NCBI GenBank assembly: GCA_019685555.1
Contig: JABFQN010000017.1
Location: 1-36,641, forward strand
Source of the DNA: Candidatus Bathyarchaeota archaeon A05DMB-3
Lineage (GTDB): Archaea > Thermoproteota > Bathyarchaeia > Bathyarchaeales > Bathycorpusculaceae
Length of the DNA stretch: 36,641 nt
Reading direction: 5' to 3'
The notes under the pieces were generated by a model. That model was not told the origin of the DNA. It made no database searches and was given only the letters and a program-made list of their open reading frames with translations. The position numbers were made by a program, and so were the translations under genes. Of the stretch, positions 1 to 36,641 are shown in pieces. Positions within the stretch are counted from its first letter, which is position 1; the number at the start of each line of letters is the position of its first letter.

Positions 1-1077
1 ACAAGTATTCAAAGATGGCTCTGCCGTGATTGTGGATACCGTTTCAGCGAGCACCGAGCATTACAAGAAAGTCTGCGCGGGTCAATAAATACTGCTTCCG
101 CCTTGTTTTCTAATCGTCAAGTATGCGATTGCTTGACGGAAGCGTCGAAAAACTTGACCGAAGTAGCCCGACAAGAACAGGCCCAGCGGGAGGGCACACT
201 GCAAACAGCTGACGTCAAAGGAAAAATCGTCGAGTTTAGCTTCTGGCTACTAAAACAAGGCTACTCCAAATACACAATCCAAGGACGAACCAAACTCCTA
301 AAACGCTTAGCAAAACTCGGAGACCTCCTCAACCCCGAATCAATAAAAGAAGTCATAGCCAAACAAGAATGGAGCACAGGCAGAAAAGCCAACGCCGTCG
401 ACGCCTACACCAGCTTCCTCCAAATGCAAAACACAAAATGGGAACCACCACAGTACAGGCGAATCCGAAAACTACCCTTCATTCCAACAGAAAACGAAGT
501 TGACCAACTAATAGGCGGATGCAACCAGCGAATGGCAACCTACCTCCAACTGCTCAAGGAAACAGGTATACGCTGCGGCGAAGCATGCAAACTAAAATGG
601 ACCGACATCGACGTAGAAAACCCATCAGTAAGAGTGACCCCAGAAAAAGGCAGCAACCCAAGGCTACTCAAAATATCCGCCAAACTGACAAGCATGCTCA
701 ACGCACTACCAAAAGACTCACAAACGATATTTCCACCAAACGCAGATGTCATGCGCAAAAGCTTCCAAAGACAGCGCAAACAAATCGCCTTCAAACTCCA
801 AAACCCAAGACTGATGCAAATCAGCTTCCACACACTCCGCCACTACAAAGCCACAATGGAATATCATAAGACCAAAGACATCCTCCACGTCATGCAAGTC
901 TTAGGCCACAAAAATATCAACAACACCATGATCTACACACAACTCGTAAACTTCAAAGAAGACGACTACACAGCTAAAGTAGCCCACTCCGAACAAGAAG
1001 TCTGCCAACTCATAGAAGCAGGCTTCGAATACGTGTGCGACTATAACGGTAACAAAATCTTCCGTAAACGCAAGTAA
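1..1077 (+). CDS. Tyrosine site-specific integrase/recombinase with N-terminal zinc ribbon (5' partial)
   Basis: Tyrosine recombinase that would integrate or excise an element by site-specific strand exchange. The frame is open to the left edge of the window, so the start is lost; a TTG at 103 is only an internal option. The first visible residues contain CRDCGYRF, the end of a zinc ribbon. Numbering from 103, the catalytic set is complete: Arg157 in TGIRCGEA, Lys182 as likely catalytic Lys, HTLRH at 243-247, LGHK with His269, and nucleophile Tyr278 in MIYTQ. It ends 46 nt before the 3' end of a tRNA-Arg gene, the usual position of an integrase in an element inserted in a tRNA, so the rest of the element probably lies to the left. 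The coding strand is rich in A and C with many C-ending codons, unlike most neighbours. Family call is secure; mobility is inferred. Confidence 0.9.
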   Translation, partial: TSIQRWLCRDCGYRFSEHRALQESLRGSINTASALFSNRQVCDCLTEASKNLTEVARQEQAQREGTLQTADVKGKIVEFSFWLLKQGYSKYTIQGRTKLLKRLAKLGDLLNPESIKEVIAKQEWSTGRKANAVDAYTSFLQMQNTKWEPPQYRRIRKLPFIPTENEVDQLIGGCNQRMATYLQLLKETGIRCGEACKLKWTDIDVENPSVRVTPEKGSNPRLLKISAKLTSMLNALPKDSQTIFPPNADVMRKSFQRQRKQIAFKLQNPRLMQISFHTLRHYKATMEYHKTKDILHVMQVLGHKNINNTMIYTQLVNFKEDDYTAKVAHSEQEVCQLIEAGFEYVCDYNGNKIFRKRK

Positions 1078-1123
1078 AACCCCTAAAACAAATCCTATAA
1101 AAGCGTCCGGGGTTCGGCGTAAA

Positions 1124-1198
1124 CGGGCGGGGTGGGATTTGAACCCACGACCACAAGCTTAGGAGGCTTGCGCCCTATCCTTGCTAGGCTACCCGCCC
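1124..1198 (-). tRNA. tRNA-Arg (anticodon CCU)
   Basis: The reverse strand folds as a complete 75-nt cloverleaf. The acceptor GGGCGGG pairs with CCCGCCC, the anticodon stem CAAGC pairs with GCTTG around loop CTCCTAA (anticodon CCT), and the T arm is GTGGG/TTCAAAT/CCCAC. No CCA is encoded. No intron is present. Its 3' end faces the integrase gene at 1-1077, which makes it a candidate attachment site for that element. Confidence 0.95.
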
Positions 1199-1310
1199 AA
1201 AAGGAATAAACAGCAATCAAAACTTAAATGTTCCTTACTGCACGGAAAGCTTAAACTATGGAAAACCATTTGAGAATACAGCACTGCGGGGGTACCCGAG
1301 CCAGGTCTAA

Positions 1311-1344
1311 ATAGGCTTTAGCGGGTCAGACAAGCCTAAGATAA
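1311..1344 (+). other. Non-canonical tRNA intron in the D-loop of tRNA-Leu
   Basis: A 34-nt insertion with a bulge-helix-bulge-like fold. A 7-bp stem TAGGCTT (1312-1318)/AAGCCTA (1332-1338) is followed by a 4-bp helix GTCT (1305-1308)/AGAT (1339-1342). Three-nt bulges are AAA (1309-1311) and AAG (1343-1345). Cutting each bulge after its second base removes 1311-1344 and leaves a standard Leu D-loop, GAGCCAGGTCTAA. The outer helix is weak, so this is a relaxed motif. The exact ends are inferred to within 2-3 nt. Confidence 0.75.
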
Positions 1345-1388
1345 GGGGGAGGACTTAAGATCCTCTGGCGTAGGCCTCCGTGGGTTCG

Positions 1389-1406
1389 AATCCCACCCCC
1401 CGCACC
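1389..1406 (+). repeat. tRNA-Leu 3' end, left copy of a putative attachment repeat
   Basis: The last 18 nt of the tRNA-Leu gene (3' half of the T arm, acceptor strand and CC) recur at 2323-2339 in the same orientation, with one C fewer in the C run. This is the arrangement left when an element integrates into the 3' end of a tRNA gene. Confidence 0.6.
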
Positions 1407-1555
1407 AAAAATAGAGCATATATGAGGATTATTTTAACGAAATAAGGCAAATTTACGGCGTTGTTGGTGGGGCTGAGATTTCAGCACAAAATTACCAGTA
1501 AAAATGGTTTTATGTGCATGGGCCAAAGGGATTTTTTCGTAAACTTAGTTCGCTT

Positions 1556-1584
1556 GACAATATTGTCTGCTTAAGATATAAAAG
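1556..1584 (+). promoter_or_regulatory. TATA promoter with upstream 12-bp palindrome (possible operator)
   Basis: GACAATATTGTC at 1556-1567 is a perfect 12-bp palindrome. It is followed 7 nt later by the TATA-like box GATATAAAAG (1575-1584). The start of the PIN-like gene lies 51 nt after the box. A palindrome beside the TATA box would be well placed to bind a repressor; that role is inferred. The rest of 1408-1634 shows no gene. Confidence 0.45.
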
Positions 1585-1634
1585 CTAGAAACATAAAAAT
1601 GGAAAAGCATTAATAGAAACGGGATGTATCCAAC

Positions 1635-2081
1635 TTGGTTCGAGTTTATTTAGAGCTTTCCGTTTTAATAGCTTTAGCTAACCAGTTTGACTTATTTCAT
1701 AACCAAACAAAGGAATCTTTGGACTATGTGAAGCGCTTCGGTTTTGAGTTGGCATCATGTAAACAAGCTGTGGAAATGGATTTAGCTATAGGAGTTGCTA
1801 AGAGACCACTGAGAGTTACTGACGCACTCAAAATATTGGAGGCGATAGAAGTCTACAACATCAAGCTTCTAAGTCCACATTCAAGAACCCTTCTTTTGCT
1901 AGTTAACGAGTATCTGAAGGAAACACCTCTAAAGATTGGCGACTTACTGCACTATGCCGGGGCAACCCTTTTGAACGCGGAATACCTTGCTTCATGAAAC
2001 AAGAACGACTTTAGCACACACTACGAGAAAATTATAAACAAAGTTAACAAAAAGAAAAACCTAAAAACTATAATAAGTGGG
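1635..2081 (+). pseudogene. PIN-domain (VapC-like) protein, interrupted by in-frame TGA
   Basis: The first 120 residues resemble a PIN ribonuclease fold: an N-terminal strand YLELSVLIAL, a central acidic VEMDL, and a C-terminal helix IGDLLHYAGATLL with Asp103. The first catalytic acid, normally Asp, is Glu7. After AEYLAS the frame hits TGA at 1995-1997 and then continues NKNDFSTHYEKI. Intact relatives usually have Trp at that place (TW/SW-N-x-x-DF), so a TGG-to-TGA change truncated the last strand. TTG at 1635 is the start. The frame stays open to 2274. It is probably an inactive toxin relic; a 120-aa truncated product is possible. Identification rests on motif memory, hence moderate confidence. 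Confidence 0.55.
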
Positions 2082-2111
2082 CACACCCAATATGGTTTTA
2101 GAGTGGTTAAA

Positions 2112-2276
2112 ATGAGCAGCGCCGAAATAGCCAAACAGATACATGAAGACGTAGACCAAATATTAAAGGGCTTGAACATAAAAGACCAAGAAACAGTGCT
2201 CAAAGAAGCCCACAACATAGTTGAAAGCCTAAAAAGAATAGAGCAAATAACAAGTAAAGTTAAAACCCAAGCCTGA
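2112..2276 (+). CDS. Small hypothetical helical protein (54 aa)
   Basis: ATG at 2112 opens a 54-codon ORF in the same frame as the PIN-like gene. The product is strongly helical and charged, with heptad-like spacing (IAKQIHEDVDQILKGL, then KEAHNIVESLKRIEQI). I do not recognise the family. It may be a separate partner of the PIN-like gene, or the tail of a longer readthrough frame (1635-2276 is open except for one TGA). It lies inside the tRNA-bounded island. Confidence 0.4.
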   Translation: MSSAEIAKQIHEDVDQILKGLNIKDQETVLKEAHNIVESLKRIEQITSKVKTQA

Positions 2277-2322
2277 ACTATCCTCTCTCATAAAGTAAAA
2301 ATTACTGATAAATTTGTGCGTA

Positions 2323-2339
2323 AATCCCACCCCCGCACC
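2323..2339 (+). repeat. Partial copy of the tRNA-Leu 3' end (putative attachment site)
   Basis: AATCCCACCCCCGCACC matches the tRNA-Leu 3' end at 1389-1406 except for a single missing C. There is no tRNA body upstream of it. It sits 38 nt before the rnp4 ATG. Confidence 0.6.
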
Positions 2340-2377
2340 GAGATTTGCAGGATTTGCCCTTTAGTGTTGGTTTGGGT

Positions 2378-2701
2378 ATGGATGCTGCTGTTAGGCATAT
2401 AGCCAAGCAACGTATTCAAGCACTTTTTCGCTTAGCTAGGGAAGTATATCATGAGAATCCACGTTTAGCTCAACGTTATGTTGATGTAGCCCGCAGAGTT
2501 GCCATGGCAGCAAAAATTCGTTTGCCAGTGGAATATAGGCGTATGGTTTGCCGCCATTGCAAGAGTTTTATTTTGCCTGGTGTTAGTTGTCGTGTCCGCG
2601 TAAGGCAGCGAAGGGAGCCTCACGTGGTTATTACGTGTTTGAATTGTGGTAAGCATATGCGGATACCGCTTAAGATGAAAGAGGGGAAGAAGGTTGAGTA
2701 G
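2378..2701 (+). CDS. rnp4: RNase P protein component 4 (Rpp21)
   Basis: Protein subunit of archaeal RNase P, which trims the 5' leader of pre-tRNAs. It has the expected N-terminal helices (MDAAVRHIAKQRIQALF, then NPRLAQRYVDVARRV). These are followed by a zinc ribbon with CRHC and CLNC pairs around VSCRVRVRQRREPHVV. The ATG at 2378 gives 107 aa and matches family length. A TTG at 2345 would add 11 residues unlike the family and would place the start almost on the tRNA-Leu fragment. It opens the conserved cluster with rps19e and the genes after it. Confidence 0.88.
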   Translation: MDAAVRHIAKQRIQALFRLAREVYHENPRLAQRYVDVARRVAMAAKIRLPVEYRRMVCRHCKSFILPGVSCRVRVRQRREPHVVITCLNCGKHMRIPLKMKEGKKVE

Positions 2702-2799
2702 GCTTACTGCTGGAGTGAAACGCCGCTTAAAAGTGAGTTGAGCGGAGAAAAACCCGCTTTTTGGTTGGCAAGAAGCAAGTTTCAAAAGGGAGGTCGTTA
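2694..2799 (+). pseudogene. YhbY/CRS1-YhbY-type RNA-binding protein, frameshifted remnant
   Basis: In archaea a short YhbY RNA-binding protein often follows rnp4. Here a TTG at 2694 overlaps the rnp4 stop and encodes LSRLTAGVKRRLK, then meets a stop at 2739. The similarity continues in the next frame (SELSGEKPAFW, from 2732) and then in a third frame (LVGKKQVSK, 2761-2787), resembling the YhbY N-terminal half. The two frame changes lie near an AAAA run and a TTTTT run. The C-terminal half is absent. It is either a true pseudogene or homopolymer sequencing errors plus truncation. Confidence 0.5.
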
Positions 2800-2870
2800 A
2801 AGTTAACAAACAAAGCAACACCCTCAGACCCAAAAACTCAACAAAACCTTAGACCAAAACCATCAACACT

Positions 2871-2878
2871 TTTATATT
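2871..2878 (+). promoter_or_regulatory. TATA box for the rps19e operon
   Basis: TTTATATT lies 44-51 nt upstream of the TTG start of rps19e, in an otherwise empty stretch after the YhbY remnant. Transcription would start near 2900. Confidence 0.5.
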
Positions 2879-2921
2879 GGGCTTGGTGAATTACTGAAGG
2901 AAAAAGCGGGGAAAGTGAACT

Positions 2922-3389
2922 TTGCCAACACCAAACGATGTCCCAGCGCCAGAACTTATCCAAAAACTAGCCAACTACATAAAAGAAAATATTGACGAAG
3001 TAACGCCGCCCCCGTGGACAAGCATGGTCAAAACAGGAGCACACGTACAGAGACCCCCAGAGAATCCGGACTGGTGGTATATCCGATGTGCTTCGTTGTT
3101 ACGCAAAATCTACATTCATGGGCCCATAGGGATTGAAAGACTGCGCGCCGATTATGGTGGCAGGAAAGATTTTGGAGTAAGACCCGAACACGTGGTTAAG
3201 GCTGGCAGTGCAATAATAAGGAAGGCTTTACAGCAGCTTGAAACGGCTGGTTTAATAGAAAAGTTTCAAAATAAAGGGAGAAGGGTGACGAAGGAAGGGA
3301 GAAAACTTCTGGAGGAAATAGCTGAAGAAGTTAAGAAAGACTTGTTGAAGAAAATACCAGAACTGGAGAAATACCAGAAGAGTGAATGA
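2922..3389 (+). CDS. rps19e: Ribosomal protein S19e
   Basis: Small-subunit protein specific to archaea and eukaryotes. The 155-aa sequence carries the family hallmarks [30 protein letters not shown] and GPIGIERLR, then a winged-helix part ([15 protein letters not shown]) with [12 protein letters not shown]. The start is TTG 2922, preceded by a purine-rich GGGGAAAGTGA; no in-frame ATG lies near. It begins the tight run of translation genes that continues to ftsY. Length and motifs are normal. Confidence 0.95.
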
Positions 3390-3390
3390 A

Positions 3391-3720
3391 ATGTCGGATG
3401 AAGAGCTTGAAGAGCTTCGCCAAAAAAGGCTTTTGGCACTGCAGCGGAAACTCGCCGAAGAACAACAAAAAGCCCAGATGGAACAACAGCTTGAAATGCA
3501 GAAACAAGCCGTTTTGAAAAGCATTTTGACGCCAGAAGCTAGGCAAAGATTGGCGAACTTAAAGCTTGTTAAGCCTGAGTTTACAGCCCAGCTTGAGCTA
3601 CAGCTAATTCAGCTAGCTCAACTTGGAAAACTACCAATACCACTGACAGATGAGCAGCTCAAACAAATACTAATTCAACTTCAGACCAAAAAACGTGAAA
3701 TAAAAATAAGAAGGCTTTAA
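3391..3720 (+). CDS. DNA-binding protein of the PDCD5/TFAR19 family
   Basis: Small helical protein (109 aa) of the family annotated as a dsDNA-binding protein in archaea and PDCD5 in eukaryotes; its precise role is unclear. The N-terminal third is a charged helix ([21 protein letters not shown]). It is followed by the diagnostic [13 protein letters not shown] and a C-terminal [12 protein letters not shown] 3391 is one base after the S19e stop; a GTG at 3382 would overlap S19e and is less likely. Its neighbours S19e and L39e are its usual partners in archaeal genomes. Confidence 0.9.
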
Positions 3721-3721
3721 G

Positions 3722-3877
3722 ATGGCTCGAAACAAGCCTACAGCCAAAAAGAGAAGACTTGCAAAAGCTGGAAAACAGAAAAAGGCTGTTCCAACATGGG
3801 TTATCGCCAAAACTGCTGGAAAATTTAGGACTCATCCTAAAAGGAGACAATGGAGAACCCGAAAAATAAAGGCTTAA
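3722..3877 (+). CDS. rpl39e: Ribosomal protein L39e
   Basis: A 51-aa basic protein that lines the peptide exit tunnel. It starts [15 protein letters not shown] and carries the family core [20 protein letters not shown], then [12 protein letters not shown] 3722 follows the PDCD5-family stop by one base. The gene is easily missed because of its length, but composition, order and sequence all agree. Confidence 0.95.
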
Positions 3878-3888
3878 GGTGAAGGTGT

Positions 3889-4344
3889 ATGGATGAAGAG
3901 AAAACTAGCGACGAAGAAAGCGAACATAAAGAGGAAGCAGAAGAGGAGGTTCCAAAGGAAGAATTAGAGGTAACAGAAGCAGAGAAAACTGCAGAAGAAA
4001 TTGAAGAAGCTAAACCCCCGCTGAAGGAAGAAGCCGAAGAGGAAATTGTTGAAGAAAAATTCTATACAATTCCATTGGGGAAAGCTTGGCTTATGCCTCC
4101 TAATAAGAGGGCTCCAAAGGCTATGAGAATAATACGGGATTTTGTTAAGAGGCACATGAAATTGGAAGCTCGAAAAGAAGAGGAGGAGGAAGAGGAAGTC
4201 GAGCCTAAGAGACTTATTATAAGTAACGATGTCAACAAGAGAGTTTGGAGCAGAGGAATAGAGAAGCCTCCGCGGAAAATCCGCATAAGGGCTGCAAAAG
4301 ACAAGGATGGCAACGTCACAGTTTATTTGGCTGAAGGAGACTGA
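3889..4344 (+). CDS. rpl31e: Ribosomal protein L31e with acidic N-terminal extension
   Basis: Large-subunit protein located near the tunnel exit. The L31e fold starts at about residue 56 (EKFYTIPLGKAW) and includes KRAPKAMRIIRDFVKRHM and VWSRGIEKPPRKIRIR. Two features are unusual: a preceding extension of about 55 residues made mostly of Glu with Lys and Ala, and an inserted EEEEEEE tract at about residues 98-104. Typical archaeal L31e is 80-100 aa; this one is 151. ATG 3889 has GGTGAAGGTG before it, so the extension is likely translated. An internal start at residue 56 is not seen. Confidence 0.93.
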   Translation: MDEEKTSDEESEHKEEAEEEVPKEELEVTEAEKTAEEIEEAKPPLKEEAEEEIVEEKFYTIPLGKAWLMPPNKRAPKAMRIIRDFVKRHMKLEARKEEEEEEEVEPKRLIISNDVNKRVWSRGIEKPPRKIRIRAAKDKDGNVTVYLAEGD

Positions 4345-4346
4345 GC

Positions 4347-5087
4347 TTGGCGATTTACCTCACAAGCCTTTTTGGAAGCGCAAGTATAGGCGTTTATTCA
4401 TTAGCCACTGAGAAAATGCTCATAATCCCAAAATTTGTCCACGCGAAGAAGGCTGAACGGACAGCGGATTGGCTTAGAGTCAAACTTGTCCACACGACAA
4501 TAGGCGGCTCAATCTTGGTGGGCGCTCTTGCACGTGCAAACTCAAATGGTATTCTTCTGCCTCACTTTGTGAGAGACGAGGAGATTGAAGCAATAAAGGC
4601 TGTATTTGATGGAAACATAACCATTATGGAAACGAAGAAGACAGCTTATGGAAACATGGTTTTGGCAAACGATTACGGAGCAATTGTAGACCCGAGGCTG
4701 AAGACTTCTGAAATTAGGAAAATCTCAGACACCCTTGACGTGGAAACTGTTCCCGGAGAAATTGCACAACTGCCCTATGTAGGTTCTTTGGCGGTTGCCA
4801 CAAACAAGGGAGTTTTGGCGCATCCACTGTTGAAGGATTCTGAACGCAAGCTTTTGGAAGACATGCTTAAAGTGCCCGTTGACGTTGGCACTATTAACTG
4901 TGGCATACCCTATGTAGGAATAGGGTTGATATGCAACAGCCACGCGGCAGTTGCTGGTTCTTTGACAACCGGTCCAGAAATGTTTATAATTGGACATGCT
5001 TTGGGTGTAGTGAAGGAAGATGAGCGAAGTGAAAGTTTTCAGAGTCATGGGAGAAATTCAGAAGCCAAACTTGAAGACACCGTTTAG
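4347..5087 (+). CDS. tif6: Translation initiation factor 6 (anti-association factor)
   Basis: aIF6 binds the large subunit and blocks joining with the small one. The five-fold repeat protein is recognised by GSASIGVYSLATEKMLIIP, GGSILVGALARANSNGILLP, PGEIAQLPYVGSLAVATNKG and NCGIPYVGIGLICNS. TTG 4347 follows the L31e stop by two bases, with GGAG upstream. The normal C-terminus is near residue 225. Here the frame runs on to 246, so the last 68 nt overlap the start of rpl18a in another frame. Confidence 0.94.
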   Translation: MAIYLTSLFGSASIGVYSLATEKMLIIPKFVHAKKAERTADWLRVKLVHTTIGGSILVGALARANSNGILLPHFVRDEEIEAIKAVFDGNITIMETKKTAYGNMVLANDYGAIVDPRLKTSEIRKISDTLDVETVPGEIAQLPYVGSLAVATNKGVLAHPLLKDSERKLLEDMLKVPVDVGTINCGIPYVGIGLICNSHAAVAGSLTTGPEMFIIGHALGVVKEDERSESFQSHGRNSEAKLEDTV

Positions 5088-5277
5088 AAAGGAAGTGATA
5101 GCCGTAAAGCCAGAGCACGCTGTGGAGAAGGTTTACACGGAGTTGGGCAGCAGACATCGCGTTAAAAGGTTCCACATAAAAATAAGCAAGGTTGAAGAGG
5201 TTGCGCCGCAAGACATTGAAGACCCTTTGATAAGAAAAATAGTGGTTGGAGAAGAGAAAATTGGCGAGCAAAGTTGA
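5020..5277 (+). CDS. rpl18a: Ribosomal protein L18a/LX (L20a)
   Basis: An 85-aa protein starting MSEVKVFRVMGEIQKPN, with PFRKEVIAVKPEHAVEKVY and SRHRVKRFHIKI, typical of archaeal LX. ATG 5020 has GAAGGAAG before it and lies inside the end of tif6 in a different frame. Its stop overlaps the start of pfdA. The order tif6–LX–pfdA–ftsY is a conserved archaeal cluster. Confidence 0.93.
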   Translation: MSEVKVFRVMGEIQKPNLKTPFRKEVIAVKPEHAVEKVYTELGSRHRVKRFHIKISKVEEVAPQDIEDPLIRKIVVGEEKIGEQS

Positions 5278-5707
5278 AGAAGAGCTGAGAAGGCTTAGTG
5301 TTGAAATGCGCATTTTAGAGCAGACAGCGGAAACCCTACAGGCAAGAATGAATATGATAAACGCAGTTATAACAGACCTAACTTACGCTAACATAACGTT
5401 GGAGGGTTTAGAAAAACAGAAAGAAAACGCAGAACTCCTCATCCCCATTGGAGGAAACTCCTACATAAAAGCGAGGCTTGAAACTCCAGACAAAGTTACT
5501 GTGGGAATAGGCTCAGGTGTTTCGGTTGAGAAAACTTTGCAGGAAGCAAAGGACATAATCAAGAAAAGGCTTGAGGATATGGAAAAAAACAGAGCTTCCC
5601 TCCAGCAGCAGTTCTCACAAGTTGTTGAAAGAATTAACGAGGATAGAGCCCGTTTTGAAGAGTTGGCAGCTGAGTTAAGGAAGGAGAACCCCTCCAAGAA
5701 TGTTTGA
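5261..5707 (+). CDS. pfdA: Prefoldin alpha subunit
   Basis: Subunit of the hexameric prefoldin chaperone, which passes unfolded proteins to the thermosome. The sequence is two long coiled coils (residues about 1-45 and 90-145) joined by beta-hairpin segments with IPIGGNSYIKARL and KVTVGIGSGVSVEKT, diagnostic of the alpha class. Start: TTG 5261, with GGAGAAG upstream, gives 148 aa; TTG 5246 is the alternative. It overlaps LX by 17 nt, and its stop overlaps the ftsY ATG, so translation is probably coupled. Confidence 0.92.
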   Translation: MASKVEEELRRLSVEMRILEQTAETLQARMNMINAVITDLTYANITLEGLEKQKENAELLIPIGGNSYIKARLETPDKVTVGIGSGVSVEKTLQEAKDIIKKRLEDMEKNRASLQQQFSQVVERINEDRARFEELAAELRKENPSKNV

Positions 5708-6605
5708 GAAGCTTAAGTCTGGATTAAACAGTTTAGTGAACAAAATTACAACCACCGAACTTAAAGCTGAAAATCTCCGCCCCACACTTTCCGAATTTAA
5801 ACTAAACCTAATAGAAAACGATGTAGCAGTGCCAGTGGCGGAACATATATGCAGCGAAATGGAAAAACGCCTAGATGGAGTCCAAGTTAAGAGACTTGAA
5901 GATAAACGGAAAATAGTGGAGAAAAACCTCCGCGAAGTGCTTCTGGAAGTTATGCTAACCAACAACAAAATAGAATTGTTCAAGGCTATTGAAGAAAAGC
6001 GTCGGAAGAATGAACCTTTTGTCATAGTTTTTGTTGGAATAAATGGCACTGGAAAAACAACCACTATAGCGAAAGTCGCTCGGCTTTTAAACAGAAAGGG
6101 CTACACTGTTGTGCTTGCATGCAGCGACACCTACCGTGCAGGCTCCATCGAGCAATTAGAAAACCATGCTAGACGTCTAGGCGTAAAGATGATAAGACAC
6201 AAATACGGTGCAGATCCAGCGGCGGTAGCTTACGACGCAATAAACCACGCAAAAGCCCATGGAATACACGTTGTTTTGATAGACACTGCTGGGCGAATGC
6301 AGACAAACAGAAACTTGATGAACGAACTTGCAAAGATTAAACGTGTTGTAAACCCCGATTTGACAATTTTAACAGTAGATGCGTTAACGGGAAACGACGC
6401 AGTCATGCAAGCTGAAGAGTTCCATAAAAGTGTGGGCGTAGACGCCACAATATTAACGAAAGTGGACGCAGACATTAAAGGCGGTTCAGCCCTAAGCGTA
6501 ACCTACGTCACACAAAAACCCATCCTATTTGTCGGAACAGGACAGAAATACGAGGACCTAGACGAGTTTAACCCAGAAAAATTCGTGAACATGATATTAA
6601 GATAA
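5700..6605 (+). CDS. ftsY: Signal recognition particle receptor FtsY
   Basis: SRP-receptor GTPase that docks ribosome-nascent chain complexes at the membrane. The 301-aa protein has a helical N domain (1-100) and a G domain. Motifs seen are GINGTGKTT (G1, 113-121), DTYRAGS (143-149), DTAGRMQ (195-201), TKVD (253-256) and GTGQKYEDL (279-287). There is no long acidic A domain, as is usual in archaea. ATG 5700 overlaps the pfdA stop by 8 nt. It is the last gene of this run and converges with the carbamoyltransferase. Confidence 0.96.
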   Translation: MFEKLKSGLNSLVNKITTTELKAENLRPTLSEFKLNLIENDVAVPVAEHICSEMEKRLDGVQVKRLEDKRKIVEKNLREVLLEVMLTNNKIELFKAIEEKRRKNEPFVIVFVGINGTGKTTTIAKVARLLNRKGYTVVLACSDTYRAGSIEQLENHARRLGVKMIRHKYGADPAAVAYDAINHAKAHGIHVVLIDTAGRMQTNRNLMNELAKIKRVVNPDLTILTVDALTGNDAVMQAEEFHKSVGVDATILTKVDADIKGGSALSVTYVTQKPILFVGTGQKYEDLDEFNPEKFVNMILR

Positions 6606-6626
6606 TGGAAGTTTTAGGCTTTTACT

Positions 6627-7556
6627 TCAATATTTTCCAAGGAGCTTTAGTAGTATAGCCTTTGCAGAATAAAGCCTATTTCCACTCTGCTCATAAATTA
6701 TTGATTTCGAGCTTTCTATTACATCTGAGCTTATTTCGTAGCCTCTGTGGATTGGCATGTCATGCATTATGTAAGCGCTGCTTCCATGTAATAGCTCTTT
6801 ATTTATTTGATAAGGCATCATAAGCCTAAGACGCTTCTCTTTCTCTGCAGCAAATTTTGGGTCTGTGAAGAACTCCATGTCAACCCATGTATCAGTGTAA
6901 ACAAAATCGGCATCCTTCACAGCTTGTTTAACGTCAAGTGTTGTCTCATACAGCCCGGTTTTCTTGGCTTCTTCAAGAAGCTCATTGTCCCTTGAAGGTT
7001 TATTAAATATCGGCGTCACCGTGGTTATTTTTACCCCAGTTTTTGTGCATCCTTCAATAAGCGAGTTGCAAACGTTGTTGTGAACACCGATGTAAACCAG
7101 TTTCAAGCCCTTCAGTTTGCCTTTCTTCTCCTTCATAGTCATGAGGTCTGCTATGGCTTGGCTTGGGTGGTATTTTTCGTCACAACCATTTATCACTGGA
7201 ACCCGTGAAGCGTTTGCCATAACCTGTAAATCGGCATTTCTAAGAAACCTCGCCATAATACAGTCAACGTTCCGCGACAAATACTGGGTTTCATCATATA
7301 TGTCGGCTATTGCAAAGTTTGTAGTTCTCCAGTCGATGTAAAGCGCGTGGCCTCCAAGCTGGGTCATGGCAACTTCAAAGGAAACTCTTGTCCTTGTTGA
7401 AGTTTTCTGGAAGATCATAGCTAAAGACTTGCCGTCAAGGGCTTTTCCATATTTTTCAGGGTTCTGTTTAACCTCAATAGCCTTATCAACCATTTCCATA
7501 AGCTGCTGCCCAGACAGCCCCTTAAAATTAATCAAATGCATTTTTCCCAGCTCCAT
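6627..7556 (-). CDS. Ornithine carbamoyltransferase-like enzyme (substrate uncertain)
   Basis: Transcarbamylase fold of 309 aa, similar in length to ornithine carbamoyltransferase. The carbamoyl-phosphate site is present: STRTR at 53-57 and HPSQ at 130-133. The amino-acid substrate side departs from the ornithine pattern. The usual V-S-M-G loop reads TWVDME at 223-228, and the usual HCLP reads HDMP at 265-268 (HDMPIHRG), so the ornithine-contacting Cys is Asp. It may still make citrulline in arginine synthesis, but another amine acceptor is possible. No arginine gene is next to it. ATG 7556 is the start; a second ATG five codons on is also possible. It is divergent from dtdA. Confidence 0.8.
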   Translation of the reverse strand: MELGKMHLINFKGLSGQQLMEMVDKAIEVKQNPEKYGKALDGKSLAMIFQKTSTRTRVSFEVAMTQLGGHALYIDWRTTNFAIADIYDETQYLSRNVDCIMARFLRNADLQVMANASRVPVINGCDEKYHPSQAIADLMTMKEKKGKLKGLKLVYIGVHNNVCNSLIEGCTKTGVKITTVTPIFNKPSRDNELLEEAKKTGLYETTLDVKQAVKDADFVYTDTWVDMEFFTDPKFAAEKEKRLRLMMPYQINKELLHGSSAYIMHDMPIHRGYEISSDVIESSKSIIYEQSGNRLYSAKAILLKLLGKY

Positions 7557-7588
7557 TGAAAGTCTAAAGTTTCAACGGATTTCAGCCA

Positions 7589-7601
7589 TTATAAACTTTA
7601 T
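7589..7601. promoter_or_regulatory. Symmetrical TATA-like element between divergent genes
   Basis: TTATAAACTTTAT sits in the middle of the 79-nt gap, about 33 nt from the start of each flanking gene. It reads as a TATA-like box on both strands, so it may serve both promoters. Confidence 0.4.
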
Positions 7602-7635
7602 GGAAATCTTTTTCTAAACAGAGGGCATCAAATAA

Positions 7636-8472
7636 TTGGGAAGAAAAGTGATTCTGCTAGCGGCTTCCACAAAAGACCCGGCAAGCGTAAACATCACAAA
7701 ACAAATCCTAAACAACTACCCCTTTGAACTCTGCAAGGAAAAATATAAAGAAGCACAAGTTTACACCGCTGAAATTTCGAGACGGGAAGTCAGACTGGCA
7801 GTGCTTGAAAAGGAGTTGGTTTATGCACAAAACATAACTGACTTCGATCCTTCCCTCGAACTCATAATTTTCATTTCAAGGCATAGCAGTGCAAGCGGGA
7901 CCCCAACCCTTTCGGTGCACACTCCGGGAAACCTTGGAGAAGCAGCCTTAGGAGGGATCCCTAGAAAAGTTTCGATTTCCCCTGCAAACGCCATGAGAAC
8001 AGCCCTAAAGACAATGGCAAAACTTGTGGATGAAACGTGTCTCGCTTACAAGGTTTCCTACGAGTGCACCCATCATGGTCCATCAGTGGACAAGCCTACA
8101 ATGTTTGTTGAGCTGGGCAGCTCGCCAAAGCAATGGTCAGATTTGAAAGCCGCGGAAATCGTTGCCCACGCTGCCATGGAAGCTGCTTCAAATTTTGGGA
8201 AAGAAAATGCTGAGGCAGTGCTTGGCATAGGCGGCCCGCATTATAACGAAAAGTTTACAAGAATAGCTTTAGAAAAAGAAATAGCCTTTGGTCACATAAT
8301 CCCAAAATACGCCATCCACGAGGTAAACGGGGAAATTTTAAGGCAATGTATCGAGAAAACCCTTGAAAAGGTTGAGTTGGCGGTGTTGGACTGGAAGGGA
8401 ATAAAGGGTGAAGACAAACCGAAACTTGTTGAAATGCTTGAAAATATCGATATTGAAACCCAAAAAGTTTAA
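7636..8472 (+). CDS. dtdA: Archaeal D-aminoacyl-tRNA deacylase (DtdA/GEK1 family)
   Basis: Zinc-dependent deacylase that removes D-amino acids (such as D-Tyr) wrongly charged to tRNA; it replaces bacterial Dtd in archaea and plants. The 278-aa protein shows the family's blocks: ISRHSSASGTPTLSVHTPGN, CTHHGPSVDKPTMFVE, GIGGPHYNEKFT and AFGHIIPKYA, with conserved His residues as metal ligands. Start TTG 7636, with GAGGG upstream. It is monocistronic and divergent from the carbamoyltransferase. Confidence 0.94.
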   Translation: MGRKVILLAASTKDPASVNITKQILNNYPFELCKEKYKEAQVYTAEISRREVRLAVLEKELVYAQNITDFDPSLELIIFISRHSSASGTPTLSVHTPGNLGEAALGGIPRKVSISPANAMRTALKTMAKLVDETCLAYKVSYECTHHGPSVDKPTMFVELGSSPKQWSDLKAAEIVAHAAMEAASNFGKENAEAVLGIGGPHYNEKFTRIALEKEIAFGHIIPKYAIHEVNGEILRQCIEKTLEKVELAVLDWKGIKGEDKPKLVEMLENIDIETQKV

Positions 8473-8554
8473 CACAAGGCTATTAGCAAATTTACTCTAG
8501 AAATAGAAAAGTTAATAGAAATGCGTGTTATCTAACTGAAACACATTGCGGTAG

Positions 8555-8728
8555 ATGAAGATGGGTTTAAGGTCTTTCCTATCCCAATGCGCCAGAACAT
8601 TAAAGCTGGCGGTAAAACCTGGAAAAAGCGAGCTGTGGCTATCGATAAAAATATGCTTTCTAGGCATAGGCGTAGTCGGACTCGTAGGTTTTGTGATAAA
8701 GTTGTTGACCAGCGCGATTCCATACTAA
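8555..8728 (+). CDS. secE: Preprotein translocase subunit SecE (Sec61 gamma)
   Basis: A short tail-anchored translocon subunit of 57 aa (55 from ATG 8561). An amphipathic segment (LSQCARTLKLAVKPGKSELW) leads to one membrane helix (FLGIGVVGLVGFVIKLL) and a short SAIPY tail. SecE directly before nusG is the normal archaeal order. Two ATGs (8555, 8561) are in frame; a stop at 8552 limits the start. Confidence 0.9.
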   Translation: MKMGLRSFLSQCARTLKLAVKPGKSELWLSIKICFLGIGVVGLVGFVIKLLTSAIPY

Positions 8729-8746
8729 ACCAGAGGGAGCAAAACC

Positions 8747-9208
8747 ATGGAAAACCGGCCAACGAAAATTTTCGCCGTAAGAATCACAACAGGACAGGAA
8801 AGAAATGTGGCTAAGCTTGTGGCAGCAAGAATCGAGATGAACAAGATACCCGTAAAAGCCATTCTTGTTCCAGACACCCTCAGGGGATACATATTTATGG
8901 AAGCGGAAGGCCCCCACTTTGTGGAGCAAGCCATAGCCGGAATAAAACACGTAAGGTCTAGAGTCCCAGACTTCGTCAACTTCTCAGAAATAGAAAAATA
9001 CATTGTTAGAAAACCAATCATTGAAGAGTTAAGCGAAAACGACATAGTTGAGGTGACCGGTGGACCCTTCAAGGGGATGCGAGCCAAAATAACCCGCATT
9101 GACAAGACTAAGGAGGAAGTCACTCTGGAACTTCTTGAAGCCACATTCACGTTGCCAATAACCGTTCACTCGGACTATGTTAAACTTGTGGAGAAGGCGA
9201 AAACCTAG
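8747..9208 (+). CDS. spt5: Transcription elongation factor Spt5 (NusG)
   Basis: Clamp-associated elongation factor of RNA polymerase; works with Spt4. The 153-aa protein has an NGN domain (about 6-90: FAVRITTGQERNVAKLVAAR, then GYIFMEAEG) and one KOW domain (about 98-148: NDIVEVTGGPFKGMRAKI). ATG 8747 has GAGGGAG before it. It lies 18 nt after secE and 14 nt before rpl11, in one operon. Confidence 0.95.
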   Translation: MENRPTKIFAVRITTGQERNVAKLVAARIEMNKIPVKAILVPDTLRGYIFMEAEGPHFVEQAIAGIKHVRSRVPDFVNFSEIEKYIVRKPIIEELSENDIVEVTGGPFKGMRAKITRIDKTKEEVTLELLEATFTLPITVHSDYVKLVEKAKT

Positions 9209-9222
9209 ATAGGTGAAACATT

Positions 9223-9717
9223 ATGAGTGAAAAGAAAATTGTGGAATTGCTTGTAAGCGGAGGACAAGCGACGGCAGGCCCTCCGTTAGGACCGGCTTTA
9301 GGTCCTTTAGGCATAAACGTTCTAGCAGTTGTGAATAAGATAAATGAGCTTACAAAAGATTATGCTGGAATGAAGGTTCCAGTGAAGGTCGCCGTTGACC
9401 CCGAAACTAAAGAGTTCGAAGTCAGCGTTGGAACTCCCACAACATCAGCCTTAATTGTAAGTGAACTGAAAATCGCGAAGGGTTCAGGAAACCCAAAGAC
9501 ACAGAAAGTAGGAAACCTCTCCATGGAACAGCTTATACGCATATCAAAGATTAAACGCTCTGAGTTGTTGTCAAAAACGTTGAAATCTGCAGTTAAGGAA
9601 ATCCTCGGAACATGCGTGAGCATGGGAGTTACAGTCGAAGGAAAAGACCCGAAAGAAGTTATAAGAGAAATCGATGAAGGAAAATATGACCAAATATTTG
9701 CCGAAAGCAAAGCCTAA
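9223..9717 (+). CDS. rpl11: Ribosomal protein L11
   Basis: Stalk-base protein that binds the GTPase centre of 23S rRNA. It has the signature GGQATAGPPLGPALGPLGIN at the N-terminus and an rRNA-binding C-terminal domain with LLSKTLKSAVKEILGTC. The length of 164 aa is normal. ATG 9223 follows GGTGAAAC. Confidence 0.96.
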   Translation: MSEKKIVELLVSGGQATAGPPLGPALGPLGINVLAVVNKINELTKDYAGMKVPVKVAVDPETKEFEVSVGTPTTSALIVSELKIAKGSGNPKTQKVGNLSMEQLIRISKIKRSELLSKTLKSAVKEILGTCVSMGVTVEGKDPKEVIREIDEGKYDQIFAESKA

Positions 9718-9724
9718 GAGAACC

Positions 9725-9736
9725 TTTTTATAATGG
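9725..9736 (+). promoter_or_regulatory. Internal TATA promoter before rpl1
   Basis: TTTTTATAATGG lies 35-46 nt upstream of the rpl1 ATG, in the only sizeable gap of this operon. It suggests that rpl1–rplP0–rpl12 can be transcribed separately. Confidence 0.5.
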
Positions 9737-9770
9737 CTTAATAACCCATCCATGGTACGGAGCCCCAAAA

Positions 9771-10424
9771 ATGTCAATAGAGCCGAAAAAAATATTAGCT
9801 GCTGTTAAGGAGGCGAAAGAGAAAGCAGAAAAGAGAAACTTCACCCAGTCAGTGGAGCTTATCTTGACACTGCAAGACATAGACATGAAATCGCCGGGAG
9901 GCAGGCTTCAAGAAAATGTGGAATTGCCTTATCCTCCGCCTGAAAAAACAAACAAGATATGCGTAATCGCCACTGGGGAACTGGCGCTTAAAGCGAAAAG
10001 AGCTAACGCAGATCTTGTAATGGACAGGGCTCAGCTTGAAGGGCTTGCGGGAAAGAAAAAGGAACTGCGGAAAATCGCCAACGATTATGATTTCTTCATA
10101 GTTGAAGCCCCTCTCATGCCGCTTGTGGGCAAAATTTTAGGCGCTGTTCTTGGACCGAGAGGAAAAATGCCCATACCAGCTCCGCCAACGGCAGACATAG
10201 AAAGTTTGCTGAACAAGTACCGCAGAACAGTTGTGATTAGGATGCGTAACCAACCAGTAATCCAATGCCTTATCGGAACAGAAAACATGAAGGAAGAGGA
10301 AATAGTAGAAAACATACAAGCTGTTTTGAGAACTATTGAAGGAAAAATGAAGAGAGGAATAAAAAACGTTAAATTAGTTTGTATAAAAACAACCATGGGT
10401 GCCCCGGTAAAAATTAAACCATGA
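9771..10424 (+). CDS. rpl1: Ribosomal protein L1
   Basis: Protein of the L1 stalk; in several archaea it also represses its own mRNA. The 217-aa sequence includes FTQSVELILTLQDIDMKSP, the central FFIVEAPLMPLVGKILG and LGPRGKMPIPAP. ATG 9771 follows the internal promoter. Its last codon overlaps the rplP0 start as ATGA, indicating coupled translation. Confidence 0.96.
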   Translation: MSIEPKKILAAVKEAKEKAEKRNFTQSVELILTLQDIDMKSPGGRLQENVELPYPPPEKTNKICVIATGELALKAKRANADLVMDRAQLEGLAGKKKELRKIANDYDFFIVEAPLMPLVGKILGAVLGPRGKMPIPAPPTADIESLLNKYRRTVVIRMRNQPVIQCLIGTENMKEEEIVENIQAVLRTIEGKMKRGIKNVKLVCIKTTMGAPVKIKP

Positions 10425-11314
10425 AAGAGGGAGCGCGTCTGCCGTCTCAACAAGTTTTAGAAGAAAAAATCAGCGAAGTTGAAGAGATAACGAAACTTCT
10501 GAAGCAGTATAGAGTGGTGGGCATAGCAAATCTCCAAAAAGTTAGAGCCCCCCAGCTTCAAGAATTTAAAAGAAAATTGGCGGCAGATGCCTACATGCGT
10601 GTTATAAAAAATACTATAATGAAAAGAGCCATTGAAAACTGCGGTGAAAAACCTGAACTGGAAAAACTTGAGAAATATTTAACGGGGCCAAATGTTTTCC
10701 TTTTCACAAACGCGAACCCGTTTAAACTAGCACTGCTCCTCGAGAAAGGCAAAGTTCGGACAACGGCAAAAGCCGGCGACATAGCATCCTTCGATGTAAT
10801 AGTTCCAGCAGGGAACACTGGGCAGCCTCCTGGGCCAATAATCAGCCAATTGAACGCTGTTGGTTTACCGACAAGGATAGAGGCTGGAAGCGTTTGGATA
10901 ACTAAAGACACGTTGGTGGCGCGTAAAGGCGACGTTATCTCTGAAAGACTTGCAAGCGTACTTTCGAAGCTTGGGATAAAACCAGTGGAGGCAGGGTTGA
11001 TAATGAAGGTGGTGTACGATGAGGGCTTAATAATAGAGGGTGAACAGCTCAAAATAGACTTGGATGAAATGAGAAGACAAATTGAAAATGCTCATGGAGA
11101 AGCCTTTAAACTTTCATTAGGAGTAGCTTACCCAACAAGAGAAAACATACAAGCCCTAATACGTATCGCCCACCAAGAAGCGTATGCCCTCTCATTGGGT
11201 GCAGCCGTACCAACAAAAGAAACAATAAAAGACCTTATTAGGAAGGCATACGCCGAAATGTTAAGTTTAAGTATGAGAATTCCCAATTTGGAAGGGAAAA
11301 CCAAACAAGACTGA
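10421..11314 (+). CDS. rplP0: Ribosomal stalk protein P0 (L10), lacking the acidic C-terminal tail
   Basis: Base of the factor-binding stalk. The rRNA-binding domain is seen at about 15-105 (YRVVGIANLQKVRAPQLQEF, MRVIKNTIMKRA) and the insertion domain at about 110-185 (PAGNTGQPPGPIISQLNAVG). The C-terminal spine has three related helices (AFKLSLGVAYPT, AYALSLGAAVPT, MLSLSMRIPN) that should each bind an L12 dimer. The protein then stops at residue 297. Archaeal P0 commonly carries a Glu/Lys-rich tail ending like GLGALFG; none exists here, and none is seen in other frames before rpl12. Confidence 0.94.
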   Translation: MKEGARLPSQQVLEEKISEVEEITKLLKQYRVVGIANLQKVRAPQLQEFKRKLAADAYMRVIKNTIMKRAIENCGEKPELEKLEKYLTGPNVFLFTNANPFKLALLLEKGKVRTTAKAGDIASFDVIVPAGNTGQPPGPIISQLNAVGLPTRIEAGSVWITKDTLVARKGDVISERLASVLSKLGIKPVEAGLIMKVVYDEGLIIEGEQLKIDLDEMRRQIENAHGEAFKLSLGVAYPTRENIQALIRIAHQEAYALSLGAAVPTKETIKDLIRKAYAEMLSLSMRIPNLEGKTKQD

Positions 11315-11349
11315 AAAGGTTAAAATAGCTGAGTAGAGGTGAATGAAGT

Positions 11350-11667
11350 ATGGAATACATATATGCTGCAATGCTCCTTCACAAGGCTGGAAAAGAAATA
11401 AACGAGGAAAACCTAACACAAGTTTTAACAGCAGCGGGAATAAACGTTGACGCTGTAAGAGTAAAAGCCTTAGTGGCTTCCCTATCTGAAGTTAACATAG
11501 ACGAAGTTCTCAAATCATCTCCAACAGTTATGGCTGCCCCAGCAGCACCGGTGGCAACACCCACAGCAGAAACCAAACCAAAGGAAGAAGAGAAGAAAAA
11601 GAAAGAAGAAGAGGAAAAAGCAAAAGAAGAAGCTGCCCTCGAAGGACTTGGAGCACTTTTCGGCTAA
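11350..11667 (+). CDS. rpl12: Ribosomal protein L12 (P1 type)
   Basis: Acidic stalk protein, present as dimers on P0, that recruits translation factors. The N-terminal dimerisation domain begins [20 protein letters not shown]. It is followed by an Ala/Pro hinge (about 56-72), a Lys/Glu run and the factor-binding end GLGALFG. ATG 11350 follows a good GAGGTGA. Last gene of the stalk operon. Confidence 0.96.
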
Positions 11668-11718
11668 AAATAACTTCATCTTAAACCTAATTTCTGTTTC
11701 ACAGAAAAGCCTAACAAC

Positions 11719-11728
11719 AAATATAAAC
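11719..11728 (+). promoter_or_regulatory. TATA box for the DUF523 gene
   Basis: AAATATAAAC is centred about 27 nt upstream of the ATG at 11751, so the transcript is probably leaderless. Confidence 0.45.
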
Positions 11729-11750
11729 ACAATATCGGCTATCAATTTTT

Positions 11751-12164
11751 ATGAAACTTTGCAGTGCATGCCTATTAGGGGTAAAATGCAGATACAACGG
11801 AAAAAGTGCACTTAACAGAAAAGTTGTTGCTTTATTAAAGGCCGAAGTTTTAATTCCCGTTTGCCCTGAACAGCTAGGAGGCTTACCAACACCACGAGAA
11901 CCAGCAGAGATAAGAGGAAAAAGAGTTATCACAAGGTCTGGAAAAGACGTTACAGAAAATTTCTTGCGGGGAGCAGGGCAAGTCTTAAAGCTAGCGAAAC
12001 TTTTCGGCGTTAAAGAGGCTGTTTTAAAGCAAGGAAGCCCCTCATGTGGTTGCGGGCGAATTTACAATGGAACTTTCTCAGGCAAAACCGTCAAAGGCGA
12101 CGGGGTTACAGCGGCTTTGTTAAAAAAGAATGGAATCAAGGTAATCACCGAAGAAGACTTATAG
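11751..12164 (+). CDS. DUF523 (YbbK/TudS-like) iron-sulfur protein
   Basis: The DUF523 family includes TudS, an enzyme reported to desulfurise 2-thiouracil with a [4Fe-4S] cluster. The 137-aa protein has the family cysteines C4, C7, C13 (CSACLLGVKC), C38 in VCPEQLGGLPTPR, and C99/C101 in SPSCGCG. The remaining family elements GKDVTENFLRGA and KGDGVTAALL are present. Start ATG 11751. It converges with the presenilin-like gene. Substrate in this organism is unknown; a link to thionucleobase salvage is an inference from the family. Confidence 0.82.
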   Translation: MKLCSACLLGVKCRYNGKSALNRKVVALLKAEVLIPVCPEQLGGLPTPREPAEIRGKRVITRSGKDVTENFLRGAGQVLKLAKLFGVKEAVLKQGSPSCGCGRIYNGTFSGKTVKGDGVTAALLKKNGIKVITEEDL

Positions 12165-12169
12165 AAATT

Positions 12170-13192
12170 TCAGTTTTTTGTCGCTGTTGACTTGCCACCC
12201 TTTAAAACCTTGAAAAGCATGATAGGAATCCAGCCGCAAATAATCATCAGAGTCCCAGGAAAAGCTTGTAACGCAAAGGTTAGTATTAAGGTTTCAAAGA
12301 TGAAGAAGGAGGCTGCCATTGCTGCGGCTGACAGAACTGCAAAGTTTTTGCCAAATTTTTTGTAGGTCTGCACTGCTATTAATCCCGCAAAGAAAAAGTC
12401 GCCTAAGCCAAGGGACATGTAAAGGGCTCCTCCCCATTCGGTTATTATTTGGGGAAATGTTGGCACAATTATTAGTATTGGAAGCCTTAACCCAGATACG
12501 TGGATTGCCGCTGAAATCATCGTTCTTGTTACCAGGACAAGGATTATGTCTGCTGCTGTTAAAAGTCCCACAAAAGTGAGGGATGTTCTCCAGGTGAAAA
12601 GGCTTCCGAGGTAGAGGATTATCAAAATGGCGAATACTCCGCCGTACACATTTAATAGGTATGGAAACCATATTGGAGTTTGGTTATAGAAGACATAGAG
12701 AATTAAGAACAAGGCTGGTGGCAAGGCAGCCAAATACCACCTTTCATCCACGCGTGTTCTAGTTTCTTCATAAAGTAGGGCTATGAAGGAAAAACCGCAT
12801 AGACAGAAAAAGGCTGCGGCGCCATAAGCAGCTAAGTCGCTTAAAGAGTTTATGTAAAGGAAGCTGATGGTTGCCGCTAAAAAGCTAACCACAAGAAACG
12901 CCGTACAGAAAATTTTGGCTTTATCTTTTTGGAAATCTGAGAAGATATAAGAAAAAATGAAGAGCAACACTGAATAAGCGAAGAGAAAAACTATCATAAT
13001 AGCCATCCGTGGCACAAGCGCCATAATTGATACTGCCATGCTCATCGCTGCTACAAGCATGAAGGCATCTTTAATCTTAAATTCTCTCTCCTCAAAGGTT
13101 GCCTTCAACTTCCTTTCAACTTTTTCGTTGAGGAGCATGGCTATCACGGTGACAGCAAAAAGCGTCAAGGGCATGGCGATGTCGAAATACAT
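12170..13192 (-). CDS. Presenilin/signal-peptide-peptidase-like intramembrane aspartyl protease
   Basis: A 340-aa polytopic membrane protein with about nine hydrophobic segments. The key signs are the GLGD motif at 262-265 (catalytic Asp265) and an Asp215 in the preceding membrane helix (AADIILVLVTR). These match the paired aspartates of archaeal presenilin-like proteases (family A22). The canonical third motif PAL near the C-terminus is not clear; FPGTLMIICGW stands there. ATG 13192. A 26-nt gap separates it from the methyltransferase gene, which is upstream on the same strand. Substrates are unknown; members cut peptides inside the membrane. Confidence 0.75.
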   Translation of the reverse strand: MYFDIAMPLTLFAVTVIAMLLNEKVERKLKATFEEREFKIKDAFMLVAAMSMAVSIMALVPRMAIMIVFLFAYSVLLFIFSYIFSDFQKDKAKIFCTAFLVVSFLAATISFLYINSLSDLAAYGAAAFFCLCGFSFIALLYEETRTRVDERWYLAALPPALFLILYVFYNQTPIWFPYLLNVYGGVFAILIILYLGSLFTWRTSLTFVGLLTAADIILVLVTRTMISAAIHVSGLRLPILIIVPTFPQIITEWGGALYMSLGLGDFFFAGLIAVQTYKKFGKNFAVLSAAAMAASFFIFETLILTFALQAFPGTLMIICGWIPIMLFKVLKGGKSTATKN

Positions 13193-13218
13193 AAACCCAC
13201 AATAATAGAAACAAACAT

Positions 13219-14091
13219 TTAAACCTTAAAGCTGAAGGTGCAGTTGAAAACGGCGAGGGTAGCGATAAGCGCCTCTTCCGTTCGAACAGTTTCTGTGCAT
13301 TGCCCCGGAACAGTGTTAACAACAAAATCCACAACCTCAGCTAATTTGAGCCCTTCCTTTTTGGCTATTTCGTAAAGCCCTTGCGTTGGAGCACCAAAAA
13401 TCACTAGCACGGTTTGGCTGTTCTTCCATTTTTCTGCAATTTTTTCCTTGACATCGTTGAAGGCAGCACCATGTTTTGAAGTGGCAATTTTTAAGGCAAA
13501 CCGTCCGCTTTTTGCAAGTCTTCCAAACGTGTTTTTCCAGACGGTTACTTTATATCCCCAATAGTAAGGTATCTCTTGGCTTTTTTTCAATTCTGCTACA
13601 ACTTGTTCACCAATATTTGTGATTTTTACAGTTACTCTTTTGCCTAGGCGCAGATGTTTTTGCTGAATCAGGGCTGGTTTTTCAACGCCAATATCCACAA
13701 GTGTGCCCATCCTAGTTTTTGCTAGTGTAACGCCATCACGGTATTCGCCAAATGTTAAGTCTACCACCCTCTTGCCAAGGGTATGATGGGGTGTTCTCAA
13801 AGGTGGCAGAATCCCAGCATATCGCAGTTGAGGTTTTAATTTAAACAGTCTTTTCCGCAGGTACTGAGGAGTCTCCATATATGAAAGCATGGTGGCTATT
13901 AAATCCATGTCGGCTTTGCGGTTTACTCCCGGCTGGTCTTGGTAAATTATTATTTCTTCAACGCCGAAAATTGCCGCGGCTCTTCCTATCAAGCCTATTT
14001 TAGAGGTTTTTTCTCGCAGATGAGGAGTGTCAGAAACTACTGATGCGGGAATGGCTATTGAAATACGCTTTCTATGCAATTTTTCCACCAA
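13219..14091 (-). CDS. SPOUT-family RNA methyltransferase (COG2106 / C9orf114-like)
   Basis: SAM-dependent SPOUT methyltransferase of the family holding human C9orf114 (SPOUT1), predicted to act on RNA uridine. The N-terminal part starts RKRISIAIPASVVSD and includes KIGLIGRAAAIFGVEEIIIY. An OB-like insertion spans about 115-180 (VVDLTFGEYRDGVTLAKTR, GTLVDIG). The C-terminal knot region is LVIFGAPTQGLYEIAKKEG and VPGQCTETVRTEEALIATLA. Start TTG 14091, 290 aa. The RNA target is not known from sequence. Confidence 0.85.
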   Translation of the reverse strand: MVEKLHRKRISIAIPASVVSDTPHLREKTSKIGLIGRAAAIFGVEEIIIYQDQPGVNRKADMDLIATMLSYMETPQYLRKRLFKLKPQLRYAGILPPLRTPHHTLGKRVVDLTFGEYRDGVTLAKTRMGTLVDIGVEKPALIQQKHLRLGKRVTVKITNIGEQVVAELKKSQEIPYYWGYKVTVWKNTFGRLAKSGRFALKIATSKHGAAFNDVKEKIAEKWKNSQTVLVIFGAPTQGLYEIAKKEGLKLAEVVDFVVNTVPGQCTETVRTEEALIATLAVFNCTFSFKV

Positions 14092-14209
14092 TGCACATCA
14101 TGTATTAGGCATGCCTTTGCTTAAAGGTTTAAACCATGCATTTATGTTCGCTGACATTTGCTTAAAAGCTAAAAGCGTAATCATCTCTAACTGTAGACGG
14201 GATTCAAAA

Positions 14210-15319
14210 TTGCCAAAAGCATCAGTTCTAGACAATTTAGATGAAATTAGAAAATTAGACAAGGGAAATATGCTTTCTTTCTGCGTTGATGCCGCTAAAC
14301 ATTATGAAAAAGCGGCTCGAATAGCTGAAAGAGTCGCGTTTGATCATGTAAAACCGCAAACGATAATTGTAGCTGGGATGGGTGGCTCCGCCATAGGTGG
14401 GGAACTGCTAAAAGACTGGGCGCGGGACACGCTCCAAATACCATTGGAAGTCTGCCGGGAATACACTCTTCCAACATTTGCTAACAAGAAAACTTTAACA
14501 TTTATCGTAAGCTATTCCGGAGAAACAGAAGAAACCCTAAGCGTTTTCCTCGATGCTGTTAAACGAAAATGTATGGTTGCTTGCATAAGCTCCGGAGGGA
14601 AACTTCTGGAATTCGCCAGAAAAATGCAGATGCCAACTTTACAGATACCAGCAGGGATTCCCCCACGAGCAGCCCTTCCATACCTTTTCACGTCAATGTT
14701 GATTTCTCTAGAGAAACTTGACTTAATTCCAAACGTTAAAGCGGAAATTTCCGAAGCCACCACAATATTAAAGCAAGTTTGCAGTGAAAACGCACCGGAA
14801 AAACCTCTAAAAGAAAACTTTGCTAAAGAACTTGCCTTTAAAATCAACGGCACAGTCCCCGTGGTTTATGGCTTCGGATTTTACTGCTCTGTTGCTCAAC
14901 GTATTAAGCAGCAATTTAACGAGAACAGTAAAATCCCCTCAAAATGGGATGCTTTTCCAGAGCTAAACCACAACGAGGTTGTCGGCTGGGAAAGGGCAGA
15001 AAAACTGGCGAAGCACTTCTCAGTAGTGATTATTCGGGATAAAAGTGAAACCGAAGAGATTAAGTGCCGAGTGGAGGCAACAAAAGAGCTTTTAGACGAT
15101 AAAGTGGCGGGAATCTACGAGGTTTGGAGCAGAGGAGGAGGAAAGCTGGCGCGAATGTTGTCTGCAACGCTTATTGGAGACTTCACAAGCGTTTACCTTG
15201 CTTTACTGCGAGGTGTCGACCCGACACCGGTGGAGACAATTTCTCTAATAAAAGAGAGAATGGCAAAGAGCGGAATAAAAGATAGAATACTCCGTGAACT
15301 GCGAAGCCTAACGAAGTGA
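14210..15319 (+). CDS. Bifunctional phosphoglucose/phosphomannose isomerase
   Basis: Archaeal PGI/PMI interconverts glucose-6-P or mannose-6-P with fructose-6-P, feeding gluconeogenesis and sugar nucleotide synthesis. It has two SIS folds. Visible motifs are IIVAGMGGSAIGGELLKDW, IVSYSGETEETLS and PELNHNEVVGW, characteristic of this class. A TTG at 14210 gives 369 aa and matches the family N-terminus (VLDNLDEIRKLDKGNML). An upstream in-frame start at 14027 would overlap the methyltransferase gene on the other strand and add unrelated residues. The exact start is uncertain. Confidence 0.9.
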   Translation: MPKASVLDNLDEIRKLDKGNMLSFCVDAAKHYEKAARIAERVAFDHVKPQTIIVAGMGGSAIGGELLKDWARDTLQIPLEVCREYTLPTFANKKTLTFIVSYSGETEETLSVFLDAVKRKCMVACISSGGKLLEFARKMQMPTLQIPAGIPPRAALPYLFTSMLISLEKLDLIPNVKAEISEATTILKQVCSENAPEKPLKENFAKELAFKINGTVPVVYGFGFYCSVAQRIKQQFNENSKIPSKWDAFPELNHNEVVGWERAEKLAKHFSVVIIRDKSETEEIKCRVEATKELLDDKVAGIYEVWSRGGGKLARMLSATLIGDFTSVYLALLRGVDPTPVETISLIKERMAKSGIKDRILRELRSLTK

Positions 15320-15328
15320 AATTGTTTT

Positions 15329-16390
15329 CTAGAACCTTGGAGTGATAAATTCTTCGAACATTTTTTCGGCGATTTCCAAAGATAGCAGTTGCGGGGGATG
15401 CTTGAAAGCATAGGCACATATTGGAAGTATCGCACCCTTCAATTTTCGGTTTAAGGCTATTTTCACAGCCCTTATCACATCTAACAGCACAGAACCAGCG
15501 TTTGGCGCATCAACAGTGGAAAGGCGCATGTCAATCTGCATCGGCGCCCCACAGAAATATAATCCTTTAATCCAGAAAAAGCTGTCACGCCTGTTCTGCA
15601 GGAAATCCACGTAGTCTGTTGAACCAGCAACCACTTCAGCTTCATATGGTAACGTCGCCTTAACGGTTTCTGTTTTAACAGTTCGCTTTAACTCACGGGT
15701 TCTTTCCAGCGTATCAAGGGACTCTGTGCCTCCACCAACATCAAGCTGATAGGTTTCAGTTATGCGCACACCGTGTTTAGAGAGAAGTTGAAGCAAGGTT
15801 TTATGCAGCGTTGTAGCGCCCACCTGGTCGATTAGGTCGTCGCCGACGAGGGGCAGCTCAGCCTCTTCAAAAAGCCTCGCCCAACTCGAATTGCTCGCGA
15901 CAAAAGTAGGCGTAACATTCACAAAGGCACATCCCGCCTTCAAGGATTGATTGGCATACCATTCAGAAGCTTTTACAGCCCCGCTTGGAAGTAGATTAAG
16001 CACAATTTCAGCGCCGCTTTCCTTCAAAACCTCTGTAACATCAGATTCCGGCGAATCGCTCACAGAGACAACGTGTTTTGTGTATTCGCCAACTCCGTCC
16101 AAAACTGCTCCTTTATGAACGAATATGCCTAAGGACGGCACATCTACCATTTTGGGAGCATTATTCGGAGGAGCAAAAATGGCTTCAGACAAGTCTTTTC
16201 CAACTTTTCTGCTGTCAATGTCGAAAGCCGCCACGATTTGAATATCCTTTGGATGAAAGCCGCCGAGGAAAAGATTCCGCAAACCTACACATTTATTGGG
16301 GTTTTCAAGGCTCTTGTAGTATTGAATTCCTTGAACCAAGGCGGATGCACAGTTTCCAACACCAACCAGAGCCACCTTTATACTTGGCAA
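15329..16390 (-). CDS. ino1: Myo-inositol-1-phosphate synthase
   Basis: NAD-dependent enzyme that converts glucose-6-P to inositol-1-P, used in archaea for inositol phospholipids and sometimes for compatible solutes. The Rossmann motif GVGNCASALVQG is at 10-21. The catalytic part is recognised by VNVTPTFVAS, DLIDQVGATTLHKTLLQLL and QLDVGGGTESLD. At 353 aa it is the shorter bacterial/archaeal class. TTG 16390 has GGTGG upstream. It converges with the isomerase gene, which supplies its glucose-6-P substrate. Confidence 0.94.
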   Translation of the reverse strand: MPSIKVALVGVGNCASALVQGIQYYKSLENPNKCVGLRNLFLGGFHPKDIQIVAAFDIDSRKVGKDLSEAIFAPPNNAPKMVDVPSLGIFVHKGAVLDGVGEYTKHVVSVSDSPESDVTEVLKESGAEIVLNLLPSGAVKASEWYANQSLKAGCAFVNVTPTFVASNSSWARLFEEAELPLVGDDLIDQVGATTLHKTLLQLLSKHGVRITETYQLDVGGGTESLDTLERTRELKRTVKTETVKATLPYEAEVVAGSTDYVDFLQNRRDSFFWIKGLYFCGAPMQIDMRLSTVDAPNAGSVLLDVIRAVKIALNRKLKGAILPICAYAFKHPPQLLSLEIAEKMFEEFITPRF

Positions 16391-16470
16391 AGCCTACGCC
16401 ACCGTTTTTGTTCATCATATAACACACGGATTTATAAAGCTCTATGCAAGCAATATGCCAAGTGGTTGAA

Positions 16471-16716
16471 ATGAAAGCATGGTTGGATGTCGCGGTTTTA
16501 CGCTGCCCAAACTGCGGGCGCCATTACATTGAAGCGTCATGGTACGTCTTAGAAATGGAGTCAGACATCGAATGCGGAGAATGCGGAAAAGAATTTAACA
16601 CTAAAAAGAACGCAACGGATAGGGCACTATTAGAATTCCAAATAAACGAAGACAGTAAAATTCAAAAAGTGGACATTGCCAAACGTCTAAAACTAGAAAG
16701 TAGGAGAAAGGGCTAA
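16471..16716 (+). CDS. Small zinc-ribbon protein of unknown function
   Basis: An 81-aa protein with one zinc ribbon: CPNCG and CGECG separated by about 20 residues (RHYIEASWYVLEMESDIE). It is followed by a charged helical tail ending KRLKLESRRKG. The start ATG 16471 follows GGTTGA; ATG 16444 is a longer option. It could bind nucleic acid, but I see nothing that assigns a task. It is divergent from ino1, and its last 4 nt overlap the convergent DUF917 gene. Confidence 0.7.
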   Translation: MKAWLDVAVLRCPNCGRHYIEASWYVLEMESDIECGECGKEFNTKKNATDRALLEFQINEDSKIQKVDIAKRLKLESRRKG

Positions 16717-17783
16717 GGGGTTAACCTTTCAATTGGAACATACTCCTCTGAAATTCCAGACCTTCGGAGGACATCCCTCCAAAGCTCAAGGCCTTTACTT
16801 GTTCTCCATTTCTCTGGTGCCGGCAAGCCCAAAACAGCAAGTTGTTGGCCTCTCACAATTTTTTCAGCTGTTATGCACTTGCCAGTTTTCGGGTGCACAG
16901 GGGTTATTATGTCTGGGGCGATAGCAGCAAGCTTCCCATTTCTGTAGGCGATAAGCACCTCATTTTTGGCTTTAAACTCAAAGGTTTTACCCGCAAACTT
17001 GCCACTTCCTTCAAGTCTCACCGTAACGAAAGTAAAGCCCCCCTTTGTTTCTTTCTCGGCAAAATTCACGACACCTTCAAAAAGTTTGCATCCTTCGGTT
17101 TCCTCCAACACGTTTTTAACAGGATCTTTAGTCTCTCTTAATATTTTTCCAATTTTCATAGCTTTGGATAGGCTTCGTTGGACAGGTGATGTTCTAACTT
17201 GTTCGGCGTTTAAAATTCTCCTTGCAGTATAGGCAGAGTGTTCCCATTCAGCAGCTAATATACGCGCAATTCGTTCAGCAGCCCTTGCATCACGGGTCTC
17301 TTTTACTAGTACTATGTTTTCGGCATGAATATCGGCTACTGTCATGGGTGTAAGCGGGATGTCATCAATCGTATAGACTTTCAAATGAACTTCGGGGACA
17401 GCCCTACCAGCCCCATCCGCGTCCACCACTGGGATACCACATCTTGCGGCGACGTCAACTGCTGCCAACGTGTTAAAACCGCCTAGTTCGACTGGAATAA
17501 CAGCGAAAGCTTGAAAATTAGCGTATTCCTCCAGAACCCTTAAAGTTTTCACTGCAGCTTCAGAATCATAATCTATGGTGGTTGTTGCACCTACACATGC
17601 AAAATTCACGACTTTAGCACCACCGGGCACCTCAGAAGGATCTACAATTTTAACGGGAATCTTATGCGAAGAAAGCTCCTTCACTATTTTATACCCCGCT
17701 TCTGGATCCCCGCCTCCTCCAGCTGAAAAAATTGCAGCTCCATCTACCAGATCAATTAAATCTTGACGGTTCAATGTTCTCAA
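16713..17783 (-). CDS. DUF917 family protein (S-methyl-thiohydantoin desulfurase-like)
   Basis: A 356-aa protein of the DUF917 family, whose N-terminal domain is now named after S-methyl thiohydantoin desulfurase. Evidence is the N-terminal LIDGAAIFSAGGGGDPEAGY-like segment (residues 11-31), then GGFNTLAAVDVAARCGIPVVDADGAG-type segment around 101-127 with VPEVHL, all typical of the family. TTG 17783 is chosen because of a strong GGAGGT 6 nt before it. Many family members sit beside hydantoinases; here there is none, so the substrate is open. Confidence 0.8.
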   Translation of the reverse strand: MRTLNRQDLIDLVDGAAIFSAGGGGDPEAGYKIVKELSSHKIPVKIVDPSEVPGGAKVVNFACVGATTTIDYDSEAAVKTLRVLEEYANFQAFAVIPVELGGFNTLAAVDVAARCGIPVVDADGAGRAVPEVHLKVYTIDDIPLTPMTVADIHAENIVLVKETRDARAAERIARILAAEWEHSAYTARRILNAEQVRTSPVQRSLSKAMKIGKILRETKDPVKNVLEETEGCKLFEGVVNFAEKETKGGFTFVTVRLEGSGKFAGKTFEFKAKNEVLIAYRNGKLAAIAPDIITPVHPKTGKCITAEKIVRGQQLAVLGLPAPEKWRTSKGLELWRDVLRRSGISEEYVPIERLTP

Positions 17784-17789
17784 ATCTCA

Positions 17790-17795
17790 ACCTCC
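17790..17795 (-). promoter_or_regulatory. Strong ribosome binding site deciding a TTG start
   Basis: On the reverse strand GGAGGT stands 6 nt before TTG 17783. It fixes the start of the DUF917 gene although the codon is TTG. Confidence 0.75.
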
Positions 17796-17868
17796 ATGAT
17801 AATTTACCCTTCTCATTGAAGATTTATTATTGAGGAAGCCTTAAAGACTTTAGCCATTCAGGCATAGG

Positions 17869-19638
17869 GTGGTTAAGGAATTGAACAGTCAAACACCCGA
17901 CAAGTTCACAATAATTAACGAGTTAGCCCGCCGTAGAGGCTTCTTTTGGCCATCCTACGAAATATATGGAGGCGTAAGCGGCTTCATTACCTATGGCCCT
18001 TTAGGTGCAAGACTTAAACAAAATATTGAAAGGAAAATAAGAGAACTCTACGTTCACAAGCTTGGTATAATGGAAATAGAGTCGCCCATAATTGCGCCTG
18101 AAAAGGTTTTCGAAGCTTCGGGGCATATTGAGCATTTTAAAGAACCAATGGTTGAATGCCAAAATTGCAAGAGAAAATTCCGCGCAGACCACCTACTCAC
18201 GGAAACTGCAAAAATCACACAGACAGAAGGTGAAAAATTAAGTCTTAAGGAGCTAAAAAACATAATTAAAAATGAGAAAATCGTGTGCCCAGAATGCGGC
18301 GGTGGATTAAGCGAACCAAAACATTTGTTAACAATGTTTAAAACAACCATAGGACCCTATTCGGATGCTGTAGGCTACGCAAGACCAGAAGCCGCTCAAG
18401 GCATATTTGTCGAGTTTAAACGCCTTTACGAAATGGCTAGGGAAAAACTACCCTTCGGCGTAATCCAAATTGGACATGCCTTGAGAAATGAGATTTCGCC
18501 AAGGCAAGGACTTGTAAGGTTGAGGGAATTCACTATTGGAGATTTAGAATTTTTCTTCGACCCTGAAGAACCCAACTGTTACTTGCTTAAAGACTTTGAA
18601 AACGAGACTTTACAGCTGGTTTTAGCCGATGATAGGCTGAAAGGTTCTGAAAAACTTACAAAAGTTACTGTAAAAGGGGCTTTGGAGAAAGGTTATATCA
18701 AAGCCGAGTGGCAAGCGGTTTTTATGGCAATTTCAAAAAGGCTGTTAATGGCTTTGGGTGTTCCAGCGGAAAAACAGCGTTTCATCGAAAAACTTCCATG
18801 GGAAAGAGCGCATTATTCAGCACAAACATTCGACCAAGAAGTCCTCGTTGAAAGATGGGGGTGGATTGAAGTAACAGCAACAGCCCACAGAACAGACTAC
18901 GACTTGAAAAGACATGCAGAATTCAGCGGACAAGACATGTACGTCTTTAAAGAATATGAAAAACCATTAGAGAAGGAACAGATCATCATAAAACCCTTAA
19001 TGGAAAAATTAGGACCAAAATTTAAAAAGGAAACTGCAAAAATCGCTGAAATGCTTTCCAAGGCAGACCCCAAAGAGGTGGAGGTTTCCCTTAAAGAAAA
19101 GGGATATTTCATGCTTGGGAAATATAAAATTTCGCCAGAGGATTTAGAAATTAGGCATGAAAAAATTATGGAACGTGGAAGACGCTTTATACCCCACGTT
19201 ATAGAACCAACATTCGGCTCCGACCGTCTCTTATACGTAACTTTTGAGTATGCCTATCGAGTTAAAGACGGCAGAATTGTGATGAGTTTTCCAAGAGACA
19301 TTGCTCCCATCCAAGTCGGCGTTTACCCTCTCGTAAGTAAAGACGGCCTACCCGAAAAAGCCATGGAACTGTATAAATTTTTGGTTAATGAAGGCTTGGT
19401 GGTGGAGTATGACGAAGCCGGTTCGATTGGTAGACGTTACGCCCGTGCAGACGAGATAGGCGTACCATTAGGCATAACGGTTGATTATCAAACCCTCGAT
19501 GATAACACAGTCACAATTAGAGACCGCGACTCATGGAAACAAGTTAGAAGCAAAATTGAAGATTTGCCAGAGTGTTTACACAGATATTTCAGGTATAAGA
19601 TAGAGTTTGAAGATTTAGGGGAACCAATCACAGCCTAG
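17869..19638 (+). CDS. glyS: Glycyl-tRNA synthetase (alpha2 type)
   Basis: Class II synthetase of the archaeal/eukaryotic dimer type, 589 aa. Seen: RRRGFFWPSYEIYGGVSGF at the N-terminus; a zinc-binding insertion with CQNCKRKF and CPECGGG (about 97-145); RPEAAQGIFVEFKRL; motif 2 LRNEISPRQGLVRLREF; motif 3 near EPTFGSDRLLYV; and an anticodon-binding domain from about 480 (IAPIQVGVYPLV). Start GTG 17869; no better ATG is near. Single gene, divergent from DUF917 and followed by the DUF47 gene after 33 nt. Confidence 0.97.
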   Translation: MVKELNSQTPDKFTIINELARRRGFFWPSYEIYGGVSGFITYGPLGARLKQNIERKIRELYVHKLGIMEIESPIIAPEKVFEASGHIEHFKEPMVECQNCKRKFRADHLLTETAKITQTEGEKLSLKELKNIIKNEKIVCPECGGGLSEPKHLLTMFKTTIGPYSDAVGYARPEAAQGIFVEFKRLYEMAREKLPFGVIQIGHALRNEISPRQGLVRLREFTIGDLEFFFDPEEPNCYLLKDFENETLQLVLADDRLKGSEKLTKVTVKGALEKGYIKAEWQAVFMAISKRLLMALGVPAEKQRFIEKLPWERAHYSAQTFDQEVLVERWGWIEVTATAHRTDYDLKRHAEFSGQDMYVFKEYEKPLEKEQIIIKPLMEKLGPKFKKETAKIAEMLSKADPKEVEVSLKEKGYFMLGKYKISPEDLEIRHEKIMERGRRFIPHVIEPTFGSDRLLYVTFEYAYRVKDGRIVMSFPRDIAPIQVGVYPLVSKDGLPEKAMELYKFLVNEGLVVEYDEAGSIGRRYARADEIGVPLGITVDYQTLDDNTVTIRDRDSWKQVRSKIEDLPECLHRYFRYKIEFEDLGEPITA

Positions 19639-19671
19639 TTTCGTTACCTTTTTTAACACTTCCGCATATTT

Positions 19672-20373
19672 ATGCCTAGAAAAGGCTTGCCAAATTTTGC
19701 GGCGGGAAGTGGTTTGGTGCTCCCAGCAGAAACAGAGGAACGCGTAAAACGTAGAGCATTAAGTGTATGCCAAGAACACCTACGGAAAGTCCTAGAATTG
19801 ACGAGGAAAGTTCCACAAATGATTGAGTGCTTCATAAAAAATGACAAAGAAATGGCAAAGCAGATTTACAACGAGATTAGAGCGGGGGAAGAGGATGTTG
19901 ATAACGCAAGGCGTCTTGTTTCGCGGGAGCTAGCAGAAATAGGCGCTATACTCTTAAGTAGAGAAGATTTTCTCAGATTCACAAATCTAGCCAGCGAAAT
20001 CGCCGACTTTTCCGAGGGAATAGCTTTCCGCCTCCTAGAGATAATGGAACACAACTGGAACGTGCCAACAGACCTAAAAAATAACCTTTTGAAACTATCC
20101 GAAGCATCTCTTGAAACTGTTGTTAAACTCAGGGAAACAATGATCGTTTTAACATATGGTTCAGAGAAAGCCATGGAAAAAGCCAGCGAAGTGGAAATGG
20201 CCGAAAGAAAAGTTGACGAACTCTACCGCACATTAGAAATAAAACTTTTGAACAGCAAACTGGAAATCCCAGCGCTTATACTTTTAAGGGACATACTGCA
20301 ACTTCTCGAGGATTCTGCAGACAAGGCTGAAGACGCCGCAGACGCCGCAAGAGTCCTATCCTTTATAATGTAA
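19672..20373 (+). CDS. PhoU-like DUF47 family protein
   Basis: A 233-aa all-helical protein of the DUF47 family, related to PhoU and often linked with Pit-type phosphate transporters. It shows the two-fold helical repeat with acidic clusters (EEDVDNARRLVSREL; EMAERKVDELYRTLE) and an ending typical of the family (ILQLLEDSADKAEDAADAA). No transporter gene is adjacent; endA follows 12 nt later, probably on the same transcript. ATG 19672 may be used on a nearly leaderless mRNA. Confidence 0.82.
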   Translation: MPRKGLPNFAAGSGLVLPAETEERVKRRALSVCQEHLRKVLELTRKVPQMIECFIKNDKEMAKQIYNEIRAGEEDVDNARRLVSRELAEIGAILLSREDFLRFTNLASEIADFSEGIAFRLLEIMEHNWNVPTDLKNNLLKLSEASLETVVKLRETMIVLTYGSEKAMEKASEVEMAERKVDELYRTLEIKLLNSKLEIPALILLRDILQLLEDSADKAEDAADAARVLSFIM

Positions 20374-20385
20374 AAGGCGAAGTAT

Positions 20386-20943
20386 ATGCCTCGAAAAATA
20401 CACGTGGAGTTCATTGAAAACTTTCTTGTTGTGTGGAACCCAGCGGACGGCTCAGAACTTTACAAAATGGGGTTTTACGGCAAGCCTCTTGGAATACCAA
20501 AACCTAAAATCCCAGAATTCAACGTTCCATTAATTCTCGACTTGATGGAAGGCCTATATCTCACTGAAAAAGGAATAATAACAGTGTACGAAGGCCCAGA
20601 AAAACGGAAAGTAAGCCTAAAAAAACTCCGCCAAAAGGCTAGGACATTGTATGAAGAGTTTGATGAGAAATATGCGGTTTACCGTCACCTTCGGGATAGC
20701 GGCATGGTTGTAACTCCCGGCGTAAAGTTTGGATGCGACTTTGCTGTTTATAAGCATGGACCAGGATTGGAGCATGCGCCTTACATGGTTTCAGTGAAAA
20801 AAGCTGCATCTGAATTAACCGCAACGGAAATCGTAAAAGCTGGACGGTTAGCAACAACTGTTCGGAAAAGATTCATAATCGCGGTTCCAGACTTGGGAAA
20901 AGAAAAAATAAGGTATCTCATTTTCAAATGGTTTAAAGCCTAA
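20386..20943 (+). CDS. endA: tRNA-splicing endonuclease EndA
   Basis: Cuts archaeal pre-tRNA introns at bulge-helix-bulge motifs. The C-terminal nuclease domain carries the catalytic triad Tyr122 (CDFAVY), His130 (GLEHAPY) and Lys161 (TTVRKRF). The N-terminal domain has the family's LTEKGIITVYEG. At 185 aa it is the single-repeat subunit, as in alpha4 or alpha2-beta2 enzymes, rather than a fused 300-aa form. The tRNA-Leu intron at 1311-1344 is an example of its likely substrates. Confidence 0.93.
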   Translation: MPRKIHVEFIENFLVVWNPADGSELYKMGFYGKPLGIPKPKIPEFNVPLILDLMEGLYLTEKGIITVYEGPEKRKVSLKKLRQKARTLYEEFDEKYAVYRHLRDSGMVVTPGVKFGCDFAVYKHGPGLEHAPYMVSVKKAASELTATEIVKAGRLATTVRKRFIIAVPDLGKEKIRYLIFKWFKA

Positions 20944-21422
20944 CTACCTTTAGCATTCCCCAAAACTATTTTGAGAATTTCTTCCTCCAGAGTTAACCCT
21001 TTTTCCGGGTTTTCAACTATCTCGCCAACTTTTTCGCCCTTTTTGTTGAAGACTAAAATGTAGGGAATTTTATCCACATGAAATGTCTCAACCTCGTGGG
21101 GAGATGGAGGAACACTCCATTTTTTATCTTGGCTTAATGGGTTTCTCTTCAAACCTCCAAAAATTCTAACTTCTAACCCTATTACTTCTGATATTAGGGC
21201 GAGGATGGGAATGTTTGCCGCACAGTCTTTACACCATTCTGCAGAAAATGCTACTATCACGTAGTCATTTGCGAAATTCCTCAGTCTGTTCAAAATGGCA
21301 GTATTCAGCTTATACGTCTTTTTTCGTTCTAAAAATTTCTCGTTGAAGGGTTCCTTAATAGTGTTCATGTAGTGATTCACGGACACTGTTCTTTGCCTAA
21401 CCTCTGATAGGTCGACTTTCAT
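20940..21422 (-). CDS. Thioredoxin-family protein
   Basis: A 160-aa thiol-disulfide protein. The active site WCKDC (63-67) follows the strand VIVAFSAE, and the cis-Pro stands in DKIPYILVF. A 45-residue N-terminal extension precedes the fold (NHYMNTIKEPFNEKFLERKK). No signal peptide, so it is cytosolic. It starts 3 nt after the sugar-nucleotidyltransferase stop on the same strand, so the two are co-transcribed; a functional link is not evident. Its 3' end overlaps endA by 4 nt, convergently. Confidence 0.85.
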   Translation of the reverse strand: MKVDLSEVRQRTVSVNHYMNTIKEPFNEKFLERKKTYKLNTAILNRLRNFANDYVIVAFSAEWCKDCAANIPILALISEVIGLEVRIFGGLKRNPLSQDKKWSVPPSPHEVETFHVDKIPYILVFNKKGEKVGEIVENPEKGLTLEEEILKIVLGNAKGS

Positions 21423-21425
21423 TTG

Positions 21426-22697
21426 TCAGCCCGGCATTATCGTCTGGTTCGCAAACTCTCCTTTAACATACTGGTGAGGGTAAATTTTTGTGGATTTTAA
21501 GGCGCATCCTTCTGCGATTGTAACGTCGTCTGCTATAACCGAAACAGCGCTGATTTTTGTCGGTTTCTTTGCACTGGAGCACACAGTTACATGCCTTCCT
21601 ATTATGCTGTCTTTTATTTCCGCCTTCTCTTCTATTATTACTCTGTCCATTATTGCCGAGTTTTCTATTACAACGCCATCTTCTATCCTTGTGTAGTTGT
21701 CTATGCATGAGTTTACTATGCGCACTCCATCACCTATTTCGCAGTGTCTTCCAATCAATACGGAGCCCTCAACCTCTATCTGCCCTTGCTGAATTTTCTT
21801 TACGATTTCTTTTCTCCGTTTCATGGACTCAAAGCTTTCTCCTTGAACCCAAATTCTCGATTCTCCTTCTATTCTTCCCCCAAAATCTTTCAGCGAGGAA
21901 AAACGTCCTTCCAGCATGTCTTTCACAGCTTCTAAATAACGTTTTGGAGTGCCTACATCATACCAACTGCCTTTCAAGACATAACCGTATACTGGTCTTC
22001 CGCTTTCTATAACATAGGGGATGAAATCGTAGCCGAAGTCTAGGCGTTTCCGCTCCTTCATCAGCTTCTTAACGCCTTTCTCTTTGAAGATTTTCCTTAT
22101 CTCCGGCGAAACCATGTATAAGCCTGTGTTGGCGAGGTTTGATGGAGCTTCTTTTGGGGCTGGTTTTTCAACAAATCTAAGAATCCTGTGGTCTTTGCTT
22201 ATGTCGGCTATTCCATAGCCTTCAACATCTTCAACTTCCCTTAGGGCTATTGTTATCACAGCATCCTTTTCACGGTGAAACTCAATAAGCTCTTTTAGAT
22301 TTACGTCGAAAATGTTGTCTCCTTGCACTGCGAAAACTGGGTCCCGCACGTTGTAATATTCTATGTTTATCCGTGCGGAGTCAGCGCTTCCTAGGTCATC
22401 AACGTTTGGCTGGTATTTTACGTGGACACGGGGGGTTATGCCGTAGCGTGCCGAAAAGCCGTAGCCAGATTCAAAATAATCGTGTAAGTCCCGATAGTTC
22501 GTGTATCCTTTAACGCCGAAAATAAAGTTTCTTATGCCTTGGCGGGCAAGAGACAACAAGGAAAATTCGATCATTGGCCTGTTTAATAAGCGTAAACAAG
22601 CCTTGCTTGTTTCGGCAGTTAAAGGTAAAAGCCTTGTAGCTTTCCCTCCAACTGGAATTATCACCATCAACCTTTCGGGTTCATAGTTGTGGCGCAA
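21426..22697 (-). CDS. NDP-sugar pyrophosphorylase with left-handed beta-helix domain
   Basis: Nucleotidyltransferase that activates a sugar-1-phosphate with NTP. The N-terminal GT-A domain shows VIIPVGGKATRLLPLT (signature Gly-rich loop with GGKATRL), DNIFDVNL as metal site and VEKPAPKEAPSN. The C-terminal part from about 300 is a hexapeptide beta-helix (VLIGRHCEIGDGVRIVNSCI). The product cannot be fixed as GDP-mannose or UDP/dTDP-glucose. TTG 22697 has GGTGATC upstream; ATG 22667 is the alternative. The Gly-rich loop reads GGKATRL rather than the usual GxGTRL. Confidence 0.88.
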   Translation of the reverse strand: MRHNYEPERLMVIIPVGGKATRLLPLTAETSKACLRLLNRPMIEFSLLSLARQGIRNFIFGVKGYTNYRDLHDYFESGYGFSARYGITPRVHVKYQPNVDDLGSADSARINIEYYNVRDPVFAVQGDNIFDVNLKELIEFHREKDAVITIALREVEDVEGYGIADISKDHRILRFVEKPAPKEAPSNLANTGLYMVSPEIRKIFKEKGVKKLMKERKRLDFGYDFIPYVIESGRPVYGYVLKGSWYDVGTPKRYLEAVKDMLEGRFSSLKDFGGRIEGESRIWVQGESFESMKRRKEIVKKIQQGQIEVEGSVLIGRHCEIGDGVRIVNSCIDNYTRIEDGVVIENSAIMDRVIIEEKAEIKDSIIGRHVTVCSSAKKPTKISAVSVIADDVTIAEGCALKSTKIYPHQYVKGEFANQTIMPG

Positions 22698-22764
22698 AAG
22701 ATCACCAGCTTTTGTTCGATTCTATCTACATCAACGGTATTAAACTTTTAGAGAAACATCAACT

Positions 22765-22772
22765 CTTATAAC
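22765..22772 (+). promoter_or_regulatory. TATA-like box before the UbiA-family gene
   Basis: CTTATAAC lies 36-43 nt upstream of the ATG at 22808. Spacing is acceptable for a short leader. Confidence 0.35.
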
Positions 22773-22807
22773 CAAAACAGAAGCTTATCTATAAAAGGCT
22801 TGAAGAT

Positions 22808-23671
22808 ATGAAAAAGCTTGCTGGTTATTTGCGGTTAATGCGGCCCATAAACTGCCTAATGATGGGGTTTGCAGTCATAGTGGGTGCTGCCCTCGCAAAT
22901 TCCAACACTTTAGGAAGCCATTGGCAAAATTTGGTTTACGGATTTTTAACTGGTTTTCTGCTTACCGCGGCTTCTATGGTTATAAACGACTATTATGACA
23001 GGGAAATAGACGCCATAAACGAGCCTTCGCGCCCCATTCCCAGCGGGTTGGTAAAGCCTAAAGAAGCATTAACCTTCGCTATTTTGCTTACATTTTTAGG
23101 CTTAACAGCATCACTTTTAACTAGTGTTAAGGCGATAGCTCTGTGCTTTGCAACAGCCCTAATTTTTTGGCTTGTTTCCGCAAGTTATGTTACTGTTGGG
23201 AAACGAACCGGACTTTTGGGAAACTTACTGGTTAGCGCATGTGTTTCAGCTCCGTTTATTTACGGAAGCTTAGCTGTAGCCAACGAGGTTAAGGGGAACA
23301 TTTGGATTTTTGTCTCCATGGTTTTCCTCTCAAACACTGGCAGAGAGATAACCAAAGGGATAGTGGACGTCCAGGGGGACAAGGCGCAAAACGTGAAAAC
23401 AGTGGCTGTGCGCCACGGAGAACGCACAGCGGCGCTTGCGGCATCAGCGTTATACCTTCTTGCGGTTGTGCTTACTCCGTTGCCGCCACTTCTAAACTTT
23501 GTTTCAGTTTGGTTTATTCCCTTAGTAATTATAACGGACGTGGGACTTATTGCATCCTCAATAAGGCTTTTAAGAGATTACTCACGAGAGAATGCTAGAA
23601 AAGTAAAAAACCAGATTCTGGCTTGGTTCCTAATAGGGTTAATTGCCTTTCTGGTGGGAAGTTTAAGCTGA
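22808..23671 (+). CDS. Digeranylgeranylglyceryl phosphate synthase (UbiA family)
   Basis: Membrane prenyltransferase that adds the second geranylgeranyl chain in archaeal ether lipid synthesis. About nine hydrophobic helices in 287 aa. The first Asp-rich motif is NDYYDREIDAINEPSRPIPS (residues about 60-79), the second is DVQGDKAQNVKTVAV. These match the archaeal lipid branch of the UbiA family rather than quinone enzymes. ATG 22808. Confidence 0.92.
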   Translation: MKKLAGYLRLMRPINCLMMGFAVIVGAALANSNTLGSHWQNLVYGFLTGFLLTAASMVINDYYDREIDAINEPSRPIPSGLVKPKEALTFAILLTFLGLTASLLTSVKAIALCFATALIFWLVSASYVTVGKRTGLLGNLLVSACVSAPFIYGSLAVANEVKGNIWIFVSMVFLSNTGREITKGIVDVQGDKAQNVKTVAVRHGERTAALAASALYLLAVVLTPLPPLLNFVSVWFIPLVIITDVGLIASSIRLLRDYSRENARKVKNQILAWFLIGLIAFLVGSLS

Positions 23672-23753
23672 ATGCCCACGCCAAGCACAACCACTATTGT
23701 TCTAAAAACTGGAACTATAAGGTTCTTGCATCAAATTAAGAAGCGTGTTATAA

Positions 23754-24188
23754 TTGGATATTGAAGATGAATCTAAGCTTGAATATGCCCTTCGCGGCAA
23801 GGCTTGGAAAGTTTATTGGCTCCTTTTGAAAAGTGGCCGCCCAATGAGTGTTCGTGAGGTTTAGAAAGCCTTACATTTCAGCAGTCCAAGCGTGGCCCAG
23901 CATCATCTTGAACAATTGCGGGAAATGGGTTTGGTCAAGAAACAAGATGTAGGTGACGACTATTTACTTGTCGGTGAGGTTAAAATCGGTGTCCTTCGAC
24001 ACTTCGTAAAGCTGGGCAGACTTCTTTTCCCAAGATACTTCTTTTACGCAGTTTTCTCCACAACCCTCTACCTAATTTATCTCCTATTGTTTATGCAAAG
24101 CTTAACACAAGAGACCGTGTTTATCACCGTTTTTGGGGCAATTGTTTTGGCAATATTCTGGATGAAACAGCACGCATATGGTCTTTAA
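23754..24188 (+). pseudogene. Membrane-anchored winged-HTH regulator, interrupted by in-frame TAG
   Basis: From TTG 23754 the frame encodes a winged helix: LRGKAWKVYWLLLKSGRPMSVREV, then TAG at 23862-23864, then KALHFSSPSVAQHHLEQLREMGLV and a wing. Two membrane helices follow (FYAVFSTTLYLIYLLLF, VFITVFGAIVLAIFW). The stop falls inside the HTH just before the recognition-helix region, where Gln would fit (CAG to TAG). A GTG at 23892 could start a product of 98 aa without the full HTH. Since TAG is an ordinary stop in this window (glyS, spt5, rnp4), this looks like a recent pseudogene. Target genes are unknown. The gaps 23672-23753 and 24189-24271 show nothing clear. Confidence 0.65.
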
Positions 24189-24271
24189 AACCGTTCTAAA
24201 CACTGAAAAAATTGTACCAAAAATTAGGATAAAATAAGAGGGAGGATAAAATTAGGAAATGGTGAACTTGT

Positions 24272-26059
24272 ATGCAGAAGGAAATTGGAAGGCGTACACT
24301 AGTATATGGAATAGCCGCAGTTCTTCTCGCATTAATGTTAGGTGCATTATGCTATAATCTCGGAGTGCCCTTGGAACAACAAAGCCCTCCTCAACCATCT
24401 CCGCAACCTTCTCCAGAGCCCATCCCACAACCGTCTCCTCAACCAGCCTCACAATTTCCAAAAACTTTCACATCAAACCAAGAACTTCTAAACTTTCTAC
24501 TAGCAAACTCAAAAACTCAAGGGGGTTTCCCATTTTATGGACCCTACGACGTTAAAATACTGACAGCAGAAATTCCAACACCCATATCAGAAAACGAATA
24601 CTCAACCACCAATGTGCAGGTGGCTGGAGTTGACGAAGCAGACATTGTAAAAACTGATGGCGAACACATTTACGCGATAGTAAACAACACGGTCTATATC
24701 TTAAAGGCTTACCCGCCAGAGGAGGCAAAGGTTCTTTCAAAAATAACATTTAGCAATAACACCTACCCCACTGGCATCTTCATAAGTCCAGACGGAAACA
24801 AACTGGCGGTTTTAGGCAGCAAATACAGCTTTCCTTCACTGCGATACTACTATTACGTGGATGTTAAAACATTCATCCACGTTTACGGCATTTCAAACAA
24901 GACTAATCCTACGCTTAAAAGGGACTTCACCATGAGCGGAAGCTATTTCAGTTCAAGAATGATAGACAAATATGTTTACGCCGTCTTAAGTCAACCAGTC
25001 TACGTTATCTATGACACAGTTATCCTTCCAAAAATCTACCTCAAAGACGGCATCAAGGAAATAGACGCCACCAATATATATTATTCAAATATATCCGAGG
25101 ATTATTACACGTTCACAACAGTTGCTGCCTTAAACATGCTAAATGACAGTGAAGAAGTAAACACTTTAACCATTATGATGGGAGGCACAAGCAATCTATA
25201 CGTCTCGCTCAACAACATCTACATTACCTTTCACACTTTCGATTGGCAAACGACAATCTACAGAATAAAGATAGAAAACAGAATCATGAACTGGGAAGCG
25301 ACAGACAATGTGCCGGGGCATGAACCTAGCCAATTTTCAATGGATGAATACAACGGCTATTTGAGAATTACGACAGCCCGTTGGGCTAATGGAACACGCC
25401 AGAATGACTTATACATATTAGATGTGAATCTAACCATTGTTGGAAACCTAACAAACATCGCGCCCGGCGAAAACTTAGACTCAACAAGGTTCATTGGAAA
25501 TCGCTGTTACCTTACAACATCAATTTGGCGGAAAGACCCGTTCTTTGTAATAGACATTGAAAATCCAAGGGAACCAAAGTTCTTGGGAAAATTGGATATT
25601 CCAGGATTTACTAGATACTTGCATCCATACGACGAAAACCACTTGATAGGCGTCGGTATAGATGCAAACAGCAGAGTACAAATACTCATGTTTGACGTAA
25701 GCAATGTCAGCAATCCAATTGCAATAAGCAACTTTACAGTTCCGGGGATGTCGGACACGCCAGTGCCACGGGAGCATAAGGCGTTTCTCTTTGATAAGGC
25801 GAAGGAACTGCTAGTTATACCAGTGTTCATATATGAATATTCGTGGCAAGGAGTCTACGTATTCAACACAGCAAATTGTGGACTTGCATTAAAGGGGAAT
25901 ATCACCCATATGGAAGATGGCGCCAGCGGATGGAATTACGTCTACCAGATAAAAAGGGTGCTCTACATTGAGGACATGCTTTACACGATGTCTGACAAGA
26001 AGCTAAAAATAAACTGGCTAGAAGATCTTTCGCCAAAAGGGGAAATTGTCTTCCCTTAA
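24272..26059 (+). CDS. Secreted/membrane-anchored beta-propeller domain protein
   Basis: A 595-aa protein of the archaeal/bacterial family with a C-terminal beta-propeller distantly related to WD40 (COG4880). One membrane helix at about 9-30 is followed by a Pro/Ser/Gln linker (38-63). The hallmark VAGVDEADIVKTDGEHIYAI is at about 115-134. The rest is repeated beta strands such as SPDGNKLAVLGSKYSF and DVSNVSNPIAIS. Many N-x-S/T sites suggest extracellular glycosylation. It is probably anchored outside the membrane. The function of the family is not known. It ends 4 nt inside the convergent cation transporter gene. Confidence 0.85.
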   Translation: MQKEIGRRTLVYGIAAVLLALMLGALCYNLGVPLEQQSPPQPSPQPSPEPIPQPSPQPASQFPKTFTSNQELLNFLLANSKTQGGFPFYGPYDVKILTAEIPTPISENEYSTTNVQVAGVDEADIVKTDGEHIYAIVNNTVYILKAYPPEEAKVLSKITFSNNTYPTGIFISPDGNKLAVLGSKYSFPSLRYYYYVDVKTFIHVYGISNKTNPTLKRDFTMSGSYFSSRMIDKYVYAVLSQPVYVIYDTVILPKIYLKDGIKEIDATNIYYSNISEDYYTFTTVAALNMLNDSEEVNTLTIMMGGTSNLYVSLNNIYITFHTFDWQTTIYRIKIENRIMNWEATDNVPGHEPSQFSMDEYNGYLRITTARWANGTRQNDLYILDVNLTIVGNLTNIAPGENLDSTRFIGNRCYLTTSIWRKDPFFVIDIENPREPKFLGKLDIPGFTRYLHPYDENHLIGVGIDANSRVQILMFDVSNVSNPIAISNFTVPGMSDTPVPREHKAFLFDKAKELLVIPVFIYEYSWQGVYVFNTANCGLALKGNITHMEDGASGWNYVYQIKRVLYIEDMLYTMSDKKLKINWLEDLSPKGEIVFP

Positions 26060-27432
26060 GCCGCGGCTTCCTCCTTTTTTGGCTCCATGTGGACGGTGAC
26101 TATGGTTTCTGTGAATCTGCGTTTTACTCCATTTTCGATTTTTGACGCGACCCTGTGGGCTTCCTCTATTGAAATCTGGCTTGTGAAACAGCAGTCTATG
26201 TTTATGTAACGCTTTTCACCTACAACATACGTGACTATTCTCTTAACAGTGAATACTTGTTGAAAGCTTTCAGCCGCCTGGTAGATTGCTTGTTGAATTT
26301 TTTCCTCATTCACCTTTGGGCCTCGTTGTTTTTTTGTGTTGAAGGGTTCGATGTGGACTGTTACGTTTCCAATGTTCTCTATTTTCTCGTTGAGTTTTCC
26401 TTCAATTTTTTCTGCTAGTTCGTGGGCTTCACGCACTGACAGTTTTGGGTCGACATGGGCATGCAATGTTATGTAAAGTTTGTTATGAGCGAAAACAGCA
26501 TTTACCTCATGGACTTCTTTGACGCCTTTCACACCCGCTGCTAGTTTCTCCACAAGCTTTTTAGTCAAAATATCCTCTTGAGGCTCAACATGGACTACGA
26601 CTTCAGCGTCTCCGAGAAAGCGTTTTAAGTTGTCTTCCACTTTTGAAGCAAGCATGTGCGACTCTTCTAGGCTGATATAATCTGGAACTTGTATGGTGGC
26701 TTCGACAAACGTTTTTGCTCCCGCCCTTCTAACTCTAAGGCTTCCAATTTTTGAAACACCCTCTGTTGATAGAATTTCTTTCCTAACCTTTTCCGCAAAC
26801 TCTTTTGAGACTGCATCGCTTAGTTCCATTCCGCTTGCTTTAACCAGTTTAACGCTGAGGTATCCTATTGCAGCGCTTAAAACAAGAGAGGCGACAACAT
26901 CAAAAATTGGGAAGCCCAACGCTGCCATCCCAAACCCAAAAAGCGCTATCAGCGTTGAGCCCAAATCGGCTACTGAATGATAAAAACCTGCCTTTACGGT
27001 TACACTTTCCCATCGGGTTTTATGCAAAACTCCAACCCTTAGGATGTCGACGCAGAGGGTGTAAGCTATTGCAGCAAAACCCGCCAATTCCCACTCTTGT
27101 ACAATTGCAATTTCCCCTTGCAGAACTTTTTGCAGAGCCCTTATGATTAGGAAAATGGCTGTGCCAAAGAGGATAACGCCGCCTATTAACCCGCCTAGTG
27201 GTTCAATTTTCTCATGTCCATACATGTGTTCTTCATCTGCCGGTTTCAGTGAAGCCTTAGTTGCGATTAGGAGAATAAACATGGAAATGGTGTCAAGAAG
27301 GGCGTGGGCTCCATCGCTTAGAATTGCTAGGCTGCCAGCAGCAAAACCTAAAACAACTTCTACAATAACGACGCTTGCAATAGCGCATGTTGAAATTTTT
27401 AGGGCTCTGAGCCTTTTTTCGCTGATATGCAT
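26056..27432 (-). CDS. Cation diffusion facilitator transporter with three tandem C-terminal domains
   Basis: Metal (Zn/Mn/Fe-type) proton antiporter. The membrane part (about 1-200) has the metal site DGAHALLD in TM2 and HSVAD in TM5. After it lie three related cytoplasmic ferredoxin-like domains instead of one. Each has a V-x-V-H-x-E-P end: VVVHVEPQED, VTVHIEPFNT and VTVHMEPKKE, preceded by ESHMLASKVE, EAHELAEKIE and EAHRVASKIE. ATG 27432 gives 458 aa; TTG 27453 would add 7. Triplication is clear in the sequence. The substrate metal is not decided by visible residues. Confidence 0.9.
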   Translation of the reverse strand: MHISEKRLRALKISTCAIASVVIVEVVLGFAAGSLAILSDGAHALLDTISMFILLIATKASLKPADEEHMYGHEKIEPLGGLIGGVILFGTAIFLIIRALQKVLQGEIAIVQEWELAGFAAIAYTLCVDILRVGVLHKTRWESVTVKAGFYHSVADLGSTLIALFGFGMAALGFPIFDVVASLVLSAAIGYLSVKLVKASGMELSDAVSKEFAEKVRKEILSTEGVSKIGSLRVRRAGAKTFVEATIQVPDYISLEESHMLASKVEDNLKRFLGDAEVVVHVEPQEDILTKKLVEKLAAGVKGVKEVHEVNAVFAHNKLYITLHAHVDPKLSVREAHELAEKIEGKLNEKIENIGNVTVHIEPFNTKKQRGPKVNEEKIQQAIYQAAESFQQVFTVKRIVTYVVGEKRYINIDCCFTSQISIEEAHRVASKIENGVKRRFTETIVTVHMEPKKEEAAA

Positions 27433-27496
27433 TATACTCAAGTAGATTGCCAAGGGTTAGGGATTTAAGGGTTATGAAACAGTGTTAAAAGCAAAA

Positions 27497-27508
27497 CATT
27501 TAAAATAT
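27497..27508 (+). promoter_or_regulatory. TATA-like box before asnS
   Basis: CATTTAAAATAT lies about 130 nt before the asnS start, so the transcript would have a leader of about 100 nt. Confidence 0.35.
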
Positions 27509-27622
27509 GAAAAGCGTATGTTATGTGGGTATTAAAGGTGCAAGGTGAACGCTTTAACACTGTTTAAACCCCAAGAGGCTTTCACCCAAAAATTTAGGTC
27601 TATTTCTCTAAGAAGTTTTGAA

Positions 27623-27627
27623 GGAGG
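27623..27627 (+). promoter_or_regulatory. Shine-Dalgarno site that fixes the asnS start
   Basis: GGAGG, 8 nt before ATG 27636, favours this start over the in-frame TTG at 27618. Confidence 0.75.
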
Positions 27628-27635
27628 AGACACAA

Positions 27636-28928
27636 ATGAGCGTAAGCGACATTCTAGATGGAAAACTAACCGAAAAGGAAGTTGAAATAAAAGGTTGGCT
27701 TGTGACAAAGCGCTCAAGCGGCGGAGTTCAATTCCTAATGGTGAGAGATGGAACAGGCTTTATCCAAGCCACAATCCACAAGGACGAAGTTAGCGAGAGA
27801 GTCTTCAAAGATGCAGACGAACTGACACAGGAATCCTCCGTTATAATTAGGGGAAAAGTTAAAGAGGATAAAAGGGCGCCCGGCGGCTACGAAATCAGAG
27901 CAAGCGACTTGCAAATAGTGCATTTGGCGGAGCAAGGTTATCCATTAGCCAAAAAAGAGCATGGTATAGACTTCTTAATGAATTATAGGCAGCTGTGGAT
28001 TAGAAGCCCGAGGCAAACCGCCATCCTCAAGATTAGAGCTGAAATCATAAAGGCTTGTAGAGACTTCTTAGACGGTCGAGGCTTCATTTTAACAGATACC
28101 CCAATTTTCACACCAGCAGCCGTCGAGGGCACAACCACTCTCTTTGAGGTTCCATATTTTGGAAACAAAGCTTACTTAACGCAGAGCGGACAACTTTATG
28201 TTGAAGCTACAATAGCGGCTTTCGGAAAAGTTTATTGTTTTGGGCCAACTTTTAGAGCGGAGAAGTCGAAGACCCCGCGGCATTTGACGGAGTTTTGGAT
28301 GGTTGAGCCTGAAATGGCTTTCTGCGATTTCGAGGAGAACTTGAAAATACAAGAGGAAATGGTAACCTACATTGTTAAGACAGTTTTAGAGAGAAGACAA
28401 AGGGAACTCGAGATGTTGAAGCGGGACGCAAAGCCTTTGCAAGAAGTTGAGCCGCCCTTCGAGAGAATAAGCTATACTGAGGCGGTGGAGATGCTGCAGA
28501 AAGCTGGGTTTCAAATAGAGTGGGGAGAAGATCTTGGAGCGCCCCATGAGAGGTTTATCTCGCTGCAGTTTGAAAAACCAGTTTTTGTCCATAGGTATCC
28601 AGCAAAGGCAAAAGCCTTTTACATGCAGCCGGACCCCGAAGACCCTAAAGTTGTGTTATGTGCTGATTTGATGGCGTCTGAAGGCTATGGCGAAATTATC
28701 GGCGGAAGCCAACGCATTCACGACCTTAAATTGCTGGAAAAGCGCATAGAAGAGTTCGGCTTGCCCAAGCAAGCTTACGAGTGGTATTTGGATTTGCGAA
28801 GGTATGGCTCAGTGCCGCATTCCGGCTTTGGACTGGGAATTGAGCGGACCGTCATGTGGATTTGTAAGCTAAAACACATACGAGAAACGATACCTTTCCC
28901 GAGAACATTGACCCGCATATACCCGTAA
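27636..28928 (+). CDS. asnS: Asparaginyl-tRNA synthetase
   Basis: Class IIb synthetase, 430 aa. The OB-fold anticodon domain (1-100) has [20 protein letters not shown]. The catalytic core has [10 protein letters not shown], motif 2 [20 protein letters not shown] with MVEPEMAF, and motif 3 [25 protein letters not shown] and the SPRQ segment point to the Asn rather than the Asp enzyme. A direct AsnRS would bypass amidation of Asp-tRNA. An archaeal AsnRS-like paralogue lacking the anticodon domain is excluded, because the OB domain is present. Confidence 0.92.
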
Positions 28929-28942
28929 ATCTTTGCGTTTTG

Positions 28943-31780
28943 CTATTCCCACTTCCAAACTTTTCTTCCCATGAATATTTCCGGGAATACTAAAAGTCCC
29001 CAGCTAGCCACTCCAGCAACATATGCAAGATCCGTTGGGCTTAAGGCTGTCAGATGGAACAGCTGCTGCGTGATTGGTAGGTAAGTTATTCCAAGAGTTA
29101 ACGCGACAGATGCCAAGTCAGCTATGACGAAGAACTTGTTTTCAAAGGCTTTCCTGCCCATTCTCCATACACTGCGCTTTTCTGAGCGGCAATTCCAAAC
29201 AACAAACAATTCGAATAACGCTGCTTGCACAAAAGCGGTTGTGGTGGCTTCTCTGTAAGTTAGTTGCCTCGCAAGTTCTCTTGCTTCGGTGTCCAAAGGC
29301 GCATGCGGACCGAACCACGGATGTGACGGCCAAACGTAATATTCTAAGCAGAAGACCAAGATAGTTCCAGTTGCCTGAAGTATAAATGAAGCTATTATAA
29401 ACGCTCCCATTCCATGAAGGATACCTTCCTCAGGTTTGCGCGGGGACCTATCCATAACGTCAACGTCCGAAGGGTCGGTAGCAAGGGCTACTGCCGGCGC
29501 GCCGTCTGTAACAAGGTTAATCCATAATATCATTGCTGGCAAAAGTGGGAGCGGAAACAGCTCGGGTGAGAATATTCCTCCAAGAATAGCGAAAGTCCCT
29601 ATTACTAAGAGTTCATCAAAGTTGCATGATATGAGAAAGCGTGCATACTTTCTAATATTGTCATAGATAACTCTTCCCTGCTCCACAGCCTTAACTATTG
29701 TTGCAAAATTGTCGTCTGTTAGAACAAGGTCTGATGCTTCCCTTGTGACGTCGGTTCCGCTTATGCCCATGGCCACACCAACATCTGCAGCCTTAACTGC
29801 TGGCGCGTCGTTGACTCCGTCGCCAGTCATCGCCACTATGTGACCTTTCTTCTTCAATGCGTTAACTATTTTCAACTTGTGCTCTGGTGAAACGCGGGCG
29901 TAAACAGTCACTTTTTCAACAATCTCTTCAAATTCCTTATCGCTCAGCTGATCCATTTCAGCACCTGTTAAAACCAAGTCTCCTTCCTTGTATATCCCAA
30001 CCTCCTTTGCAACCGCCACAGCCGTTAGCTTATGGTCGCCTGTTATCATGACAGTCTTTATGCCAGCCTTCTGACATTTCTTGTTGGCTTCTACGGCCTC
30101 CTCTCTTGGGGGGTCTATCATCCCTTGGAGACCGACGAAAACCATTCTCTTCTCAACGGTTTCAGCCTCATACTTCGTCATAGTTGTTGGCAAGTGTTTG
30201 TAGGCCATGCCGAGAACGCGTAATGCATTTCCGGCCAATTGCTCGTTTACTTCTAAAATCTTCTTTTTCTTCTCCTCTGTAAGCTTTTTCTCCTTGCCTT
30301 CCTCAAATATGTGGGTGCATCTTTCAAGGATTATCTCCGGCGCCCCTTTCATATAGGCGTGAACTTCGCCTTCGGGAGTCTTGTGAATGGTGGTCATGCG
30401 TTTTCTTTCAGAGGCGAAAGGGATTTCACCAACCCGCGGAAAACTTGTCTCTAAAGCCTCTTTCCCAAGTCCAGCTTTGGCAGCCGCAACTATTAGGGCG
30501 CCTTCTGTTGGGTCCCCGAAAATTTCCCACGTATTGTTTTGGTCATTTTTCCTCAAGCTGGCGTTGTTGCATAAGGCGCCTATTCGAAAAACCAGCTCAA
30601 GGCTTGCCTCGGGTTTTACCGCATCTTCGCCTATGCGGAACTCCCCTTTTGGCTCGTAGCCGACGCCTGTAACTTCAACAAGTTTTCCGTCAACATATAT
30701 TTGGCGGACGGTCATTTCTCCCTTAGTTATTGTTCCAGTCTTATCAGAACATATCACAGTTACAGCGCCGAGGCTTTCAGCTGAGGATAACCGCCGCACA
30801 ATGGCGTTGCGTTTTGCAAATTCTCTTGCGCCTAAAGCTAATGCAATGGTAACTATCGCTGGAAGCCCTTCTGGAACTGCTGAAATTGCTAAGGCTATTG
30901 AGGACATGAAAGCTTGTATGAAACCTTCAATTTCGAAGCGCATTTGCATTATTACTTCGAAGGCCTCCAGAGCAAAAATCAGCACACAAACAGCTATGAC
31001 GACCTTGGCTATTTTGCTTGCAAAACTGTCCAACTTCTTCTGAAGAGGTGTTTCCTCTTCTTCAGCTGTCTGCACCATTTCAGCTATTTTTCCAAACTCT
31101 GTGTCCATGCCTGTGGCGGTTACAACAGCTTTGCCTCTGCCGTAAACTATGTGAGTTGCAGAGAAAACCATGTTCCGCCTTTCAGAAACAGGAGTTCCCT
31201 CAGGCAAGACTGCTAATTCTTTGTTGACAGGTATAGACTCGCCTGTTAAAACCGCTTCATTTGCCTTGAGTTCAACAACTTCTATGAGGCGAGCGTCAGC
31301 AGGAACATGATCGCCTTCCTCTAAAGCGAGAATATCTCCTGGAACAACTTCGCTTGCTGGAATAATAATCTCTTTCCCATCCCTTATCACGCGGGCTTTC
31401 GGAGCAGCCAACTTTTTAAGGGCTTCAATGGCTTTTTCCGCTCGGTACTCTTGAACAAAGCCTGTAACTGCGCACAAAACAACTATGGCGCTTATTGTAA
31501 TAGTGTCTGCGTAGGCTTCCATGAATTCTCCGCCATGCAACATTTCCCAATAACCTATAACGGCTGAAAATATGGTTGCTGCAATCAACAGTAAAATGAA
31601 AATGTCTTTAAACTCATCTAAAAACATGTGAAGAGCTGTCCGCCGCTTCACCTTCTTAATCTCGTTTGGACCGTATTTTTTAAGCCTTTCAAGAGTCTCC
31701 TGTGAGGATAAGCCTTCATGGCTAACTCCTAACTCCTTCAGAACTTCATCAACTTCCAGTGTATGCCAAGGCTTAGACAT
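28943..31780 (-). CDS. Calcium-transporting P-type ATPase (SERCA-like, type IIA)
   Basis: ATP-driven cation pump of 945 aa. Numbered from the ATG at 31780: actuator TGES at about 179, phosphorylation site DKTGT (Asp346), and hinge TGDGVNDAPA. The residues that make both Ca2+ sites in SERCA have counterparts: PEGLP in M4, LISCNFDEL in M5 (Asn and Glu), NLVTDGAPA in M6 (Asn, Thr, Asp), and a Glu in M8 (ALFELFVV). This supports Ca2+ rather than Na+/K+ or Mg2+. GGAAGG before the ATG supports this start; a TTG at 31795 is upstream. Next gene upstream on the same strand is the pyrophosphatase, with its own promoter. Confidence 0.93.
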   Translation of the reverse strand: MSKPWHTLEVDEVLKELGVSHEGLSSQETLERLKKYGPNEIKKVKRRTALHMFLDEFKDIFILLLIAATIFSAVIGYWEMLHGGEFMEAYADTITISAIVVLCAVTGFVQEYRAEKAIEALKKLAAPKARVIRDGKEIIIPASEVVPGDILALEEGDHVPADARLIEVVELKANEAVLTGESIPVNKELAVLPEGTPVSERRNMVFSATHIVYGRGKAVVTATGMDTEFGKIAEMVQTAEEEETPLQKKLDSFASKIAKVVIAVCVLIFALEAFEVIMQMRFEIEGFIQAFMSSIALAISAVPEGLPAIVTIALALGAREFAKRNAIVRRLSSAESLGAVTVICSDKTGTITKGEMTVRQIYVDGKLVEVTGVGYEPKGEFRIGEDAVKPEASLELVFRIGALCNNASLRKNDQNNTWEIFGDPTEGALIVAAAKAGLGKEALETSFPRVGEIPFASERKRMTTIHKTPEGEVHAYMKGAPEIILERCTHIFEEGKEKKLTEEKKKKILEVNEQLAGNALRVLGMAYKHLPTTMTKYEAETVEKRMVFVGLQGMIDPPREEAVEANKKCQKAGIKTVMITGDHKLTAVAVAKEVGIYKEGDLVLTGAEMDQLSDKEFEEIVEKVTVYARVSPEHKLKIVNALKKKGHIVAMTGDGVNDAPAVKAADVGVAMGISGTDVTREASDLVLTDDNFATIVKAVEQGRVIYDNIRKYARFLISCNFDELLVIGTFAILGGIFSPELFPLPLLPAMILWINLVTDGAPAVALATDPSDVDVMDRSPRKPEEGILHGMGAFIIASFILQATGTILVFCLEYYVWPSHPWFGPHAPLDTEARELARQLTYREATTTAFVQAALFELFVVWNCRSEKRSVWRMGRKAFENKFFVIADLASVALTLGITYLPITQQLFHLTALSPTDLAYVAGVASWGLLVFPEIFMGRKVWKWE

Positions 31781-31831
31781 TTTGGCGCCTTCCAAATTTC
31801 AAACGTTTTAAATGACACATACAGCAACTTA

Positions 31832-31840
31832 TTTATAAAA
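31832..31840 (-). promoter_or_regulatory. TATA box of the Ca2+-ATPase gene
   Basis: On the reverse strand TTTTATAAA lies about 55 nt before the ATG, giving a leader of about 30 nt that includes the GGAAGG site. Confidence 0.5.
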
Positions 31841-31875
31841 TTCTCTGTTCACAACCCCCTTAAATCTAAATTATA

Positions 31876-31880
31876 AAAAG
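31876..31880 (-). terminator. Possible T-run terminator after the pyrophosphatase
   Basis: On the reverse strand TTTTT starts 8 nt after the stop codon of the pyrophosphatase gene and is followed by AT-rich DNA. Archaeal polymerases stop at such U runs; the run is short. Confidence 0.3.
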
Positions 31881-31887
31881 GTAGGAA

Positions 31888-33957
31888 TTAGAAAAGCAAC
31901 AAGATTATCAACGGAGCGAAGACTTCGGCAACCAGCGACATCACCGTAATCATAGTGTTTAATGATGGCCCAGCCGTGTCTTTGAAGGGATCTCCAACAG
32001 TGTCGCCTGTAACAGCCGCCTTGTGCGCTTCTGAGCCTTTTCCGTCGTGGGCTCCAGATTCGATGTATTTTTTGGCATTATCCCAAAGCCCACCAGAATT
32101 TGCCATAAACAAAGCGAAGATTATGCCAGTTACAATGCTTCCAGCCAAAAAGCCAGCCAGCGCCTCTTTGCCCAAAACGATCATGGTTAAGACTGGAACG
32201 ATTATGGCTAAGGAACAAGGTAGCATCAGCTCTTTTATGGCGCCTTTTGTCGCAATGTCCACACACTTGGCGTAGTCGGGTTTCGCCTTTCCCTCCATCA
32301 ACCCTGGAATTTCCTTGAACTGGCGTCTAACTTCTTCAACCATTCTTTCAGCGTTTCTTCCAACAGCCAAAATAAGCAAAGCTGAAAGCAAGGGAGGCAT
32401 CATCCCACCAAGGAACACGCCTGCCACAACTTCAGGGCTCATCAGATCTAACATTTCAATGTCCACAAGGTGGGCGTAAGCTCCGAAAAGGGCTAATACT
32501 GTTAGTGCAGCAGCGCCAATGGCGAAGCCCTTTGTGATTGCTTTTGCAGTGTTACCAGCAGCATCAAGCCTATCTGCAACCTCAATAACCTCCTCGCCTA
32601 AACCAGATTGTTCGGCTATACCTTTCGCATTGTCAGAAACTGGACCATAAGCATCTGCAGATATAGTCATTCCCACAGTTGCGAGCATCCCAACGGCAGA
32701 TATGGCAATGCCATAGAAGGGGTTAACATTAAAGGCTATGGCTAGATACCACGCAGCCATAGTGGCAACGCAAATACCAATTATAGGCGGGACTATACTG
32801 ACTATCCCATAGGAAAAGCCTGTCAGTATGTTTATTGCAGCCCCTGTCCTTGAAGCTTGAGCAACCTTTTGAGCAGGCATCCTATCTATGGACGTAAAGT
32901 AGTCAGAGGTTATTCCAATGATCGCCCCTGCGATTAACCCTGCCACAGTGGGCAAGAAAACCCCAAGCCATTCCGTACCCTCTAAACCCGAGAAATATGT
33001 AACAATGAAGAGGAATATAGCGAAAATTATCCACGTAGAAAACGATCCCCTGTTAAGCGCGGCACCAGGATTGCCCTTTATACTTTGTTTGACAACCAAA
33101 GCGCCTATAATTGAGGCAAAAAGTCCTACTGCGGCTATTATAAGGGGCAGAGCTGTCAACAAGGGTTTTTCTATCTCTGCACCAATAATCATGGCTGCCA
33201 CAATGCTTGCAATATAGGAGTCTATTAGGTCGGCGCCCATTCCAGCAACATCCCCAACATTATCACCAACGTTGTCTGCTATTACAGCAGGGTTGCGCGG
33301 ATCGTCTTCAGGTATTCCAAGCTCCACTTTCCCAACAAGGTCAGCGCTAATGTCGGCGGTTTTAGTGTATATACCTCCACCAGCTTTGGCAAAAAGCGCC
33401 AGTGCGCTGGCTCCAAAGCTAAAACCCAGAACTATGTTTGAAGCCTTAACGTCTCCCCACCCTAAGACAACATTGAAAAGGTAGAAGAGCAAACTTATGC
33501 CTAAAAGAGCCAAGCCCACAATAAACAATCCCATGACTGCGCCACCGTAAAAAGCCACTGGAAACGCCTTTTTTAATCCTTGCTTCGCCGCGTTGGCTGT
33601 TCTAACGTTTGCTTCGACAGCAGCCATCATCCCAACATATGCAGCGACAGTTGCGCATAGTGAACCGAAAGCATAGGCTACTGCCATGCTAATGCCGCGA
33701 TAGACGCCTAAGGGGTCCCCTTCATGAAAAGCGTAAACAGTGTAAAGCACTCCAAGAACTGCTGCCATGACTAAAACGAAGATAGCCAATGTCATGTTCT
33801 GCCTTTTAAGATAGGCTTTCGCACCTTCCTTTATGGCGCCGGCAATTTCTCTCATCCTTTCAGTGCCACTTTCTTGGCTAGTAACATATTTGTATAGGTA
33901 GCTTGCTAAACCGACAGCGGCTAAACCAGCTATTGGTGTAACGTAGAACCACTCCAT
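31888..33957 (-). CDS. hppA: Membrane-bound proton-translocating pyrophosphatase, K+-independent type
   Basis: Pumps ions with the energy of pyrophosphate. The 689-aa protein has about 16 membrane helices. Substrate motifs: [19 protein letters not shown] and [16 protein letters not shown]. The segment [10 protein letters not shown] has Lys and Thr at the two positions known to make the enzyme K+-independent (K+-dependent forms have Ala and Gly/Ala). This predicts an H+ pump. The acidic residue pattern for Na+ pumping was not worked out. ATG 33957, own promoter. Confidence 0.95.
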
Positions 33958-34009
33958 AGCTGACCCTCAAACCTTCCCCTTTACAAACCGTCTGAAATAA
34001 AACCCCATG

Positions 34010-34020
34010 CTTATAAATTT
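34010..34020 (-). promoter_or_regulatory. TATA box of hppA
   Basis: On the reverse strand AAATTTATAAG lies 53-63 nt before the hppA ATG. The remaining gap to 34198 holds no gene; a weaker AT-rich stretch near 34150 could serve the peptidase gene. Confidence 0.5.
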
Positions 34021-34198
34021 ACTGCAGCCACAGCCCAAAACCTATTCTTTCCCCCATTCAGCCAGCAAAAACGACGGGGCCCATCCTTTTGCCAAATGGG
34101 AAAAGCATAAAATGTTCAAATTCACCCTGCAATAGCTGATTTAAGTGAAGAGCAGAATTTATTTCCGAGGAACATCTTGTTAGGATGCGTGACTCCTA

Positions 34199-35344
34199 AT
34201 GAGCTGCGAAATAGACCTACTTTCAAAACTAGTAGCCATCGACACCACCTCAACAGAAAGAAAAGGCTACGAGAAAATTGCAAACCTACTCGTAAAAGAA
34301 GCCCAAAGTCTAGGATTAAAAGCTGAAAAAATAGTTGACGCAAAAGGAATACCGCAAATCCTAATAACCATACCAAACGCGCCGAAAAAGGCAAAGAAAG
34401 TCGTTTTCATAACTCATTACGATGTTGTTCCAGTTGGGGAAGGATGGGATTTCAACCCTTTCAAGCCCTTTGTAAAGGATAGCAAACTTTATGGGAGAGG
34501 AGCTGCCGACAACAAGTCAAACATAGCTGCAGCAATAATTGCTTTCAGCGAAGCAGTTAAAGAAAAGCTGCCACTGAAAATCCACCCAGTTTTAGCTGTG
34601 GCAGGCGGAGAGGAAACAGGCGAATCAGAAGAATTCTTCAAAGCCATAAAAGGCGACTTAGCCATAGTTCTCGATGTGGGTTGCGAATCCATCTCTATTG
34701 GAGCCTCCGGTTCAGCTCGCCTAACAGTTAAGGTGAAAGGGAAACAGGCACATTCAGCCTACCCGTATAAAGGGGTAAACGCAATTTATGAAGCAGCAAA
34801 AATAATAGAGTTTATAAAGCAAAAAGGAAAGGAGTTTGAGAAGACTGTTCTCTCAAAGTTTCCAGCACCAACCAATTATGAAAGGCTCCCCAGGCGAATG
34901 AATGTCACAATGATAAGCAGCGGGATAGCAGCCAACATAATCCCAGGTGAGTGCACACTGACCATAGACATAAGAACCATCCCAGAGGAAAAAGCGGAAA
35001 AAGTTGCAGAAGAAACAAAGCGTATGCTAGAAAGTTTTGCCAAAGAAAACTCTATAGACATCGAAGTGCAGATAAAATCGTCTTCAAACGGGTGGTACAC
35101 AACTAATCAAGAAGCAGTAGACAAAGTCAAGGAAATTGCAGAAGAAGCTGCTGGAAAACCGCTTAAAATAAGCGCCGAACTCGGCGGAACAGATGGCAGA
35201 TACCTTATTGAAAGAATGCCAGTCATCCAATACGGTACACTAAGAGAAGACACAAATTTCCACGGCAAAAACGAGTTTGTGCACCTTGCAGACGTCAAAA
35301 CCGTAAAAGCCTTTGTCAAAAAACTGTTAACAGCGCAACTTTAG
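34199..35344 (+). CDS. M20-family metallopeptidase/deacylase (ArgE/DapE/CPG2-like)
   Basis: Two-metal amidohydrolase of 381 aa. Metal ligands and catalytic residues are visible: His73 and catalytic Asp75 (THYDVVPVG), bridging Asp104 (GRGAADNKS), catalytic Glu138/Glu139 (GGEETG), Asp159 (VLDVGC) and a final His in FHGKNEF. A lid/dimerisation domain spans about 170-285. It could be a dipeptidase, an acetylornithine or succinyl-diaminopimelate deacylase; sequence alone does not choose. It precedes the threonine synthase-like gene by 16 nt, so the two form an operon, favouring an amino-acid role. Confidence 0.88.
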   Translation: MSCEIDLLSKLVAIDTTSTERKGYEKIANLLVKEAQSLGLKAEKIVDAKGIPQILITIPNAPKKAKKVVFITHYDVVPVGEGWDFNPFKPFVKDSKLYGRGAADNKSNIAAAIIAFSEAVKEKLPLKIHPVLAVAGGEETGESEEFFKAIKGDLAIVLDVGCESISIGASGSARLTVKVKGKQAHSAYPYKGVNAIYEAAKIIEFIKQKGKEFEKTVLSKFPAPTNYERLPRRMNVTMISSGIAANIIPGECTLTIDIRTIPEEKAEKVAEETKRMLESFAKENSIDIEVQIKSSSNGWYTTNQEAVDKVKEIAEEAAGKPLKISAELGGTDGRYLIERMPVIQYGTLREDTNFHGKNEFVHLADVKTVKAFVKKLLTAQL

Positions 35345-35360
35345 TAGGCAAGGAGCCAAA

Positions 35361-36566
35361 ATGTTCACTACAACGGTTAAATGTAGTAGATGCGGGCAAA
35401 AGTATCCTCCAAACGAAGTTTTAACGGTTTGCAAAAAATGCGGCGGAGCCCTCCTATTTCAGTACGATTTAGTCAAAGTTGCAGCAAGCGTCTCTAAAAA
35501 AGTTTTAAAGCGCAGAGAAGCCACCTTCTGGAAATTCAAGGAGCTTCTTCCCCTTTCATCGCAGAAAGGCATAGTTACTCTAGGAGAACCTTACACGCCG
35601 GTGCTAAAACTTTCAAGGAAACGCGGCATGTCCTTCAAAAATGTTTATGTCAAAGATGACGGCAGACTTCCAACTGGAACGTTTAAGGCTAGAGGAATGG
35701 CGGTAGCAGTCTCCAAACTTAAGGAACTTGGCGTAAAACGGTTAGCAATACCTTCCGCTGGAAACGCCGCCGCAGCCTTAGCAGCCTACGGCGCAAAAGC
35801 TGGAATGGAAGTTTACGCGTTCATGCCTAAAGACGCCCCGGAAACCACCGTTAAAGAGTGCCTTTACTTAAGGGCAAAAGTCTACTTTGTCCACGGCTTA
35901 ATCAATGATGCAGCCGAAATCGTAGAGCGCTTTAAGGAAAAATACGGATGGTTTGACGCTTCCACAAACAAGCAGCCTTATAGGTTTGAAGGTTATAAGG
36001 CTATGGCTCTTGAAATAGCTGAACAATTCAATTGGAAAGTGCCGAACGTAATTATCTTTCCAACAGGAGGAGGAGAAGGGGTAATAGGCTTATGGAAGGG
36101 CTTCAAAGAAGCAATAGAGCTAGGCTGGATAAGCGAAGCGCCTCGCCTAGTAATAGTACAGTCTTCTGGATGCGCCCCGCTGGTTGAAGCTTTCAACAAT
36201 AAAGAGGCGGAAGTGGAAACACCTTGGAAAAACGCCCAAACCATTGCAGCTGGCCTCAGAGTGCCAAGCCCATACGCCAGCTACCTCACGCTTAAAGCGG
36301 TAAGAGAAACAAAGGGAACAGCCATAACAGTAAGTGACCAAGAAATACCCATGGCAATGAAGCAACTGTTCAAAAGGGGCTTATATGCATGTCCAGAAGC
36401 AGCAGCAACCCTCGCAGCCCTAAACAAAAGCAACAACACGCGCCTCTTTGACCAAGATGAAAAGATACTGCTATATTTAACTGGCAATGCGATGAAAAAC
36501 TTCGACACATTGCCAATAGAAAAGGAGAAAGTCCCGGTGCTAACTAAAAACACAACCTCTCTATAA
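35361..36566 (+). CDS. Threonine synthase-like PLP enzyme
   Basis: Fold-type II PLP enzyme of 401 aa. An N-terminal zinc ribbon (C8, C11, C24, C27) is followed by the PLP lysine Lys109 in PTGTFKARG, the phosphate/cofactor region PSAGNAAAALAAYG, and a Gly-rich loop FPTGGGEGVIG. These are typical of archaeal threonine synthase, which converts O-phosphohomoserine to threonine. Related threonine dehydratase-like or cysteate synthase-like enzymes cannot be fully excluded. AAGGAG precedes ATG 35361. The last 75 nt of the window (36567-36641) hold only AT-rich sequence with a T6 run. Confidence 0.85.
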   Translation: MFTTTVKCSRCGQKYPPNEVLTVCKKCGGALLFQYDLVKVAASVSKKVLKRREATFWKFKELLPLSSQKGIVTLGEPYTPVLKLSRKRGMSFKNVYVKDDGRLPTGTFKARGMAVAVSKLKELGVKRLAIPSAGNAAAALAAYGAKAGMEVYAFMPKDAPETTVKECLYLRAKVYFVHGLINDAAEIVERFKEKYGWFDASTNKQPYRFEGYKAMALEIAEQFNWKVPNVIIFPTGGGEGVIGLWKGFKEAIELGWISEAPRLVIVQSSGCAPLVEAFNNKEAEVETPWKNAQTIAAGLRVPSPYASYLTLKAVRETKGTAITVSDQEIPMAMKQLFKRGLYACPEAAATLAALNKSNNTRLFDQDEKILLYLTGNAMKNFDTLPIEKEKVPVLTKNTTSL

Positions 36567-36641
36567 CGACGACAATACCAGTAAATTGGCGCCGGGGAAT
36601 AGGTTTACATCTCGGTTTAAATTCTCGGCGAATTTTTTGTA

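Follow-up and report, generated by a model that had tools for sequence, protein, structure and literature searches.

Dependence of pyrimidine synthesis on an ornithine carbamoyltransferase (OTC) has been described in Thermococcus kodakarensis. In the accessible part of that study, disruption of arcB, which encodes the OTC, or of arcE, which encodes arginine synthetase, leads to pyrimidine auxotrophy, and losing carbamate kinase makes little difference (PMC13260591). According to the same part, carbamoyl phosphate synthetase (CPS) is found in 8 of 42 Thermococcales and accompanies argG/argH (PMC13260591). For the carbamoyltransferase family itself, the available text of a second study lists N167, D231, M236 and a water-bridged K53 as ornithine contacts of E. 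coli OTC. It also gives a Gln in FxQxSxRT, a (Y/W)(G/W)(V/L/I) loop and about 20 extra C-terminal residues as marks of putrescine carbamoyltransferase (PTC) (PMC4581275).

Here we describe a carbamoyltransferase of 309 residues from Candidatus Bathyarchaeota archaeon A05DMB-3, encoded in a 36,641-nucleotide stretch of DNA that we refer to as the window. The protein departs from both textbook OTC signatures, with DTWVDME in the place of DxxxSMG and HDMP in the place of HCLP. On balance, we favor the reading that it is a lineage-specific variant of OTC, which in lineages without CPS would run in reverse and give carbamoyl phosphate for PyrB. We infer substrate and direction of the window enzyme from its motifs, its clade and the presence or absence of genes. 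The reading frame is open, and since the alignment of most clade members begins at the second ATG (MHL, residue 6), the true start may lie five codons downstream. Features of the locus are listed in Table 1.

Table 1 Features of the carbamoyltransferase gene and its neighbors in the window.
Feature	Position	Strand	Basis or remark
Carbamoyltransferase, OTC branch, DME/HDMP variant, 309 aa	6627..7556	-	Family models and Pfam OTCace domains
FQKTSTRTR (residues 49-57), phosphate-binding motif, Lys of FxKxSxRT kept	7386..7412	-	Residues 51 and 53-56 identical in 36/36 aligned clade members
Asn80, 80's loop, place of the usual Gln	7317..7319	-	Alignment only
HPSQ (130-133), carbamoyl-binding motif	7158..7169	-	H130 and Q133 identical in 36/36 aligned clade members
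DTWVDME (222-228), replaces the DxxxSMG ornithine loop	6873..6893	-	Sequence and alignment
HDMP (265-268), replaces HCLP	6753..6764	-	Sequence and alignment
ftsY-like gene, convergent, no functional link seen	5700..6605	+	Name presumed from sequence
D-aminoacyl-tRNA deacylase-like gene, divergent	7636..8472	+	Name presumed from sequence

The site features of an OTC, namely SxRT, HPxQ, an HxLP-type motif and a C-terminal Arg, are all present (STRT, HPSQ, HDMP and R294), and so are R103 and the Lys of FxKxSxRT (FQKTSTRT), the latter in all 36 aligned clade members. The loop reads D222-T-W-V-D226-M227-E228, turning DxxxSMG into DxxxDME, and H265-D-M-P268 occupies the HCLP position, with Met for the Leu of HxLP. 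Because D222, D226, M227, E228, H265, D266, M267 and P268 do not vary among the 36 aligned clade members, the DME/HDMP motifs are neither chance nor sequencing error; they are fixed in this bathyarchaeal clade. The catalytic and loop residues checked were identical across the aligned sequences with the exception of position 80. The 80's loop usually donates a Gln to the adjacent subunit. Position 80 is Asn in 34 and Gln in 2 of the 36 sequences, and most ordinary OTCs aligned have a loop longer by one residue, so that the carbamoyl-phosphate site of the window protein is not wholly standard. A first-pass annotation of the locus had read the SMG-type loop as WVDME and HCLP as HDMP, which the sequence and the 36 clade members bear out. 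It had also called the carbamoyl-phosphate motifs intact, which holds for the main motifs but not for the 80's loop, shortened and with Asn for Gln. By alignment, Ser235, Gly237 and Cys273 of E. coli OTC are replaced by Asp, Glu and Asp, and N164, D222, M227 and K51 of the window protein correspond to ornithine contacts and are kept, their roles being those given in the available text of PMC4581275.

The best NCBIfam model for the window protein is NF011379 (PRK14804, ornithine carbamoyltransferase), with 385.5 bits against a cut-off of 373. TIGR00658 is also exceeded (294.1 bits, cut-off 280.85), PRK00779 is just missed (298.8 bits, cut-off 306), and both Pfam OTCace domains are detected. Scores for the N-acetylornithine and YgeW carbamoyltransferase models lie far below cut-off. 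Comparison of a predicted structural model (mean pLDDT 80, with low confidence for residues 77-99, which span the 80's loop) using VIA-align returned OTCs as the top solved relatives, P. furiosus 1a1s reaching a Z of 30.0 and an rmsd of 2.7 over 276 aligned residues. As OTC and PTC entries fall within about 2 Z and aspartate carbamoyltransferase entries within 3, the predicted fold does not decide the substrate.

Several described activities were considered for the enzyme and rejected. PTC is contradicted by FQKTS, by DTWVDME, by the missing C-terminal extension and by a TIGR04384 score under cut-off (233 bits against 500). For the diaminopropionate and diaminobutyrate carbamoyltransferases (DPT/DBT), Asp222 is kept, RWQ is absent and HDMP merely resembles HDLP. 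Aspartate carbamoyltransferase (ATCase) would call for an RxQxER loop, which is absent, and NF002032 gives 153 bits, under its cut-off of 263. LysW-bound or acetylated ornithine was dropped as a general substrate, with no NAGK or LysZ in five CPS-less genomes, the window's included.

To place the enzyme phylogenetically, 300 genomes of the phylum were searched at E 1e-60, giving matches in 108. Copies with at least 65% identity occur in 39 genomes, one of them the window's own; the other 38 copies range from 65 to 87%, the next match falls to 48%, and all 39 holders belong to the family or order of the window's genome. The best 80 of at least 536 relatives from a pattern scan are titled Bathyarchaeota, Bathyarchaeia, Bathycorpusculum, a parent group or uncultured archaeon. 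The DME/HDMP clade is bathyarchaeal. The 36-sequence alignment excludes L027 (from genome G196), the contig-end fragment of G243 and the copy of G271, a near-copy of that of G073. L027 had been omitted for a listed stop that turned out to be the terminal codon of the gene itself, which made the omission needless; in G087 the listed stop precedes the start, and that letter was masked to X and then removed. Lower-identity archaeal sequences of the phylum carry HCLP in 14 of 18 cases (the rest HCMP, HDLP or HPLP) and the SMG loop likewise in 14 of 18. Further HxLP variants occur in L128, L125 and L130 of the same class, in which HCLPAH is changed to HDLPCH or HPLPCH and the loop is of the SMG type.

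In a 48-sequence tree, the clade and a Priestia protein group together within the OTC branch, with 100/100 support and a long stem of 0.83. Their neighbor in the tree is a protein from the same class with SLG/HCLP motifs (97/90), and the pyrB group and the HDLP proteins encoded next to NRPS genes in Streptomyces are placed elsewhere. The first-pass annotation had suggested phylogeny as a check on its reading: nesting among OTCs is what the tree gave, but a characterized enzyme with the same motifs was not found. In the open-licence literature, no paper matched PRK14804, and none joined bathyarchaea with carbamoyl phosphate and pyrimidine or with arginine and citrulline.

The Priestia protein, a carbamoyltransferase from the Priestia megaterium plasmid NZ_CP085446.1, is 48% identical to the window protein and carries TDTWVDME and MHDMPIH; it scores below the NF011379 cut-off. 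Two plasmid records matched at E 1e-50, of which only this one has the motifs, and no relative was found in the viral contigs searched. Its position inside the bathyarchaeal clade (89/77) hints at gene transfer, with a long branch (1.4) that makes the placement unsure. The DME/HDMP carbamoyltransferase opens a cluster (L113, 11995-20683) comprising a PEP-mutase-like protein (318.3 bits, cut-off 319.55), phosphonopyruvate/sulfopyruvate decarboxylase-like subunits, an LLM monooxygenase, an M20 amidohydrolase and two ATP-grasp proteins with L-amino-acid-ligase domains. From its predicted products, this looks like a phosphonate peptide cluster, for which no paper joining phosphonate, ornithine carbamoyltransferase and phosphoenolpyruvate mutase was found in the open-licence literature. 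By analogy to phaseolotoxin, the Priestia enzyme could be a self-resistant OTC. The relative in a phosphonate-type cluster means that the DME/HDMP motif set may serve another context. Compared with the window protein, the Priestia enzyme is encoded by a bacterial plasmid gene, beside PEP-mutase-like and ATP-grasp genes.

The neighbors of the clade genes are housekeeping genes. Presumably, those flanking the window gene are ftsY-like and D-aminoacyl-tRNA deacylase-like. Within the loci of the best 80 of at least 536 relatives, many of which end at contig ends, the deacylase-like family lies up to six genes away in 66 and is the next gene in 58; the corresponding numbers for the ftsY-like family are 39 and 24. 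Elsewhere in the window, 16713-17783(-) encodes an S-Me-THD-like protein (PF06032/PF20906) related to thiohydantoin desulfurases, scoring far below their cut-offs, and 12170-13192(-) is a 340-residue reading frame to which neither NCBIfam nor Pfam gave a match at the thresholds applied.

To see which other carbamoyltransferases accompany the enzyme, PF00185 was run at E 1e-10 on the 39 holders and three non-holders. Exactly two carbamoyltransferases were found in 38 of 39 holders, the remaining one (G243) having one plus the copy cut by a contig end. In the window's genome these are the DME/HDMP protein and pyrB only; a standard argF elsewhere in the genome, for which the first-pass annotation had proposed to look, is thus not present among them. 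Of the 39 holders, 25 have a full argG match (E < 1e-50). A script read the second carbamoyltransferase in 20 of them, and every one is an ATCase, with 67-80% identity to pyrB of the window's genome and with FFEPSTRT and HPLPR. It was seen by eye in three more (G130, G184 and G207), and the remaining two, the G073 relatives G124 and G271, lay outside this reading. Three arg regions were read out of six fetched. Each contains argG, argH, carA and carB, one additionally carries LysW-type ornithine genes (all names by eye), and argF is absent from all three operons. Among the non-holders, G035 and G160 show a stronger PF00185 match, as expected for a standard OTC. G066, from the same family, has argG and CPS and only a pyrB-like carbamoyltransferase match, reflecting either an assembly gap or arginine made without the DME/HDMP enzyme. 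The DME/HDMP protein is the only visible OTC, and hence citrulline maker, in argG-positive holders. Being the sole candidate, it should supply citrulline there, barring an unknown enzyme.

These data bear on the suggestion of the first-pass annotation that the acidic change hints at a different amine acceptor. An enzyme that carbamoylates or decarbamoylates putrescine, lysine or a short diamino acid would fit the three acidic changes around the pocket and the retention of the gene where argG is absent, and the Asp of HDMP is common to the HDLP of DPT/DBT in the available text of PMC4581275. We nevertheless consider such an activity unlikely. The protein is the sole OTC candidate found in the 25 of 39 holders with argG, its catalytic residues are the same in argG-positive and CPS-less lineages, and the ornithine contacts N164, D222, M227 and K51 are kept. 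The Asp of the loop, the Asn and the Lys of FxKxSxRT are all retained here, where that text gives Thr/Ser for DPT/DBT and Gln for PTC (PMC4581275). The NRPS-linked HDLP proteins from Streptomyces sit on a different branch of the tree. With respect to putrescine, the window's genome has no agmatine deiminase, and in four regions read by eye agmatine deiminase is found beside or fused to an AguB-like amidohydrolase, so that no PTC is needed there.

The ornithine reading has to account for genomes in which arginine synthesis is missing. That no arginine-synthesis genes adjoin the window gene had been noted before and is confirmed; the genome, 96% complete, also lacks matches to argG and ASL_C2 (argH), the latter model finding its target in 13 of 14 controls. 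A full argG match is missing in 14 of 39 holders, of which 12 are also without CPSase_L_D3. The full CPS large-subunit model scored above cut-off in 0 of these 12 CPS-less holders versus 8 of 8 others tried. ATCase (pyrB) was read in all 12 and pyrD was matched in 11 (missing in G106); in the window's genome a PyrI gene adjoins pyrB. A pyrD match is also missing in five CPS-positive holders, therefore absence calls carry some error. The correspondence between CPS and argG is imperfect, as G148 and G255 have CPS and no argG, and the absence of CPS in G178, which lies inside a CPS-positive genus, is perhaps an assembly gap. If PyrB works in the CPS-less lineages, they need another source of carbamoyl phosphate.

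Carbamate kinase was rejected as a general source. A scan of the AA-kinase family in five CPS-less genomes, the window's included (G000, G001, G281, G276 and G142), gave two proteins each, all ten being isopentenyl phosphate kinase or UMP kinase, and no carbamate kinase. G118 has one in addition to these two kinases, making one of six genomes examined out of the 12. Citrulline phosphorolysis by the DME/HDMP enzyme is the one candidate source of carbamoyl phosphate found in the window's genome. As to citrulline itself, searches for the ADI family and for agmatine deiminase found no citrulline-forming enzyme there. ADI-family matches are confined to two of 42 genomes, the CPS-less G059 (L134, 1294-2061(-)) and G154 (L135), where DDAH/arginine-deiminase-like proteins below family cut-offs could possibly form citrulline; agmatine deiminase is present in 12 of 42. 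In four genomes (L177-L180), genes for agmatine deiminase and an AguB-like amidohydrolase are found near pyrB, at a distance of one or two genes.

A carbamoyl phosphate supply by an unrecognized synthetase, with the DME/HDMP enzyme otherwise employed, appears highly improbable. The example at hand is an ATP-grasp protein of 405-414 residues (L195-L198; e.g., L197, 1264-2481(-)), present in 8 of 12 CPS-less genomes with 78-99 bits to the CPS large subunit; for the one scanned, the best NCBIfam match is CPS, far below cut-off. However, the protein has a single generic ATP-grasp domain, it was not found at E 1e-10 in the window's genome, G281, G297 or G178, and a synthetase of this kind would leave retention of the OTC unexplained. 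ATP-grasp proteins of 409-423 residues with 47-73 bits to the CPS large subunit occur in 5 of 8 CPS-positive genomes. In the three loci read, the ATP-grasp gene adjoins a gene for a membrane protein that we take to be ECF-S-like.

The enzyme might instead be a relic, an anabolic OTC left after loss of arginine synthesis and without a present role in the window's genome. The absence of argG and CPS would be in line with this, and the CPS state of the group has shifted repeatedly: we count at least 4 changes on the tree of the enzyme itself (36 sequences), one of them being G178, with the gene kept. Selection estimates involving the window's own gene are of no help in this regard, as all three pairs are saturated and dN/dS is not estimable. 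Among the nine CPS-less pairs, three were measurable, with dN/dS of 0.046, 0.070 and 0.072 at dS of 0.9-1.7; one very close pair gave 0.19 and five, including the three that involve the window's gene, were not estimable. Five argG-positive pairs gave 0.02-0.09. Purifying selection acts in several lineages, and for the window's own gene we infer it from these relatives and 87% protein identity. Moreover, the gene is present in 12 of 12 CPS-less holders, a figure that cannot count losses because holders were selected by possessing it, and is open in 11, the G243 copy being truncated at a contig end. None of the copies was seen to be broken, both listed stops sitting at gene ends. With low dN/dS in three CPS-less pairs, unchanged active-site residues and retention in several separate lineages, we regard a relic as improbable.

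No alignment column cleanly separates CPS-less from CPS-positive enzymes (G148 and G255 being placed in neither group); the three that come closest, 139, 108 and 209, still overlap by roughly a quarter and are not part of the motifs. Since active-site residues are alike in argG-positive and CPS-less lineages, one substrate pair, ornithine/citrulline, is the simplest for all. In the variant OTC, ornithine or citrulline would be bound in a rebuilt, more acidic pocket containing Asp226 and Glu228 in the loop and Asp266 after the catalytic His, so that the same amino acid would meet more negative charge near its amino groups. In relatives with argG-argH-carA-carB, the enzyme would make citrulline for arginine. 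In lineages without argG and CPS, it would convert citrulline and Pi to ornithine and carbamoyl phosphate, the latter passing via PyrB to pyrimidines, and the citrulline would come from arginine breakdown or uptake. A further-reaching version, which we put forward tentatively and think rather doubtful, is that in several lineages of Bathyarchaeia that lack CPS the rewired OTC is the sole maker of carbamoyl phosphate, citrulline phosphorolysis feeding PyrB with the DME/HDMP pocket aiding that direction, and with a putative citrulline-forming partner; in the window's genome neither carbamate kinase nor a known arginine deiminase was found.

If the reading as a reverse-running variant OTC is true, archaea distant from Thermococcales would form a second lineage that obtains carbamoyl phosphate from citrulline and not from bicarbonate, and the textbook SMG and HCLP signatures would be dispensable for ornithine carbamoyltransfer. 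Both points would bear on automatic carbamoyltransferase annotation and on the auxotrophies predicted for uncultured archaea.

Among characterized enzymes, DPT/DBT resemble the window protein in having Asp for Cys in the HxLP motif; their loops read (T/S)RWQTTG or TRWQSMG in the accessible part of PMC4581275, whereas the window protein keeps Asp222. The NRPS-linked HDLP proteins of Streptomyces branch apart from the clade. With ArgF/ArcB-type OTC, represented by P. furiosus 1a1s, the window protein shares fold, length, carbamoyl-phosphate motifs, the loop Asp and the ornithine-contacting Asn and Lys. It differs in DME for SMG, HDMP for HCLP and a shorter 80's loop with Asn, and its gene has no adjoining arg genes. 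The ArcE-ArcB route of T. kodakarensis, as covered by the accessible part of PMC13260591, likewise keeps OTC and pyrimidine genes without CPS, argG and argH, and CPS accompanies arg genes in Thermococcales similarly to the bathyarchaeal holders. T. kodakarensis ArcB was compared through its P. furiosus relative, which has SMG and HCLP. One difference is that the window's genome yielded no carbamate kinase; the likeness covers OTC, pyrB and pyrD.
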